A DNA stretch of 64,000 nucleotides from Streptomyces sp. NBC_00536 (lineage in GTDB: Bacteria; Actinomycetota; Actinomycetes; Streptomycetales; Streptomycetaceae). The DNA lies in contig NZ_CP107819.1 in assembly GCF_036346295.1 (NCBI RefSeq), forward strand, positions 5,146,001 to 5,210,000, given 5' to 3'. The notes beneath the pieces are model-generated. The model worked only from the letters and a program-made list of their open reading frames with translations. It had not been told where the DNA came from and searched no databases. The position numbers and the translations under genes are program-made. Positions within the stretch are counted from its first letter, which is position 1. Every line of letters begins with the position of its first letter. Shown piece after piece: positions 1 to 64,000 of the stretch.

Positions 1-5
1 GGCCG

Positions 6-1139
6 GTGAGCGGTCCGGGCACGCCCATCGGCCGTGACCAGCACACTCCCCACCACGAGGTCGACCACACGGCCCAGCCCACGGCGGATCCGCTCGCCAT
101 CCGGCTGGAGCAGCTCATCCTGGGCGCCGAGCGCCGGTACACGCCCTTCCAGGCGGCCCGCAGCGCCGGAGTCTCGATGGAGCTGGCGTCCCGGTTCTGG
201 CGGGCCATGGGCTTCGCGGACATCGGGCAGGCCAAGGCGCTCACCGAGGCCGACGTGCTGGCCCTGCGTCGGCTCGCCGGTCTGGTGGAGGCCGGGCTGC
301 TCAGCGAGCCGATGGCGGTCCAGGTGGCGCGCTCCACCGGGCAGACCACCGCCCGGCTGGCGGAATGGCAGATCGACTCGTTCCTGGAGGGGCTGACGGA
401 GCCGCCGGAGCCGGGGATGACCCGCACCGAGGTCACCTACCCGCTGGTGGAGCTGCTCCTGCCGGAGCTGGAGGAATTCCTCGTCTACGTGTGGCGCCGC
501 CAGCTGGCGGCGGCCACCGGGCGGGTGGTGCAGGTCGCCGACGACGAGGAGATGGTCGACCGGCGGCTCGCGGTCGGCTTCGCGGACCTGGTGGGTTTCA
601 CCCGGCTGACCCGGCGGCTGGAGGAGGAGGAGCTGGGCGAGCTGGTCGAGTCCTTCGAGACCACCTCGGCCGACCTGGTGGCCGCGCACGGCGGCCGGCT
701 GATCAAGACGCTCGGCGACGAGGTGCTGTACTGCGCCGACGACGCGGCGACGGCGGCGGAGATCGCGCTGCGGCTGATCGAGACGATGGAGGAGGACCCG
801 CAGATGCCCGAGCTGCGGGTGGGCATCGCCTTCGGCACGGTGACGACCCGGATGGGCGACGTCTTCGGGACCACCGTGAACCTGGCCTCGCGGCTCACGT
901 CCATAGCGCCGAAGGACGCGGTGCTCGTGGACGGGGCGATGGCCCAGGAGCTGGGCCGCACCGGGGCCGCGCCGGTCTCGGAGAAGAAGGCCGCCGAGGC
1001 GGAGGCCGAGGCGGGACCCGACGCGGAGGGCGTGACGTACCGGTTCGCGCTCCAGCCGATGTGGCAGCGGCCGGTGCGCGGACTGGGGGTCGTGGAGCCC
1101 TGGTTGCTGACGCGGCGGACACCTAAGATCCCTGGGTAA
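6..1139 (+). CDS. cya: Class III adenylate cyclase with N-terminal regulatory domain
   Basis: Probably makes cAMP from ATP in the cytoplasm. The N-terminal 165 or so residues are helical and resemble the pH-sensing regulatory domain of the mycobacterial Rv1264 type. The catalytic domain follows from about residue 186. Its metal-binding aspartates are D194 (ADLVGFT) and D238 (LGDE). The adenine-selecting pair K234/D285 and the transition-state residues N292/R296 (NLASR) are all present, so the enzyme should be active and specific for ATP rather than GTP. The start is a GTG five bases into the window, so a longer form cannot be excluded. It is followed after 20 bases by an enoyl-CoA hydratase gene. 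Confidence 0.9.
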   Translation: MSGPGTPIGRDQHTPHHEVDHTAQPTADPLAIRLEQLILGAERRYTPFQAARSAGVSMELASRFWRAMGFADIGQAKALTEADVLALRRLAGLVEAGLLSEPMAVQVARSTGQTTARLAEWQIDSFLEGLTEPPEPGMTRTEVTYPLVELLLPELEEFLVYVWRRQLAAATGRVVQVADDEEMVDRRLAVGFADLVGFTRLTRRLEEEELGELVESFETTSADLVAAHGGRLIKTLGDEVLYCADDAATAAEIALRLIETMEEDPQMPELRVGIAFGTVTTRMGDVFGTTVNLASRLTSIAPKDAVLVDGAMAQELGRTGAAPVSEKKAAEAEAEAGPDAEGVTYRFALQPMWQRPVRGLGVVEPWLLTRRTPKIPG

Positions 1140-1159
1140 CGTTCGTTAACCAGGAGGGT

Positions 1160-2008
1160 GTGGGCGCTGTGGGGACTGGCACTGGGGACATCGGGGCTGG
1201 GTCTGAGGTCCGGTTCGGGGAGTTCGTCGCGGTACGGCGCCACGGCGACGGCGGCGTGGTGGCGGAGCTGGTCCTCGACCGCCCCAAGGCCATGAACGCC
1301 GTCTCCGACGCGCTGGCGCGCTCGCTGGCGGCCGCGTGCGCGGCGCTGGCCGCGGATCCCGCGGTCCGGGTGACCGTCCTGACCTCCACGCACGAGCGGG
1401 CCTTCTGCGTGGGCGCGGACCTCAAGGAACGCAACTCCCTCACCGACGCGGAACTGGCCGCCCGGCGGCCCGCCTCGCGCGGCGCGTACGGGGGCGTGCT
1501 CGCCCTTCCGATGCCGACCATCGCCGCGGTGCACGGCTTCGCCCTCGGCGGCGGCTTCGAGCTGGCCCTGGCCTGCGACGTGATCGTGGCCGACACCACC
1601 GCGGTGGTGGGCCTGCCGGAGGTCTCGGTCGGCGTCATCCCGGGCGGCGGCGGTACGCAGCTGCTCCCTCGGCGGGTGGGCGCCGCCCGGGCCTCGGAAC
1701 TGATCTTCACCGCGCGGCGGGTGGAGGCGGCGGAGGCCCTGTCGCTCGGCCTGGTCGAATCCGTGGTCCCGGCGGGCACGGACCGCGCGGCGGCCCTGGA
1801 ACTGGCCGGACGCATGGCGGCGAACTCCCCGGTGGGCCTGCGGGCCGCCAAGCGGGCGCTCCGGCTCGGGCACGGGCTCGACCTCGCGGCCGGGCTGGAC
1901 GTCGAGGACGCGGCCTGGTGGGGCGTGGCCTTCTCGGCCGACCGTGCCGAGGGTGTGGCCGCCTTCAACGAAAAGCGCAAGCCGAACTGGCCGGGGGCCG
2001 CGGGCTGA
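1160..2008 (+). CDS. Enoyl-CoA hydratase/isomerase (crotonase) family protein
   Basis: A 282-residue crotonase-fold enzyme, likely acting in beta-oxidation or branched-chain acyl-CoA breakdown. The first oxyanion-hole segment FCVGADLKE and the second, GFALGGGFELALACD, are both present. Both glutamates used by true hydratases are kept: one in GGGFEL and one in LPEVSVGVIPGGGGTQ. It can therefore be called a likely hydratase rather than only a family member. The substrate cannot be told from sequence. The GTG start gives a slightly long, low-complexity N-terminus, and an internal GTG is possible. A long repeat-rich gap follows. Confidence 0.88.
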   Translation: MGAVGTGTGDIGAGSEVRFGEFVAVRRHGDGGVVAELVLDRPKAMNAVSDALARSLAAACAALAADPAVRVTVLTSTHERAFCVGADLKERNSLTDAELAARRPASRGAYGGVLALPMPTIAAVHGFALGGGFELALACDVIVADTTAVVGLPEVSVGVIPGGGGTQLLPRRVGAARASELIFTARRVEAAEALSLGLVESVVPAGTDRAAALELAGRMAANSPVGLRAAKRALRLGHGLDLAAGLDVEDAAWWGVAFSADRAEGVAAFNEKRKPNWPGAAG

Positions 2009-2091
2009 CTGCCGGCCGGCGCCCTCTCGGCCCGTCCCCGGCCCGCCCCTTGGTCCGGGCTGCGCCCGGCGAACCAGCCAGGCTGGGCAAA

Positions 2092-2340
2092 ACCAGCCTC
2101 GCCGGCGTTTGAGGCGCGGGGTCTGGGGCGGAGCCCCAGTGGGCGACCTGCGGCGCCGCTTCTCAGGGCTCCGCCCCGAACCCCGCGCCGCAAACGCCGG
2201 CGGGGCTGAGGGTGGCGGCGCCGCTTCTCAGGGCTCCGCCCCGAACCCCGCGCCTCAAACGCCGGCGGGGCTGAGGGTGGCGGCGCCGCTTCTCAGGGCT
2301 CCGCCCCGAACCCCGCGCCTCAAACGCCGGCGAGGCTGAA
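2092..2340. repeat. Three tandem 65-bp repeats plus an inverted copy
   Basis: The 380-bp gap between the hydratase and the GGDEF gene is mostly repeat. A 65-bp unit starting CGGCGCCGCTTCTCAGGGCT occurs at 2151, 2216 and 2281, nearly identical each time. An inverted partial copy lies at about 2092-2140 (CGCCGGCGTTTGAGGCGCGG). Together they can fold into strong hairpins and probably terminate transcription of the hydratase gene. The core CCGGCGTTTGAGG also appears near 54857. I recall this core as a common dispersed intergenic repeat in Streptomyces. Confidence 0.85.
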
Positions 2341-2388
2341 AACGTGCGCAGTGCGGCCAAAACGGGCAAAGCTCCCTAATCTGGGGGG

Positions 2389-3498
2389 ATGGGAGTTGAC
2401 GGGCGGCTGCGGGCCGTGGTGGGACTCGCGCAGGCCATGGCGGCTGCGCACATGCCGCGCGACAGCGTGCGCGCGGCCGCCCGAGGGGCACGGCTGGCGA
2501 TGGACGGCTCCTTCGCCGCCATCTCCGCGTGGGAGCGCGAGCGCGGCCGCCTGCGCGTCCTCGTGAACGAGGGGGAGCGCCGCGACGGCGAGGAGGAGTT
2601 CCCCGTCGACGAGTCCTACCCCGTGCACGACTTTCCCGAGATCACCGAGTTCCTGCACGAGCGCTGGGCCGGCGGCGGCGGCCCGCACGCCTGGGTCGAG
2701 AACGCCGTCGGCGACCGCCCCGGCCGCCGGGGCGAGGTGCTGCGCCGCCGCGGCCGCGGCACCTGCGTGGTGGCGCCCATCGTGCTCAGCGGCCGCGCCT
2801 GGGGCGAGCTGTACGTCGCCCGCGACGAGGGGCTCCCGGACTTCGACGAGGACGACGCCGAGTTCGCGACCGTACTGGCCGCCGTGGTCGCCGCCGGTCT
2901 CGCCCAGAACGAACGCCTCGAAGAGGCCCGCGCGCTCGCCTTCACGGACCCGCTGACCGGCCTCGCCAACCGCCGGGCCGTCGACATGCGGCTCGACGAG
3001 GCGCTGGAGGAGCACCGCAGCAAGGGCGCGGTGGTCAGCCTGGTGGTCTGCGACCTCAACGGCCTCAAGCGGGTCAACGACACCCTCGGACATGCCATGG
3101 GCGACCGGCTGCTGGAGCGGTTCGGCTCGGTGCTGAGCCTGTGCGGGGCCATGCTGCCGGGGGCGCTGGTGGCGCGCCTGGGCGGGGACGAGTTCTGTCT
3201 GGTGAGCGTGGGCCCGACCGCCGACGAGGTGGTCCGCGTCACCGAGGAGCTGTGCCTGCGGGCCGCCGAGCTGGAGCTGGGCGAGGGGGTGGCCTGCGGG
3301 GTCGCCTCGACCGGCGATGACATCGGGCTGGTGAAGTCCTCGCGGCGGCTCTTCCGGCTGGCCGACGCGGCCCAGTACAAGGCGAAGGCGGCCCGGCTGC
3401 CCAAGCCGGTGGTGGCCGGGCGGGACACGGCCGTGATGCGCCTGGCCGACGCGCCGCCCGCGGGGTCCGGCGAACGCCGCCGGTTCCGGGGCAGGTGA
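2389..3498 (+). CDS. GAF-GGDEF diguanylate cyclase
   Basis: Predicted to make the second messenger cyclic di-GMP, which controls development in Streptomyces. Residues about 10-175 form a GAF-like sensor domain. The GGDEF domain runs from about 180 to 340, with DPLTGLANRR at 187 and an intact GGDEF signature at 265-269, so catalysis is expected. There is no RxxD inhibitory site at the usual place just before GGDEF, which suggests weak product inhibition. No membrane segment is seen, so it is cytoplasmic. It may correspond to one of the named Streptomyces Cdg proteins, but I cannot assign which. Confidence 0.9.
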   Translation: MGVDGRLRAVVGLAQAMAAAHMPRDSVRAAARGARLAMDGSFAAISAWERERGRLRVLVNEGERRDGEEEFPVDESYPVHDFPEITEFLHERWAGGGGPHAWVENAVGDRPGRRGEVLRRRGRGTCVVAPIVLSGRAWGELYVARDEGLPDFDEDDAEFATVLAAVVAAGLAQNERLEEARALAFTDPLTGLANRRAVDMRLDEALEEHRSKGAVVSLVVCDLNGLKRVNDTLGHAMGDRLLERFGSVLSLCGAMLPGALVARLGGDEFCLVSVGPTADEVVRVTEELCLRAAELELGEGVACGVASTGDDIGLVKSSRRLFRLADAAQYKAKAARLPKPVVAGRDTAVMRLADAPPAGSGERRRFRGR

Positions 3499-3556
3499 CA
3501 CCGGCTCGGAAACCGACCTAGTGACAGGTTGGGATTCAGTCCGTAGGGTGCTGAAT

Positions 3557-5104
3557 ATGGATATGCACACTGTCGTGATGGGGACGTCCGGGACCACCGC
3601 CGAGGACGTCATCGCCGTCGCCCGCCAGGGCGCTCGCGTCGAGCTGTCCGCCGAGGCGGTCGAAGCCCTGGCGCGTGCCCGCGCCATCGTGGACGCCCTG
3701 GCCGCCAAGCCCGAGCCCGTCTACGGGGTGTCCACGGGCTTCGGCGCGCTCGCCTCCCGGCACATCAGCCCCGAGCTGCGCGCCCAGCTCCAGCGCAACA
3801 TCGTCCGCTCGCACGCCGCGGGCATGGGCCCGCGCGTCGAGCGCGAGGTGGTCCGCGCCCTGATGTTCCTGCGCCTGAAGACCGTCGCCTCCGGGCACAC
3901 CGGGGTCCGCCCCGAGGTCGCCCAGACCATGGCCGACGTGCTGAACGCCGGGATCACCCCGGTCGTCCACGAGTACGGCTCGCTCGGCTGCTCCGGCGAC
4001 CTCGCCCCCCTCTCGCACTGCGCGCTCACCCTGATGGGCGAAGGCGACGCGGAAGGTCCCGACGGGGTCGTCCGCCCCGCCGGCGAGCTGCTCGCCGAGG
4101 CCGGGATCACCCCCGTCGAGCTGCGCGAGAAGGAGGGCCTGGCCCTCCTCAACGGCACCGACGGCATGCTCGGCATGCTCGTCATGGCCATCGCCGACCT
4201 GAACAAGCTCTACACCTCGGCCGACATCACCGCCGCCCTCACCCTGGAGGCGCTGCTCGGCACCGAGAAGGTCCTCGCGCCCGAGCTGCACGCCATCCGC
4301 CCGCACCCCGGGCAGGGCGCCTCCGCCGCGAACATGGCCGCCGTGCTGAAGGGCTCCGGGCTCACCGGGCACTTCCAGGAGGAGTCGGCTCCGCGCGTGC
4401 AGGACGCGTACTCCGTGCGCTGCGCCCCGCAGGTCGCGGGCGCGGGCCGGGACACCATCGCGCACGCCAGCCTGGTCGCCTCGCGCGAGCTGGCCGCCGC
4501 CGTCGACAACCCGGTCGTCCTGCCGGACGGGCGCGTCGAGTCCAACGGCAACTTCCACGGGGCGCCCGTCGCCTACGTCCTGGACTTCCTCGCCATCGTC
4601 GCCGCCGACCTCGGCTCGATCGCCGAGCGCCGCACCGACCGGCTGCTCGACAAGAACCGCTCGCACGGCCTGCCGCCCTTCCTCGCGGACGACGCCGGCG
4701 TCGACTCCGGTCTGATGATCGCCCAGTACACGCAGGCCGCCCTGGTCAGCGAGATGAAGCGGCTCGCCGTACCGGCCTCCGCCGACTCGATCCCGTCCTC
4801 CGCGATGCAGGAGGACCACGTCTCCATGGGCTGGTCCGCCGCCCGCAAGCTGCGCACCTCGATCGACAACCTGACCCGGATCGTCGCCATCGAGCTGTAC
4901 GCCGCCACCCGCGCCATCGAGCTGCGCCACGGGCTGACCCCGGCCCCGGCCAGCCAGGCCGCGATCGCCGCCGCTCGGGCGGCGGGGGTCGAGGGTCCCG
5001 GGCCGGATCGTTTCCTCGCGCCCGACCTGGCCGCCGCGGACGCGTTCGTCCGCTCGGGCGCCCTGCTGGAGGCCGTGGAGCCGGTCACCGGCAAGCTCGC
5101 CTGA
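3557..5104 (+). CDS. hutH: Histidine ammonia-lyase
   Basis: Catalyses loss of ammonia from L-histidine to give urocanate, the first step of histidine use. The start at ATG 3557 (MDMHTVV) gives 515 residues, matching the family; an upstream in-frame GTG at 3521 would add 12 residues. The cofactor-forming tripeptide is Cys145-Ser146-Gly147 in GSLGCSGDLAPLSH, where many bacteria have Ala-Ser-Gly. Further family motifs include NGTDGMLGM, RVQDAYSVRC and SSAMQEDHVSMG. It is followed by a strong terminator, so it is probably the last gene of its unit. Confidence 0.97.
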   Translation: MDMHTVVMGTSGTTAEDVIAVARQGARVELSAEAVEALARARAIVDALAAKPEPVYGVSTGFGALASRHISPELRAQLQRNIVRSHAAGMGPRVEREVVRALMFLRLKTVASGHTGVRPEVAQTMADVLNAGITPVVHEYGSLGCSGDLAPLSHCALTLMGEGDAEGPDGVVRPAGELLAEAGITPVELREKEGLALLNGTDGMLGMLVMAIADLNKLYTSADITAALTLEALLGTEKVLAPELHAIRPHPGQGASAANMAAVLKGSGLTGHFQEESAPRVQDAYSVRCAPQVAGAGRDTIAHASLVASRELAAAVDNPVVLPDGRVESNGNFHGAPVAYVLDFLAIVAADLGSIAERRTDRLLDKNRSHGLPPFLADDAGVDSGLMIAQYTQAALVSEMKRLAVPASADSIPSSAMQEDHVSMGWSAARKLRTSIDNLTRIVAIELYAATRAIELRHGLTPAPASQAAIAAARAAGVEGPGPDRFLAPDLAAADAFVRSGALLEAVEPVTGKLA

Positions 5105-5120
5105 CCTGAGCGTTCCATGT

Positions 5121-5148
5121 CAAGGGCCGCCCTTCGGGGCGGCCCTTG
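5121..5148. terminator. Hairpin terminator with C(UUCG)G loop
   Basis: A perfect 12-bp stem, CAAGGGCCGCCC pairing with GGGCGGCCCTTG, closes a TTCG tetraloop. It lies 17 bases after hutH and 28 bases before the end of the opposing LAXTG gene, so it can serve both convergent genes. Confidence 0.92.
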
Positions 5149-5175
5149 ACGCGTCTCAGGGGATCGGGGCCTGCG

Positions 5176-5508
5176 TCAGGCGCGGGCCCGGCGGGCCGAG
5201 AAGGCGACGAACCCGGCCCCGACCCCGAGGCAGAGCGTGCCGCCCAGCAGGTACGGACTCGTGTCCGTGCTGCCGGTGTCGGCGAGGAGCAGCCCGGGGT
5301 CCTGCTCCTGGGCCTGATCCTGGTCCTGGGTTTGGTCCTGGACCTGATCGCCGCGCACCCCGGTGACCTGGGTGTTCGCGTTCGCGGGCGCGCCGGGGGT
5401 GGCGTCCGCGGGGGAGACGGAGGTGGCGCCCGCGGAGGGGACGAACCAGAGGGCACCGAGCAGAGTGGTCGCCCCGAGAGCGGTGAGCAGCGGTCGACGT
5501 GCGGACAC
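5176..5508 (-). CDS. Small secreted LAXTG-anchored protein (sortase substrate)
   Basis: A 110-residue precursor. It has an N-terminal signal peptide (hydrophobic after MSARRPLL) and a short low-complexity middle rich in Asp and Gln (DQVQDQTQDQDQAQEQD, built from 6-base repeats). The C-terminal sorting signal is LADTG, followed by a hydrophobic segment and an Arg-rich tail (RRARA). LAXTG is the motif used by Streptomyces class E sortases, so the product is probably linked to peptidoglycan. No sortase gene lies nearby and the role of the protein is unknown. Confidence 0.82.
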   Translation of the reverse strand: MSARRPLLTALGATTLLGALWFVPSAGATSVSPADATPGAPANANTQVTGVRGDQVQDQTQDQDQAQEQDPGLLLADTGSTDTSPYLLGGTLCLGVGAGFVAFSARRARA

Positions 5509-5666
5509 AGTTCGATCCCCCTTGTGGCAGCAGCGAATTGGCCGTGTGGGCAGATGCTAGTTAAAGGGGCGGGTCGTGGGAAACCCGGGGGTGGGGAACT
5601 GTTGGTCCTTTGGTTCGCTCTTGTGAGTGATAGTGCATTTGGGTGAGTGTCGTTACGGTCGGCAGT

Positions 5667-6245
5667 GTGAACCTCAAGGAGTGGGCGAAGGCGCAGGGTG
5701 TGCATCCGCAGACCGCGTATCGCTGGTTCCGTGAGGGCGTGTTGCCGGTTCCTGCTGAGCGGGTGGGGCCGCGCACGATCCTGGTCAACGTCGAGGCGAA
5801 CTCGTCGCCGTCCGTGACGGGTGGTGTGGGCCTGTATGCCCGCGTTTCCTCTCACGATCAGAGGCAGGATCTGGAACGTCAGGTCGCCGGGCTGACCGAG
5901 TGGGCGGCGAAGGCCGGGCACCGAGTGGTGCGGGTCGAATCCGAGATAGCCTCGGGCATGCACGGCAGCCAGGCAAAGGCGCGTCGCCTGCTGGCCGACC
6001 CTGCGGTGACCACTGTGGTGGTCGAGCACAATGACCGCCTCGGCCGGATGAACATCGAACTCGTCGAAGCCGCCCTGTCTGCGACCGGCCGCCGCCTGGT
6101 GGTCCTGAACGAGGGCGAAGTCGAAGACGACCTGGTACGGGACATGGCTGAGGTCCTGACCTCCTTCTGTGCCCGCCTGTACGGCCGCCGCTCTGCGGAG
6201 AACCGGGCGAGGAAGGCTCTGGAGGCGGCGGCTGCCGATGACTGA
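5667..6245 (+). CDS. tnpA: IS607 family serine recombinase (TnpA)
   Basis: Moves the element through a double-stranded circular intermediate. Residues 1-35 are a MerR-like DNA-binding helix pair (VHPQTAYRWFREGVLP). The small serine-recombinase catalytic domain starts at about 55 with GLYARVSSHDQ; the likely nucleophile is Ser61. Family motifs VVEHNDRLGR and the C-terminal YGRRSAENRARKAL are present. The GTG at 5667 gives the usual start MNLKEWAKAQ; a GTG at 5643 would add eight residues. Its end overlaps the tnpB start by 8 bases (ATGACTGA), implying translational coupling. Confidence 0.9.
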   Translation: MNLKEWAKAQGVHPQTAYRWFREGVLPVPAERVGPRTILVNVEANSSPSVTGGVGLYARVSSHDQRQDLERQVAGLTEWAAKAGHRVVRVESEIASGMHGSQAKARRLLADPAVTTVVVEHNDRLGRMNIELVEAALSATGRRLVVLNEGEVEDDLVRDMAEVLTSFCARLYGRRSAENRARKALEAAAADD

Positions 6246-7887
6246 GCGGCCGAAGAAGGAGAAGCTTCGTACCATCGACGCGCCGTTTGTGGTTCTGGGC
6301 CCGTCCGGTGTGGCGATACGCGACCGTCTCAAGAACCTCACGCCCGAGGACGAGAAGGTGTTGCGGCTGGTGGGTGAGCACCTTGGGCACCTGGCGTCCC
6401 TCGACCTTGCGGCCCGCTGCGCGGACGGCAACGGCCATGACGCGCAGAGGTGGGCGGCCCGCAAGCAGGGCCTGACCGCCGCCTCGTCGTCCCGCTGGGC
6501 CGGGTCGATCACGAAGGCCACACACGATCAGTGGGCGCTCTCCCGCCGTTGCCAGCTCGCGCACATGCAGAGCCTTGAGGCCGGCGTCCGCACGCTGATG
6601 CACCGCCTGTCCCAGCCGATCGGGGAGAAGGGCACGAAGCGGGCAGCGGGCGGCTACCGCTCCAAGGGCGAATGGTTCCACAAGTCCCGCCGCCTGCACG
6701 TACTGGAGCATCGTCTCGACATCGCGCGTGCTGAGCGGGAAGCGGGTGTGGTGCACGTGGTGCGCGGCGGCCGGAAGCTCCTGAATACCCGCCACAACCT
6801 CGAAGCCGCTCAGATCGATGAGTCCGAGTGGCGCCGACGGTGGGAAGCCGACCGCTGGTTCCTCCAGGCGGACGGCGAGTCGGGTAAGCGGTTCGGGAAC
6901 GAGACGATCCGTGTCACACCCGACGGCGAGATCAGCGTCAAGCTGCCGACCCCGCTCGCGGCCCTGGCCAACGCGCCGCGTGGCCGGTACGTCCTCGCCT
7001 CCAAGGTGGCATTCGCGCACCGGGGCCAGGAGTGGGGCGACCGCATAGAGGCGAACCGGGCTGTCGCCTACCGCGTCCACCTCGACGTGGAACGCGGACG
7101 GTGGTACCTGACCGCCTCGTGGCAGCGCCCCGTCGTCCGGACGGTCCCGCTGGCGGCGGCCCGTGCCCAGGGCATGGTCGGCGTGGACACGAACGCCGAT
7201 CACTTCGCCGCCTACCGGCTCGACGCGCACGGCAACCCGGTCGGCGACCCGCGTCGGTTCTTCTACGACCTGTCCGGCACCGCCGACCACCGCGACGCGC
7301 AGATCCGCCACGCCATCGCCCAGGTACTGCACTGGGCGAAGCGGTGCGGCGTGACCGCCATCGCGATCGAGAACCTCGACTTCACCGCCGAGAAGACCCG
7401 CGAGAAGCACGGCCGCAGAAAGCGGTTCCGGCAGCTCATCTCCGGCATCCCCACGGGCAAGCTCAAGGCCCGGCTGGTGTCGATGGCCGCCGAGATGGAC
7501 TTGTCCATCGTGGCCGTGGACCCGGCGTACACGTCGATGTGGGGCGACCAGCATTGGCGTAAGCCGCTGGCCACCCCACGACGCAAAATGACTCGCCATG
7601 ACGCGGCCTCGGTCGCCATCGGCAGGCGCGCCCTCGGGCACCCGATCCGGCGACGGACGGCACCGCCCCACGACGACCGGAGTGATCGTCGCGGGCATCG
7701 GACCGTCCAGGCCGGACCGGACACCCGCGAGCGTGAGGGAACCCGCCCACCCGTCACGGAACGTGCACACGATGCACGAAGCCGGACAGGGACACAGCGA
7801 ACACGGGGGACCAGTGCATCCAAAACCGTTCGGGATGCGCGCAGTGCCAGGACACGGGTCCAAGACACACTCCTGATCACTGATTAG
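6238..7887 (+). CDS. tnpB: TnpB RNA-guided nuclease of IS607 element, zinc-ribbon-less type
   Basis: TnpB proteins are RNA-guided DNA nucleases that help their transposon persist. This one is 549 residues, longer than the usual 370-450. The RuvC acidic triad can be placed at Asp317 (VGVDTNADH), Glu378 (AIENLDF) and Asp455 (TRHDAASVAIG). The CxxC...CxxC zinc ribbon normally found between RuvC II and III is absent. About 95 mostly polar, Arg-rich residues follow the last motif; this stretch could be the guide-RNA coding region read in frame. The start ATG 6238 overlaps the recombinase gene. Confidence 0.85.
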   Translation: MTERPKKEKLRTIDAPFVVLGPSGVAIRDRLKNLTPEDEKVLRLVGEHLGHLASLDLAARCADGNGHDAQRWAARKQGLTAASSSRWAGSITKATHDQWALSRRCQLAHMQSLEAGVRTLMHRLSQPIGEKGTKRAAGGYRSKGEWFHKSRRLHVLEHRLDIARAEREAGVVHVVRGGRKLLNTRHNLEAAQIDESEWRRRWEADRWFLQADGESGKRFGNETIRVTPDGEISVKLPTPLAALANAPRGRYVLASKVAFAHRGQEWGDRIEANRAVAYRVHLDVERGRWYLTASWQRPVVRTVPLAAARAQGMVGVDTNADHFAAYRLDAHGNPVGDPRRFFYDLSGTADHRDAQIRHAIAQVLHWAKRCGVTAIAIENLDFTAEKTREKHGRRKRFRQLISGIPTGKLKARLVSMAAEMDLSIVAVDPAYTSMWGDQHWRKPLATPRRKMTRHDAASVAIGRRALGHPIRRRTAPPHDDRSDRRGHRTVQAGPDTREREGTRPPVTERAHDARSRTGTQRTRGTSASKTVRDARSARTRVQDTLLITD

Positions 7888-7917
7888 GAACGGTTCGCGA
7901 GCCTTACCCTCCGTCGT

Positions 7918-8259
7918 ATGAACGCTTCTGAAGAATCACGTTACGTACGGCTTCGGGTTGATTTGGTGCTGGAGGTTCCGGAACCCGACGCACTCACCGG
8001 AGCCGCCCTCGCCCACATCAAGGCCGACGAGTTCATGCCCGAGGAGGAGCGCGGACACGCGGAATCGGCCGTGCGCGAGGACGCGTCGGAGGCGCTGGCG
8101 TACCTCATCGACCCCACCGACCTGGTCGCCGAGATCCCCGGGGTCGAGCTGGCGCAGGCCTCCTGGAGCACCGAGCCGGTCGAATACGACCCCGAGTCGA
8201 TGGAGTGGGACATCGACGAGGAAGATGGGGTATTCGACGAAGAAGACGACAACGCCTGA
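7918..8259 (+). CDS. Small acidic protein of unknown function
   Basis: A 113-residue, strongly acidic protein (C-terminus DIDEEDGVFDEEDDNA) with no membrane segment or recognised motif. It looks like a normal host gene by codon use. It starts 30 bases after tnpB, so the IS607 element may have replaced or disturbed its upstream region. I do not recognise the family. Confidence 0.7.
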   Translation: MNASEESRYVRLRVDLVLEVPEPDALTGAALAHIKADEFMPEEERGHAESAVREDASEALAYLIDPTDLVAEIPGVELAQASWSTEPVEYDPESMEWDIDEEDGVFDEEDDNA

Positions 8260-8402
8260 CCGTGCGGTGTCCCACATTCGAACGTGATGTGGAACCGACC
8301 CGGCACGTTAACGCGTTGTATGGATGAGGCAGGGATTGAGGCAGGGGAGTCAGCTCCCCTGCCCTGCTGATGCTCGGTGATCCGGCAACGATGGAGTGGC
8401 GT

Positions 8403-9659
8403 GTGAGGACGGACAGCAAGCGGCGCAGGCGTGGCCTCGTGGCCGCAGCGGCGGTGCTCGGTGGGGTACTGGTGCTGTCGGCGTGCAACGGCGGCGACGG
8501 CAAGGCCGCGGGCAGCGGTGACAAGACCAGCAAGTCCCAGGCGGACGTGGACGCGGCCGCCGCGAAGGACACGTCCAAGGCCCGAATAGTCATCGCACCC
8601 AAGGACGGCGCCACCAACGTCGGTCTGAACAACGCCGCCGTGACGGTGAGCGACGGCACGCTCACCAAGGTGGAGCTGAAGACCTCCGAGGGCGGCGCGG
8701 TCGAGGGCAAGATAGCCGCCGACGGCAAGAGCTGGAAGCCCGAGGCAGCGCTCAAGCGCTCCCAGAAGTACTCGCTGTCGGCGTCCGCCAAGGACGCGGG
8801 CGGCAAGGAGGCGCATGAGAACGCCTCCTTCACCACCGTCTCGCCGGAGAACAGCTTCATCGGCTCGTTCACGCCGGACGAGGGTTCGAAGGTCGGCGTG
8901 GGCATGCCGGTCTCGATCGACTTCAACAAGCCGATCAAGGACAAGAAGGCGGTCCAGGCCGCCATCAACGTCTCCTCCAGCAGCGGCCAGGAAGTCGTCG
9001 GCCACTGGTTCGGTGACCAGCGCCTGGACTTCCGTCCGGACCAGTACTGGGCCGCGAACTCCACGGTCACGATGAAGATGAAGCTCGACGGGGTCGAGGG
9101 TTCCCCCGGCGTCGTCGGCGTGCAGGACCGCACCGCGACCTTCCAGATCGGCCGCAGCCAGGTCTCGGAGGTCGACGCGAAGACGAAGAAGATGACCGTC
9201 AAGCGCGACGGCCAGGTCATCAAGACCATCCCGATCTCGGCGGGCTCCCCGGCGAACCCGACCTACAACGGCCAGATGGTGATCTCCGAGAAGTTCAAGG
9301 AGACCCGGATGGACGGCGCCACCGTCGGCTTCAAGGACGGCGACGGCAAGGGCGAGTACGACATCAAGGACGTCCCGCACGCGATGCGGCTGTCCAACTC
9401 GGGCACCTTCATCCACGGCAACTACTGGGGCGACGACTCCATCTTCGGCAGTGCCAACACCAGCCACGGCTGTGTCGGCCTGAACGACGCCAAGGGTGCC
9501 AACGACCCGGACCAGCCCGGCGCGTGGTTCTTCGACAACTCGCTCGTCGGCGACGTCGTCACCGTGGTCAACTCCCCGGACAAGACGATCAAGCCGGACA
9601 ACGGCCTGAACGGCTGGAACCTCAGCTGGGCCGACTGGAAGGCTGGCTCGGCCGTCTGA
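8403..9659 (+). CDS. L,D-transpeptidase lipoprotein (YkuD) with Ig-like domains
   Basis: Probably forms 3-3 cross-links in peptidoglycan or acts on the wall outside the membrane. The start is taken as GTG 8403 because GGAG lies six bases upstream; this gives a clean lipoprotein signal (RRRRG, hydrophobic core, lipobox LSAC). Two immunoglobulin-like domains fill roughly residues 60-260, as in mycobacterial LdtMt2. The catalytic YkuD domain ends with the HGNYW and SHGCVGLN motifs, with Cys357 as nucleophile. In-frame ATGs at 8370 and 8391 are alternative starts. A terminator follows directly. Confidence 0.92.
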   Translation: MRTDSKRRRRGLVAAAAVLGGVLVLSACNGGDGKAAGSGDKTSKSQADVDAAAAKDTSKARIVIAPKDGATNVGLNNAAVTVSDGTLTKVELKTSEGGAVEGKIAADGKSWKPEAALKRSQKYSLSASAKDAGGKEAHENASFTTVSPENSFIGSFTPDEGSKVGVGMPVSIDFNKPIKDKKAVQAAINVSSSSGQEVVGHWFGDQRLDFRPDQYWAANSTVTMKMKLDGVEGSPGVVGVQDRTATFQIGRSQVSEVDAKTKKMTVKRDGQVIKTIPISAGSPANPTYNGQMVISEKFKETRMDGATVGFKDGDGKGEYDIKDVPHAMRLSNSGTFIHGNYWGDDSIFGSANTSHGCVGLNDAKGANDPDQPGAWFFDNSLVGDVVTVVNSPDKTIKPDNGLNGWNLSWADWKAGSAV

Positions 9660-9683
9660 CCGACGCCTTTCTCCACACCGCCG

Positions 9684-9717
9684 ACGGCGGGGAAGCCCTT
9701 CGGGGCCTCCCCGCCGT
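9684..9717. terminator. Hairpin terminator with UUCG loop
   Basis: Inverted repeat ACGGCGGGGAAGCCC / GGGCCTCCCCGCCGT with one mismatch around a TTCG loop, 24 bases after the L,D-transpeptidase stop codon. Confidence 0.85.
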
Positions 9718-9820
9718 TCGCGTTCCGGTTCGTGTTCCGGTTCGCGCCGCGGTTCGTGTTCTCATCCGACTCTTATGCGCCGCTTACCCCGTCATCACGG
9801 CGCGTGCCTAGCTTCGCCCC

Positions 9821-11332
9821 ATGTTCTTCACCTACCTCCGGCGCGAGTTGCGCCGCCGCAGGAAGGCGGCGCTCGTCGTCGCCTCCGGGCTCGCGCTGGG
9901 CATCGCACTCGTCATCGTCGTGACCTCCGTGTCCGCGGGCATGGGGCAGGCGCAGGCCAAGGTCCTCCAGTCCCTCTACGGTCTCGGCACGGACATGACC
10001 GTCACCAAGGCCCAGACCCCGCCGGGCGAGGGCGGCACGGCGCAGCGCCCGCGCTTCAAGTTCGACGCCAAGGACGGGGCCGACGGCGCCACGGGGACCG
10101 AGCAGAGCCACGACATCGTGATGCCGCAGGGCTTCCAGACCCTGGACGCGGCCACCGTCACCAAGGTGTCGGGCCAGCACGGGGTCGCCGACGCCGTCGG
10201 CGGCCTCAGCCTCCAGGTGATGAAGGTCAACGGGCAGTTCAGCCGTGGCCAGTTCAAGCGCGCCGAGGGCTCCGGCCAGGGCGGCGCGCAGGGCGGCCGC
10301 AGCGGCGGCCAGGGCGCGGGCGGCGCGGGCGGTTCGGTGCAGGGCGGCGGTGCCAACTTCGACGTCAACTCCTTCACCGTCTACGGCACCGACGTCGTCA
10401 AGCCGGAACTCGGCCCGCTGACCACCTCCAAGCTCACCTCCGGGCGCACCTTCCAGGCGTCCGAGACCGACGCGGCCGTGGCCGTCGTCGACAGTGCCTA
10501 CGCCACGAAGAACAAGCTGGCCGTCGGGTCCGAGGTCGCCGTCAAGGACACCAAGTTCAAGGTGATCGGCATCGCGACCGCCGACAGCGGCGACGCGGCA
10601 GCCAACCTCTACGTCCCGCTCAAGCAGGCGCAGACCCTAGCCGAGTCCCCGGACAAGATCACCACGGTCTACGTCCAGGCCAAGGACTCGCAGGCGATCG
10701 GCTCCGTCAAGACGGCCATCCAGGCGAACGTCCCCGACACCACCGTCACCACCTCCGCGGACCTCGCCGATACCGTCTCCGGCTCGCTCTCCACGGCCTC
10801 CTCGCTCGCCTCCACCGTCGGCACCTGGCTCTCGTACACGGTCCTCGCCGCCGCGTTCCTCGTCGCCGGTCTGCTCACCTCCTCGGCCGTCAGCCGCCGG
10901 GTGCGCGAATTCGGCACCCTGAAGGCGCTCGGCTGGAAGAGCCGCCGGGTCACCGGCCAGGTCGCCGGAGAAGCCCTGGTCAACGGCCTCATCGGGGGAG
11001 CGCTCGGCATCGGGCTCGGGCTCGGCGCCGCCTACCTGATCACCGCCATCAGCCCCACCCTCACCGCGCAGCTCCCGGGCGGCGGCGGGCGCGGCGCGGG
11101 CGGCGGCGGCCGGGCGGGCGGCTTCGGAGGCGGGGGCGGGGGCGGTGGCTTCGGCGGCGCCCGCCACACCGCGGCCAAGGCCCTGGACGTCGCGCTCACC
11201 GCGCCCGTCTCCCTGTCCACCATCGGCCTCGCCGTCGCCCTCGCGGTGGCGGGCGGCCTGATCGCGGGCGGCTTCGGCGGCTGGCGCGCCTCCCGGCTGC
11301 GCCCGGCGGACGCGCTGCGGCGCGTCGAGTAG
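9821..11332 (+). CDS. ABC transporter permease, MacB/FtsX type
   Basis: A 503-residue membrane protein with one N-terminal membrane segment (after RRRRKAALV), a large extracytoplasmic domain and three C-terminal membrane segments of the FtsX family. The motif SSAVSRRVREFGTLKALGWKSRRV, which contacts the ATPase, sits in the first cytoplasmic loop. Two glycine-rich stretches are unusual: one in the outer domain (about residues 147-185) and one before the last membrane segment (about 420-447). It is followed 124 bases later by its ATPase gene. The exporter probably handles a peptide, lipid or antimicrobial compound; the cargo cannot be read from sequence. Confidence 0.88.
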   Translation: MFFTYLRRELRRRRKAALVVASGLALGIALVIVVTSVSAGMGQAQAKVLQSLYGLGTDMTVTKAQTPPGEGGTAQRPRFKFDAKDGADGATGTEQSHDIVMPQGFQTLDAATVTKVSGQHGVADAVGGLSLQVMKVNGQFSRGQFKRAEGSGQGGAQGGRSGGQGAGGAGGSVQGGGANFDVNSFTVYGTDVVKPELGPLTTSKLTSGRTFQASETDAAVAVVDSAYATKNKLAVGSEVAVKDTKFKVIGIATADSGDAAANLYVPLKQAQTLAESPDKITTVYVQAKDSQAIGSVKTAIQANVPDTTVTTSADLADTVSGSLSTASSLASTVGTWLSYTVLAAAFLVAGLLTSSAVSRRVREFGTLKALGWKSRRVTGQVAGEALVNGLIGGALGIGLGLGAAYLITAISPTLTAQLPGGGGRGAGGGGRAGGFGGGGGGGGFGGARHTAAKALDVALTAPVSLSTIGLAVALAVAGGLIAGGFGGWRASRLRPADALRRVE

Positions 11333-11456
11333 GCCAGCCGGGCGGGCCCTGCCCCTGCACGGCCCGCCCGGTCCCCGGCCCCGACCGGTCCGCCCCGACC
11401 GGCCCCGCGCCGCCGAGCGCGCGCACTGGCGAACGTACGAGAGGAACCCACGCACG

Positions 11457-12134
11457 ATGTACCAGCTCACGGGTGTCACCAAGAACTACAAGCGCGGCAA
11501 GGACACCGTCGCCGCGCTCGACGGGGTGGACCTGACCATCGAGGACGGCGGCCGGCTCGTCATCCAGGGCCCCACCGGCGGCGGCAAGTCCACCCTGCTG
11601 CAGATGCTCGGCGGACTCGACCGGCCCACCTCCGGTTCCGTCGTACTGGACGGTGTGGACCTGGGAGCCGTCTCGGAGGCCCGGCTGACCCGGGTCCGGG
11701 CGGAGAACATCGGCTTCGTCTTCCAGTCCTTCAACCTCATCCCCACCCTCACCGCGCAGGAGAACGTCGAGACGGCGCTCGTCCCGCTCGGTCTCAAGGC
11801 GAAGCAGCGGCGCGAACAGGCCGCCGAGGCACTCGATTCGGTCGGTCTGGCCGAGCGGATGGGCCATCTGCCGGGCGAGCTGTCCGGCGGCCAGCAGCAG
11901 CGCGTCGCCATCGCCCGCGCGCTGGTGAAGAAGCCGAAGGTGCTGCTGGCCGACGAGCCGACCGGCAACCTCGACGAGTCCATGCGGGACGAGGTGATGG
12001 ACCTGCTGGAAGGGCTGTGGAAGGAACACGGCCTCACCTTCGTGATGGTGACCCACGACAGCGCGCTCGCGAAGCGGGCACCCCGGCTGGCGACGATCCG
12101 GCGGGGCCGGGTCACGGTGACCGAGAACGTCTGA
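11457..12134 (+). CDS. ABC transporter ATP-binding protein, MacB/LolD type
   Basis: The 225-residue ATPase partner of the upstream permease. Walker A is GPTGGGKST, the Q-loop is in [18 protein letters not shown], the signature is [15 protein letters not shown], Walker B is [12 protein letters not shown] and the H-loop is MVTHD. These put it in the LolD/MacB subgroup that pairs with FtsX-type permeases. A GAGAGGAA ribosome-binding site lies just ahead of the ATG. Confidence 0.92.
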
Positions 12135-12208
12135 ACCGGGCGGAAAGCCGCTGAAAAGCCGTGGAAAAGGCTTGGCGGCGGGCGGCGGGGCGGAGTTACG
12201 GTCGCCGG

Positions 12209-13249
12209 ATGACCGAACCCCTGCACGGATCCGCCGAGGCCTACGGGCCCGCCGCCGGATCCGGACCCGCTCCCGCCCCCGTCGTCCCGCTGCTCTCCGT
12301 ACCGCCGACCGTCGCCGAACTCGGCGCGTGGACGCGGCTGTTGGGTGCCGTGTACGCGGCGGACCTGCCCGCGGTGCCCGCGCCGAGCCTGGTCGAGGTG
12401 ACCGGGCGGCTCGGCGTCCCCTCGATCCGGGGGCGCTCCGTACAGTGGGCGATCGCGGGCGCGGACGGCGAAATCGACGGCGCCGCCGCGCTGTTGCTGT
12501 TCACCGACGAGGGCAATACGCACGGCGCCTACCTGGATGTCCTCGCCGTCCGCCCCTCCGCCCGCCGCCGCGGTCTCGGCCGCGCCCTGTGGGAAGCGGT
12601 CCGGGCCGAACTCCTCGCCCAGGGGCGTACGTCGGTCTCCTCCAGCGTCGAACCGGGCACACCTGCGGGGCAGTTCGCGACCGGGCTCGGCTTCGAGAAC
12701 GTCCTGCCGATGGGCTGGCACGTGCAGCGGGTCCCCGCCGGTCCGGTCGAGGAGCCCGAAGTCCCCGCCGGTTACCGGCTCGTGAGCTGGAGCGGCGAGA
12801 CCCCCGACGCGTGGGCCGAGGCCTCGGCCGTCGCGCACGGCGCGATGGAGGACGCGCCGATGGGTGACCTGGACGAGCGGGCCCCGACCTGGACCGGGGA
12901 GCGGGTGCGCTCGGCGCAGCGGCTGGTCGTGGACCGGGGCGGGGTGATCCTCTCGGTGGCCGCGCTGACCGACTCCGGCGAGATGGCGGCGTACACCGAA
13001 CTGGTCTTCGCCGATCCGGCGGACACCCGGGCGATGCAGTACGACACGGTCGTGGTCCCCGCGCACCGGGGCCGGGGCCTGGGGCGGCTGGTCAAGCGGC
13101 GGATGCTGGCGGACGCGGTGGCGGCGTACCCGGAGCTGCGGGAGATCGCGACGACGGTCGCGGACGAGAACGCGCCGATGATCGCCGTGAACGAGGCCCT
13201 GGGCTACCGGCGCGAGCGCGACGTGGCCCTGTTCCAGCTCAAGCTCTAG
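12209..13249 (+). CDS. Tandem GNAT acetyltransferase family protein
   Basis: A 346-residue protein with two GNAT folds. The first contains the acetyl-CoA loop VRPSARRRGLGRALWEAV at about residue 115. The second contains VVVPAHRGRGLGRLVKRRM at about 285 and ends [19 protein letters not shown]. Double-GNAT proteins of this layout are common in Streptomyces; the acceptor substrate is unknown. The last two bases of its stop overlap the stop of the opposing XRE gene within the sequence CTAG. Confidence 0.85.
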   Translation: MTEPLHGSAEAYGPAAGSGPAPAPVVPLLSVPPTVAELGAWTRLLGAVYAADLPAVPAPSLVEVTGRLGVPSIRGRSVQWAIAGADGEIDGAAALLLFTDEGNTHGAYLDVLAVRPSARRRGLGRALWEAVRAELLAQGRTSVSSSVEPGTPAGQFATGLGFENVLPMGWHVQRVPAGPVEEPEVPAGYRLVSWSGETPDAWAEASAVAHGAMEDAPMGDLDERAPTWTGERVRSAQRLVVDRGGVILSVAALTDSGEMAAYTELVFADPADTRAMQYDTVVVPAHRGRGLGRLVKRRMLADAVAAYPELREIATTVADENAPMIAVNEALGYRRERDVALFQLKL

Positions 13250-14199
13250 GCCTTCGACGAAGGGGCGGACGGGGCGGACGGGGCCGACGGGGCGGTGGAC
13301 GACGGGTCCGGCGCGGCCCAGGAGCCGAGCAGGCGCAGCGCGTCCGCCGAGGCCGATCCCGGCTCCGCGTGATAGGTGACCAGGGACTGCTCCGGATTGT
13401 CCGGGAAGGTCAGCGTCTCGAAGCCCAGGATGAGCGACCCCACGAGCGGGTGGTTGAGCAGCTTCGTGCCGTGCGCCTTGTTGTGCACGGTGTGCTCCGC
13501 CCACAGCTGGCGGAACTCCGCGTTCTTCACGGAGAGTTCGCCGACCAGCGCGGACAGCTGGGGGTCGTCGGGGTACTGGCCCGCGTACAGCCGCAGGTTG
13601 CTGACCACCTCGCACGCCCGGCACTCCCAGTCGGCGTACAGCTCGGCGGTCGCCGGGTCGAGGAACACCATCCGCACCAGATTGCGCTCCTGCGGGGGCA
13701 GCGCGCCGAAGTCCCCGAAGACGGCCCGCGCCATCCGGTTCCAGCCGACGACGTCCTGGCGCCGCCCGACGATGTACGCCGGTACGCCGTCCAGCGCGTC
13801 CAGCAGCCGCAGCAGCTCCGGCCGGACCTTCTCGGGGCGGTGGCTCTGGCCCTGGCGGCGCTTGCGGGCCTTGGGCCGGGCGAGGTGGGTGAGGTGCGTG
13901 TACTGGGTGTCGTCCAGGCGCAGGGCGCGGGCGAGGGCGTCCAGGACCTCCGCCGACACGTTCTGGCCCTGCCCCTGCTCCAGGCGCGTGTAGTAGGCGA
14001 CCGAGACCCCGGCCAGCTGGGCCAGTTCCTCGCGGCGCAGGCCCGGGACCCGGCGGTGGCGCCCGTAATCGGGCAGGCCCACGTCCTCGGGGCGCAGCCG
14101 CGCCCGGCAGGAACGCAGGAACTCGCCGAGCTCGCTGCGCGGGCTGGTGCGCTGGTCGGCCCGCCGGTCGTCGGGTCGCTGGTCGTCGGCCTGGTCCAT
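13246..14199 (-). CDS. XRE family regulator with MmyB-like C-terminal domain
   Basis: A 317-residue regulator. The helix-turn-helix spans about residues 40-90 ([23 protein letters not shown]) and is followed by the MmyB-type ligand-binding domain ([24 protein letters not shown]). Such regulators often control a divergently transcribed oxidoreductase and may sense a fatty-acyl or similar ligand. Here the divergent gene is a zinc alcohol dehydrogenase. The C-terminus is a simple repeat of Ala-Pro-Ser. The start at ATG 14199 was chosen because the upstream frame is low-complexity. Confidence 0.87.
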
Positions 14200-14247
14200 C
14201 CGTCCAGTATCCCCGGGTCGGGGGGCCGGGGGCGGCCGTGAGCCTGA

Positions 14248-14290
14248 CCCCGCCAGGGGTAGGTTCGCCAGTCCTAGCCCCGACAGGGGT
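14248..14290. promoter_or_regulatory. Paired palindromic operator between XRE and alcohol dehydrogenase genes
   Basis: Two short palindromes with the same core lie in the divergent intergenic region: ACCCCGCCAGGGGT at 14247-14260 and CCCCGACAGGGG at 14278-14289. Their spacing is 30 bases, about three helical turns, so two regulator dimers could bind the same DNA face. The likely binder is the adjacent XRE/MmyB-type protein. Confidence 0.65.
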
Positions 14291-14381
14291 CTGGGTGCGC
14301 GGCCGGTCACGAGGCATCGTTTCCTCAGCACCACACACGCATCACGTACACCCCACGCGCACTCTTCAAGGAGCACCTCCC

Positions 14382-15452
14382 GTGCCGAACCCCACCGCTG
14401 CCGTGTCCGTCCCCACCCGGGTCGCCGCCTACGCGGCCCCCGCCCCCAAGGCCCCGCTGGAGCGCACCACCGTGCCGCGCCGCCCGGTCGGCGAACACGA
14501 CGTCCTCATCGAGATCAAGTACTCCGGCATCTGCCACTCGGACATCCACCAGGCCCGCGACGGCTGGGGCGAGGGCATCTTCCCGATGGTCCCGGGCCAC
14601 GAGATCGCGGGCATCGTGACCGCGACCGGCCCCGGTGTGACCAAGTTCGCCGTCGGCGACCGGGTGGGCGTCGGCTGCTTCGTCGATTCCTGCGGGGAGT
14701 GCGTCAACTGCGTACAGGGCCAGGACCAGTTCTGCGAGCGCGGCGCGACCGGCACGTACAACGCGACCGGCACCGACGGCGAGCCGACGTACGGCGGTTA
14801 CTCCACCCACATCGTGGTCGCCGAGAGCCACACCCTGCGCATCCCGGACGGCATAGCCCTCGACGTGGCCGCGCCGCTGCTGTGCGCGGGCATCACCCTC
14901 TACTCGCCGCTCAAGCGCTGGGGCGCGGGCCCTGGCAAGAAGGTCGCCATCGTCGGCCTGGGCGGCCTCGGGCACATGGGCGTCAAGATCGCCGCGGCGC
15001 TCGGTGCCGAGGTGACCGTCCTGTCGCAGACGCTGCGGAAGCAGGCGGACGGCCTGGAGCTGGGCGCCGCGCACTTCCACGCCACGAACGACCCGGCGAC
15101 CTTCACGGAGCTGGCCGGCACCTTCGACCTCATCGTCTCGACGGTCTCGGCGCCGCTGGACCTGGGCGCGTACCTCGGCCTGCTGAAGGTGGAAGGCGCT
15201 CTGGTGAACGTCGGCGCCCCCGAGGAGCCGGTGTCGCTCAACCTGTTCTCGGTCATCGGCGGCAACAAGACGCTGGCCGGCTCGATGATCGGCGGGATCC
15301 CGCAGATCCAGGAAATGCTGGACTTCTGCGCCGCGCACGGCCTGGGCGCGGAGATCGAACTGATCAGCGCCGACCAGATCAACGAGGCCTACGGCCGGGT
15401 AGAGGCGAGCGACGTCCGCTACCGCTTCGTCATCGACGCGTCGACGATCTGA
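14382..15452 (+). CDS. Zinc-dependent alcohol dehydrogenase, NAD(P)-dependent
   Basis: A 356-residue medium-chain dehydrogenase. The catalytic zinc site shows as GICHSDIHQ and PGHEIAG; the structural zinc site is the four-cysteine cluster in [16 protein letters not shown]. The Rossmann motif is [11 protein letters not shown]. It resembles the YahK/cinnamyl-alcohol type, which usually reduces aldehydes. The GTG start at 14382 has AAGGAG placed correctly upstream. The gene is divergent from an XRE regulator and probably under its control. Confidence 0.93.
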
Positions 15453-15558
15453 CCGCTGTCCGACGACGATCCGGCGTCGTAGATCGACGGGCGGCCTCCG
15501 CGAAGCTGGGGGAGGATGTCCTCAATGCCCCATTCAGTCGGGGCAGTCGAGGATGTGA

Positions 15559-15912
15559 GTGACAGTGGTATTGCAGTGGATCGACGCGGGGGACGAACTT
15601 CCGGAGACCGGCTCGGGGGTACTGGGAGCGGTCGCCGGCCGCTACGCGAAGGGTCCGGGATCGGACTTCTGGGTGGTGCTGCCGATGCGGTTCCTGGAGC
15701 GGCACGTGAGCGAAACGAACGGCCGTGAGTTCCAGGACTGCTTCCTGGACCGCGGGGGCGTCATCCGCTTCCCGTACGACGCCCCGGGCCCGGCGTCCCC
15801 GGAGGGCGTCACCCACTGGGCCTACCTCCCCGCCCTCCCGGGCACGGCCTTCAACCACCTCGTCGGCCACACGGTGGCCCCGTCCCTCCAGGCGGCCTTC
15901 GGCCTCCTGTGA
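15559..15912 (+). CDS. Small protein resembling DUF551
   Basis: A 117-residue protein with the layout of DUF551-like proteins: an N-terminal WIDAGDELPETG segment and a C-terminal THWAYLPALP segment. Members are found in phages and bacterial accessory regions with no known activity. The GTG start follows the alcohol dehydrogenase by about 100 bases of sequence in which I see no feature. Confidence 0.65.
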   Translation: MTVVLQWIDAGDELPETGSGVLGAVAGRYAKGPGSDFWVVLPMRFLERHVSETNGREFQDCFLDRGGVIRFPYDAPGPASPEGVTHWAYLPALPGTAFNHLVGHTVAPSLQAAFGLL

Positions 15913-15923
15913 CCGACCGTTTC

Positions 15924-16196
15924 TCAGAGGGCGTCGAACGGTGGAACGATCCGCACGACGACGATCAGCTCTTTGCGCGGCGCGGCGAGGAAGTAGAACC
16001 AGCCGTCAGCGGCGTCCATCTGGCGCAGGCCGCCGGGATGGGGCCCGATGCCCAACTCCCCCACGTCGATGCCCATACCTGCCAGGTCGACGAGCTGCCC
16101 CACGAGGCGCTCGACCTCCGCGATGACATGGGCTGGCAGTCCACCCGTGACGTGCGCGCGATCGGGGTCGTACTCCCAGCGCCACCCGGCCGTCAC
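15924..16196 (-). CDS. RelE-like toxin candidate
   Basis: A 90-residue protein (WRWEYDPDRAHVTGGLP...) with the length and strand-rich C-terminus of RelE/ParE-type proteins (GWFYFLAAPRKELIVVVRIVPP). Its GTG start overlaps the stop of the upstream gene by four bases (GTGA). That coupling and the partner's size suggest a toxin-antitoxin pair. Key RelE catalytic residues cannot be placed with confidence, so the toxin call rests on size, fold impression and context. Confidence 0.6.
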   Translation of the reverse strand: MTAGWRWEYDPDRAHVTGGLPAHVIAEVERLVGQLVDLAGMGIDVGELGIGPHPGGLRQMDAADGWFYFLAAPRKELIVVVRIVPPFDAL

Positions 16197-16546
16197 GGCC
16201 GGGTGGCCGCGACGGCCGCGTGGGCTGCGTCGAGGATCTTGCCGATCTCCGATGCGGCTGTGCGGACCTGTGCGACGTCGCCGGTGGCCGCCACGTCCTC
16301 CCAGCGCCGGAGTTCCGCGGCCCACCGCGGCCGACGCTGGATCTCCACGTGGATCGCCCACTGGGCGATGAACCGCCGCAAGGGGGCGAGGTCCGAGCCC
16401 TGCCGGGCCTGGTCGGCGGCCCGGTCCAGCTCCCGCGTGAACACGGGAAGGGCGGCGGGGGAAATCTGCGCCACTGCCTGGCGCAGGGCCGTCACCGTCG
16501 ACGGCGGCCGTGGAATCAGCGGCTGGTCGGCGGCGGGCGTGGTCAT
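16193..16546 (-). CDS. Putative antitoxin, DUF6247-like
   Basis: A 117-residue, mainly helical protein without a clear DNA-binding motif. It resembles Streptomyces proteins I know as DUF6247, often found before a RelE-like gene. The start at ATG 16546 is supported by GGGAG five bases upstream. It overlaps the next gene by GTGA, so the two are translated together. The role as antitoxin is inferred from order and size. Confidence 0.6.
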   Translation of the reverse strand: MTTPAADQPLIPRPPSTVTALRQAVAQISPAALPVFTRELDRAADQARQGSDLAPLRRFIAQWAIHVEIQRRPRWAAELRRWEDVAATGDVAQVRTAASEIGKILDAAHAAVAATRP

Positions 16547-16673
16547 CGATGCTCCCATGGGCGAGATTCTGTACCCCGCGGCCAGACTAACCGGCGCGAT
16601 GCCGGCCCCGCCCCTCGAAAGGGTGAGTCTGGATGATCCCAGTAGTCTGCGGTGACGAGGCGGAGGGGTGGGC

Positions 16674-17084
16674 GTGGGGCCTGAGCGGGGGTTCTCCGAT
16701 GGAACGGAGGCCGGGCTGGAGCCGGTTCGGCGGCACTTCCGTGGGCCGGGGTGCCGGATTGACGTGGGGCCCGGCTGGCGGTCGCTCGTGCTGGCCTGTC
16801 ACGCGGCGGTCGTGGCGGAGTTCCCCGAGTATGAGCTGCTGGCGGTGAAGCAGAAGTGGGCGGTCCTGGCGTTCCAGGCCTTCCCCCGCCCCTGGCGGCC
16901 CGGGGGTGACTGGACGCTTGCCGAAGCCGCCCGGCTCGGGGAGCTGGTGAGCGAGTTTAGCGGGCGCAGCGAGACCGTTTGTGAGCGCTGTGGTGCGGTG
17001 GGCCGGCTCCGGGAATCGCGTCCGGTGGAGCTGACCCTCTGCGACGCGTGCGAGTCGGCCGTCGGGGTGGACGGCCGGTTCTGA
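16674..17084 (+). CDS. Small protein with C-terminal four-cysteine zinc ribbon
   Basis: A protein of about 136 residues. The C-terminal 35 residues contain CERCGAVG and CDACESA, a CxxC pair arrangement typical of a zinc ribbon. The N-terminal part is unlike anything I recognise. GTG 16674 is the preferred start because GGAGG lies seven bases upstream; GTG 16668 is also in frame. Function unknown; nucleic-acid or protein binding is possible. Confidence 0.65.
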   Translation: MGPERGFSDGTEAGLEPVRRHFRGPGCRIDVGPGWRSLVLACHAAVVAEFPEYELLAVKQKWAVLAFQAFPRPWRPGGDWTLAEAARLGELVSEFSGRSETVCERCGAVGRLRESRPVELTLCDACESAVGVDGRF

Positions 17085-17100
17085 TCCGGCCGTGCTTCCG

Positions 17101-17595
17101 CTACGCCCCCGCGGGCCACTCGTACGTGTAGCGGTTCGCCGAGCGGTCGAAGGTCACGGTGGTGGCGTGCGGGGGGAGGGCGTACTCCTCCTCGGTCCAG
17201 CGGAGCACGGCGGCCGCCAGGGCTTCCGGCTGGAAGTCCGCCTCCGGGAACAGGACGCGGTGGACCGTGACGAGGGTGTGGCCGGCCGGGGCGCGGGAGG
17301 CCAGGGCCGGGGCGGCCAGGCGCAGGCCGTGGCGGAGCCAGTCGGCTTCCTCGGCGTGCAGCCGGCAGCCCCGGCGGTCCGTGGGCGGGTGGGTGCGGAC
17401 GGGGGTGGTGTCGAGCCACACCCCGTCCGCGATCCGTTCGCCCCGGGCGGGGGGATCCGCGGACGTGGTTCCCGAGGCCGTCAGGTCGATGCACATGCCC
17501 CATGCGCCGCGCAGGACCCGGTACCGGGTGGTGCGCGGCGCCTCGGGCAGCGGCGCCTCAGGCAGCACCGCCTCGGGCAGCGGAGCCTCAGGCAC
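17101..17595 (-). CDS. Protein of unknown function downstream of msrA
   Basis: A protein of about 164 residues. The N-terminus is a short repeat ([19 protein letters not shown]) encoded by a 15-base tandem repeat at about 17537-17595. The rest looks globular ([18 protein letters not shown]...[21 protein letters not shown]). The chosen GTG 17595 overlaps the msrA stop by eight bases; GTG 17622 would add nine Arg-rich residues. No family recognised. Confidence 0.65.
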
Positions 17596-18280
17596 CCGCC
17601 GCGTCCGGCGCCTGCGCCGCACCCGGCCTGGCCACGCCGATCGGGCAGGAGACGCCCGTACCGCCGATGCCGCAGTAGCCCGCGGGGTTCTTGTCCAGGT
17701 ACTGCTGGTGGTACGGCTCCGCGGGCCAGAACGGGCGGTCCGCGGCGGGGAGCACGGCCGTGGTGATCGCGCCGTAGCGGGACGCGGTCAGGACCTGCTG
17801 GTAGGCGTCGCGGGAGGCTTCCGCGGTGGCCTGGTGGGCGGGGGAGTGGGTGTAGGCCGCGGAGCGGTACTGGGTGCCCACGTCGTTGCCCTGGCGGAAG
17901 CCCTGGGTGGGGTCGTGGTTCTCCCAGAACACCTTCAGCAGGCTCTCGTACGGCAGGACGGCCGGGTCGAAGACGACGCGGACCACCTCGGTGTGGCCCG
18001 TACCGCCCGAGCAGACCTCCTCGTACGACGGGTTCTCGGTGGAACCGCCCTGGTAGCCGACGAGCGTGGTCCACACGCCCGGAGTCTGCCAGAAGATGCG
18101 CTCCGCGCCCCAGAAACAGCCCAGCCCGAAGTCCGCGACCTCCAGATGGGCCGGGTAGGGCCCGGCCAGCGGGTTGCCGAGCACCGTGTGGCGGGACGGC
18201 AGGTCGAACTGCGGGGTGGGGCGGCCCTTGAGGGCCTGCTCCGGGGTGGGGAGTTCGGGGGTGCGGCGGTAACTGAACAC
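17588..18280 (-). CDS. msrA: Peptide-methionine (S)-S-oxide reductase MsrA
   Basis: Repairs oxidised methionine in proteins. The catalytic motif GCFWGAE is intact, followed by the conserved [31 protein letters not shown] region and the [19 protein letters not shown] segment. The C-terminal [14 protein letters not shown] holds likely resolving cysteines. A GGAGG site sits just ahead of the GTG start. At about 230 residues it has the long actinobacterial form. Confidence 0.95.
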
Positions 18281-18376
18281 AAGGGCCTCCTCGGCGGCGG
18301 TCGCACAGGTGACAACGGGGAAGGGCGGGCCGGGATTCCCCCCACCTGGAGAGATCCGACCCGCCCCGCCGGCGCC

Positions 18377-19483
18377 TCACGCGTCCGGTGTCACCTGGCC
18401 CACGCTGTAGTCGCGCAGCTTCAGGTAGCGGGCCACGGGGTCGCCCGCGTAGGTCCACGGCGCGGTGCCGACGTACCCGTCGATGTGGCGGAACTGCTCG
18501 ACCGCCTCCGGGTAGCGGTCCTGCCAGTACAGGACCCAGGCCAGCATGTGCCGCACCCGCAGCACCCGCCGGTCGCCCGGCGCGGCGGCCGCGACGTCCG
18601 CCAGGGCCGCCGTCGCGGCCGCGACGATCTCCGGCTCCTTGTAGTACACGTCCGGGTCGACGTCGGCCTCGTTCGTCTCCTGCTCGAAGTACGCGTACAG
18701 CGGCAGCAGCGACAGCAGGTCACCGGGCTCGCCCAGCGCCGCCGCCTCCCGCGCGTAGGCCGCGGCCTCCGCGTGCGAGCCGTGCCACTTGTGGCACCAG
18801 TACTGCAGCGCCCGCACGTGCGCCGACAGGTGCTTGGGGTCCCGCTTGACGATCTCCGCCGTCAGCGCGCGGAACCGCTCGTGCGGGTAGTTCAGCCCGA
18901 GCGCGATGGGCTGTTCCAGGACGTACGGGGTGGGGTCCGCGGGGTCGGCCAGCGCCTGCGCCTCCTCCACCAGCCCCTGCGCCTTCGCCTGCAGCTCGTG
19001 GAAGACGCGGAACTGCTCCCGCGAGGTCTGGCTGGCCCGCAGCGCGCCCCGCACGTTCGAGGCGACGGTGAGCGCCGAGTCCGCGTCGACCGCGGCGGCG
19101 GCCGGGTCGGCGGGCCGGGCCGCGCGCCAGGCGCGCAGCCAGCCGTCGTCCTGCGCGGCCTCGTCGCCGAGGACGTAGACGCGCGCGTAGCGCTCCTCCC
19201 AGTCCGTGCCCGCCGCCTCGATCCAGGCCGCGCCCGCCTGCCAGTCACCGGCGCGGACGGCGGCCAGTACGACGCCGTGCTCGGCCGGTACGGGCCCCGA
19301 GCGCCCGGTGTCGAGCCGGTCGCCCGGCAGGAAGCCCTGCGCGACGGACCGGCCCGCCACCCGGGCGCCGATGGCCTCGACCTCGGCGGTCAGCCGCTTG
19401 GCCTTGCGGATGTAGTACACGCCGCGCAGCACATAGGCGGCCACGGCCAGCAGGGCGAGTCCCAGCACGCCCAGGAAGATCAT
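18377..19483 (-). CDS. Membrane-anchored TPR-like protein, paralogue 1
   Basis: A 368-residue protein with one N-terminal membrane segment (MIFLGVLGLALLAVAAYVL) and a large cytoplasmic helical domain resembling TPR repeats. Two signatures recur in the paralogues that start at 22339 and 23606: LQYWCHKWHGS and FRHIDGYVGTAPWTYAGDP. Its start overlaps the stop of the M48 protease gene, so the two are translationally coupled. Function unknown; a scaffold or adaptor for the protease is possible. Confidence 0.75.
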   Translation of the reverse strand: MIFLGVLGLALLAVAAYVLRGVYYIRKAKRLTAEVEAIGARVAGRSVAQGFLPGDRLDTGRSGPVPAEHGVVLAAVRAGDWQAGAAWIEAAGTDWEERYARVYVLGDEAAQDDGWLRAWRAARPADPAAAAVDADSALTVASNVRGALRASQTSREQFRVFHELQAKAQGLVEEAQALADPADPTPYVLEQPIALGLNYPHERFRALTAEIVKRDPKHLSAHVRALQYWCHKWHGSHAEAAAYAREAAALGEPGDLLSLLPLYAYFEQETNEADVDPDVYYKEPEIVAAATAALADVAAAAPGDRRVLRVRHMLAWVLYWQDRYPEAVEQFRHIDGYVGTAPWTYAGDPVARYLKLRDYSVGQVTPDA

Positions 19484-21087
19484 CACGCCGCCACCAGCTT
19501 CCGCAGCGGTGCGGTGTCGCCCTGGTCGGCCACGGCCGCGTCCAGGGCCGCGGTCAGCTCGTCCTCGAAGCCCTCGGCGCGGTAGTCCAGGGTCGCCGAG
19601 TCCGACCACGACAGCTGCCAGCGGGCCGCCCCGCGGGCCGTCAGCTCCACGGTGACCAGCTGGTTCAGCGCGCGGCGCAGCCCCGGGCGGGCGAACTCGC
19701 GGGCCGCGCGGCCGGTGGCCGCCGCGGCCTCCTCGGACTTGGGCAGCCGGTCCGCGAGCCGCCACAGGGCGGCCGGGTCGGCGTCGATCAGGTCCAGGAA
19801 GTCACCGAGGTTCCCCTCGGTGCCCGGGCGCTCGGCGGCCACGGCCGCGCGGATGTCCTCGGCGCCCTGGGCGACGTAGACGCTCATGCTCTCGTGCACC
19901 AGCTCCGGCCAGTCGGCGCGGCGCAGCCCCAGCGCCTCGGGGGTGAGCACCTCGTGCTCCAGCGCGGCGAGGGCGCCGCCCGCGGAGACCAGCATCTCCA
20001 GCGCGGGACGGGTCGCGGCGGCGCCGCGGCCGTCGTCCGGCAGGGCCTCGATCCGGGCCACCCGGTCCGCGATGGGCGGGTGCGAGTCGTACGGGGAGGC
20101 GGGCCGCTCCGGCAGCTCCTCGCGCAGCCCCGCCAGCTCCTCCTCGCGGGCGCGCAACAGTTCGCCGAAACCGCCGAAGACCTGGCCCGGGGCGGGCAGC
20201 AGGCCCGCGCCGACGCCGAGGGTGGCGTACGAACCCATGTAGAAGTCGTGCGCGGAGACCAGCGCGGGCAGCTCGCGCAGCGCGGAGGCGTAGGCGTCGC
20301 GGCCCGCGATGCGGGCGGCGGCCAGGTCGGCGGCGTACTCCTGGCGGCGGAAGCCGGAGAGGGTGGCCCGCATGAAGAAGGACCCGTAGGCGGTGTAGAT
20401 CTTGGCCATCGAGCGGTACAGGACGCCCGAACCGGTGGTGTTGACCTCCTTCGCCTTCTTGCCCTTGGCGATCCGCTTGCCGGCCTGCTTCTCCTGCTTG
20501 GCGCGCTCCTTGGCGACCGTGTTGTCCGCCCGCTCGTGGAAGTGCGCGATGGTCCGGCCGATCTGCGCCTTGCCGCGCACGATCAGCGGGGTGAAGCGGG
20601 TGTCGGCGTTGCTGTAGTGGCCCAGCTCGTGCGCCAGGACCGCGCGCAGCTGCATCTCGTCGAGCCCCGTCATCAGCGGCAGGCCGATGTACATGCGGCG
20701 CGGGCCGGGCAGCAGGCCGAGCAGCCGGGAGTCCTCGCTGACCGCCGCGTTGACCTCGTCGGTCAGCACGATCTCGTCCGGCGCGCGGGTGCCGACGGCG
20801 GCCGCCAGCTCGCGGACGGTCGCCCACAGCCGCGGTTCCTGCTGCTCGGTGGGGCGCAGACCCGCCATCGGCTCGCCCTTGGGCGTGCGGAGCATGAACA
20901 TGCCGCGCACGACCGGGACGGCGAGGACCAGGGTGACGAGGACGAGCTTGACGACGCCCGGGCCGTGTCCGCCCGAGGCGATGGCGGCGTAGTCGACGCC
21001 CGCGAGGACGGCGAGCAGGACGAAGCCGAGCAGATAGAAGCCGGACAGGAGTACGAGCGCGCGCAATGCGCGCAGCGAAGCGCCCAT
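19483..21087 (-). CDS. M48 family membrane metalloprotease
   Basis: A 534-residue protein related to HtpX and CAAX-type proteases. Two hydrophobic segments lie near the N-terminus (about residues 12-35 and 48-65). The zinc motif HELGH is at about residues 151-155, followed by the family helix with SNAD. The third zinc ligand is probably in the EYAADLAAARIAG segment. The C-terminal 250 residues are not typical of HtpX. It lies between TPR-like paralogue genes on the same strand and shares a stop/start overlap with the downstream one. Confidence 0.88.
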   Translation of the reverse strand: MGASLRALRALVLLSGFYLLGFVLLAVLAGVDYAAIASGGHGPGVVKLVLVTLVLAVPVVRGMFMLRTPKGEPMAGLRPTEQQEPRLWATVRELAAAVGTRAPDEIVLTDEVNAAVSEDSRLLGLLPGPRRMYIGLPLMTGLDEMQLRAVLAHELGHYSNADTRFTPLIVRGKAQIGRTIAHFHERADNTVAKERAKQEKQAGKRIAKGKKAKEVNTTGSGVLYRSMAKIYTAYGSFFMRATLSGFRRQEYAADLAAARIAGRDAYASALRELPALVSAHDFYMGSYATLGVGAGLLPAPGQVFGGFGELLRAREEELAGLREELPERPASPYDSHPPIADRVARIEALPDDGRGAAATRPALEMLVSAGGALAALEHEVLTPEALGLRRADWPELVHESMSVYVAQGAEDIRAAVAAERPGTEGNLGDFLDLIDADPAALWRLADRLPKSEEAAAATGRAAREFARPGLRRALNQLVTVELTARGAARWQLSWSDSATLDYRAEGFEDELTAALDAAVADQGDTAPLRKLVAA

Positions 21088-21223
21088 TTGGAAGGATCCC
21101 CCCACGGGATGTGATGTGTGACGAGGCCGCACGGCGCGGAGCGCAGCGTGCGGCCTCGAAGCGTACGAACAGTGCGAAGAGTATGCCGGGTCCGCCGCCG
21201 GACAAGCGGAACAAGGGCCTCCG

Positions 21224-22339
21224 TCAGCGGCGCGACCCGTACGCCGCACGGCCGCGCGCGTGGTCGAAGGCGGCGACGGCGCCCGCGGCGTCCTGGTTCC
21301 AGGGGCTCGCGCCGCAGTACGGGCCGATGTGCTGGAACTGCACCAGCGCCTCCCGGTACATCCCCGCCACCAGCAGGTGGTGGGCGAGGCGGTGACGCAG
21401 CCGCGGCAGGTCGTCGTGGTCCGGCGCGAGGGTGTCCAGGCGCTGGGCCACGTCCCGCAGCCGGGCCTTGACGGAGAGGTCGGCGCGGCTGCCGCGGAAA
21501 CCGTCGCGCCGGGCGACCTCGTCGAGGGCCTGGAGGTAGAGGCCGGGGAGCGGACTGCCGGCCGGGGCGCCCGCGACGGCGCGCACCGCGAAGTCGAACA
21601 TCGACGTGTCGGAACCGCTCCACTTGGCGCACCAGTACTGCAGGGCCTGGGTGTGGGCGGCCATGTGGTGCGGGGCGCGCAGCTGGAGGTTGCGCCACAG
21701 GTCGGAGAACTGGCTGTGCGAGTACCCCATGGCGCGCGCCGCCGTCAGCATCACGACCCAGGGGCCCGGGTCGTGCGGGGCGCGGTCCGCCACCTGCTGG
21801 GCCGCGGCCATCGCCGAGGGGAGCATGGACCGGAACTGGCGCATGTTGGCGTCGGGGACCTTGTGTGCGTACTCCGCCCCGCGGATCTCCCAGGCGCGCC
21901 GCACCAGCAGCATCGCGAACACGGTGCCCGCGTCGCCGTTCTCGGGCTGGGCGGAGCGCCAGTCGGTCAGCCAGCGGTCGTCGCTCCCGGCGACATGGAT
22001 CAGCAGCTCGATCCGCGACCACCGCTCGTCCCAGTCGCTCCCGGCGGCCTCGCAGTACGCGGCGGCCACCCGCCAGTCGCCCTCCCAGGCGGCGTCGGCC
22101 GTCTTCTGGGCCTCCGCCCGGTGCGCGGGATCCGGCTCCGGGCCCGCGCGGCGGGGGTCCAGGGCGGCCGTGGGGACCAGGCCGAAGGCGGCGGGGTCGA
22201 AGCGCGTACGTATCCAGCGCGAGGCGAACGGGCCGCCGCGGACGGCCTTGCCGCCCTGCTTCGCCCGCCGGCGGCTCCTGAGTATGACCAGGCAGGGGAA
22301 GGCGACGAGCGCGATGATGAGCAGATAGGTGGCGATCAC
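21224..22339 (-). CDS. Membrane-anchored TPR-like protein, paralogue 2
   Basis: A 371-residue protein with an N-terminal membrane helix (MIATYLLIIALVAFPCLVIL) and a helical domain. It shares LQYWCAKWSGS and FQHIGPYCGASPWNQ with the two neighbouring paralogues, which marks a local duplication. It is upstream of the M48 gene with a gap of about 136 bases. No recognised family. Confidence 0.75.
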   Translation of the reverse strand: MIATYLLIIALVAFPCLVILRSRRRAKQGGKAVRGGPFASRWIRTRFDPAAFGLVPTAALDPRRAGPEPDPAHRAEAQKTADAAWEGDWRVAAAYCEAAGSDWDERWSRIELLIHVAGSDDRWLTDWRSAQPENGDAGTVFAMLLVRRAWEIRGAEYAHKVPDANMRQFRSMLPSAMAAAQQVADRAPHDPGPWVVMLTAARAMGYSHSQFSDLWRNLQLRAPHHMAAHTQALQYWCAKWSGSDTSMFDFAVRAVAGAPAGSPLPGLYLQALDEVARRDGFRGSRADLSVKARLRDVAQRLDTLAPDHDDLPRLRHRLAHHLLVAGMYREALVQFQHIGPYCGASPWNQDAAGAVAAFDHARGRAAYGSRR

Positions 22340-22499
22340 CCCGGGATCATGCGGTCCACCGGCCCCTTACGGCAACCTTATTCGCCGAGGTGAGGGGCGG
22401 GATGAGGGGCGGGGGCGGGGCCGGTGAGGGCCGGGGACGAGGCCTCCGGCCCCAACCCCGGCCCGCCCCCGGCGCGTTGCCCGCGCGCTGCCGTGTCGC

Positions 22500-23606
22500 T
22501 CAGCGCGGCAGCGTCGCGGGCGAGCCGCCGTTCGCCTCGTAACCCGCCACGGCCAGCGCCCGGTACACCGCGTAGTGCGCCGCCGGATCCGCGCTGTGCG
22601 ACCAGGGCAGCGCGCCGACGTACCCGTCGACGTGCCGCAGCTGCTCCATCGCCTCGGCCCACCGCTCGCCGTTGACCAGGAACAGGATCAGCAGGTGGCG
22701 TACGTGCGCCAGCATCGGATCGTCCGCGCGCGCCGAGTGCACGGCGTACAGCGCGCCCTCCACGGCCCGGGTGACCACCGCGCTCTGGTAGAAGCTCTGC
22801 ACCGTCGTGAACTCCGGCAGGTGCTCGTACACCGCGAACAGCGGCAGCGCGGCGAGCAGCGAGCCCCGCGGGGCGCGCGCGGCCGCGTGGTGCGTGAAGG
22901 CGTCGGACTTCTCGCGGGAGCCGTGCCACTTCTCGCACCAGTAGTGCAGCGCCGCCAGGTGCGCGCCCATGTGCTCGGGCGCCCGGTCGATGACCTTCGC
23001 CCACAGGGCGTCGAACTCGGCCTCGGAATAGCCCAGTCCACGGGCGACGGCCAGCTCGGTGATGTACGGGACCGGGTCGCCGGGGGCGAGCAGCGCGGCA
23101 TTGCCGCACGCCGTACGGGCCTCCTCCAGGATGATCCGGTGGTCCGTGGAGCCCACGCCGCCCGACTGCCGCCACGCCTGCTGGACCAGCAGCTCGGCGT
23201 GCACCTGCGCGCCGCCCGCGTCCTTCGGGGCCTCCAGCCGCCACGCCTTCAGCCACTGCGCGCCGACCCCCGGCTGCTTCGCGAGGTCCAGCGCCGCCGC
23301 TCCCGCGAAGGCCTGCACGCGCTGCCAGCGCACCTCGCCCTCCCGCGGGGTGCCCGCGAGCAGCATGGACGCCGCCTGCCACTGGCCGCTGCGCTCGACG
23401 TTGCCGAGGGCGTCCATCAGGTCCCGGTCGGGCCCGGGGACCCGGATGTCGAGCTGTTCCTGCCGGGCGAAGCCGTAGGCCTCGGGGTCGGCGGCGTCGG
23501 GGCTGCCGGGTGCGACGAGGCGGACGCCGCCGCGCCTGCGCCGGATGTACGGCCCGACGACGGCGAAGAGCATGCCCACCGCGATCAGGAACCACAAAAT
23601 CTCCAT
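22500..23606 (-). CDS. Membrane-anchored TPR-like protein, paralogue 3
   Basis: A 368-residue protein starting with a membrane helix (MEILWFLIAVGMLFAVVGPYI) then a basic stop-transfer. It carries the same two family signatures as LHYWCEKWHGS and LRHVDGYVGALPWSHSADP. It is the first gene of the four-gene minus-strand group and is divergent from metB. The 160 bases between it and paralogue 2 hold GC-rich inverted sequence but no gene. Confidence 0.75.
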   Translation of the reverse strand: MEILWFLIAVGMLFAVVGPYIRRRRGGVRLVAPGSPDAADPEAYGFARQEQLDIRVPGPDRDLMDALGNVERSGQWQAASMLLAGTPREGEVRWQRVQAFAGAAALDLAKQPGVGAQWLKAWRLEAPKDAGGAQVHAELLVQQAWRQSGGVGSTDHRIILEEARTACGNAALLAPGDPVPYITELAVARGLGYSEAEFDALWAKVIDRAPEHMGAHLAALHYWCEKWHGSREKSDAFTHHAAARAPRGSLLAALPLFAVYEHLPEFTTVQSFYQSAVVTRAVEGALYAVHSARADDPMLAHVRHLLILFLVNGERWAEAMEQLRHVDGYVGALPWSHSADPAAHYAVYRALAVAGYEANGGSPATLPR

Positions 23607-23700
23607 GCTCCCCAGCGAACCAGACGTACGCCCCCGGACGCGAATGCGGGGTGCCCCGGCCGCTCGGCGGTTCACCTCACACAGCCCTTAGGCTCTGCTC

Positions 23701-24858
23701 ATGAGCGACGACAGCCACGAGCACCAGAGCTTCGAGACCCGTGCCATCCACGCGGGCAACAAGGCCGACCCCCTGACCGGCGCGGTCGTGCCCCCGATCT
23801 ACCAGGTCTCCACCTACAAGCAGGACGGCGTCGGCGGCCTGCGCGGCGGCTACGAGTACAGCCGCAGCGCGAACCCGACCCGTACCGCCCTGGAGGAGAA
23901 CCTGGCGGCACTGGAGGGCGGCACCCGCGGGCTGGCCTTCGCCTCGGGGCTGGCGGCCGAGGACTGCCTGCTGCGCACGCTGCTCTCCCCGGGCGACCAC
24001 GTGGTCATCCCGAACGACGCGTACGGCGGCACCTTCCGCCTCTTCGCGAAGGTCGTCTCCCGCTGGGGCGTGGACTGGTCGGTGGCCGACACCTCCGACG
24101 CGGCCGCGGTCCAGGCGGCCATCACCCCGAAGACCAAGGTCATCTGGGTCGAGACCCCCTCCAACCCGCTCCTCGGCATCACGGACATCGCCGTGATCGC
24201 CGACATCGCGCGGACGGCGGGCGCCAAGCTCGTCGTGGACAACACCTTCGCCTCCCCCTACCTCCAGCAGCCCCTCGCCCTCGGCGCGGACGTGGTCCTG
24301 CACTCCCTCACCAAGTACATGGGCGGGCACTCCGACGTCGTCGGCGGCGCGCTGATCACGGCCGACGCGGCCCTCGGCGAGGAACTGGCCTACCACCAGA
24401 ACGCGATGGGCGCCGTGGCCGGCCCCTTCGACTCCTGGATCGTGCTGCGCGGCATCAAGACGCTGGCCGTCCGCATGGACCGGCACTCGGAGAACGCCAC
24501 GCGCGTCGCCGACATGCTGACCCGCCACGCGAAGGTCACCAAGGTCCTCTACCCGGGCCTGCCGGACCACCCGGGCCACGAGATCGCCGCGAAGCAGATG
24601 AAGTCCTTCGGCGGCATGATCTCCTTCCAGGTCGTCGGCGGCGAGGAGGCGGCGGTCGAGGTCTGCAACCGCGCCAAGCTCTTCACGCTGGGCGAGTCCC
24701 TCGGCGGCGTCGAGTCCCTGATCGAGCACCCGGGCCGGATGACCCACGCCTCGGTGGCGGGCTCGGCCCTGGAGGTTCCCGGAGACCTGGTCCGCCTGTC
24801 GGTGGGCATCGAGGCCGCCGACGACCTCATCGCGGACCTCGTCCAGGCACTGGGCTAG
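23701..24858 (+). CDS. metB: Cystathionine gamma-synthase
   Basis: A PLP enzyme of the trans-sulfuration family, 385 residues. It joins O-acyl-homoserine and cysteine to give cystathionine in methionine synthesis. The PLP lysine lies in HSLTKYMGGHSDVVGG and the phosphate-binding region in FASGLAAEDCLL. The closely related cystathionine gamma-lyase cannot be fully excluded on sequence alone. It stands alone, divergent from the TPR-like genes. Confidence 0.9.
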   Translation: MSDDSHEHQSFETRAIHAGNKADPLTGAVVPPIYQVSTYKQDGVGGLRGGYEYSRSANPTRTALEENLAALEGGTRGLAFASGLAAEDCLLRTLLSPGDHVVIPNDAYGGTFRLFAKVVSRWGVDWSVADTSDAAAVQAAITPKTKVIWVETPSNPLLGITDIAVIADIARTAGAKLVVDNTFASPYLQQPLALGADVVLHSLTKYMGGHSDVVGGALITADAALGEELAYHQNAMGAVAGPFDSWIVLRGIKTLAVRMDRHSENATRVADMLTRHAKVTKVLYPGLPDHPGHEIAAKQMKSFGGMISFQVVGGEEAAVEVCNRAKLFTLGESLGGVESLIEHPGRMTHASVAGSALEVPGDLVRLSVGIEAADDLIADLVQALG

Positions 24859-24882
24859 TCACTCTGTCGGCCGGACGTGGTC

Positions 24883-25134
24883 CTACCAGCCCCGCAGGGG
24901 CGGGGCCACGTCCGTCGGCGGGATCTCCCACGGGTGCGTGCGCGCCGCCCACACCGTGAAGGCGACCGCCGCCGCGAACACCACGGCCCACCCCAGCCGG
25001 CGCAGCACCCGGCGCCGCCGCAGCAGCCGCCCGCCCCGGGCGGCGGCGACGGCCGCGAGGTCCACCGGCACCACCGGGTGCGGGCCCTCCATCAGGCGCC
25101 TGACCTCGGCCTCCTTGCGGTCGGGGGCGCCCAT
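24883..25134 (-). CDS. Small membrane protein, possible anti-sigma partner
   Basis: An 83-residue protein with an N-terminal cytoplasmic helix (MGAPDRKEAEVRRLMEGPHP), a basic stretch and one membrane segment (LGWAVVFAAAVAFTVWAA). Its ATG overlaps the stop of the sigma-factor-like gene by one base (TGATG). Position and topology fit an anti-sigma factor or a membrane tether, but it is too short for a zinc-binding anti-sigma domain and has no HxxxCxxC motif. Confidence 0.7.
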   Translation of the reverse strand: MGAPDRKEAEVRRLMEGPHPVVPVDLAAVAAARGGRLLRRRRVLRRLGWAVVFAAAVAFTVWAARTHPWEIPPTDVAPPLRGW

Positions 25135-25667
25135 CACGCGGCCCGTCCGGGTGCTGCCCGCAGCGCCGTCGTCGCGCGGTGGCACACGGCGCGGACCCGG
25201 TCCGCGGGGATCCCGAGCAGCGCGGCCGTCTGCTCCTCGGCCACGCCCTCGTACACGCGCAGCACGATGACGAGACGTTCCTGCGGGCTCAGCCGTACGA
25301 GCACCCCCACGTCCACCCCCGCGTCCGCGCCCGGCCGGGGCCGCGCGTGATGGCGCCAGGCGGAGCGGGCGAAGGCGGCGCACAGTTCGGCGCGCGTGGC
25401 GGCGTACGGATCATCGCCGCGCAGCCGCCGCCAGTCCGCGAACGTACGCGCCAGCGCACCCGACAGCAGCCGCCGCGCCAGCGGCGCCGCGCGCTCAGGC
25501 TCGGCCGTCAGCAGGACGGCGACGTGCAGCAGCCGCCCCGCCGCACCCGCGACGAAGGCTTCGAACTCCGGATAGTCCTTGAACTCCGGATAGGGGCGTG
25601 TGCCGGAACCGGGGAGCCCGCTGAACTCCCCACGCCCGTACGCCGATCGATGGTCCACAACCCACAT
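25134..25667 (-). CDS. ECF/SigE-type RNA polymerase sigma factor
   Basis: A 177-residue sigma-70-like protein. The region 2 part (EAFVAGAAGRLLHVAVLLTAEPERAAPLARRLL) is weak compared with active ECF factors. Region 4 is clear (LSPQERLVIVLRVYEGVAEEQTAALLGIPADRVRAVCHRA), with a helix-turn-helix. The degenerate region 2 may mean altered promoter recognition or loss of activity. It is coupled to a small membrane protein gene. Confidence 0.8.
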   Translation of the reverse strand: MWVVDHRSAYGRGEFSGLPGSGTRPYPEFKDYPEFEAFVAGAAGRLLHVAVLLTAEPERAAPLARRLLSGALARTFADWRRLRGDDPYAATRAELCAAFARSAWRHHARPRPGADAGVDVGVLVRLSPQERLVIVLRVYEGVAEEQTAALLGIPADRVRAVCHRATTALRAAPGRAA

Positions 25668-25692
25668 AGTGCGGGCAGCCGGACCACCCCGG

Positions 25693-26214
25693 TCAAGAGG
25701 TCGGACCGCCCTCGGCGACCGCCGCCATGAGTTCCGACAGCGAGAGGTTGAAACGTGTGAGCAGCGAGGTGAACGCCTCGCGCTCCTCGGGCGACCAGCC
25801 CTCCGTCACCCGCGACATCAGCTCGCGCCGCGAGGAGCGGACCTCCTCCAGCCGCGCCAGCCCGCGCGGGGACAGCGCGAGGACCACCGCCCGCCCGTCC
25901 TCCGGGTGCGAGGTGCGCTTGACCAGGCCCGTGTCCACCAGCGGCGCGACCTGACGGGTCACGGTGGAGGAGTCGATGCCCATGCCGCCCGCGAGCGCCT
26001 TGACGCCCATCGGCCCTTCCAGGTCGAGGCGGTTCAGCAGCAGGTACGCGGCGCGGTCCATCGAGTTGCGGGCCTGGCCGACCCCGCCGAGGCGGGTCTG
26101 CTCCGCCCGCCGGGCGAAGACCGCCACCTGGTGCTGGAGCGCGTCGAGGAGACCCGCCTCGGCGGGCGCGTCCGGCGCCGCCGGGAGGTCGGAATTGGCC
26201 GGAGTGGAAGGCAT
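25693..26214 (-). CDS. MarR family transcriptional regulator
   Basis: A 173-residue winged-helix regulator. The recognition helix region is GGMGIDSSTVTRQVAPLVDTGLVKR and the wing is SHPEDGRAVVLALSPRG. It is divergent from ilvA across about 260 bases, so it could control itself and possibly ilvA. The start at ATG 26214 was chosen; ATG 26235 in the same frame is an alternative. Confidence 0.9.
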   Translation of the reverse strand: MPSTPANSDLPAAPDAPAEAGLLDALQHQVAVFARRAEQTRLGGVGQARNSMDRAAYLLLNRLDLEGPMGVKALAGGMGIDSSTVTRQVAPLVDTGLVKRTSHPEDGRAVVLALSPRGLARLEEVRSSRRELMSRVTEGWSPEEREAFTSLLTRFNLSLSELMAAVAEGGPTS

Positions 26215-26474
26215 GGCCGTGGGCTCTCTTCGCATGGGGGCCGACAAGGATGGGGGACAGAGTACGCGGCTGCGCTGCGGCTCGTACGCCTCGTGCGAGA
26301 ACTGATACGGCAGGCTCGGGGCAGGGATCCGCCGTCTTCCGTACCGGTCTCGGATGGCGAGATTTCGCCCCTCGGCCCGGACCCCGCATCCGCCGCCGGA
26401 TCCGCCCGGCTCCGCCCGTCCCGGCTCGCGGACGGCCCGCGCCGGGTGCCCGCGCAACTGCGAGACTGGGCGCC

Positions 26475-27707
26475 ATGAACTACCGCGTGCCGGAGCCCGT
26501 CCCCCAGGTCATCCTCGACGACGTCCGGGGGGCCCAGAAGATGCTGTCCGGCGTCTCGCGGGTGACCGCCATGGAGGGCAGCCGGTACCTCACCTCGCTG
26601 GTCGGCGCCCCCGTCCACTTCAAGTGCGAGAACCTCCAGCGCACCGGCTCCTTCAAACTGCGCGGCGCCTACGTACGGATCTCCGGGCTGCGCCCCGAAC
26701 AGCGCGCCGCCGGAGTCGTCGCGGCCAGCGCCGGGAACCACGCGCAGGGCGTCGCCCTCGCCTCCTCGCTGCTCGGGGTCCGCTCCACCGTGTTCATGCC
26801 GGTCGGCGCCCCGTTGCCCAAGGTCGCCGCCACCCGCGACTACGGCGCGGAGGTCCGCATGCACGGCCAGGTCGTCGACGAGACCCTCGCCGCCGCCCAG
26901 GACTACGCGGACCGCACCGGCGCGGTGTTCATCCACCCCTTCGACCACCGCGACATCATCGCGGGCCAGGGCACGGTGGGCCTGGAGATCCTGGAGCAGT
27001 GCCCCGAGGTCCGCACGATCGTGGTCGGCATCGGCGGCGGCGGCCTGGCCGCGGGCATCGCGGTCGCGGTCAAGGCGCTGCGCCCGGACGTACGGGTCAT
27101 CGGCGTCCAGGCGGCGGGCGCGGCCGCCTATCCGCCCTCGCTGAAGGTCGGCCACCCGGTGTCCATCGACGCCCCCAACACGATGGCGGACGGCATCAAG
27201 GTCGGGCGGCCCGGTGACATCCCCTTCAAAATCATCGGCGAACTCCTCGACGACGTGCGTACGGTGTCGGAGGACGCGCTTTCCAGCGCCCTGCTGCTCT
27301 GCATGGAGCGGGCCAAGCTCGTGGTGGAACCGGCGGGCTGCAGTCCGGTCGCGGCCCTGATGAGCGAGCCCGAGCGGTACGGCGACGGCCCGGTGGTCGC
27401 CGTCCTGTCCGGCGGCAACGTGGACCCGCTGCTGCTCCAGCGGATCCTGCGGCACGGCATGGCCGCCGCGGGCCGCTACCTGTCGCTGCGGCTGCGCGTG
27501 TCGGACCGGCCGGGCGCGCTGGCCGGTCTGCTGGGGGTGCTGTCAGTGGTGGATGCGAACGTGTTGGACGTGAGTCACGTACGGACCGACCCGAGGCTCG
27601 GGCTCACCGAGGTGGAGGTGGAGCTGCACCTGGAGACCAAGGGGCCGGAGCACTGCGCGGAGGTCGCGCGGTCGCTGCACAGTGCGGGGTACAAGGTGAT
27701 GAGCTGA
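26475..27707 (+). CDS. ilvA: Threonine ammonia-lyase
   Basis: A PLP enzyme of 410 residues converting threonine to 2-oxobutanoate for isoleucine synthesis. The PLP lysine is in TGSFKLRGAY and the phosphate loop is GIGGGGLAAG. A C-terminal ACT domain (LRVSDRPGALAGLLGVLSV) provides allosteric control. The single ACT domain makes it closer to the short form than to E. coli IlvA. The 260 bases upstream, shared with a MarR gene, show no attenuator or T-box to me. Confidence 0.93.
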   Translation: MNYRVPEPVPQVILDDVRGAQKMLSGVSRVTAMEGSRYLTSLVGAPVHFKCENLQRTGSFKLRGAYVRISGLRPEQRAAGVVAASAGNHAQGVALASSLLGVRSTVFMPVGAPLPKVAATRDYGAEVRMHGQVVDETLAAAQDYADRTGAVFIHPFDHRDIIAGQGTVGLEILEQCPEVRTIVVGIGGGGLAAGIAVAVKALRPDVRVIGVQAAGAAAYPPSLKVGHPVSIDAPNTMADGIKVGRPGDIPFKIIGELLDDVRTVSEDALSSALLLCMERAKLVVEPAGCSPVAALMSEPERYGDGPVVAVLSGGNVDPLLLQRILRHGMAAAGRYLSLRLRVSDRPGALAGLLGVLSVVDANVLDVSHVRTDPRLGLTEVEVELHLETKGPEHCAEVARSLHSAGYKVMS

Positions 27708-27729
27708 CAACCCCGATATCCACCACGCC

Positions 27730-27747
27730 TCGCGATATGACGCGATA
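27730..27747. promoter_or_regulatory. Near-palindromic TCGCGATATGACGCGATA ahead of drrAB-like operon
   Basis: An AT-containing inverted motif (TCGCGATATGACGCGATA) stands out from its GC-rich surroundings 116 bases before the ABC exporter start. It may be an operator for a repressor of the exporter, but no regulator gene is adjacent. Confidence 0.4.
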
Positions 27748-27862
27748 GTGTGTGCCCGGTCTTGGCGGGGTCACCCGAGGGGTCACCCGTTCGGCCGGGC
27801 GAGGCCTGCCCGGCGACCATAAGATTTGCGTAGGAAACATCCTTTTTGCTAGGAGAATCCAT

Positions 27863-28833
<971 letters not shown>

Positions 28834-28837
<4 letters not shown>

Positions 28838-29691
28838 GCATCGCCTCCCGCACCCCGGAACTGGCGGCCCCGCGCCCCCGCGGCGGCATCGTCCAGGGGG
28901 TCAACGACTCGCTGGTGATCGCCAAGCGGAACCTGATCCGGATGTCCCGGATCCCCGAAATGATCATCTTCGGCGTGATCCAGCCAGTCATGTTCGTCGT
29001 CCTCTTCAGCTACGTCTTCGGCGGCTCCATCAGCGTCGGCGGCAGCACCTCGCCCGCCGCCTACCGTGAGTTCCTGATGGCGGGCATCTTCGCCCAGACC
29101 GTCACCTTCGCCACCGCCGGCGCGGGCGCGGGCATCGCGGACGACATGCACAAGGGCCTGATCGACCGCTTCCGCTCGCTGCCCATGGCACGCGGCGCGG
29201 TCCTGACCGGGCGCACCCTGGCCGACCTGGTCCAGACGGCGCTCACCATCGTGGTCCTGGCGATCGTCGCGGTGATCGTCGGCTGGCGCACCCACGAGAA
29301 CCTGGGCAAGGTACTGGCGGGCTTCGCCCTGCTGCTCCTGCTCGGCTACGCGTTCTCCTGGATCGGGGCGCTCATCGGGCTCTCGGTCCGGACCCCGGAG
29401 GCGGCCACCTCGGGCGGCCTGATCTGGCTCTTCCCGCTGACCTTCATCTCCAACGCGTTCGTCCCGTCCGACAACATGCCGACCTTCCTGCGGCACATCG
29501 CCGAGTGGAACCCCTTCAGCGCCACGGTCCAGGCCTCCCGCCAACTCTTCGGAAACCTGCCACCGGGCTACGAGGCCCCGGGCGCCTGGCCGATGCAGCA
29601 CCCGGTCCTGGCCTCGGTGCTGTGGTCGATCGTGATCATCGTCGTCTTCCGCACCCTGGCGGTCCGCAAATACCGCTCGGCAACCGCGTAG
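28834..29691 (+). CDS. ABC-2 type permease (DrrB-like)
   Basis: A 285-residue integral membrane protein with six predicted membrane segments, the usual ABC-2 layout. It contains FRSLPMARGAVLTGRTLADL, the conserved cytoplasmic segment, and FPLTFISNAFVPSDNMP before the last segments. The GTG start overlaps the stop of the ATPase gene by four bases, so the two form one operon. Confidence 0.92.
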
Positions 29692-29770
29692 CGCGTACGT
29701 ACGCCCGTATCCGGTACGCCGGTACAGAGGCAGCTGAAAGCCGCACCTTGCCGACATCGCACCTGCTTGG

Positions 29771-30427
29771 ATGGGCGGCATGAACGGTACTCAGTCCATA
29801 GACGCCCCTTGGGGCATATCCGTGTTCGGTGCGGCGAGCGTGGACGCCGCGCCTGATGTGGCCCGACTTCGCGTGGCGGTCAAGCAGACGAGGCAGAAGG
29901 CGAGCGAGGCGTTCGAGGTCACACGGGGCAGCGTCAACCAGGTCCGGGAGGTGCTGCGCGGCCACGCGGTCCCGGACACGGCTGTGTCCGCGTCACGTCT
30001 GAACCTGGAGTCCTCGTGGAACTTCGGCAATGAGCGCAAGTTCCTCGGTTACGAGTGCACGGCCGCGTTTGTGATCGAGCTGCGTGAGCTGGACATCCTG
30101 GAGGAGGTTCTTGTCGATGTTGTCGAAGCCGGCGCGAACCAGGTTGCGGGTGTCGAGTTCGATGTGAGCACGAAGAAGGAGCTGCGAGCCCAGGCGCGCA
30201 CGGCCGCCGTCGCTGCCGCACGTGAGAAGGCTGCTCTGTATGCGGAGGCCGGGGGTGTCCGACTCGGTCCCGTCATCCACATCAAGGACGTGGACTCCGA
30301 CCAGCTGCAGAACTCCTACCGTGGACACGGTCGATCGGGTGGTGGCGCAGGAGACGGTGACCTCGCCCCCGGCAAGGTCACTGTGACGGCAGGTGTCGTG
30401 ATCGGCTTCTCGATCATCGGTGGCTGA
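29771..30427 (+). CDS. SIMPL domain (DUF541) protein
   Basis: A 218-residue protein with the SIMPL/DUF541 fold from about residue 15 to the end (ISVFGAASVDAAPDVARLRVAVKQ ... VTVTAGVVIGFSIIG). Relatives form periplasmic oligomers or have unknown roles, but this copy has no signal peptide and looks cytoplasmic. ATG 29780 is an alternative start. Codon use is less GC-biased than the exporter genes upstream, and the gene marks the start of the accessory island. Confidence 0.8.
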   Translation: MGGMNGTQSIDAPWGISVFGAASVDAAPDVARLRVAVKQTRQKASEAFEVTRGSVNQVREVLRGHAVPDTAVSASRLNLESSWNFGNERKFLGYECTAAFVIELRELDILEEVLVDVVEAGANQVAGVEFDVSTKKELRAQARTAAVAAAREKAALYAEAGGVRLGPVIHIKDVDSDQLQNSYRGHGRSGGGAGDGDLAPGKVTVTAGVVIGFSIIGG

Positions 30428-30570
30428 CACCAGGCGCACAGACGTGGTGCCCGGCCGCGAGCGCGAGCCGGGCACGACGTTCCTTGTCTGCATGGAAGTA
30501 AGAGGGCTGCCCCTGGCGATCCAGCGGCCAATCGATGTGTCGACGGGTCTGGATGCCAGCACAGATCCAC

Positions 30571-30597
30571 CCCCACCGGAACGCGCGTCCGGCGGGG
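30571..30597. terminator. Hairpin terminator
   Basis: Stem CCCCACCGGA / TCCGGCGGGG (one mismatch) around ACGCGCG, located between the ends of the SIMPL gene and the opposing DUF397 gene. It closely resembles the perfect hairpin after greA at 36716-36748. Confidence 0.75.
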
Positions 30598-30626
30598 GCT
30601 CGTCCGCGTCACGGGCCGGGAAGCGG

Positions 30627-30818
30627 TCAGGCCTGCTTGATGTGGTCCACGAACAGCCCCCAGCCGATGTCGGTGATCTCCAGGACCGGGCCAGCCGGAC
30701 GCTTGCTGTCACGGACCGGCACTATGCCCGTACCCGAGACGGAGCGCGGCGACCACTCCAGGCAGTTGCCGCCCTCGGGGCTGCTGTAAGACGACTTGAT
30801 CCACTGGGTAGCGCTCAC
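30627..30818 (-). CDS. DUF397 small protein of a WhiJ-type cluster
   Basis: A 63-residue protein with the DUF397 pattern: WIKSSYSSPEGGNCLEW near the start and VPVRDSK in the middle. DUF397 proteins act with an adjacent helix-turn-helix DUF5753 regulator in Streptomyces developmental and antibiotic control, perhaps by modulating its activity. Its ATG overlaps the stop of that regulator gene by four bases. Confidence 0.88.
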   Translation of the reverse strand: MSATQWIKSSYSSPEGGNCLEWSPRSVSGTGIVPVRDSKRPAGPVLEITDIGWGLFVDHIKQA

Positions 30819-31648
30819 TTCAGTCTCTCCATCTGGTCTCTTATGAGGGCGGCGGACTCGGCGGCTGACCTGGCTTCCCCAGACAGGTCCACGAAGGCCT
30901 GTACAGCGTTGCGCACATCGTCAGGGTCCGTCAGAAGCGATGCGGTCCGGTACTGCTCGACGCATACCACCTGCGAACCCTTGGCTCCCCGCAGGATACT
31001 GATCGGGTAGTCCATCAGCAGATTGGGTTTCGCCGACCACGGCACGATGCGGATGCTGGTGGTCGCACGCTCAACATGCCGCAGCAGCAACGCTAGTTGT
31101 CGCCGCATCGCATCCGGCGCGACAGGCTGAAGGCGGAGCGTTGACTCGCCCAGGAGTAGGCGCACATCCGGCGGGGACGGTCGGTCAAAGGCCTCGCGCC
31201 GCGCGACCCGGGCACTCGTGAGCCGCTCGATCTTCACCTCCGGCGCACTGGGCATACCCGCCCTGATCAAGGAGTGTGCGTAGCCCCGCTCCTGAAACGC
31301 CCCTGGGATGACGTTCGGCGCCCACTCCCACACCTCCGTGGCCGTACGCTCCAACGCCATGCGTTGCTGGAACCTGGCAGGGAAGTCCTGAGCGAGCATG
31401 GCCTCGTGCAGCCGCTGAAAGAGCCCATCGGTGCCAAAGACCTCGTCCAGTCGCGCAGGTACACCCCTCGGGATGGCCCCCTCTCCGCGCTCCAGCCGAC
31501 TGACGGCCGTCTTTGAGATCCGCAACTTCCGCGCGAGCTGCTCCTGGGTCAACCGCCCCTCGGGCCACAGTTCGCGGGCCTTGTGAAGCTCCTCTTTGAA
31601 TCGCTCGCGAGGGTCAACCGACTCCTCGGACGCCGTCTCCAATGACAC
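30815..31648 (-). CDS. XRE regulator with DUF5753 domain (WhiJ-like)
   Basis: A 277-residue regulator. The helix-turn-helix is LTQEQLARKLRISKTAVSRLERGEG; the DUF5753 domain follows from about residue 90 (VIPGAFQERGYAHSLI). GTG 31648 is chosen because GGGAGGTG lies just upstream; a start at 31687 lacks a site. It forms one unit with DUF397 and is divergent from a four-gene small-ORF operon ending in an ATPase. Confidence 0.88.
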   Translation of the reverse strand: MSLETASEESVDPRERFKEELHKARELWPEGRLTQEQLARKLRISKTAVSRLERGEGAIPRGVPARLDEVFGTDGLFQRLHEAMLAQDFPARFQQRMALERTATEVWEWAPNVIPGAFQERGYAHSLIRAGMPSAPEVKIERLTSARVARREAFDRPSPPDVRLLLGESTLRLQPVAPDAMRRQLALLLRHVERATTSIRIVPWSAKPNLLMDYPISILRGAKGSQVVCVEQYRTASLLTDPDDVRNAVQAFVDLSGEARSAAESAALIRDQMERLK

Positions 31649-31838
31649 GCCGCACCTCCCGACCGGCCGTCTGGTCCGCAACGGCACGCCACACGATTGC
31701 GCTGGTCAGAAGTCTTGGCATATGCCCCCCTGACCAAACCCCAGGTTGGACCCGGAATCCCTTTTCAGCGTAGCGAGTTGGGGGCCAGGCTGGAGACCGG
31801 AAACGGAAGCCCGCACGGCCCAGGAGGCGGACAGACTC

Positions 31839-32021
31839 ATGACGGGTGACAGCGCTATCCCCACGACCACCGCACACGTCACACGCCTCGCGGATCTCCG
31901 GGACGCCATAGATCTTCGGGCCTTCCACCGGCTCTTGCCGGAGGACATCTCCAAGGACTACCCGCCCCTCACGCGGGATCTCCTGATCCGGGTAGAGGAC
32001 GGCTTGCGGAGGGCGCTGTGA
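31839..32021 (+). CDS. Small protein of the WhiJ-type locus
   Basis: A 60-residue protein (MTGDSAIPTTTAHVTRLADLRDAIDLRAFHRLLP...) with AGGAGG well placed upstream. It is the first gene of a coupled plus-strand operon (GTGA overlap with the next gene). No known domain. Confidence 0.65.
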   Translation: MTGDSAIPTTTAHVTRLADLRDAIDLRAFHRLLPEDISKDYPPLTRDLLIRVEDGLRRAL

Positions 32022-32230
32022 GCACCCCCAAGCGGTATGTACCCATGTCCGACGACTGGGTGGTGAGCGTGGCCACAGGTGAGCAGTACCGGGTCCTGGT
32101 GGATAGGAACGGCACCACCTGGCTACAGCTCCCGGGAGACGGATCCGTCCGGCCCGCAGGGACCGCGCAGCTCCGCCTGGCAAGCCTGGGCGAAGTCCGC
32201 CGCGCCAGCGAACCGAAGGGGGCATGGTGA
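32018..32230 (+). CDS. Small protein of the WhiJ-type locus
   Basis: A 70-residue protein (MSTPKRYVPMSDDWVVSVATGEQYRVLVDRNG...) that is likely a small beta-rich domain. The GTG start overlaps the previous stop by four bases; its own stop overlaps the next ATG (TGATG). Family not recognised. Confidence 0.65.
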   Translation: MSTPKRYVPMSDDWVVSVATGEQYRVLVDRNGTTWLQLPGDGSVRPAGTAQLRLASLGEVRRASEPKGAW

Positions 32231-32538
32231 TGATGAACAGCAACGAGTTCTGGCACGCGGACCCCAACGGCCCGGAAATGGAACGATTCAAGGCCCTCTT
32301 GGCTCTCGTCTTCGCAACACGACAGGCACAGGAACGGCTTGCGGCGAACCTCTACGACACCGCGGAAGAGCGCCAGGCAGACGAAATCCGCGTCGGATTG
32401 GCACAGCTGGTCCAGGACGCAGCTCAGCGGGCCGAAGACCTCGCCACGATCCCCCCGGACGCCTACTGGCCCAAGGGCGCGGCGCTACAGCGACCCGTCG
32501 AAGGCACGGCAGGGACCAACCCGGTAGGCGGGCTGTGA
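32230..32538 (+). CDS. Small helical protein of the WhiJ-type locus
   Basis: A 102-residue, mostly helical protein (MERFKALLALVFATRQAQERLAANLYDTAEERQAD). The start at ATG 32230 is coupled to the previous stop; ATG 32224 is an in-frame alternative. The stop overlaps the next ATG. Family not recognised. Confidence 0.65.
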   Translation: MMNSNEFWHADPNGPEMERFKALLALVFATRQAQERLAANLYDTAEERQADEIRVGLAQLVQDAAQRAEDLATIPPDAYWPKGAALQRPVEGTAGTNPVGGL

Positions 32539-32990
32539 TGAGGGCTCCTCTGGCACCCGCCTTCGCCCAGCACTTCACCTCAACTCCTCGTGGCGCGCGC
32601 CTCGCCCGCCACCTGGCGGTGCTCCAGCTTGAGAACTGGGGTGTGCCACCCGGGACGAGCACCTCCGATGCGGTGGCCTCGATCGTGGGAGAGCTGACCG
32701 CCAACGCAGTACGGCACGGCAGCCTCCCTGGACGGGACTTCGAGCTACGGCTGATCCCCGAAGGGATCCTCGAAGGGATCCCCGAAGGGACCGGCATCCG
32801 AATCGAGGTAGCTGACACCAGAGGGGACCGGACTCCCCGAATTCAGAGTGACCCGCAGGGGGAGAGCGGGCGCGGGCTCCTACTGGTCCGAACCCTCGCC
32901 AGCTCCTGGGGAGTCACGGCCCAAGGCTCCGGAAAGACCGTGTGGGCCGTACGAGACCTTTCGGGCTGGGACGCTCCCGACAGGGCGTGA
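32538..32990 (+). CDS. Anti-sigma-like ATP-binding protein (HATPase_c)
   Basis: A 150-residue protein with the GHKL/HATPase fold of the RsbW/SpoIIAB family. The N box is IVGELTANAVRHG, followed by IEVADTRGD and ESGRGLLLVRTLASSWGV. Such ATPases regularly sit beside WhiJ-type regulator clusters. The loop LIPEGILEGIPEGTG is a short internal repeat coded by a repeated CGAAGGGATCC(C/T) unit. It closes the coupled small-gene operon. Confidence 0.87.
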   Translation: MRAPLAPAFAQHFTSTPRGARLARHLAVLQLENWGVPPGTSTSDAVASIVGELTANAVRHGSLPGRDFELRLIPEGILEGIPEGTGIRIEVADTRGDRTPRIQSDPQGESGRGLLLVRTLASSWGVTAQGSGKTVWAVRDLSGWDAPDRA

Positions 32991-33107
32991 AGTCCGCCGT
33001 TCCCTCCGGCTCGTGGGTAAGGAGCTGTTGCCGTTCCGATCTTGAGTGGTGTCCGTCGAACGGGAGTCTCGATTGGGTGGTCGCGGGGTGCTCGGCGCAT
33101 AAGAGGA

Positions 33108-33161
33108 GGGCCTCCTGATCAGCTCCTTGGTGTCGAATCACCAAGCAACATCAGGAGGCCC
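33108..33161. repeat. Two-tier perfect stem-loop at an insertion-sequence scar
   Basis: An outer stem of 12 perfect base pairs (GGGCCTCCTGAT / ATCAGGAGGCCC) encloses an inner 7-bp stem (CTTGGTG / CACCAAG) with a TCGAAT loop. It lies directly ahead of the reading frame that begins at GTG 33164. Structures of this kind precede some insertion-sequence transposase genes and this may be such a relic. Confidence 0.75.
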
Positions 33162-33163
33162 CG

Positions 33164-35593
33164 GTGCCGCAGTCTTGCGTGTCGATGGGCGGGCAGTCCA
33201 GTTCAGTCACGCTGGAGTGTGACTGCCTGGCTCACCGGTTCGGAGACGCTGCGGACAACGGGTTTCGGCAGGCGCGCTACCCGACGGACATGACGGGCGC
33301 GGAGTGGGCTGTGGTCCGGCCGCTGCTGCCGGTGCCGGGCTGGATGCGGGGTCGGGGAGGCCAGCCGGAGGCGTACTGTCACCGGGCGATACTCGATTCC
33401 ATCCGCTACCTGGCGAAGTATGTCCCGCTCAGTGGCGAGCTTGCGCTCAATGAACCCACCCAAGCCACCGAACTGACGAGTGTTCCACATTCGGCTGTCT
33501 ACCTCGCCAACCTGGGCTATACCTATTCCGTGACTGTGCCAAGGGATGTGGACCAAGCACGCAACGAGCTGCGCAGTGTTCTCGACCGGTGCGAGGTGTG
33601 GCTGCGTACCGCATCAGTCGCTCCCGAGCCCCCTGCGCAATGGCTGCAGGATCTGCGCGAGGATGCGGGCACGATGACACGGTTGAGGACGCGGGCAGCC
33701 TCAACCCTGATCAATGTGGCGCTGCTGGGGGCTTTCTCGTCCGGCAAGAGCTTCCTTCTCAGTGGGCTGCAGAGTGGTCTCGAACTGGTCGAGGTGCCAA
33801 CTGCCGACGGTCAGACCGCGGACAAGTTCGTCGGGCTGCTGCCTTCGTCCCCGGTTCCCACGACCGCTTGTCCCGCCAGCGTGGTTCCGGTCGACGGCCA
33901 GGCGACCGTCGACGCATCGGGCACCGGCTATCTGCGAGTGCGATTCACCGACTCCGGCGAGGACGAGTGGGAGGACGTCGGGAACTCCCCCGCCCCCTCG
34001 GTGGTCGCGGCCTACGCGATGCAGGACATGGATGTGACCGACCGGCTCCGAGCTCACCGCGACCGCGAGGTCGCCGAACTCGAAATCATGCTCGCCGGCG
34101 CGAAACTCCCGGCGAAGTTCTACGACCTGCCCGGCCACGGTTCGCCGAACCCGATCCACGACATGATCGTCCGAGCCGCGATGGCCGACGCGGACTGCTT
34201 CATGTACGTCTCGCACGCCAGCCGCACCCTTTCCGAACGCGACCTTGATCTGATCCGCTTCCTGTACGACCACTATCTGCTGTCGGGGAAACGGGTCGTG
34301 TGGGTGGTCACCGCCATCGATGCAGCGGCAAATCTCGATCTCAGAGACGTCCCGGAGTGGAAGGCGACGATCGCCCGCAACAACACCTACCTGAGAGAGA
34401 ACTTCACGCTGAACGGCCAGCCGGACCTGGGCTTCATCGGCGAAGGCTTCCTGCCGGTCTCCCCCGCCCTGGAAGCGCGCGCCGACAAACTCGGCGCGGA
34501 GGGAGCGGAGGCCGCCGCGCGACGGCAGCATGCGGAGAGCCGCATGGACACGCTGCGCCAGGCGATCGAGGACCTGATCAGTACCGGAACCGGCACCAGG
34601 CACATCGCAGCGGTGGCGACGGAGGCCCAGATCCTCATGGCTCCGCGGCACCACGTACTCGCCGAGCGACTGCGCAACGAACGCCTTGAGATCGACGAAC
34701 TCAAAGAACTACTGAAGAGCCAGGAACGGCGGCTGGATCTCCTCGACTCAGCCCTGCCGCGCATCCGCGAGGACCTTGAACGCAAGCTCCATACCCGCAT
34801 CGCACGAACCGTTCGCCCCTTCACACGTCTGGCGGTGCATCTCCACACCGAGCTGGACGACACCATCAGGGCCACCGACCTCAACAGGCCCACCAAAATG
34901 AACCAGATTCAGGTGTTGAAGGCGCAGGCGCTCCGTACCTGGATCGAAGCCCCGGTCGGCCCCGCAACGCTCTGGAGGGAGCAATTCGAGGCCTTCAAGA
35001 AGGACATCGTCCAGACGGTCGACCAGGTCTTCGGCGACAAGGATCTCGCAGGACGGCTCCCGGACTTCGCCCTCGACGTGAGCAACCTCTCCGTGCCCCA
35101 TCAGAACCGGCGCTCGACCACCCGCCACGACGTGGTTCAGCGTGCGGCTGCACTAGTTGGCATCGTTGCACCCGTCGCAGCAAGCGGAGGTTGGCTGTAC
35201 GGACTCGCGGCGGCCGGCACGCTCTTCCCGCCCGCCGGTCTCGTCGCCGGAGTCGCTGCACTGGTCTTTCTCGGAGTTCAGCACCGCAAAGGCGTAATCA
35301 GCTCCCTGCAAGTCCTCCAGGACGAGTGGATCAGCGCGATGGACTCCGAAGTCACAGCACACAAAGAACAGTTCACACTCGCGACAAGTATTCAGGGAAC
35401 AGACGTCATCGATCACCTGGCGGATAACCTGGCGCAGTACCGGGAACAACTCGAACAGTCCCGAGATCACGTCCGTGAGCGCATCACCAACCCGGAAAAC
35501 CAGGTACGGCAAGGCCTCATCGATCAGCTCGAACCGCTCTGCACGGAAGCACAAACTCTCCTCGACTCCCTCGGCGCACTGAAGGCGATCTGA
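33164..35593 (+). CDS. Dynamin-like GTPase with fused IS-derived N-terminus
   Basis: An 809-residue frame. Residues about 38-84 match the N-terminus of IS5-family transposases. The dynamin-like part begins after that. G1 is GAFSSGKSFLLSGL (Ser193-Gly194-Lys195), G3 is DLPGHG and a G4-like segment is VVTAID. Long coiled-coil helices follow at about 440-600. A hydrophobic hairpin at about 655-705 (LVGIVAPVAASGGWLYG ... GLVAGVAALVFLGV) may insert in the membrane. A native start near GTG 33530 or 33536 would give about 687 residues, normal for bacterial dynamins. The protein probably remodels or guards membranes; a defence role is only inferred from its island location. Confidence 0.75.
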   Translation: MPQSCVSMGGQSSSVTLECDCLAHRFGDAADNGFRQARYPTDMTGAEWAVVRPLLPVPGWMRGRGGQPEAYCHRAILDSIRYLAKYVPLSGELALNEPTQATELTSVPHSAVYLANLGYTYSVTVPRDVDQARNELRSVLDRCEVWLRTASVAPEPPAQWLQDLREDAGTMTRLRTRAASTLINVALLGAFSSGKSFLLSGLQSGLELVEVPTADGQTADKFVGLLPSSPVPTTACPASVVPVDGQATVDASGTGYLRVRFTDSGEDEWEDVGNSPAPSVVAAYAMQDMDVTDRLRAHRDREVAELEIMLAGAKLPAKFYDLPGHGSPNPIHDMIVRAAMADADCFMYVSHASRTLSERDLDLIRFLYDHYLLSGKRVVWVVTAIDAAANLDLRDVPEWKATIARNNTYLRENFTLNGQPDLGFIGEGFLPVSPALEARADKLGAEGAEAAARRQHAESRMDTLRQAIEDLISTGTGTRHIAAVATEAQILMAPRHHVLAERLRNERLEIDELKELLKSQERRLDLLDSALPRIREDLERKLHTRIARTVRPFTRLAVHLHTELDDTIRATDLNRPTKMNQIQVLKAQALRTWIEAPVGPATLWREQFEAFKKDIVQTVDQVFGDKDLAGRLPDFALDVSNLSVPHQNRRSTTRHDVVQRAAALVGIVAPVAASGGWLYGLAAAGTLFPPAGLVAGVAALVFLGVQHRKGVISSLQVLQDEWISAMDSEVTAHKEQFTLATSIQGTDVIDHLADNLAQYREQLEQSRDHVRERITNPENQVRQGLIDQLEPLCTEAQTLLDSLGALKAI
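33275..33415 (+). pseudogene. IS5-family transposase N-terminal fragment
   Basis: In-frame coding for RYPTDMTGAEWAVVRPLLP, then a GRGGQPEAYCHRAILDSIRYL segment. This is the start of an IS5-family transposase; the match ends abruptly after IRYL and the catalytic domain is missing. It is read in the same frame as the dynamin-like gene, so it forms the N-terminus of that product unless translation starts internally. Confidence 0.8.
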
Positions 35594-35751
35594 GCCTGAC
35601 GCTGTCGGGGATCTTGGAGGCGTCGAGTTCATCTGCCAAGGGTCCGCCAAGAGGTGAGCCGGGGGATCTTGTGCCTGTCGAAAACGCGACGCTGCAACAG
35701 CGGCTGGTGCCGGTGAGGCTGTAGAACAGTCCTCCGGCCCCCCTGAAGCGC

Positions 35752-36582
35752 TCAGCTACGGGCGAAGGCGCGCAGGTCTTCGTTGAGGCGGTCCGCGTGG
35801 GTCGCGAACAGCCCGTGGCCCGCGTTCTCGTATACGTGGAGCGTCGCGCCCGGGATCAGGGCGGCCGCGCGGCGGCCCGTGAGCTGGAGCGGGGCGGAAG
35901 CGTCGGCGGACCCGTGCACGACGAGGACCGGGCAGTCGATCTTCGCCAGCTCCGGTACGAGGTTCAGCGTGGGCAGCAGGTCATTGAGGGCCGTCCCGGC
36001 CCGTGCCGTTGCTCCCTGGCAGAGGCGCACCATGTGCGCCACGTACGCGTCCGACACCGTGGAGCCCGGAAGGTGGCGGGCGAAGAAGGCGTCCGCACCG
36101 TCGGCGAAGAACTTCGCCCGGTCCTGCCGGAAGGTCTCGTTGAACGCGCGGATCAGCTGCGGGTCCAGTCCCTCGGGGTGATCCGCCGACCGGGCCGGTC
36201 CCGGCGCCACTCCGCTGACGAGAACGACCCGGGCCACCCGCTCACCGCCGCCGAGAGTCAGGTGGCGGACGACCTCGGTGGTGCCGAAAGAGTGCCCGAC
36301 CAGTGTGATGTCGCGCAGGTCCAGGTGGTCGAGCAGGTCGCCCAGATCCCCGGCCAGCGTATCGAGGTCGAAGCCGCCCCAGACGTCCTCGGACCTGCCG
36401 TGTCCCCTGCGGTCGAGCCCCACGCACCGGAACCCCTCGGCCGCCAGCGGCAGCATCTGGTACTCCCACATCTCGGTGCTGAGGTAGGAGCTGTTGACGA
36501 AGACGATGACGGGGCCGTTCGCCGGACCGTAGTCGACGAAGTGGAGGCGGGTGTGGTCGGTCGTGGACTCGAAGTACGGCAT
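35752..36582 (-). CDS. Alpha/beta hydrolase
   Basis: A 276-residue hydrolase of the haloperoxidase/esterase group. The nucleophile elbow is GHSFG, the acid is likely in VVHGSADASAP, and the catalytic His is in NAGHGLF. An oxyanion strand VFVNSSYLSTEMW is seen. ATG 36582 gives a normal length. The substrate is unknown. It is preceded by the greA terminator region and transcribed alone. Confidence 0.9.
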   Translation of the reverse strand: MPYFESTTDHTRLHFVDYGPANGPVIVFVNSSYLSTEMWEYQMLPLAAEGFRCVGLDRRGHGRSEDVWGGFDLDTLAGDLGDLLDHLDLRDITLVGHSFGTTEVVRHLTLGGGERVARVVLVSGVAPGPARSADHPEGLDPQLIRAFNETFRQDRAKFFADGADAFFARHLPGSTVSDAYVAHMVRLCQGATARAGTALNDLLPTLNLVPELAKIDCPVLVVHGSADASAPLQLTGRRAAALIPGATLHVYENAGHGLFATHADRLNEDLRAFARS

Positions 36583-36715
36583 GTCGGGGTCCCTCCCTGA
36601 GGCGGCTGCGGGGCGTGGCACCATCCTCGCCCAGCGCCACACGCCGGGGCCATTACCGCCGAGGTCATGGCCGAGGCCGGTCCGTGCGCCCGTACGCCTG
36701 TACGTCCTTACGCCG

Positions 36716-36748
36716 GAGCCCCCGCCGGAACGCGTCCGGCGGGGGCTC
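36716..36748. terminator. Terminator after greA
   Basis: Perfect 14-bp stem GAGCCCCCGCCGGA / TCCGGCGGGGGCTC with an ACGCG loop, 20 bases after the end of greA on the minus strand. Confidence 0.92.
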
Positions 36749-36768
36749 TGACGTACGTATGAGGCTGC

Positions 36769-37266
36769 TCAGCCGTTGAAGGGCGTCACGGCCAGGATCT
36801 TGACCTTGGCCTTCTTGCCGTTCGGGAGTTCGTACTGGGCGTCCTCGCCGACCGCCTTGCCCATCACGCCGGAGCCCAGCGGGGACTGCGGCGAGTAGGT
36901 CTCGAAGTCCGAGGACGCGTACTCGCGGGAGGCCAGCAGGAACTCCAGCGTGTCGTCCGGGTCTCCGTCGAAGGCGATGGTCACGAGGGTGCCGGGCGCG
37001 ACCACACCGTCGGACGCGGGCGCGGTGCCGACCTTGGCCTTCTCCAGGAGCTGCGTCAGCTGGCGGACGCGCAGCTCCATCTTGCCCTGCTCCTCCTTGG
37101 CCGCGTGGTAACCGCCGTTCTCGCGCAGATCGCCCTCTTCGCGGGCGGCTGCGATCTTGACCGCGATCTCCGTGCGTGCGGGACCAGAGAGGTAGTCCAG
37201 CTCGGCCTTCAGCTGGTCGTACGCCGCCTGGGTCAGCCAGGTGACGCTCTCGCTCGTCTGGGTCAC
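36769..37266 (-). CDS. greA: Transcription elongation factor GreA
   Basis: Rescues arrested RNA polymerase by stimulating transcript cleavage. 165 residues: the N-terminal coiled coil carries the acidic tip EEGDLRENGGYH, and the C-terminal FKBP-like domain ends QSPLGSGVMGKAVGEDAQYELPNGKKAKVKIL. The GTG start at 37266 has a GAGGAG site upstream and gives the standard length. Confidence 0.96.
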   Translation of the reverse strand: MTQTSESVTWLTQAAYDQLKAELDYLSGPARTEIAVKIAAAREEGDLRENGGYHAAKEEQGKMELRVRQLTQLLEKAKVGTAPASDGVVAPGTLVTIAFDGDPDDTLEFLLASREYASSDFETYSPQSPLGSGVMGKAVGEDAQYELPNGKKAKVKILAVTPFNG

Positions 37267-37475
37267 AGGTGCTCCTCGTCGGTACAGGGGGACTAGGGGG
37301 ACAACAAAGTCGCCGGCAACGGGCGAAACCACGAGCCTAACAATTCGGCAGGAAAAGGGGGAGGACACCGGGCGTGTGAAGTGCGTCAGGGCCCGGCAGC
37401 ACTGACCGGCGGCCGCCCCATGATCACCCGTACGGCGGCCCGTACGACGGCCCGTACGGCTTCGCCCACGGCGCC

Positions 37476-37892
37476 CTAGCGGGCAGAGCCCCCGGCCGGC
37501 TGGCAGCCGATCAGCTCGATCATCGTGGCGCGGCCGGTGGTCTTCAGCGACACCGTCTCATCGACCCGGCCCGACGCCTGAGCGAAGGTGTAGTCCGCCC
37601 GGCCGACCTCGCCGTGCTGCTTGTCCTGCGAACTGAGCGTGCACACCCCGGTGACCGAAGCGTCCTTGCGGACCTCCAGGTGCACCTTCACCTCGTTGTC
37701 CGAGACCACCTGGAACGTGATGATCTGCGCGCTGACGCTCTGCCCGCCGACGTAGTCCCAGCCGATCCAGCCGACCACGCCCAGCAGCACCGCCCCGAGA
37801 ACGGCGCCCACGATCTTGAGCTTGCGATCGCTGCGCTCGTCCGCCGACCGGCCGTAACGGCCCTCGGGAAGCCCCTCGCGCACCGCGCTCAT
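37476..37892 (-). CDS. DUF4307 membrane protein
   Basis: A 138-residue protein with one membrane segment (IVGAVLGAVLLGVVGWIGWDYV) and an extracellular beta-sandwich-like domain with two cysteines (GVCTLSS, LIGCQPA). It belongs to the actinobacterial DUF4307 family, usually next to greA and mca, as here. A GAGAGGAA site precedes the ATG. The 209 bases between it and greA contain only CCGTACGG-type short repeats. Confidence 0.87.
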   Translation of the reverse strand: MSAVREGLPEGRYGRSADERSDRKLKIVGAVLGAVLLGVVGWIGWDYVGGQSVSAQIITFQVVSDNEVKVHLEVRKDASVTGVCTLSSQDKQHGEVGRADYTFAQASGRVDETVSLKTTGRATMIELIGCQPAGGSAR

Positions 37893-38014
37893 GATCGTTC
37901 CTCTCCGGAGGGGCCGGAACCTTCCGGTCCGCGATTCGGTCGCCTGACCACTGGAGGATCCCACGCCCCTCAGGCGGGGGCGGAATCGGGGTTCCCCCGC
38001 GACGCCCTCGCGGG

Positions 38015-38869
38015 GTGGCCCGGATCCGCCTCCGCGCCCCCAGCGCTGAGGGCACCCGGCGCGGCTTTCGTCTGAAGGGAGGCCGTCTGCACCTGGCCGG
38101 AGGCCTCGCCCTGACCGTTGTCTGGTCGCGCGCTCTGCCCGCCGCGCCGTCCAGTGTCCGGGTCTACCGGGACAGCCTTGGCCATTGGTACGCCTCCTTC
38201 GTCGATCCCGCCGAGGCCCAGGTACTCCCCGAAGCCGGGCAGGCGATCGGTATCGACTGGGGTGTGAAGCAGACCGCGACCACCACCAGCGAAGCGCACG
38301 ACCTGTCCCACCCCGAACACGGGAAGAGGACATCTGGCCGCTTGGCCCGCTATCAGCGGATGATGGCCCGCCGGAAGTCGAAGCGTGGGCAGGCCGCCTC
38401 CAGGGGCTACCGCAGAGCGCGCCGGCAAGCCGCGAAGGTGTACAAGAAGGCCGCCCGGCAGCGTCAGGACACGGCCCGCAAGTGGGCCAAACGGGTAACG
38501 GCCGACTTCGACCAGATCGCGGTGGAGGACTTCCGCCCGAAGTTCCTTGCGAAGACGACCATGGCCCGCAAGGCGGCCGACGCAGCGATCGCGTCCGCCA
38601 AACGCGAGCTGATCAACATGGCGCGCAAGCACGGGCGGACGGTTTGGTTGGTGCGTCCCGCGTACACCACCATGGACTGCGGGCAGTGCGGAGCGAGAGC
38701 CAAGCGCGCACTACCGTTGTCGGAGCGCATGTATACCTGCGACGCGTGCGGAGTGGTCTCTCCGAGGGACCGGAATTCCGCGCGCGTGATGCTCGTCCGG
38801 GCTGGTCTCGACCCGGCTGGCGCTGATCGCGTAAGACCCGAAGGGCCGCAGGTCCGCCAGGCAGCGTGA
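38015..38869 (+). pseudogene. N-terminally truncated TnpB nuclease
   Basis: A 284-residue remnant of an IS200/IS605-type TnpB, unlike the IS607 copy at 6238. The first 100 or more residues (most of the WED/REC part) are missing, but the catalytic half is intact: Asp81 (IGIDWG), Glu171 (AVEDFRPK), zinc ribbon C222/C225/C242/C245 and Asp252 (RDRNSAR). With the N-terminus lost it should not bind guide RNA normally. The gene begins within 125 bases of the divergent DUF4307 start. Confidence 0.85.
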
Positions 38870-38912
38870 GCCAGGAATACCCCTCGCAGGACGCTTGCTG
38901 AGGGGGAGGAGT
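38870..38912 (+). mobile_element. Right end of the TnpB element
   Basis: Sequence after the truncated tnpB forms a hairpin (CCCCTCGCA ... TGCTGAGGGG) and ends with GGGGAGGAGTCAAT, like the right ends of Streptomyces IS200/IS605-type elements. The GGGGAGGAG also serves as a ribosome-binding site for the ATG at 38917. Confidence 0.6.
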
Positions 38913-38952
38913 CAATATGGAAAGCCACGCCCGACCCAAAGAGGATCCTGTC

Positions 38953-39834
38953 TTGACCGAGCAGCTTCGACTGATGGCCGTCCACGCGCACCCCGACGAC
39001 GAGTCGAGCAAGGGCGCGGCCACCATGGCCAAGTACGTGTCCGAGGGGGTGCCCGTACTGGTCGTCACCTGCACCGGCGGCGAGCGCGGCTCGGTCCTGA
39101 ACCCCAAGCTCCAGGGCGACAAGTACATCGAGGAGCACATCCACGAGGTGCGCGCCAAGGAGATGGACGAGGCCCGCGAGATCCTCGGCGTCGAGCAGGA
39201 ATGGCTCGGCTACGTGGACTCCGGCCTGCCCGAGGGCGACCCGCTGCCGCCGCTGCCCGAGGGCTGCTTCGCGCTCGCGGACGTCGACGAGGCGGCCGGC
39301 GAGCTGGTGAAGAAGATCCGCGGCTTCCGGCCGCAGGTCATCACCACCTACGACGAGAACGGCGGCTACCCGCACCCCGACCACATCATGACCCACCAGA
39401 TCTCCATGGTGGCCTTCGAGGGCGCGGCCGACACCGAGAAGTTCCCCGAGGACGAGTTCGGCCCGGCGTACCAGCCGCTCAAGCTCTACTACAACCAGGG
39501 CTTCAACAAGCCGCGCACCGTCGCCCTGCACGAGGCGCTCCTCGCGCGCGGCATGGAATCCCCCTACGGGGAGTGGCTGGAGCGCTGGAAGGAGTTCGAG
39601 CGCAAGGAGCGGACCCTGACCACGCACGTGCCGTGCGCGGACTTCTTCGAGATCCGTGACAAGGCCCTCATCGCGCACGCCACGCAGATCGACCCGGACG
39701 GCGGCTGGTTCCGCGTGCCCATGGACGTCCAGAAGGAGGTCTGGCCCACGGAGGAGTACGAGCTGGCGAAGTCGCTCGTCGACACTTCCCTCCCCGAGTC
39801 CGACCTCTTCGCGGGCATCCGGGAGAATGCGTAG
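38953..39834 (+). CDS. mca: Mycothiol S-conjugate amidase
   Basis: Cleaves mycothiol conjugates in detoxification, releasing mercapturic acids for export. The zinc motif is HAHPDDESSKG, with HPDH later and the long ITTYDENGGYPHPDH segment typical of Mca rather than MshB. TTG 38953 (AAAGAGGA upstream) gives 293 residues, as I recall for the family. An in-frame ATG at 38917 with a stronger site would add 12 residues and lies at the end of the mobile-element remnant. Confidence 0.95.
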   Translation: MTEQLRLMAVHAHPDDESSKGAATMAKYVSEGVPVLVVTCTGGERGSVLNPKLQGDKYIEEHIHEVRAKEMDEAREILGVEQEWLGYVDSGLPEGDPLPPLPEGCFALADVDEAAGELVKKIRGFRPQVITTYDENGGYPHPDHIMTHQISMVAFEGAADTEKFPEDEFGPAYQPLKLYYNQGFNKPRTVALHEALLARGMESPYGEWLERWKEFERKERTLTTHVPCADFFEIRDKALIAHATQIDPDGGWFRVPMDVQKEVWPTEEYELAKSLVDTSLPESDLFAGIRENA

Positions 39835-39836
39835 CT

Positions 39837-40076
39837 ATGAGCGCTACGCAGGCAGCACTGACCCAGCTCCTTCCGCTGGCGGGTGACACCTTCGACAAGA
39901 ACAAGGTGACCCCCGGTCTCCTCGGCTTCATCGTCTTCGCGGGCCTCGCCGTCGGCGTGTGGTTCCTGATGAAGTCCATGAACCGGCACATGGGCCGGGT
40001 CACCTTCGAGGAGGCACCCGACCCGGCCGCGGCCACGACCGGGGCCGCCTCAGCCGAGGCCCCGCGGGCTTCCTAG
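39837..40076 (+). CDS. Small single-pass membrane protein downstream of mca
   Basis: A 79-residue protein with one central membrane segment (GLLGFIVFAGLAVGVWFLM) and an acidic Ala-rich tail. It starts two bases after the mca stop, so it is probably cotranscribed with it. Role unknown; a link to mycothiol-conjugate handling is only positional. Confidence 0.85.
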   Translation: MSATQAALTQLLPLAGDTFDKNKVTPGLLGFIVFAGLAVGVWFLMKSMNRHMGRVTFEEAPDPAAATTGAASAEAPRAS

Positions 40077-40086
40077 TACGAGTAGC

Positions 40087-40140
40087 CGCGGAAGCCGCCG
40101 CCCCGCCCCCGCCAGGGGGTGCGGAGCGGCGGCTTCCGCG
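40087..40140. terminator. Bidirectional terminator between convergent genes
   Basis: Perfect 14-bp stem CGCGGAAGCCGCCG / CGGCGGCTTCCGCG with a 26-base loop that can form a smaller hairpin (CCCCGCCCCCG...GGGGG). It sits between the small membrane protein gene and the end of the opposing NB-ARC gene. Confidence 0.9.
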
Positions 40141-40160
40141 CGCCCGCCGCACGCCCACGC

Positions 40161-43100
40161 CTAAGCCGACGGCGCCGCCACCTGGACCCCCATGATCTCC
40201 CGCGAGTGCCGGTCCGGGACCATCGACAGCCGCCACGCCTGCCAGCCCTCCGCCGGGTCCACCCCGCGCGCCAGGATCACCCCGTACGGCTCCAGGCAGT
40301 CCTCCAGCTTCCCGTCCCGCGCCGGATGCGGGTCCGCCAGCAGCGCCGCCAGCTCCGCGCGGGCCGCCGCCAGACCCTCCGGCCCCGGGGTCGCGTACGG
40401 CAGCATCGTGCACCGCAGGAAGCGCGCCCAGTCCTCGCCGCGCAGGTCCCCGTACGAGGCGAACAGCCGCCCCGCCTCCTCGCACAGCCCCACCGCCTGG
40501 GCCAGCCGCCCGTTCCCCGCGTCCACCACCGCCAGCTCCAGGCAGGTCCAGCCCTCCCCGTGGGCCAGCCCGATCCGCCGGAAATCGGCACGCGCGTCCA
40601 CCAGCAGCTGCCGGGCGAACCCCGAATTGCGCAGGTTCCCGGTCTGGGCCGCCCGCTGGTCCCGGGTCACCCGCCCCGAATGGTGGCGCGCGCACGCCAG
40701 CCCGTACACGTCCCGCATCCGCGAGAACATCGTCCGCGCCCGCTCCAGCTCCCGCACCGCCGGATCCCGCTCCCCGCTCTCCTCCAGCGCCTGCCCCAGG
40801 TAGTACAGCGTCCACGCCTCGCCCCGCGCGTCCTCCGCCTCCCGGTGCCGCGCCAGCGCCTCCCGCAGCTGCTCCACCGCGACCGCCGGATCACCGTCCA
40901 CCACCCGGGCCCGCCCGAGCTGCGTCAGCGCCCACGCCTCGCCACGGCCGTCGTGCGTGCGCCCGTACAGCTCCAGCGCGAGCCGCAGCTCCGCCTCCGC
41001 GCGCGGCACGTCGTCCATCCGCAGGCACACCTGCCCCAGCTGGAAGTGCGCCCACGCCTCGCCGTGCACGCTCTCGTTCTCCCGGTGCAGCACCAGCGAG
41101 CGCTCCAGCAGCGCCAGCGCCTCCGCCAGGTGCGCCAGGTCCCGCTCCACCGCCGCCAGCGCGTGCAGCGCCCACGCCCGGTCACCCGCCAGCTCCGGCG
41201 GCTCCTGCAACGCGATCGCCTCCCGGATCCGCGCCGCCGCCTCCGGCAGGTTCCCCTGGTGGTGCAGGGTGATCCCCAGCGAGACCAGCGCCATCGCCGC
41301 GCCCGCCTCCTGGTGCGCCTCCATGTACTGGTCCACCACCGACGTCAGCGTCGTACGCGCCATGTCCAGCTCACCGAGCTGGCGCGCCGCGATCCCCGTG
41401 CGCCACTGCACCGAACGCACCAGCAGACCCTGGTCCACCGCCTGCGCCAGCTCGTTGATCTCCCCGAGCCGGTACAGGTCCCCGCGCAGCAGACAGAAAT
41501 CGCACAACGCCCCCAGCAGGTCCAGCACCGCCTGCTGGTCCACGCCCTCCGACTGCCGCAGCGCCGAGGTGATGAAGCTCGACTCCTCCTCCAGCCAGTT
41601 CAGCGCCGCGTCCAGCGAGGCGAAACCGTGCCCGCCGAACTGGTTCGCCCGCGTCGACATCTTCCCGTCGACCATCCGGATCACCGAGTCCGCGAGCTGC
41701 GCGTAGTTCCGGATCAGCCGCTCGTGCGCCGCCGTCGCCGAAGCCCGCTCCTCGTCCGCCGCCAGCCGCGCCGCCGCGAACGCGCGCACCGCGTCGTGCA
41801 TCCGGAACCGCTCCCCGCGCACATGGTCCAGCAGCCCCGCCTTCGCCAGCTCCCGCAGCAGCCGCACCGCCTCCGCCTGGTCCGCCCCGATCAGCGCCGC
41901 CGCCGCGGCCGCCCCCAGCGAGGCCCGCCCCGCCAGCGCGAGCCGCCGCAGCAGCCGCCGCCGGTCCTCCGGCAGACGTACGTACGCCAGCTCCAACGCC
42001 CGCTCCAGCAGGCCCCCTTCACCCGCCCGTACGCCGCCCAGCGGAGCCAGCACCCGCAGCGCCAGCGGCAGCCCCGCCCCCAGCCCCAGCAGCCCCGCCG
42101 TCACCTCCTCCGCGTACGGGCCCACGCCCGCCGCCGCCGCACCCGCCCGCACCACCTCCGCGGACTCCACCGCCCCCAGCCGCTCCACCGCCAGGTGGTG
42201 CACCCACGCCGGAGTGTCCGCCGGCAGCTCCAGCGCCTCCCGCGCCGTCACCAGCACCAGACTGTCCGAACGCTCCGGCACCAGCGTGCGCACCTGCGCA
42301 GCGTCCGCCGCGTCGTCCAGCACCACCGTCACCGGCATCCCCCGCAGATGCTGGTGATACAACTCCGCCAGCCTGCGCACCTGTTGGTCCGCCGACGCCC
42401 GCTCCCGGAACAGCAGCTGCTCGCGCGGCGCGCCCAGCCGGTTCAGCAGGTGCAGCAGCGCCTCCCGGGTCGGCAGCGGCGCCTCACCGCTCCCGCCGCT
42501 CCCGCTCAGCGCCACCACGCACGCGCCCCGGAACTGGTCCCGCAGCTGGTGCGCCGCCCGCACCGCCAGCGCCGTACGCCCCACACCCGGCTCGCCGTGC
42601 AGCACGACCACCACCGGGCGGGTCTCCGTACTCGCCCGCGCCGCCTGCACCCACTGCGCGATCTGCCCCAGCTCCGCCCGCCGCCCCGCGAACGGCCCGT
42701 CGGGCTCCGGCAGCTGCCCGAACGACTGCTCCAGCATCCTGCGCCGGCGCGCCTCCGCACTGCGGTCCGCCCCGCGCAACTGCGGTGCCCGCGTGGGCCG
42801 CTGCGTCCGCGCCGCCGCCGTCACCTGCCGCTGCTGCTCCAGGAACGGCCGGATGCCCCGCACCTCCAGCGCCGACAGCCACTGCAGCCTGAGCTGCTCC
42901 GGACCGCCCGGCTGCCCCAGCGCACCGGCCCGGCGGCTCGCCGCCGGCAGATGGGTGCCGGTCACCTTCGCGACCGTCGCGAGCCCGCCCGCGACCAGCG
43001 CGACGGCCCCCGCGGCCGCCGCCGTCGCCGGAGTCGTGTCGAGCGCCAGATCCATCCCGAAGGCGGCCGCCGCGGCCACCGCACAGGCCAGCATCGCCGC

Positions 43101-43337
43101 CCCGGCGCTCTGCCGCCGGAACGCCTCGCGCAGCGAGTACTCCCCGGCCGCGGCCTCGTCCAGGGCGCTCACGTACGCCCCGTACTCCTCGGCGGCACTG
43201 GCGGCCAGCGCATCGAGAGCCTCCCGCCCCCGCGCCAGCAACGCCGCCTTGTCCCCGGCCGCCCCGGACCGCAACAGCTCCTCGTCGACGGCCCGCACCA
43301 GCAGACGCTCGGCCTCACCGCGATGACTGACCCGCAT
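40161..43337 (-). CDS. NB-ARC/TPR signal-transduction ATPase (AfsR-like without the N-terminal SARP domain)
   Basis: A 1058-residue STAND-type protein. Residues 1-75 are helical, followed by two hydrophobic segments at about 79-97 and 105-124. The NB-ARC domain starts at about 215; its P-loop GEPGVGRT (248-255) has Arg254 where almost all relatives have Lys. Walker B is TVVLDDAAD. A winged-helix region and about ten TPR repeats fill the C-terminal half. The start ATG 43337 is six bases after GGAGGAGG. Such proteins sense a signal and oligomerise; the changed P-loop may reduce ATP hydrolysis. Confidence 0.85.
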   Translation of the reverse strand: MRVSHRGEAERLLVRAVDEELLRSGAAGDKAALLARGREALDALAASAAEEYGAYVSALDEAAAGEYSLREAFRRQSAGAAMLACAVAAAAAFGMDLALDTTPATAAAAGAVALVAGGLATVAKVTGTHLPAASRRAGALGQPGGPEQLRLQWLSALEVRGIRPFLEQQRQVTAAARTQRPTRAPQLRGADRSAEARRRRMLEQSFGQLPEPDGPFAGRRAELGQIAQWVQAARASTETRPVVVVLHGEPGVGRTALAVRAAHQLRDQFRGACVVALSGSGGSGEAPLPTREALLHLLNRLGAPREQLLFRERASADQQVRRLAELYHQHLRGMPVTVVLDDAADAAQVRTLVPERSDSLVLVTAREALELPADTPAWVHHLAVERLGAVESAEVVRAGAAAAGVGPYAEEVTAGLLGLGAGLPLALRVLAPLGGVRAGEGGLLERALELAYVRLPEDRRRLLRRLALAGRASLGAAAAAALIGADQAEAVRLLRELAKAGLLDHVRGERFRMHDAVRAFAAARLAADEERASATAAHERLIRNYAQLADSVIRMVDGKMSTRANQFGGHGFASLDAALNWLEEESSFITSALRQSEGVDQQAVLDLLGALCDFCLLRGDLYRLGEINELAQAVDQGLLVRSVQWRTGIAARQLGELDMARTTLTSVVDQYMEAHQEAGAAMALVSLGITLHHQGNLPEAAARIREAIALQEPPELAGDRAWALHALAAVERDLAHLAEALALLERSLVLHRENESVHGEAWAHFQLGQVCLRMDDVPRAEAELRLALELYGRTHDGRGEAWALTQLGRARVVDGDPAVAVEQLREALARHREAEDARGEAWTLYYLGQALEESGERDPAVRELERARTMFSRMRDVYGLACARHHSGRVTRDQRAAQTGNLRNSGFARQLLVDARADFRRIGLAHGEGWTCLELAVVDAGNGRLAQAVGLCEEAGRLFASYGDLRGEDWARFLRCTMLPYATPGPEGLAAARAELAALLADPHPARDGKLEDCLEPYGVILARGVDPAEGWQAWRLSMVPDRHSREIMGVQVAAPSA

Positions 43338-43540
43338 GCGCATCCTCCTCCGAAGAGCCCGCCCGCGAAGCCCAAGTGTGAGGCGTGACGCCCCGGAGCG
43401 CGAGGGAATCTGAGCGAGATCAGAGGTAACGGGCATGCGCCACAGCCGAATTGACCGTGCGTCTGGCGTGGCAGATGTAACCGACCGGTTGCTCGTGCGT
43501 TGAGCCGGGCATCGTAAGAACGCTCGATCGGGAGAACGAC

Positions 43541-44754
43541 GTGGACTCCATACCTCACACCGCCGAAGGCGGTCCCGTGCCGGTGGCCTCATACGCCCGC
43601 ACGTCCCAGGACTCACCCGAGCGCGACGCGCGGGGCGTGCGCCACCAGCACCGGATCAACGAACGCACGGCCCGGGAGCACGGCTGCGCCGTCGTGGCGA
43701 CGTACACGGACAACGCGTGCGGCGCCACCAAGGACGACCGGGACCGGCCGCGCTGACGTCCGCGCCGGGCCGCGTGCACGTCGACCGCGACGGCCTGCGC
43801 GATCCGTACAGCAAGGCGGGTCTCCTACGGGGCGCGGAATCCCTCCAGGAGGCGATGGCGGAGCGGCGGAGGCATGGCCGGAGGGTTCAGGACTGGCACT
43901 GGTCGCGGGCCATGGACGGGCTCCCGCACAGTGGCCCCAGACCCTTCGGCTGGCAGGAGGACCGGCAGACCCTGCATCCGGTGGAGTCCGGGCTCGTGCG
44001 TAAGGCGATCGAGGACCGCATCGGGGGAAAGCCCATCGGCGAGGTGGCGCGCGAGTGGTGCGCGCTGGGTGTCACCGGAACGCGCGGGGGGCGGCCGAAC
44101 CCTCAGGCGATCACCCAGATCCTCACGGCTCCGCGGGTGTGCGGCTACCGCGCCAACCGGGGCGAACTGCTGATGGACCCGGAGACGGGTGCGCCGTTGG
44201 CCGGGGCGTGGCAGGCGATCGTCACTCCGGAGGAGTGGACGGCAGTCTGCGCGACGTTCTCGGCGGGCAGCCTGTACATGCATCGTGGTTCGCTCAGTCC
44301 GCGACTGACCGGCCGGAAAGCCGGGCCGAAGTACCTCGCCAGCGGGTTCCTGCGCTGTGGCGCCGAGGTCGCGGGCGGCGGCACCTGTGATCAGCCCATG
44401 GGCGGCTGCAAGAGCACGCGCAGCCGTAAGAGCCCGTACAACTACATCTGCAACGGGGCGGCCGGCCGCGGTTGCGGGAAATGTGCCATCAGTGGCCCGT
44501 TGGTGGAGGATGCCATCGCCCGATCGCTCTTCCCCGCGGACGGGCAGGGGAAGGTCCGGCTCCCGGAGCCGATTCGATTGCGCTGGCATGCGGGCGAGAT
44601 GGGGTTCGAAGAGAAGCGCAAGGTGATCGCCTCGGTCCTCACGTGCCTGGTGATCCGGCCGGGGAAGAAGGGCTCCCCGGCCTGGGACCACTCGCGCGTC
44701 GTTCCGGTCTGGAAATGGGCTGATCGCATCCGGGGTGCTGAACCGCAGGTCTGA
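43541..44754 (+). pseudogene. Large serine recombinase, disrupted
   Basis: Remnant of a phage- or integrative-element-type integrase. The first part (43541-43756) has the catalytic start VASYARTSQDSP and NERTAREHGC, then stops. The second part, from about 43760 in another frame, contains the recombinase domain (FGWQEDRQTLHPVESGLVRKAI ... GKPIGEVAREW) and a zinc-ribbon-like region (FLRCGAEV ... CNGAAGRGCGKCA). The middle of the catalytic domain, about 60-80 residues, is missing and the frame shifts, so it is inactive. It has a GGGAGAA site before its GTG. Confidence 0.85.
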
Positions 44755-44802
44755 TGGCCCCGTCACGTGGCGGCGGGAGGCAGGTGCGGCAGGATGGGCG
44801 GC

Positions 44803-46851
<2,049 letters not shown>

Positions 46852-46880
46852 CCCCGCCCCTGACCCCGACCCTTCGGGGG

Positions 46881-47606
46881 TTACGCGTGCTGCGCGGCCG
46901 CCATCGCGATGCCCACGAAGTGGGTGACGAAGGCGACCAGGGTCAGCGAGTGGAAGACCTCGTGGAAGCCGAAGTAGCGCACGGAGGGGTTGGGGCGCTT
47001 CATCCCGTAGATGACCCCTCCCACGCTGTAGAGGAGTCCGCCGACGATCACGAGCACCAGGACCGCGATCCCGCCCGAGCGCATGAAGTCGGGGAGGAAG
47101 AAGACGGCGGCCCAGCCCATGGCGATGTAGCAGGGCGTGTAGAGCCAGCGCGGGGCGCCGACCCAGAAGACGCGGAACGCGATGCCGGCCGCGGCGGCGA
47201 TCCACACCGCCCACAGGAGCGTCCGTCCGGTGGAGGCCGGGAGCAGGAGCACCGTCAGCGGGGTATAGGTCCCTGCGATGATCAGAAAAATGTTGGCGTG
47301 GTCGAGGCGGCGGAGGATGGCTTCGCCGCGCGGGCCCCAGGTGCCCCGGTGGTAGACCGCGCTGACTCCGAAGAGCAGGCAGGCCGTGAGGATGTACACC
47401 CCACAGGCCACGCGGGCCTTCGTCGAGTCGGTGAACGTCATGAGCGCCAGGCCCGCGACCACCACGGCGGGGAACATTCCGGTGTGCAGCCAGCCGCGCA
47501 TCATCGGCTTGGCCTCGGCGTCGACCTGCGGTTCAGCCATGGGTCCGGTGGTGGCTCCGGCCTCGGGTCCGGCCACGGCGGCGGCGTCAGAAGTCATGGT
47601 CCTCAT
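46881..47606 (-). CDS. Hemolysin III/PAQR family membrane protein
   Basis: About 241 residues with seven predicted membrane segments. The family metal-site features are present: an early Ser/His region (SAVYHRG, RRLDHANIF) and the late HEVFHSLTLVAFVTHF. Bacterial members of this superfamily are of uncertain function; some affect membrane lipids. ATG 47597 is an alternative start. The GC-rich gap after it toward the DUF255 gene is too short for another gene. Confidence 0.92.
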   Translation of the reverse strand: MRTMTSDAAAVAGPEAGATTGPMAEPQVDAEAKPMMRGWLHTGMFPAVVVAGLALMTFTDSTKARVACGVYILTACLLFGVSAVYHRGTWGPRGEAILRRLDHANIFLIIAGTYTPLTVLLLPASTGRTLLWAVWIAAAAGIAFRVFWVGAPRWLYTPCYIAMGWAAVFFLPDFMRSGGIAVLVLVIVGGLLYSVGGVIYGMKRPNPSVRYFGFHEVFHSLTLVAFVTHFVGIAMAAAQHA

Positions 47607-47817
47607 GCTATCTACGGGTCCGTAGGTTTCGGTTAGCGGCCTTTGCCGAAGATTGACACGAGTGGTGATGCTCACGTGAGAGGCCCCCTGGACATATGCG
47701 CATAGGCACCCGATGATCAGATGAGTGCGGTCGGCACCGGATGAGCGGAGCGCGAAGCGTCCGGGTCGCAGCCCCCACGGGGCAAACACCAAACAAACCC
47801 CTCAACAAGGAGCAATC

Positions 47818-49656
47818 GTGGCGCGCGACAACGCGGCTCCCACCACCCACCCGACGGTCCTCCCCACCGATCACGCCGAACTGATCGCCTGGGTCGACGA
47901 GATCGCGGCGATCACCGAGCCGGACCGCATCGTCTGGTGCGACGGCTCGGAGGCCGAGTACGAGCGCCTGTGCGAGGAGCTCGTGACCAAGGGCACGTTC
48001 AAGAAGCTCGACCCCGCCAAGCGCCCGAACTCGTACTACGCCGCCTCCGACCCCTCCGACGTCGCGCGCGTCGAGGACCGGACCTTCATCTGCTCCGAGA
48101 AGGCCGAGGACGCGGGTCCCACGAACCACTGGAAGGCTCCTTCTGAAATGAAGGAGATCTTCGCCGGCGAGAAGGGGATCTTCCGCGGCGCCATGAAGGG
48201 CCGGACGATGTACGTCGTCCCCTTCTGCATGGGCCCCCTCGGCTCCGAGCTGTCCGCGATCGGCGTCGAGATCACCGACTCCGCCTACGTCGCCGTCGCC
48301 ATGCGCACCATGACCCGCATGGGAGCCCCCGTCCTCGCCGAACTCGGCACCGACGGCTTCTTCGTCAAGGCCGTCCACACCCTCGGCGCGCCGCTCGCCG
48401 AGGGCCAGGCCGACGTGCCGTGGCCGTGCAACACCACCAAGTACATCTCGCACTTCCCCGAGAGCCGCGAGATCTGGTCCTTCGGTTCCGGCTACGGCGG
48501 CAACGCCCTGCTCGGCAAGAAGTGCTACGCCCTGCGCATCGCGTCCGTCATGGCCCGCGACGAGGGCTGGCTCGCCGAGCACATGCTGATCCTCAAGCTC
48601 ACCCCGCCGCAGGGTGAGGCGAAGTACATCGCCGCCGCGTTCCCGAGCGCCTGCGGCAAGACCAACCTCGCCATGCTGGAGCCCACGATCCCCGGCTGGA
48701 CGGTCGAGACGGTCGGCGACGACATCGCCTGGATGCGCTTCGGCGCCGACGGCCGGCTCTACGCGATCAACCCCGAGGCCGGGTTCTTCGGCGTCGCGCC
48801 CGGCACCGGTGAGCACACCAACGCCAACGCCATGAAGACGATGTACGCCAACACCGTCTTCACGAACGTCGCGCTCACCCCCGACGGCTCCGACGTCTGG
48901 TGGGAGGGCATGACCGAAGAGGCGCCCGCGCACCTGATCGACTGGAAGGGCAACGCCTGGACCCCGGAGTCCGAGACCCCGGCGGCCCACCCCAACGCCC
49001 GCTTCGCCGTCCCCGCCTCGCAGTGCCCGACGATCGCCCCCGAGTGGGAGGACCCCAAGGGCGTCCCGATCTCCGCGATCCTCTTCGGCGGCCGCCGCGC
49101 CTCCGCCGTGCCGCTGGTCACCGAGTCCTTCGACTGGAACCACGGCGTCTTCATCGGCTCGAACATCGCCTCCGAGAAGACCGCCGCCGCCGAGGGCAAG
49201 GTCGGCGAGCTGCGCCGCGACCCCTTCGCCATGCTGCCGTTCTGCGGCTACAACATGGGCGACTACATGGGTCACTGGATCAACGTCGGCGCCGACAAGG
49301 ACCAGGCGAAGCTCCCGAAGATCTACTACGTGAACTGGTTCCGCAAGAACGACGCGGGCAAGTTCGTGTGGCCCGGCTTCGGCGAGAACAGCCGCGTCCT
49401 GAAGTGGATCGTCGAGCGCCTCGACGGCACCGCCGAGGGCGTCGAGACCCCCATCGGCATCCTGCCGACCGTGGCCTCCCTCGACACCGACGGCCTGGAC
49501 CTCCCGGCCGAGGACCTCGACTTCCTGCTCACGGTCGACAAGGAGATCTGGCGCGACGAGGCCGCTCTGGTCCCCGAGCACCTGAACACCTACGGCGACC
49601 ACACCCCCAAGGAGCTGTGGGACCAGTACCACGCGCTGGTCGAGCGCCTCGGCTAG
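47818..49656 (+). CDS. pckG: Phosphoenolpyruvate carboxykinase (GTP)
   Basis: Forms phosphoenolpyruvate from oxaloacetate using GTP in gluconeogenesis. 612 residues from GTG 47818, which has AAGGAG upstream. The P-loop [13 protein letters not shown] contains the hyper-reactive cysteine characteristic of GTP-type enzymes; the metal-site segment is GDDIAWM. Other family motifs are [40 protein letters not shown] and [16 protein letters not shown]. It is transcribed alone. Confidence 0.97.
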
Positions 49657-49748
49657 CCGTCCCGGCTAGTCACCCCGGCCACCACCACGTGGCCCCATGA
49701 ACCGCGGCCGGCTGTCCCCGGCCGCCGGACCGACGCGGGATGTCCCGA

Positions 49749-50387
49749 CTAGGATTCCCTGCGACCTTCCAAATAGGTCGTGTGCGTCTGCTGACGGCGG
49801 GCCTCTGCTTCTCGGAGGCCCGCCGTCAGGCGTTCCGCCTCGTCGTACAGCGCCGACAGCTGCCGCTCCAGGTGCCGTTCCGGCGACTCGCCGCCCGGTG
49901 TCAGCCGGGTCCACCAGCGGGTCCGGTTGTAGGTGTCCACGCATTCCGGCACGTCCTGCCGGATCCCCCGGGACAGCGCGTGCACCGTCTCCGGGTCGCC
50001 CGCCAGTACGTCCGCCACCCAGCCGGGGTCGAGCATCGCCCCGTACAGGTCCATCAGCTCGGTGAGCCTGCCCCCGGCGGCCGGGGTCAGGTCCACTTCC
50101 GCCAGGTACTCCCGCAGCCGCCCGAAGTCCTCGCGCAGGGTGCCCAGTTCCTCGGCCGGCTCCGGAACCGGCGGTACGACGGCCACCTCCGGCGGAGCGA
50201 TCAGCGCGCCCGCGCCGTACAGCCCCGCCACCACCACCGGCCAGAACGTCCCGGCCACCCCCGACACGGTCAGGGCCAGCCCGGCCACGCCCCCGGCGCA
50301 GCCCGCCAGGTTCTTCTTCGACTCCAGGTAGCCGAGGACCCGGGTCCCGGCGCCCGCGCCGCGTCCACTGGGTCTACTGGTAGCCAC
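49749..50387 (-). CDS. Two-TM helical protein, XpaC-like in layout
   Basis: A 212-residue protein with two N-terminal membrane segments (about residues 27-65, NLAGCAGGVAGLALTVSGVAGTF then VVVAGLYGAGALI) followed by a long helical, acidic cytoplasmic part. Its start overlaps the end of the VWA gene by 14 bases. In Bacillus, XpaC with the same layout is next to the TelA protein YaaN, so an analogous role is a reasonable inference. Direct sequence identity to XpaC was not established. Confidence 0.75.
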   Translation of the reverse strand: MATSRPSGRGAGAGTRVLGYLESKKNLAGCAGGVAGLALTVSGVAGTFWPVVVAGLYGAGALIAPPEVAVVPPVPEPAEELGTLREDFGRLREYLAEVDLTPAAGGRLTELMDLYGAMLDPGWVADVLAGDPETVHALSRGIRQDVPECVDTYNRTRWWTRLTPGGESPERHLERQLSALYDEAERLTAGLREAEARRQQTHTTYLEGRRES

Positions 50388-52005
50388 GGATCTCCTCGAA
50401 GGCGCCGTTCAGAGAGCCGTTGCCGTCGGTGGCGTCGAAGAGCCGCCCGCCGGTCAGCTCGGTGATGCGGGTGAGTTCCTTGCGGGAGGAGTCGCCGAAG
50501 AGCACCGCGAAGACCGGGGTGTGCTTCTGCGCGTCCGGCAGGCCCGCGTAGAAGGACTCGAAGTCCTTGACGCTGTCCCCGCTCTCCCCGTCCGTCATCA
50601 GCACGATCGAGGTGAAGGCGTCGGCGCTGCCCTTGCCCAGGTGCTGGTACGCCGCCTTCAGACTGCCGTACACCGCCGTCCCCCCGTCCGGCTCCAGGGA
50701 CTTCACGTCGCCGCGGATGGCGTCCAGGGCGCTGCCTGGGTTCCCCGGTTCGACGACGTGGGTGAGGACCTTCTTCACCTTGTCGCCGAAGGGCAGCAGG
50801 GTGACCTCCTCGCGGTCCCGGAAGCGCGCTCCCGTGCCCGAAGTCCCGGTGCCCGTCAGGTCGGTGAGCGCCGCCTTCAGCCGGTCGATCCGGTGGTCCT
50901 CGCCCATCGAGCCCGAGGTGTCCAGGACGTACACCGTCCGTGAGGGGCGGCGCAGTACGTTCTCGTAGGCGGCCAGCAGTCCGTCCGCGACCGAGAGGCT
51001 GCCCGGGAACGGCAGCTCGCGCCGCTTGTCCGCGGCGAGCCCGGCCGCGGGCGCGACCCCGGCGGCGACGGGGCGGCGGAAGGTCTGCTCGGTGATCGCC
51101 TTCTGCGCCGCGTCGCCCCGCAGGTACTCGGTCAGTGCGCGGCCCGACTCGCGCGCCCCGGCCGGGGCCGAGGTCAGCAGGGTCAGCGGATAGCCCGCGG
51201 TGACCACCCCGTCGCGGGGGCGGATCACGGTCAGGCCCGTCTTGGCGTCCCGGTTCATGGACAGCAGCACCGACTCGTAGTTGACGAGTGCGTCGACATC
51301 CCCGCGCTTGGCGTAGGCGGTGGCGAGCCAGCCGGAGGACCCGGAGGTCAGCTTCTGTCCGGTGAAGAACTCCTTGAGCTGCGGGGTGGCCTTGGCCACG
51401 TCCGCGTCGGTCAGCGCGGACTGGGCGCCCGAGAGGCCGGAGGCGACCGAGACCAGTGCGGAGAACCCGGAGTTGGAGCGCACCGGGTCGGTCATCCCGT
51501 ACGACAGCTTCCCGGCGGCCACCGCCTGGTGCACGGCGGACCAGGTGACCTCCTCCGGCTTCCAGCCGAGCCGGGCCATCGCCTCGGGCCGCACGCCCAG
51601 CGCGACCGGCGAGGACATCACCGGGGTCTCGGAGCTGAGCTTCGCCGCCGCTCCGGGCCGCAGCCGCAGGTAGTCGTTGGAGGACAGCCAGATCGCGTCG
51701 TACTTCCCGTCGGCCTTCCCGGAGGCGACCTGCTCGGCCGCGTCCAGGGTGCCCGTCCAGGTCAGCTCGACGGTGACCCCGGTGGCCTTCTTCGCCTGGT
51801 CCAGGACCGGCTTCAGGTCCGCGAGTTCGCTGGAGGCCAGCACCCGCAGCTTGCCCTCCTGGTACTTCGACTCCTTGGGCTTGCCCGGAGTGCCATCGCC
51901 GGAGGATCCGCCCGACGACGTACAGGCGCCTGCGCCGAGCAGGGCGGCGGTCAGGGCGACGGCGGCCGCGAGCCGTCTGCGGAGCACCGCGCCGCGGCGG
52001 CTCAT
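50374..52005 (-). CDS. Lipoprotein fusing solute-binding and von Willebrand A domains
   Basis: A 543-residue lipoprotein (lipobox LLGAGAC, Cys28). Residues about 50-320 are an extracellular solute-binding-like domain (LRVLASSELADLKPVLDQAKKATG ... MTDPVRSNSGFSALVSVASG). Residues about 357-540 are a von Willebrand A domain with an intact metal site: Asp362 in LDTSGSMG, Thr in DGGTAVYG and Asp in LMTDGESGD. The ATG overlaps the TelA stop by four bases. It is probably a surface protein that binds a ligand and another protein in a metal-dependent manner. Confidence 0.88.
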   Translation of the reverse strand: MSRRGAVLRRRLAAAVALTAALLGAGACTSSGGSSGDGTPGKPKESKYQEGKLRVLASSELADLKPVLDQAKKATGVTVELTWTGTLDAAEQVASGKADGKYDAIWLSSNDYLRLRPGAAAKLSSETPVMSSPVALGVRPEAMARLGWKPEEVTWSAVHQAVAAGKLSYGMTDPVRSNSGFSALVSVASGLSGAQSALTDADVAKATPQLKEFFTGQKLTSGSSGWLATAYAKRGDVDALVNYESVLLSMNRDAKTGLTVIRPRDGVVTAGYPLTLLTSAPAGARESGRALTEYLRGDAAQKAITEQTFRRPVAAGVAPAAGLAADKRRELPFPGSLSVADGLLAAYENVLRRPSRTVYVLDTSGSMGEDHRIDRLKAALTDLTGTGTSGTGARFRDREEVTLLPFGDKVKKVLTHVVEPGNPGSALDAIRGDVKSLEPDGGTAVYGSLKAAYQHLGKGSADAFTSIVLMTDGESGDSVKDFESFYAGLPDAQKHTPVFAVLFGDSSRKELTRITELTGGRLFDATDGNGSLNGAFEEIRGYQ

Positions 52006-53204
52006 CGCTCGCTCCCTTCGAGGGCGCCCGCGGTGCGGGTGCGCGCCAAGTGGCTTGATGCGGCCTGGAGTTCGCCGGTCAGGGCTTCGATGGTGGCGGC
52101 CATGTTCTCGGTGGCCTGCACCTTGAAGGTGTCGATGGTGTCGAGGGTCCGGTAGATCTGTGCGAACGCGGCGCGCAGGGTCTCCGCCCCGACGGCCGGA
52201 TCGGCGGCGATCCGCTGGATCTCCCCGCTCTGCGTGGACAGCATCTCCGCGTTGCCGCGGATCAGCTCTTCGGTGGTGTCGCGCAGGCTGTCGACCTGGT
52301 CGGCCACCTTGCGCTGGCTTTCGAGCGCGGAAGCCAGCATGACGGCGATCCGCAGCGCCGAGACGGTGGTGGTCGCGGCCCGGTCGACGCCCTTGACCAG
52401 TTCGTCGTTGGTGCGCCGCACCACGTCCATGGCGAGGTAGCCCTGCGCGCACACGGCGAGCTGGGTGAGCAGGTCCTGGTGCTTCTGCCGGACCGGGAAC
52501 AGCACGTCGGCGCGCAGCGCGTCGGCCTGCGCCGGGTCGGTGTGCTCGGCGTCGGCGATCCGCTGCCCGATCGCGGAGTCGAGGGCCTCGGTGAGGACGG
52601 AGTACTCCTGGAGCTTGCCCATCGTCTCCCACAGCCGGGCCCGCTCGGTGTGCAGCGCGGCGTTGTCGCGGCGCAGCTCGTCCTGGCCGGAGCGCAGTGC
52701 GCCGACGATCCCGTTGAGGGTGGCCTGGGAGGAGGCGTACTTCGCCACGTGGTCGCGCAGCCGGTTGCCGCCCGGGAGCCTGCCGATGAGGCGGCGGACG
52801 CCCTTGGCGGGGGACTCGCGCGGGTCCAGGTCCTCGACGGTGCGGCGCAGCTCGACCAGGGAGCCCGCGACCCGGGCCTGCGCGTCGCCGCCGTCGGTGC
52901 CCAGCGAGCGGACGGCCCGGTCCAGCATCCGGTTGGACTGCTGGGAGGCGCTGCGGACGTCGGCGGCGCCGAGCCCGGCGATCTCGCCGATCCGCTGGGC
53001 GAACTCGGGGGAGCGGGCGTCGAGTCCGGCGAGGGAACCGACGTACTCCCCGGCCCGGCGGGCCATCTCGTCGCGGACCCCGTCCTGCAGCGGCACCAGG
53101 CCCGAGGCCTGTTCCGAGCGGATCGCGGCGACGGGTTCGGGGGCGGTCAGGACCAGCGGGCTGTCCCCGGGGCCGCCGGGGCCGCCGGGTGGTGTCAGTG
53201 TCAT
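52002..53204 (-). CDS. TelA/toxic anion resistance family protein
   Basis: A 400-residue, almost entirely helical cytoplasmic protein of the TelA family (Pfam TelA; first known in tellurite resistance). Conserved features include WETMGKLQEYSVLTEALD, DVLFPVRQKHQDLLTQLAVCAQGYLAMD and RRTNDELVKGVDRAATTTVSALRIAVMLASAL. The operon context with surface binding proteins suggests an envelope or stress role rather than anion resistance itself. ATGA overlaps link it to both neighbours. Confidence 0.9.
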   Translation of the reverse strand: MTLTPPGGPGGPGDSPLVLTAPEPVAAIRSEQASGLVPLQDGVRDEMARRAGEYVGSLAGLDARSPEFAQRIGEIAGLGAADVRSASQQSNRMLDRAVRSLGTDGGDAQARVAGSLVELRRTVEDLDPRESPAKGVRRLIGRLPGGNRLRDHVAKYASSQATLNGIVGALRSGQDELRRDNAALHTERARLWETMGKLQEYSVLTEALDSAIGQRIADAEHTDPAQADALRADVLFPVRQKHQDLLTQLAVCAQGYLAMDVVRRTNDELVKGVDRAATTTVSALRIAVMLASALESQRKVADQVDSLRDTTEELIRGNAEMLSTQSGEIQRIAADPAVGAETLRAAFAQIYRTLDTIDTFKVQATENMAATIEALTGELQAASSHLARTRTAGALEGSER

Positions 53205-54334
53205 GGCGTGTCCCCCTGCGCCTTGGCGCGCGCCGCCAGCGTCATCAGGATCGTGACGGTGGGCGTGTTCACCTGGCGGATTCCGGTGAGCTTCTGGTTG
53301 AGGTAGTCGGTGTGCGGGGCGGTGGCGGTGGTGAACTCGGCCAGCCCGTCCTGCGGGCGCAGCCCGTGCTTGACGGCGAGGCGGCGCAGGTCCGGGTCGG
53401 TGGCCAGCAGCCCGCCGAGGTCCTTGGCCTTGTCGTTCAGCGGTACGAAGGTGTGCGCGGAGTTGACGGTGGTGTCCGGGTAGAGGACCACCATGGCGTC
53501 GAGGTCCGCGGGCTGCTGCTTCTGCATCAGCAGGGCGGCCACCTGGGACTCGTACACCAGGATGAGCGGATCGCCGGCGCCGCTGATGAAGGCGCGGAAC
53601 GGGTCGTCGGTGGAGGGCGGCAGGGCGCCCTGGACGGCGATCAGCTTGCGCAGCAGGGGCGCGGTGCGGTTGACGCCCGCGTCGTCGGAGACGACGGTGT
53701 TGTTGTTGGCGACGTTGGAGGTCGCGGCGAGGAAGAGGGCGCCGGAGTTGGACGAGGCGGGGTCGGTGGTCTTGATGAACACCGTGCCGGTCAGGGCGGC
53801 GTCGGCCGCGGCTCCGGGCAGCTGCTGCCAGGTGCGGTCCTCGGCGGCGGCCTTGAGGTAGGGCCCCATGAGCAGGGTGCCGCTGTGCTTGCCGGTCATC
53901 ACCGCGAGCTTGTTGTCGGCGAGCACCTTGGCGGCGCTGGCGCGGGCGACCACGACGAGCGGCGAGTAGAAGGGACGGGTGGTCTGCGCGCCCTGGAGCT
54001 TGGTCTTGGCCTCGATCTCGCTGGCGGGCTCACTGCTGCTGGGGAAGGCGAAGTCGTACTGGTCCAGGGGTAGTTTGTCCATCGCCCAGGACCCGGAGGT
54101 CTCCGTCCTGACGGTGTAGCCCTTGGCGGCGAGGGCCTTCACCACCTCGGTGTCGTTGAAGAACTCGGCCTTCTCCGAACCGATGACTCCCCGCACGGTC
54201 TTCGTTGCCGCGCGCTCTGTGCCCGGGTCTCCGTGGCCTACGAAGATGACGGCTATGACGCCGCCGATCAGGAGGGCCGCCAGGGCGATTCCGAAGATGC
54301 GTCTCACGAGGGCAGCGTGCTCACGGAAACCCAC
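53201..54334 (-). CDS. Membrane-anchored solute-binding-like protein
   Basis: A 377-residue protein with an uncleaved N-terminal membrane anchor (IFGIALAALLIGGVIAVIFV) and an extracellular domain resembling periplasmic-binding proteins of the ModA/PstS type (KTTDPASSNSGALFLAATS, LVVVARASAAKVLADNKLAVM). The SNSG motif recurs in the operon's VWA lipoprotein, so the two binding domains share a fold. It is the first gene of the four-gene operon. Confidence 0.85.
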   Translation of the reverse strand: MGFREHAALVRRIFGIALAALLIGGVIAVIFVGHGDPGTERAATKTVRGVIGSEKAEFFNDTEVVKALAAKGYTVRTETSGSWAMDKLPLDQYDFAFPSSSEPASEIEAKTKLQGAQTTRPFYSPLVVVARASAAKVLADNKLAVMTGKHSGTLLMGPYLKAAAEDRTWQQLPGAAADAALTGTVFIKTTDPASSNSGALFLAATSNVANNNTVVSDDAGVNRTAPLLRKLIAVQGALPPSTDDPFRAFISGAGDPLILVYESQVAALLMQKQQPADLDAMVVLYPDTTVNSAHTFVPLNDKAKDLGGLLATDPDLRRLAVKHGLRPQDGLAEFTTATAPHTDYLNQKLTGIRQVNTPTVTILMTLAARAKAQGDTP

Positions 54335-54408
54335 ATTCCGCGCGCGGTTGAGTGAACGTCAGGTGAGCAGGTGGTCCCACTTCGACCGCGGGTGAATGAT
54401 GCACAACC

Positions 54409-54867
54409 ATGAGGCAAGTGAGCGGGTGGCTGGCGGCGCTGGTGATGGTGGCTGCGGGAATGGTCTTCGTCCCGTTCGGCCTGTACGTGTGGGCGAGCAG
54501 CGGACCCGAGCCTCCGCGGCCGGTCGCCGAGGATGTGGCGGTGACGGGCTGCCGAATCGATCCGGCAAGCCGCCGCGTCGTGGCCGGGGTCGAGGTGGTG
54601 AGCCGCACCGCGCGTCCGGGCCGGTACGTCGTGACCGTCGAGTTCCGCCGCGGCGAGGCGGGGAACGACGTCCCCGTGCAGGCCGTGGTGAAGCTGGCCG
54701 CCGTCCACCCGGGCGAAGTCGGCCACGCCGAAGCGGTGGGCCCGGTCTGGCCCGCGGGCGTGATCCCATGGTGCGGAATCGCAGGCGTGGACCTGTCCCG
54801 GGAGGCCAAACCCAGCCAGGCGGACAAACCCAGCCGGGCGGCCAATATCAGCCCGTCCGGCGTTTGA
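54409..54867 (+). CDS. Putative secreted or membrane protein of unknown function
   Basis: A 152-residue protein with an N-terminal membrane segment (WLAALVMVAAGMVFVPFGLYVW) and an extracellular domain that contains two cysteines (TGCRIDP, IPWCGIAG). The last residues and the stop codon come from the dispersed repeat core CCGGCGTTTGAGG. It is divergent from the TelA operon. No recognised family. Confidence 0.72.
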   Translation: MRQVSGWLAALVMVAAGMVFVPFGLYVWASSGPEPPRPVAEDVAVTGCRIDPASRRVVAGVEVVSRTARPGRYVVTVEFRRGEAGNDVPVQAVVKLAAVHPGEVGHAEAVGPVWPAGVIPWCGIAGVDLSREAKPSQADKPSRAANISPSGV

Positions 54868-54984
54868 GGACCCGCCGGAGGCCCCACCCGGCGGCACCGG
54901 GACCCAGGCCCGCACCAAGACCCCGCCCGCACCGGAATCAATGGCACCCGGTCCGAGGCCTCCGCGGCCCCGGACCGGGGCCGT

Positions 54985-55395
54985 CTAGAGGGCGCCTGCC
55001 GGGTTGACGGCGACGGCGGCGGAGTGCGCGTCCATGCGCTCGGCGGCGAGGATCGCGACGGCGGTGTCGGCGCGCGAGGCGGCGACGAGGAGCGCGCGGG
55101 CGGCGAGGTCGTGGGCGCGCCGGTGCAGGGCGCCCAGGCCGGCGTCCCCGGCGGCGGCGGGCCGGCCCTTGATCCGGGTGGGCACGCGGCCGCGCAGCCG
55201 GGCGACCTGGCCGGAGATCCGCTCGGCGGCCTCGTCCAGCCCCAGCTCGTCGGTGACGGCGAGCAGGGCGGCCAGGTGTCCGGCGAGCTGGGTGTCCAGC
55301 GCTTCGCCACGGCTGCTGTGCGGGTAGTCGGCGCGGTGGTCGGCGTGGCCGCCGCTCATGCGGTGGACCGACTTGGTGCGGATCGGCTCGTACAT
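54985..55395 (-). CDS. Small helical protein of unknown function
   Basis: A 136-residue cytoplasmic protein, largely alpha-helical and Ala/Arg-rich (GHLAALLAVTDELGLDEAAERISGQVARLRGRVP). GGAGG is placed upstream of the ATG. Its neighbour downstream of the start is the aminotransferase gene on the same strand. Family not recognised. Confidence 0.72.
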   Translation of the reverse strand: MYEPIRTKSVHRMSGGHADHRADYPHSSRGEALDTQLAGHLAALLAVTDELGLDEAAERISGQVARLRGRVPTRIKGRPAAAGDAGLGALHRRAHDLAARALLVAASRADTAVAILAAERMDAHSAAVAVNPAGAL

Positions 55396-55488
55396 GAGGG
55401 GGCCTCCTGCGGGGTCAGGAGACCATCCTACCTTGGATCCGTTCTAAAGTTGAGCTGAATCCGGCCGCGGGTCCGGGCGCCTGCCTCG

Positions 55489-56700
55489 CTAGTGCTGGCT
55501 GTATCCGTCCAGGAAGTTCCCGATCCGGGTCACGGCGTCGGCCAGGTCCTTGGCGGCGGGCAGGGTGACGATGCGGAAGTGGTCGGGCTCGGGCCAGTTG
55601 AAGCCCGTACCGTGTACGACCATGATCTTCTCGGCCCGCAGTAGGTCGAGGACCATCTGCCGGTCGTCCTTGATCTTGTAGACCGAGGGGTCCAGCTTCG
55701 GGAAGAGGTACAGGGCGCCCTTGGGCTTCACGCAGGTGATCCCCGGGATCTGCGTGAGCAGGTCGTACGCCGTGTCGCGCTGCTCCAGGATCCGCCCGCC
55801 GGGCAGCACCAGGTCCTCGATCGACTGGCGGCCGCCGAGGGCGGTGGCGATGGCGTGCTGCGAGGGCATGTTCGCGCACAGGCGCATGTTGGCCAGGATC
55901 GTCAGGCCCTCGATGTACGACGAGGCGTGCTGCTTGGGGCCGCAGACCGCCATCCAGCCGGAGCGGAAACCGGCGACGCGGTAGTTCTTGGAGAGCCCGT
56001 TGAAGGTGAGGGTCAGCAGGTCGGGTGCGATGGCCGCGGTGGGCGTGTGCGTGGCGCCGTCGTAGAGGATCCGGTCGTAGATCTCGTCCGAGCACACGAT
56101 CAGGTTGTGGCGGCGCGCGATGTCGGTCAGCCCGCGCAGCATCTCGTCGTCGTAGACGGCGCCGGTCGGGTTGTTCGGGTTGATGATCACGATCGCGCGG
56201 GTGCGGTCGGTGATCTTCCGCTCGATGTCGGCCAGGTCCGGCATCCAGTCGGCCTGCTCGTCGCACCGGTAGTGCACGGCGGTGCCGCCGGCCAGCGACA
56301 CGGAGGCGGTCCACAGCGGATAGTCGGGTGCGGGGACGAGCACCTCGTCCCCGTCGTCCAGCAGTGCCTGCATGGACATCTGGATCAGCTCGGAGACCCC
56401 GTTGCCGATGTAGATGTCCTCGACGTCCAGGTCGACGCCCTTGGTCTGGTAGTGCTGCATCACCGCGCGGCGCGCGGACAGCAGCCCCTTCGCGTCCCCG
56501 TAGCCGTGGGCCGTGCCCAGGTTGCGGAGCATGTCCTCAAGGATCTCGGGCGGGCACTCGAAGCCGAAGGCCGCCGGGTTGCCCGTGTTGAGCTTGAGGA
56601 TGCGATGACCTGCCGCTTCGAGCCGCATGGCCTCTTCGAGCACGGGCCCGCGGATCTCGTAGCAGACATTGGCGAGTTTCGTTGACTGGATCACCTGCAT
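55489..56700 (-). CDS. PLP-dependent aminotransferase (AlaT type)
   Basis: A 403-residue class I aminotransferase with the PLP lysine in NGLSKNYRVAGFRSGWM. The N-terminus (TKLANVCYEIRGPVLEEAMRLEAAGHRILKLNTGNPAAFGF) and IVIINPNNPTGAVY are characteristic of AlaT/YfbQ-type alanine aminotransferases, which make alanine from pyruvate. Upstream is a long non-coding region with a large palindrome. Confidence 0.9.
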   Translation of the reverse strand: MQVIQSTKLANVCYEIRGPVLEEAMRLEAAGHRILKLNTGNPAAFGFECPPEILEDMLRNLGTAHGYGDAKGLLSARRAVMQHYQTKGVDLDVEDIYIGNGVSELIQMSMQALLDDGDEVLVPAPDYPLWTASVSLAGGTAVHYRCDEQADWMPDLADIERKITDRTRAIVIINPNNPTGAVYDDEMLRGLTDIARRHNLIVCSDEIYDRILYDGATHTPTAAIAPDLLTLTFNGLSKNYRVAGFRSGWMAVCGPKQHASSYIEGLTILANMRLCANMPSQHAIATALGGRQSIEDLVLPGGRILEQRDTAYDLLTQIPGITCVKPKGALYLFPKLDPSVYKIKDDRQMVLDLLRAEKIMVVHGTGFNWPEPDHFRIVTLPAAKDLADAVTRIGNFLDGYSQH

Positions 56701-56935
56701 GGCGGGAGCTTACGGGGCCCGGCGCCCCCGCGCTGCGGGATTCGGCCCGCGGGGTGAGGGTGAATTGCCCTGGTTCGCGGGATGGGCGGGGTGGCGGTGG
56801 GCCGCACCCTTGGAAACCGGGGGCGGCCCCGGGTCCCGGCCTGCGGAATGGGTGGGGTGCGCGCGAGGGACGCGGGCGGGTGTTGCGCTCGTCACGCCGG
56901 TGGGCGCGGCGGCGTACGTCGCCCAGGGGTCGCGG

Positions 56936-57040
56936 CGCGGCTGCGCCGCGAGAGCCTGGTTTCGCGCGTCCGGGGTCGGGGCGGGGGCGCGGCTGCGCCG
57001 CGGGGGCGCTGGCTTTGGGCGTCCGGGGTCGGTGGGGTGC
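56936..57040. repeat. Direct repeat of about 52 bp at the palindrome edge
   Basis: Two consecutive similar units begin GCGCGGCTGCGCCGCG, at about 56936 and 56988, and both continue to a GCGTCCGGGGTCGG end. They sit at the outer edge of the large inverted repeat. Confidence 0.7.
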
Positions 57041-57895
57041 CGGGGGCTGCCCGTCAGTTCAACTGTCTCTCCGTGCCGGTGCGGCCTGTCAAGGGCGCTC
57101 TCTTCGTTCGCGTCGCTTCGCGATGGCCTGCGGCCACCCTTGACAGACCACCCCGTCACGAAAAGCCAAGAACTGTCGGGCGGCCCCCGGGGGAAGGCAT
57201 GGGGGACCTGGACCATGGGCCGGGGGTGGGAGCGGGCGGCCCCGGTCCGGGGTGCGACCCAGCCGCGCCCTCCGGGCGGACAGGAACGCGAGGAAATCGC
57301 TACGCGCTCCTCTCGGAGCGGCGTCTGCGGGCTGTCTGGGGCTGGCGGGTGGCGAGGGGAGGCCGAAAGCTCGGCTGGATGAGCGTGGATTCGGGTCAGG
57401 CCGCACCTGACACTCAATACTCCTCCAAAATGCCCTTTTTGTGGTGCTTTAGGGCCCTCGTTTTGGGATGGACGACCGCTTGACCCCTCTCCACCTCGGC
57501 TTGACCGAGGTCCGGGCCACAAACAGCCCGCAGACGCCTCTCCGGCCGGGACTGTGTAGCGATCTCTGTGCGGGTCTGTTGCTTGTCGTCTGTCGTCTGT
57601 CCGCCCGGAGGGCGCGGCTGGGCCGCACCTGGCCCCTGGCCCACCCGCCCGGAACCCCGGTTAGTGGCTCCTGTCCCCCCTGCCTTCCCCCGGGGGCCGC
57701 CCGACAGTTCTTGGCTTTTCGTGGGGACGGGATCTGTCAAGGGTGGCCGTAGGCCATCGCGTAGCGACGCGACCGTAGGGAGCGCCCTTGACAGGTCACG
57801 GCACCGCGAAGAGACAGTTGAACTGGCGGGCAGCCCCCGGAACCTCGCCGACCCCGGACGCGCACAACGCACCCATGAGCGGCGCAACCGCGCCC
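56985..57895. repeat. Large imperfect inverted repeat (about 0.9 kb)
   Basis: The 1287-bp gap between the aminotransferase and the anti-sigma-like ATPase gene is dominated by two arms, about 56985-57380 and 57500-57895, which are reverse complements for much of their length. The longest perfect runs include GAAAAGCCAAGAACTGTCGG on one arm, which appears inverted on the other. Within each arm a shorter palindrome starts CTGTCAAGGG and ends CCCTTGACAG. The unpaired centre (about 57400-57480) is AT-richer than its surroundings. No supported gene was seen; several open frames run through it because it is GC-rich. Confidence 0.85.
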
Positions 57896-57987
57896 CGGCG
57901 GAGCCGGGGTTACGTCGTACGGAACCGCTTCGCCGTCCACCGGGACGTGGAAACTCAGATCCGGTGATCCGGTGATCCGGGATCCGG

Positions 57988-58377
57988 TCAACCAATTTCC
58001 GCCCAGACCGTTTTCAGTGGAACGGGACCCGTCGAGACTCCCCAGCGGTCCGCCAGTGCCGCGACGAGTGCCAGCCCCCGGCCGGACTCGGCCTCGGGGG
58101 AGGGGAATTCGGCGACCGGGGCCGGTGTGCACTCGTCGCGCGTATCGCTCACCTCGATACGTAGCGTGGTGCCGACGGCGGCGATCCGAAGCCGGAACCC
58201 CCGCCCCTGGACCCGGCCGTGCGTCACGGCGTTGCTCGCGAGTTCGGCGACGACATGGGCCGCGTCATGGAACGGGAGCCCCCAGTCCGCCAGTTGCGAG
58301 ACGGCGAGCTGCCGGGCGGCGCGGGCGCCGTGCGGGGTGGCGGGGAGCGTGGCCACGAAGGCGATTTCTCGATTCAC
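57988..58377 (-). CDS. Anti-sigma-like ATP-binding protein (HATPase_c)
   Basis: A 129-residue GHKL-fold ATPase of the RsbW type. The N box is HVVAELASNAVTHGRVQG, followed by RIEVSDTRDE and ESGRGLALVAALADRWGV. The GTG start at 58377 gives the family length. It is divergent from the DUF5753 regulator of the same WhiJ-type cluster. Confidence 0.9.
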   Translation of the reverse strand: MNREIAFVATLPATPHGARAARQLAVSQLADWGLPFHDAAHVVAELASNAVTHGRVQGRGFRLRIAAVGTTLRIEVSDTRDECTPAPVAEFPSPEAESGRGLALVAALADRWGVSTGPVPLKTVWAEIG

Positions 58378-58486
58378 GTCACTCAGCGTGGCGACCCGTG
58401 CGTAACCTGAACAGGGAAGAGTCCGCCGTGTACGGCGGCTGTCCCGGGCGGTCCCGCCCAGTCCCGCCTGTCCCTCGGGGGTGCAG

Positions 58487-59344
58487 ATGAACGCAGATGG
58501 CGCCGATGAGTCGAGTGAATCGAGTTGGGAACTCGATCCGGAAGATGAAGCGGGGGCGGTTATCGCCACCGTGGGACGCCAGTTGAAAATGTGGCGGGAG
58601 GCGGCCGGGTTGGACCGAACCCAGTTCGGTACGCGCATGGGATACGGCCCGAATCTCATCTACAAGATCGAGCGCGGCGCCCGAATTCCACGCCCGGAGT
58701 ACCTGGACAAGGCGGACGAGATCCTCGGCGCGAGCGGCAAGATCGCCGCGATGAAGACCGACGTGGAAAGGGCCCGCCATCCCAAGAAGGTCCGGGCCTT
58801 GGCCAAGCTGGAGGCCGAAGCGGTGGAGATCGGTGCCTACGACAACATCGTTGTGCCCGGCTTGTTGCAGACCGAAGAGTATGCGCGCGCCCTGTACGCC
58901 CTCCGGCGGCCAGCCTATGGGGAGGACGAGGTCGAGAGGCTGGTCTCGGCCCGGCTGGCCCGTCAGTGCGTACTCCGTCAACATCCGGCTCCGTTGCTGA
59001 CCGTGGTGCAGGAGGAGGCGGTGCTTCGGCGGCCGATCGGAGGTGAAATGGTGTTGCGCCGCCAACTTGAGTACCTGCTGGAGATCGCTGTTCTGCGGCA
59101 TGTCGAGATCCAGGTCATGCCCACCGATGTGCAAGAGCATGCAGGCCTTGCCGGGTCGCTCAAGGTCATCCGGCTCAAGGACGGAACGACGGTCGGGCAC
59201 AACGAGGTTCAGCTGGTCAGTCGCTTGATTACCGACCCGAAAGAGGTCCAGATCCTGGACATGCGCTATGGCATGATCCGGGCACAGGCGCTCACGCCTC
59301 GGCAGTCGCTGACTTTCATCGAGAAGGTACTAGGGGAGACATGA
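58487..59344 (+). CDS. XRE regulator with DUF5753 domain (WhiJ-like)
   Basis: A 285-residue regulator with the helix-turn-helix in about residues 27-75 (LDRTQFGTRMGYGPNLIYKIERG) and a DUF5753 domain after it (IVVPGLLQTEEYARAL ... VQVMPTDVQEH-like segment). GTG 58481 would add two residues. It overlaps the DUF397 gene by four bases and forms the second WhiJ-type set in the window. Confidence 0.9.
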   Translation: MNADGADESSESSWELDPEDEAGAVIATVGRQLKMWREAAGLDRTQFGTRMGYGPNLIYKIERGARIPRPEYLDKADEILGASGKIAAMKTDVERARHPKKVRALAKLEAEAVEIGAYDNIVVPGLLQTEEYARALYALRRPAYGEDEVERLVSARLARQCVLRQHPAPLLTVVQEEAVLRRPIGGEMVLRRQLEYLLEIAVLRHVEIQVMPTDVQEHAGLAGSLKVIRLKDGTTVGHNEVQLVSRLITDPKEVQILDMRYGMIRAQALTPRQSLTFIEKVLGET

Positions 59345-59523
59345 CAGCCTCCAGCTCGAAGTGGTTCAAGAGCAGCTACAGCACCAACGACGGTCCTGAC
59401 TGCGTCGAGGTGGCGGTGTCGCCCGAGGCGATCCTCATCCGGGACTCAAAGGACGTGGAGCGGGCGCACCTGGCCGTGGCCCCCGCCACCTGGACCGGGT
59501 TCGTGCGGTACGCCGCAGGCTGA
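59341..59523 (+). CDS. DUF397 small protein
   Basis: A 60-residue DUF397 protein (KWFKSSYSTNDGPDCVEVAV ... ILIRDSKD). It is coupled to the DUF5753 regulator by ATGA overlap. Confidence 0.9.
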   Translation: MTASSSKWFKSSYSTNDGPDCVEVAVSPEAILIRDSKDVERAHLAVAPATWTGFVRYAAG

Positions 59524-59545
59524 CACGAACGCCTCCCCACCTGCC

Positions 59546-60142
59546 CTAGTGGCGCACGGCGTACGTCGTCTGCATGAACCCCGCGTCCAGCACCTTCGCG
59601 GCGGTCAGCTGGAGGTCGATGTCGCGGTCCAGCGTGCCGAAGAGGGGGAGGCCCTCGCCGATCAGGACCGGGGCGGTGGTGATGATCAGCTCGTCCAGCA
59701 GGTCCTCCCGCAGGAAGGTCTGGATCATCTTCCCGCCGTCCACGTATACGTGGCGCGCGCCCTGTTCGGTCAGCGCGGCCAGCAGCTCCGGCAGCGAACG
59801 GTGGACGGTGACGCGCGGGTCGTCCGTGGTCAGCCCGGTGCTGAGGACGGCGACGCGCTTGCCCTCGTACGGCCAGAAGCCGAAGCTGAGCACCTTCTCG
59901 TAGGTGTGGCGCCCCAGCGCCAGGGTGTCGATCCCCTCCATGAACTCCTGGTAGCCCGTCTCCCCGGCCTGCGCGCCCCGCATCGTGAGCCACTCGATGT
60001 CGCCGTCGGGGCGGGCTATGAACCCGTCGAGGCTGACCCCGATGGTCACGGACGTCCGGAACGGGCGGCCGCCGCGCGGGACCTTGCCGGGCCGCCCGGC
60101 GTCGTCCGCGCGGTAGCTGGTGGGGTCGCCGGAGTTGCTCAT
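59546..60142 (-). CDS. Dihydrofolate reductase family protein (RibD-like)
   Basis: A 198-residue protein of the DHFR/RibD C-terminal fold (VTIGVSLDGFIARPDGDIEWL ... ARHVYVDGGKMIQTFL ... LIITTAPVLIGEGLPLFG). Such stand-alone members are NADPH-dependent reductases of unknown substrate. The ATG overlaps the upstream TetR gene's stop by four bases, so it is likely under TetR control. Confidence 0.9.
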   Translation of the reverse strand: MSNSGDPTSYRADDAGRPGKVPRGGRPFRTSVTIGVSLDGFIARPDGDIEWLTMRGAQAGETGYQEFMEGIDTLALGRHTYEKVLSFGFWPYEGKRVAVLSTGLTTDDPRVTVHRSLPELLAALTEQGARHVYVDGGKMIQTFLREDLLDELIITTAPVLIGEGLPLFGTLDRDIDLQLTAAKVLDAGFMQTTYAVRH

Positions 60143-60747
60143 GAGGGGTCCTCCTCGTGTCGTCGGTGGGTACGTCGTCGGTGCGGGGCCAGGACGCGGT
60201 CCAGCGCCGCGCGCTGGCGGCCGCCCAGGTCGCCCTCCTGGTCCACGGCCCACAGCAGCCCGGCCCCGGTGACCGCCGCCTGTACGGCGTCGGCGAGCGC
60301 GCCGGTGTCGGCGCCCGGGCGCAGCTCCGCGCGGGCGAGGTCCAGCAGCTCGCGGACCGCCGCGTGCTGGGCCCGCTGCGCGTCGAGCGCGAGCCGCCGG
60401 AACTCGGGGTCGGCGAGGTCCGCGCACAGGAAGGCCAGGTGGTTCGCGTAGGCGGTGGGCCCGGCCAGCGGACTCCAGGCGGCGGCGATCAGGGCGGCGA
60501 GCGCGTCGAGGGCCGACGCGTGCTCGGCGCGGACGCGCTCGCTCAGCCCGGCGAGATCCCGCTCCCCGTGCGCGGCGAGCGCGAGCAGCATCCCGCGCTT
60601 CGACCCGAACCGCTGCACCAGCGTCCCGGCCACCAGCCCGCACTCCCGCGCGACGGCCGCGAGCGTGAGCTTCGCGGGCCCGGTCCGCCCCATGACCTCC
60701 ACGGCGGCCCGGAGGATCACGGCGTCGTCGACGGTACGGGGGCGCAT
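60139..60747 (-). CDS. TetR family transcriptional regulator
   Basis: A 202-residue regulator. The DNA-binding domain has the helix-turn-helix ARECGLVAGTLVQRFGSKRGML; the ligand domain follows. ATG 60747 gives a normal N-terminus (MRPRTVDDAVILRAAVEV) after an AGGAG. A strong palindrome at 60774-60799 is its likely operator. It is cotranscribed with a DHFR-like gene. Confidence 0.9.
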   Translation of the reverse strand: MRPRTVDDAVILRAAVEVMGRTGPAKLTLAAVARECGLVAGTLVQRFGSKRGMLLALAAHGERDLAGLSERVRAEHASALDALAALIAAAWSPLAGPTAYANHLAFLCADLADPEFRRLALDAQRAQHAAVRELLDLARAELRPGADTGALADAVQAAVTGAGLLWAVDQEGDLGGRQRAALDRVLAPHRRRTHRRHEEDPS

Positions 60748-60773
60748 GGGCGGGTGCTCCTGGGATGGGCGCG

Positions 60774-60799
60774 TTAGTGAATGCCTGTTCATTCATTAA
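60774..60799. promoter_or_regulatory. TetR-type operator palindrome
   Basis: TTAGTGAATG, six bases, CATTCATTAA: a near-perfect 26-bp inverted repeat (9 of 10 pairs) lying 26 bases before the TetR start. Its TGAATG-N6-CATTCA core is typical of TetR-family operators, so autoregulation is likely. Confidence 0.82.
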
Positions 60800-60841
60800 A
60801 GCACGCGGTCGTGTGTCAGTGCCCCCTGGGAGCATGGCCCC

Positions 60842-61318
60842 ATGGAGCCGATGCGGATCATCAAGGGGGACGCGACGAGTCCCCAGGCCAAAGGGCCGAA
60901 GATCATCGCCCACGTCTGCAACGACCTGGGCGGCTGGGGCAAGGGGTTCGTCGTGGCGGTCTCGAAGCGGTGGGCGGCGCCCGAGTCCGCGTACCGGTCC
61001 TGGCACCGCGGCCGCAGCGGGAACGACTTCGGGCTGGGCGCCGTACAGCTCGTGCAGGTCCAGCCGGACGTATGGGTCGCCAACATGATCGGCCAGCACG
61101 GCATACGCACCGGCAGTGGCGGCCCGCCCGTCCGCTACGACGCCATCGAGCGCTGCCTCACGGCCCTGGCCGGCCACGCCGTCACCCTCGGCGCCTCCGT
61201 CCACATGCCGCGCATCGGCTGCGGCCTCGCGGGCGGCACGTGGCCCCGCATCGAACCCCTGATCACCGGGGCCCTCTCCGCCCGCGACGTCCCGGTGACG
61301 GTCTACGACTTCGACTGA
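60842..61318 (+). CDS. Macro domain protein
   Basis: A 158-residue single macro domain. The ADP-ribose-binding features IIKGDATSP, HVCNDLGGWGKGF and MPRIGCGLAGGTW are present. Relatives remove ADP-ribose from proteins, nucleic acid or O-acetyl-ADP-ribose. It is divergent from the TetR gene and could share its operator region. Confidence 0.9.
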   Translation: MEPMRIIKGDATSPQAKGPKIIAHVCNDLGGWGKGFVVAVSKRWAAPESAYRSWHRGRSGNDFGLGAVQLVQVQPDVWVANMIGQHGIRTGSGGPPVRYDAIERCLTALAGHAVTLGASVHMPRIGCGLAGGTWPRIEPLITGALSARDVPVTVYDFD

Positions 61319-61326
61319 CGGCGCGC

Positions 61327-62052
61327 CTACCCGAATGCGCGCCTTCGGGGGGTTGGTGCGGGAGGTGCGGGAGGTGCGGTGGGCGCTGGTGGTGTCACGC
61401 CGAGCTCTTGCTCGGTGTCCTCCAGCCAACTCCGGTACCAGTGCGCGAAGTCGTGCCCGGTCGGCTGGATCCCCTGGTCCATCGGCCGCAGGTCCTGCCA
61501 GATGGCGCCCCGGTGCGGGCCCGTCATCACCAGCAGGGACACATATCCGCACCCCCGCTCGCTGAGGAACACGGTGCCCGCTTCGCGGGCCTCGTCCAGC
61601 TCCACGTAGCGCGCGTCCCAGGCGGTGCGCGCACGCTGGAACGCGTCTTCGGAGGGGTAGGCGTCCCGCTCGGGATTCCGCGCCTCCAGCGCGTCGAACT
61701 CATGCTGCAGCGCCTCGGCGACGAAGGGCCGTCCGGCGAACGCGGCGGTGGTCACCTGCGCGGGGGAGGCCAGCCCGGCATCGTGCCACCGCCACCCGCC
61801 GTCGCCGAGGGCCGGTGTCATCAGGCCGTAGTGGGGGCCCGCTCCACCGCCACCGACACGGAGCAGGAAGCTCCGGTACTGCGCGGGCAGGCCGGTGCCC
61901 AGGGCAGCCTCCAGCGACCGGAGCTGTTCCTCGCCCAGGACCGGGCCGAGCCGGAAGCCGTGCCGGTTCGCCCCGAAGACCTCGTCCGCCCCGGGGTGTC
62001 CGGCGAGCCCCAGCACCCGCTCCCGGACTCCCGCCCACATGTCTTCGCTCAT
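61327..62052 (-). CDS. SMI1/KNR4 family protein
   Basis: A 241-residue protein with the SMI1/KNR4 fold (GPVLGEEQLRSLEAALGTGLPAQYRSFLLRVGGGGAGPHYGL). Such proteins often serve as immunity proteins to contact-dependent or polymorphic toxins, but no toxin gene is next to it here. It has a Pro-rich C-terminus. ATG 62058 is an alternative start. Confidence 0.82.
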   Translation of the reverse strand: MSEDMWAGVRERVLGLAGHPGADEVFGANRHGFRLGPVLGEEQLRSLEAALGTGLPAQYRSFLLRVGGGGAGPHYGLMTPALGDGGWRWHDAGLASPAQVTTAAFAGRPFVAEALQHEFDALEARNPERDAYPSEDAFQRARTAWDARYVELDEAREAGTVFLSERGCGYVSLLVMTGPHRGAIWQDLRPMDQGIQPTGHDFAHWYRSWLEDTEQELGVTPPAPTAPPAPPAPTPRRRAFG

Positions 62053-62105
62053 GGGCACACGCTAGCGAAACAGGTGTCGGCGCCGGTAAGGGATTTTCCG
62101 CGCCC

Positions 62106-62540
62106 TCAGCGGTCGATGACGGCCAGGGGGATTTCGTGGGGAGCGCGGGTCTGGGTGTCTTCGAAGGGGGGCCACAGGGCGGTCAGGGCCGGCCAGTAGG
62201 CGTCGCGTTCGGCGCGGGTGGCCGGGCGGGCCTTGGCCTGGAAGGGGGCCTGGTCCCGCTGGACGCGGACCTCGGGGTCGGCTTCGAGGTTCCGGTACCA
62301 GTCCGGGAGGCCGCCGGCCCAGGCGGCGACGATCAGGCGGCCCTCGTCCTCCGCGTAGATCAGCGGGGTGCGGGCCGTGCGGCCCGTGACGCGGCCGATG
62401 GTGGTGAGCAGGAGGGTGGGGACGCCGTGCCAGAGGTGCCCGTCGATGCCGCCGGTGGCGGCGTACGCGCGGACGTGCGCCCGCTCCCGCTCGCCCGGGG
62501 GATCCGCGGGGTGGTCCCAGTCGACGTCGGCCTTCTGCAT
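62106..62540 (-). CDS. Deazaflavin (F420)-dependent oxidoreductase-like protein
   Basis: A 144-residue protein of the Ddn/DUF385 family (LLLTTIGRVTGRTARTPLIYAEDEGRLIVAAWAGG ... YRNLEADPEVRVQ). Members use coenzyme F420 in reduction of varied compounds. ATG 62540 starts at MQKADVDWDHP; a start at 62627 lacks support. Confidence 0.87.
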   Translation of the reverse strand: MQKADVDWDHPADPPGERERAHVRAYAATGGIDGHLWHGVPTLLLTTIGRVTGRTARTPLIYAEDEGRLIVAAWAGGLPDWYRNLEADPEVRVQRDQAPFQAKARPATRAERDAYWPALTALWPPFEDTQTRAPHEIPLAVIDR

Positions 62541-62691
62541 GAGCGTGCCTGCCCTCCGTGGTGCCCGCGGTGCGCGGTGCGCGGTGACGATGTGCGGGGC
62601 TAACGAGGTACCGAGGGTTTCCGTCACGATGGCCGAAATGCGGGGGCACCGCCACTCGGGGCGGTACCCCCGCCGCGGCGGGCGGCGGCGC

Positions 62692-63198
62692 TCAGGCCTG
62701 TGCGACCCGCTCGGCGCGCTCGATCAGGACCGGCTCGGCCGGTACGTCGCCGTGCCCGCCCGCGCGGCCCGTCCTGACCGCGGCGATGGCGTCCACCACC
62801 TCGCGGCCCTCGCTGACCGCGCCGAAGACGGCGTAGCCGAAGCCGCCCGGGGTCGGGGAGGTGTGGTCGAGGAAGGCGTTGTCCGCGGTGTTCACGAAGA
62901 ACTGGGAGGTCGCCGAGTGCGGGGCGCTCGTACGGGCCATGGCGACCGTGTACAGGGTGTTCTTGAGGCCGTTGGCCGCCTCGTTCTCCACCGGGGCCCG
63001 GGTGGGCTTCTGGTTCATGTCCGGGGTGAAGCCGCCGCCCTGGTTCATGAAGCCGGGGATGACCCGGTGGAAGATCGTTCCGTCGTAGTGGCCGCTGTCC
63101 ACGTAGGAGAGGAAGTTCGCCACGGTCGCGGGCGCCCTCTCCTCGTCGAGGTCGATCACGATGGCGCCGAAATTGGTGGTCAGTCTGACCTGGGGCAT
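62692..63198 (-). CDS. Peptidyl-prolyl cis-trans isomerase, cyclophilin type
   Basis: A 168-residue cytoplasmic cyclophilin. The catalytic region is FHRVIPGFMNQGGGFT, with the family motifs MARTSAPHSATSQFFVN and GGFGYAVFGAV. It is the bacterial PpiB-like form without a signal peptide. It assists protein folding by isomerising prolyl bonds. Confidence 0.95.
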   Translation of the reverse strand: MPQVRLTTNFGAIVIDLDEERAPATVANFLSYVDSGHYDGTIFHRVIPGFMNQGGGFTPDMNQKPTRAPVENEAANGLKNTLYTVAMARTSAPHSATSQFFVNTADNAFLDHTSPTPGGFGYAVFGAVSEGREVVDAIAAVRTGRAGGHGDVPAEPVLIERAERVAQA

Positions 63199-63302
63199 GG
63201 GCGTCCGGTCCCTTCTGGGGTGGGAGCTGGCTGGTGCGGATCCTTGTGTGGATCTTCCTCCAGCTTCGCAGACCTGGCATTCCGTGCCAGCAAGGGCATG
63301 CG

Positions 63303-63333
63303 GAAGCCCCGGGGACGGGGCCCCCGGGGCTTC
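63303..63333. terminator. Hairpin terminator
   Basis: Perfect 12-bp stem GAAGCCCCGGGG / CCCCGGGGCTTC with a seven-base loop, just downstream of the small 63361-63546 gene on the minus strand. Confidence 0.85.
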
Positions 63334-63360
63334 GGAGCTTCGGAGTCCGGCGGGGCCGGG

Positions 63361-63546
63361 CTACGGGAGGTAGCGCTCGATGACCGACGGGCCTTCCTTT
63401 TCGATCAGCTCGCGCGCCTTTTCGAGCCGCTCCGGAGTCGGGTCCTGTCCGCGTGCCATCACGAGGTCTTCAGGGTCGTACGGCCGCTCCCCGCCCGAGA
63501 AGAGCTTGGCCGGACGGCCGGGCTGCTGGTCCGATTCACTGTCCAT
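63361..63546 (-). CDS. Small protein of unknown function
   Basis: A 61-residue protein (MDSESDQQPGRPAKLFSGGERPYDPEDLV...VIERYLP) with a strong GGAGGAGG site before the ATG. It looks like a conserved Streptomyces small protein, but I do not recognise the family. Confidence 0.75.
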   Translation of the reverse strand: MDSESDQQPGRPAKLFSGGERPYDPEDLVMARGQDPTPERLEKARELIEKEGPSVIERYLP

Positions 63547-63632
63547 CGCGTACCTCCTCCAGTGCCCCCTGGCCCCATCCTCCGGCGGCCCGCCCTTGAA
63601 CGCACCTCGGGCCGGGAGGATGCCCACTCGGC

Positions 63633-64000
63633 CTACACCGTGGCCAGCGTCAGCAGCACGCCCAGCACGACCAGCGCCCCGCAGATGGCCAGGTTCACCA
63701 CCTTGTGCTCCATGAACACCGCCACGAACTCGCGGATGGTCGCGCTCGGCCAGAAGTACGCGGCCGTCGGCGAACCCAGCACCTGGCCGTTGACCCGCGC
63801 CTTGCGCGCCATCATCGCCGCCCGGAAGGCGTGGAAGTTGTTCGTGACCACCACGCACCGGTACCCCGGCACGGCCCCGGCCATGATCCGCTCGCTGAAC
63901 CGGAGGTTTTCCTCCGTGGTGCGGGAACGGTCCTCCAGCCGCACGTGCTCCGCCGGAACGCCCTCCGCGATCAGCCAGTCCGCCATCGCCCGCGCCTCGG
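63633..64000 (-). CDS. DUF218 (YdcF/SanA-like) membrane protein, partial
   Basis: The C-terminal 120 or so residues of a protein that runs past the window edge. It carries DUF218 features (VRLEDRSRTTEENLRFS, VVTNNFHAFRAAMMARKA) and a C-terminal membrane segment (LAICGALVVLGVLLTLATV). YdcF-type proteins have envelope-linked roles. The start is outside the window. Confidence 0.87.
   Translation of the reverse strand, partial: EARAMADWLIAEGVPAEHVRLEDRSRTTEENLRFSERIMAGAVPGYRCVVVTNNFHAFRAAMMARKARVNGQVLGSPTAAYFWPSATIREFVAVFMEHKVVNLAICGALVVLGVLLTLATV

Follow-up and report, generated by a model that had tools for sequence, protein, structure and literature searches.

A solitary dynamin-like GTPase gene with a conserved, probably leaderless start region lies behind an in-frame IS5-family remnant in a Streptomyces accessory island

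The best points of comparison for the gene described here are dynamin-type GTPases of other bacteria. In Streptomyces, passages of PMC8748795 describe the pair DynA and DynB, which stabilise Z-rings in S. venezuelae, and assign two transmembrane segments to DynB. For another bacterial dynamin, the DynA of B. subtilis, passages of PMC8844932 report a delay of phage lysis and a possible protection of the membrane. Phage-defence systems of the Eleos/Dynamins type are recognized by two adjacent genes, LeoA and LeoBC. Passages of PMC4159319 report that LeoA alone showed neither binding nor hydrolysis of nucleotide, a result which, according to the same source, contradicts an earlier study. A survey of titles and opening lines of abstracts in the open-licence literature returned no published study of the dynamin family to which the present gene belongs.

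The window, i.e. the whole stretch of DNA analysed, comprises 64,000 nucleotides from Streptomyces sp. NBC_00536. Within it we recognize, with a probability of about 0.8, an intact dynamin-like gene of 687 codons that has no partner gene, whose product is probably membrane-anchored, and that sits in a strain-specific island with its own promoter and a likely leaderless mRNA. Transcription would start at this short promoter, 3' of an IS5 remnant, and the protein would act without a partner, probably held in the membrane by a segment predicted to insert there. By analogy with other bacterial dynamins, its task would be to protect the membrane under stress or against phage lysis. The features on which this reading is built are listed in Table 1.

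Table 1. Positions of the features discussed, numbered from the first nucleotide of the window
Feature	Position	Strand	Remark
Strain-specific accessory island, ~7.1 kb	29692..36766		between ABC-2 permease gene and greA
IS5-family insertion sequence, 5' end remnant	33020..33413	+	12 IS copies retrieved, identity 81-88%
Two-tier hairpin of the IS leader	33108..33161	+	3' arm carries the transposase Shine-Dalgarno AGGAGG (33153-33158)
IS5 transposase start and first codons	33164..33413	+	accidentally in frame with the downstream gene
Core promoter, conserved	33512..33529	+	TATACC 33518-33523 (-12..-7), a candidate -10 box for leaderless transcription
Dynamin-like GTPase gene, 687 aa	33530..35593	+	proposed native start GTG 33530
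G1/P-loop GAFSSGKS	33728..33751	+	G67, S70, S71, G72 and K73 invariant in 65/65
G3 DLPG	34124..34135	+	kept in 65/65
G4 position TAID	34310..34321	+	A or G for the usual lysine
Hydrophobic region, putative membrane paddle or hairpin	35135..35290	+	best 19-residue windows at residues 561-584

The island is bounded by the end of the ABC-2 permease gene at 29691 and by greA at 36769-37368, and it holds genes for a SIMPL-domain protein, a DUF397 protein, a DUF5753/HTH regulator, a HATPase, the dynamin and an alpha/beta hydrolase, as well as the IS remnant. A search of 41 genomes for the hydrolase-greA side provided 11 other loci for comparison. In 10 of these the site is empty, the left flank, which runs up to 29675-29706, lying only 56-228 nt from the counterpart of 36763-36769; in the eleventh (L070) the permease gene is not beside greA and this locus does not enter the count of empty sites. 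An earlier note on this DNA had called the neighbourhood accessory, and the absence of the island from 10 of 11 relatives' loci bears this out; its label of a WhiJ cluster agrees with the DUF397, DUF5753/HTH and HATPase families in the window. The GC content is 0.63-0.68 over 30000-36000 and 0.69-0.70 at the hydrolase end, like that of the flanks (0.675-0.733), and the ends of the island yielded no exact 10-mer repeat. Nor does any neighbour occupy a common position among the close dynamin loci, which speaks against a shared operon partner at the resolution of the crude gene caller used for the neighbours (the dynamin frames of L008 and L037 were not chosen by it). Neighbour matches are scattered (56% between L008_5 and L029_3, 48% between window_6 and L031_8, and 20-32% among HTH regulators), and three distant loci, L033-L035, have neighbours in common with one another.

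The protein is, by the evidence of its sequence, a bacterial dynamin-like GTPase. The Pfam Dynamin_N domain scores 36.2 bits on the 687-aa form and 35.3 bits when the frame is read from GTG 33164, against a cut-off of 27. Together with the G1 and G3 motifs this upholds, at the level of sequence, both the dynamin-like identity proposed in the earlier note and its description of a GTPase with SSGKS, DLPG and a hydrophobic segment. The segment recurs throughout an alignment of 65 members (the window's protein and 64 of 112 database hits, fragments and some near-duplicates being left out), the hydropathy over 19 residues exceeding 1.4 in every one of them, and its predicted form is a hairpin of two helices. 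The canonical G4 motif of GTPases is (T/N)KxD, although this is not universal in the dynamin superfamily. Here it is lacking: position 262 is A in 46 members and G in the other 19, lysine being found in none, while the residues around it are kept (T261 and I263 in 64/65 each, D264 in 65/65). The protein is predicted to hydrolyse GTP, possibly in an atypical manner given the lack of the G4 lysine from the whole alignment. One Pfam G domain is found in the window's dynamin, whereas passages of PMC8844932 name two conserved GTPase lysines, K56 and K625, in B. subtilis DynA. Among solved structures, a sequence profile found no dynamin at a significant level: LeoA (4aur) reached an E-value of 0.051, and the best matches were the P-loops of EngA (E 0.0011).

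LeoA and LeoBC provide the closest likeness among known defence proteins in the PADLOC collection. At E<=0.001 the LeoA model matches all 65 aligned members and the LeoBC model 61 of them. The window's protein matches at 1.8e-11 and 3.8e-11, respectively, along positions 232-532 of the 559 of the LeoA model and 68-575 of the 601 of the LeoBC model, and is similar to both in length and in having a hydrophobic segment. Because of these matches and of the delayed lysis brought about by B. subtilis DynA, membrane protection is taken, by analogy, as the most likely role of the window's dynamin. Phage defence would be one form of such protection, and a tentative one: the gene could be a single-gene system related to the Eleos/Dynamins type, its product delaying lysis or reshaping the membrane during infection. 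This possible link, an analogy with the systems above, gains from the sporadic presence of the gene, from the lack of a comparable PADLOC match (best LeoA 0.048) in the adjacent pair of dynamin-type genes located elsewhere in this genome, and from lone neighbour matches to Csx1 (3.1e-21), Cas12f and AbiLi models. However, an unrelated, Era-like GTPase also matches LeoBC (2.5e-6) and LeoA (4.8e-5) in its G domain, more weakly than the window's dynamin does. In contrast to LeoA and LeoBC, the latter has no adjoining partner: the two-gene arrangement does not occur around it in its own genome, where a whole-genome search placed no second Dynamin_N gene nearby, and blastp, which could miss a distant dynamin, detected no second family member in the compared loci. 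The neighbourhood argues in the same direction. Of the neighbour proteins of 10 loci, 107 with a length of about 90 aa or more were compared with PADLOC; each model (best 25 of 29) matched four of them at most, and the commonest models, mad3 and mad8, include the ABC-transporter ATPase of the window among their matches. The neighbour matches listed from PADLOC and from Pfam (nearest 40 neighbours, best 25 of 48 families) contain no clear recurring defence gene or defence-island signature. Finally, the dynamin gene has no match in phage, plasmid and viral-contig collections at the sensitivities used. As an observation on the neighbours themselves, the lone Cas12f/Cas12u matches reach 4.2e-37 at best and may reflect a TnpB-like protein, the AbiLi match stands at 2.8e-8, and a match to Csa3 was also seen.

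What sets the window's copy apart is the sequence in front of it. From GTG 33164 an uninterrupted frame of 809 codons runs to 35593, as the earlier note had observed; it is real but composite, consisting of IS scrap followed by the downstream dynamin gene. The note's IS5 fragment in this frame is indeed present, but its extent of about 33275-33415 was too narrow. When window positions 33000-33470 were searched as DNA across 295 genomes of the genus, 198 gave matches, many of them weak, with a best span of ~33020-33413, and the 394-bp remnant so delimited reaches 88% identity with IS copies from elsewhere in the genus. In all 12 copies fetched the match stops at 33405-33413 while the copy itself goes on into the remaining transposase, so that the window retains the 5' end only. 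In five of the 12 a transposase frame of 305 aa begins at the codon equivalent to GTG 33164, which is therefore the transposase's own start codon. Frames from the Shine-Dalgarno (SD) start have other lengths in L053 (42 aa), L054 (461 aa), L059 (205 aa) and L061 (179 aa); in L057 the frame reaches the end of the contig, and the SD pattern used did not fit L058 and L063. The assignment to the IS5 family follows from transposase homology and the same start in other copies. A partial transposase domain (PF13340, residues 43-85 of the 809-aa frame) scores 24.9 bits, below its cut-off of 34.3, and short BLAST found no clear pair of terminal inverted repeats in the IS copies, the remnant keeping one end only. 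No second copy of the dynamin part exists in the 9.15-Mb genome at E<=0.001; short matches there concern the IS part only.

The leader of the IS carries a stable hairpin, with an outer stem of 12 bp and an inner stem of 7 bp (-36 kcal/mol; z -4.8), and none of 200 shuffled sequences folded equally well. Its 3' arm contains the AGGAGG that stands 5 nt ahead of GTG 33164. A two-tier stem-loop just 5' of the frame had been reported before and is thus confirmed, but its interpretation as a second scar does not hold. Similar hairpins fold in all nine distinct other IS leaders that span the region (from 21 loci given), eight of them with AGGAGG, so the structure belongs to the IS; and since the SD sequence of the transposase sits within it, hairpin and transposase start are parts of the same element. 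The hairpin probably prevents transposase expression from read-through transcripts.

That such a remnant should run on into a host gene calls for no special cause, because frames that stay open upstream of the gene are a common sight in these loci: in three of 10 there is no in-frame stop across 744-1176 nt 5' of the dynamin start. The in-frame run is an accident of high GC.

The native start of the gene is indicated by its relatives. Dynamin homologues make up 110 (P0002-P0111) of the 112 protein hits of the 809-aa query, and 81 of these homologues measure 680-700 aa; the remaining two hits are P0001, the window's own database protein, and P0112, a transposase. P0001 alone covers more than 86% of the query, the 687-aa form amounting to 85% (687/809), and a transposase domain is listed for P0001 and P0112 only. 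Annotated starts vary, several of the closest homologues being annotated from a point some residues further on or deep within the gene; six of the 110 (P0003, P0004, P0009, P0012, P0014 and P0016) start with M-TVPR, as encoded from GTG 33530. At the DNA level a GTGAC start is found at the equivalent place in all 10 loci of at least 53% protein identity, which supports the internal GTG near 33530 that the earlier note had offered as one of two alternatives. The frame is closed by a stop 24 nt ahead of the start in L029 and 66 nt ahead of it in L036, and neither locus offers an ATG, GTG, TTG or CTG between stop and start; in L006, where the stop is at -30, a CTG is the sole possible start after it.

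Directly ahead of this start lies the most strongly conserved upstream sequence. The hexamer at -12..-7 is identical (TATACC) in nine of nine loci, i.e. the window and eight others with 71-86% protein identity (L007 was dropped, being the same contig as L030). Pairwise identity averages 0.78 in the -18..-13 block and 0.29-0.48 in the bins further upstream, and 300 control draws of random 6-mers gave a mean of 0.29 and a maximum of 0.40. A tenth locus, L031 (53% protein identity), has TATAAC at the same place, and the box is absent from that place in six of 16 loci, those of 33-45% identity. None of the four SD-like 4-mers tested occurs in -18..-4 of any of the 10 loci; in L031 a GAGG stands at -19..-16, just beyond the span scanned. 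The combination of a -10-like box 5-7 nt before the start with no SD sequence in -18..-4 is the layout of leaderless genes. In S. lividans, passages of PMC8079986 report that 17% of transcripts are leaderless, 32.2% of these with GTG, that the -10 box lies 5-7 nt from the transcription start in 88.7%, and that 97.4% of leaderless -10 boxes end in T (consensus TAnnnT). The box found here departs from this consensus, its sixth base being C in 10 of 10 loci, and no consistent sigma-70 -35 box was seen by eye. From the arrangement of the start region we infer that the dynamin mRNA is most likely leaderless and begins with GTG. The pattern of box, N6 and GTG with a GGGC lead occurs in the genome of the window once, at the window's own site, and is therefore not a recurrent element there.

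The remnant ends 116 bp ahead of GTG 33530, 5' of the promoter core. Since both start codon and core persist behind it, the native 5' end has not been lost to the IS, and the other alternative of the earlier note, in which the IS supplies a new start, is not supported, start and -12..-7 box being kept in nine of nine loci. Under that alternative the strain would produce a transposase-dynamin fusion of 809 aa (from GTG 33164) or 767 aa (from ATG 33290). A stop-free frame, a strong SD 5 nt ahead of GTG 33164 and the presence in the protein database of P0001, a 767-aa form that begins at ATG 33290 inside the IS, all speak for such a product; we consider it very improbable, however, as the SD of GTG 33164 is buried in the hairpin, both the native start and its promoter core survive, a transposase domain is listed for none of the other dynamin hits and open upstream frames are frequent in these GC-rich loci. 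The apparent fusion, and with it the 767-aa form, is very probably a mis-called start. It illustrates how, in a GC-rich genome, the leftover of an IS whose start codon is guarded by a hairpin can give rise to a false N-terminus of this kind. On a different protein, P0112 (765 aa, Streptomyces sp. NBC_01278), it was noticed that an IS5 transposase piece seems to continue into unrelated sequence; this may possibly be a chimera of the same kind as the window's frame.

The dynamin gene is rare and sporadic in actinobacteria. At E<=1e-40 it has a match in 10 of 392 genomes of the genus, the window's own included, six of them above 50% identity, and a class-wide draw of 394 genomes gave four at E<=1e-30, again with the window's own counted. 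It is under purifying selection (dN/dS ~0.12-0.25 against five relatives). The idea that it is a spare copy of the sporulation dynamins DynA/DynB, working like these Z-ring-stabilising members of the same superfamily at division septa, has very little in its favour, because the genome contains an adjacent Dynamin_N pair at 2.865-2.869 Mb (assigned by domain) with which a profile comparison aligns the G domain only (probabilities 6% and 44%), whereas the window's dynamin is unpaired and found in so few genomes. What we are dealing with is rather a solitary dynamin, a member of a rare family with a conserved start region that is directly testable.

Several comparisons concern the surroundings of the gene in other genomes. 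In 13 locus pairs homology at the gene comprises the gene with 19-120 bp upstream and at most ~30 bp past the stop, with a few short matches (26-93 bp) elsewhere. In G106 one contig is collinear with the flanks of the gene of G080 but lacks 4.7 kb including the gene, and another contig has an 89% copy of the dynamin gene. The copies of G018 and G258 are 93% identical at the DNA level, with a single piece of flank found elsewhere (77%). One might speculate, as a rather doubtful extension, that this family of solitary dynamins with an altered G4 moves between actinobacteria as a unit of gene and leaderless promoter, and that it would guard membranes against phage lysis, its SD-free mRNA staying on under translational stress. 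Further upstream, ~35-75 bp 5' of the start, L029, L030 and L036 share by eye a conserved GGTAACGGAACG...GAGGTTRCCG-like block, and the subclade of the window has an imperfect GGAAC...GTTCC dyad instead; block and dyad are possible regulator sites.
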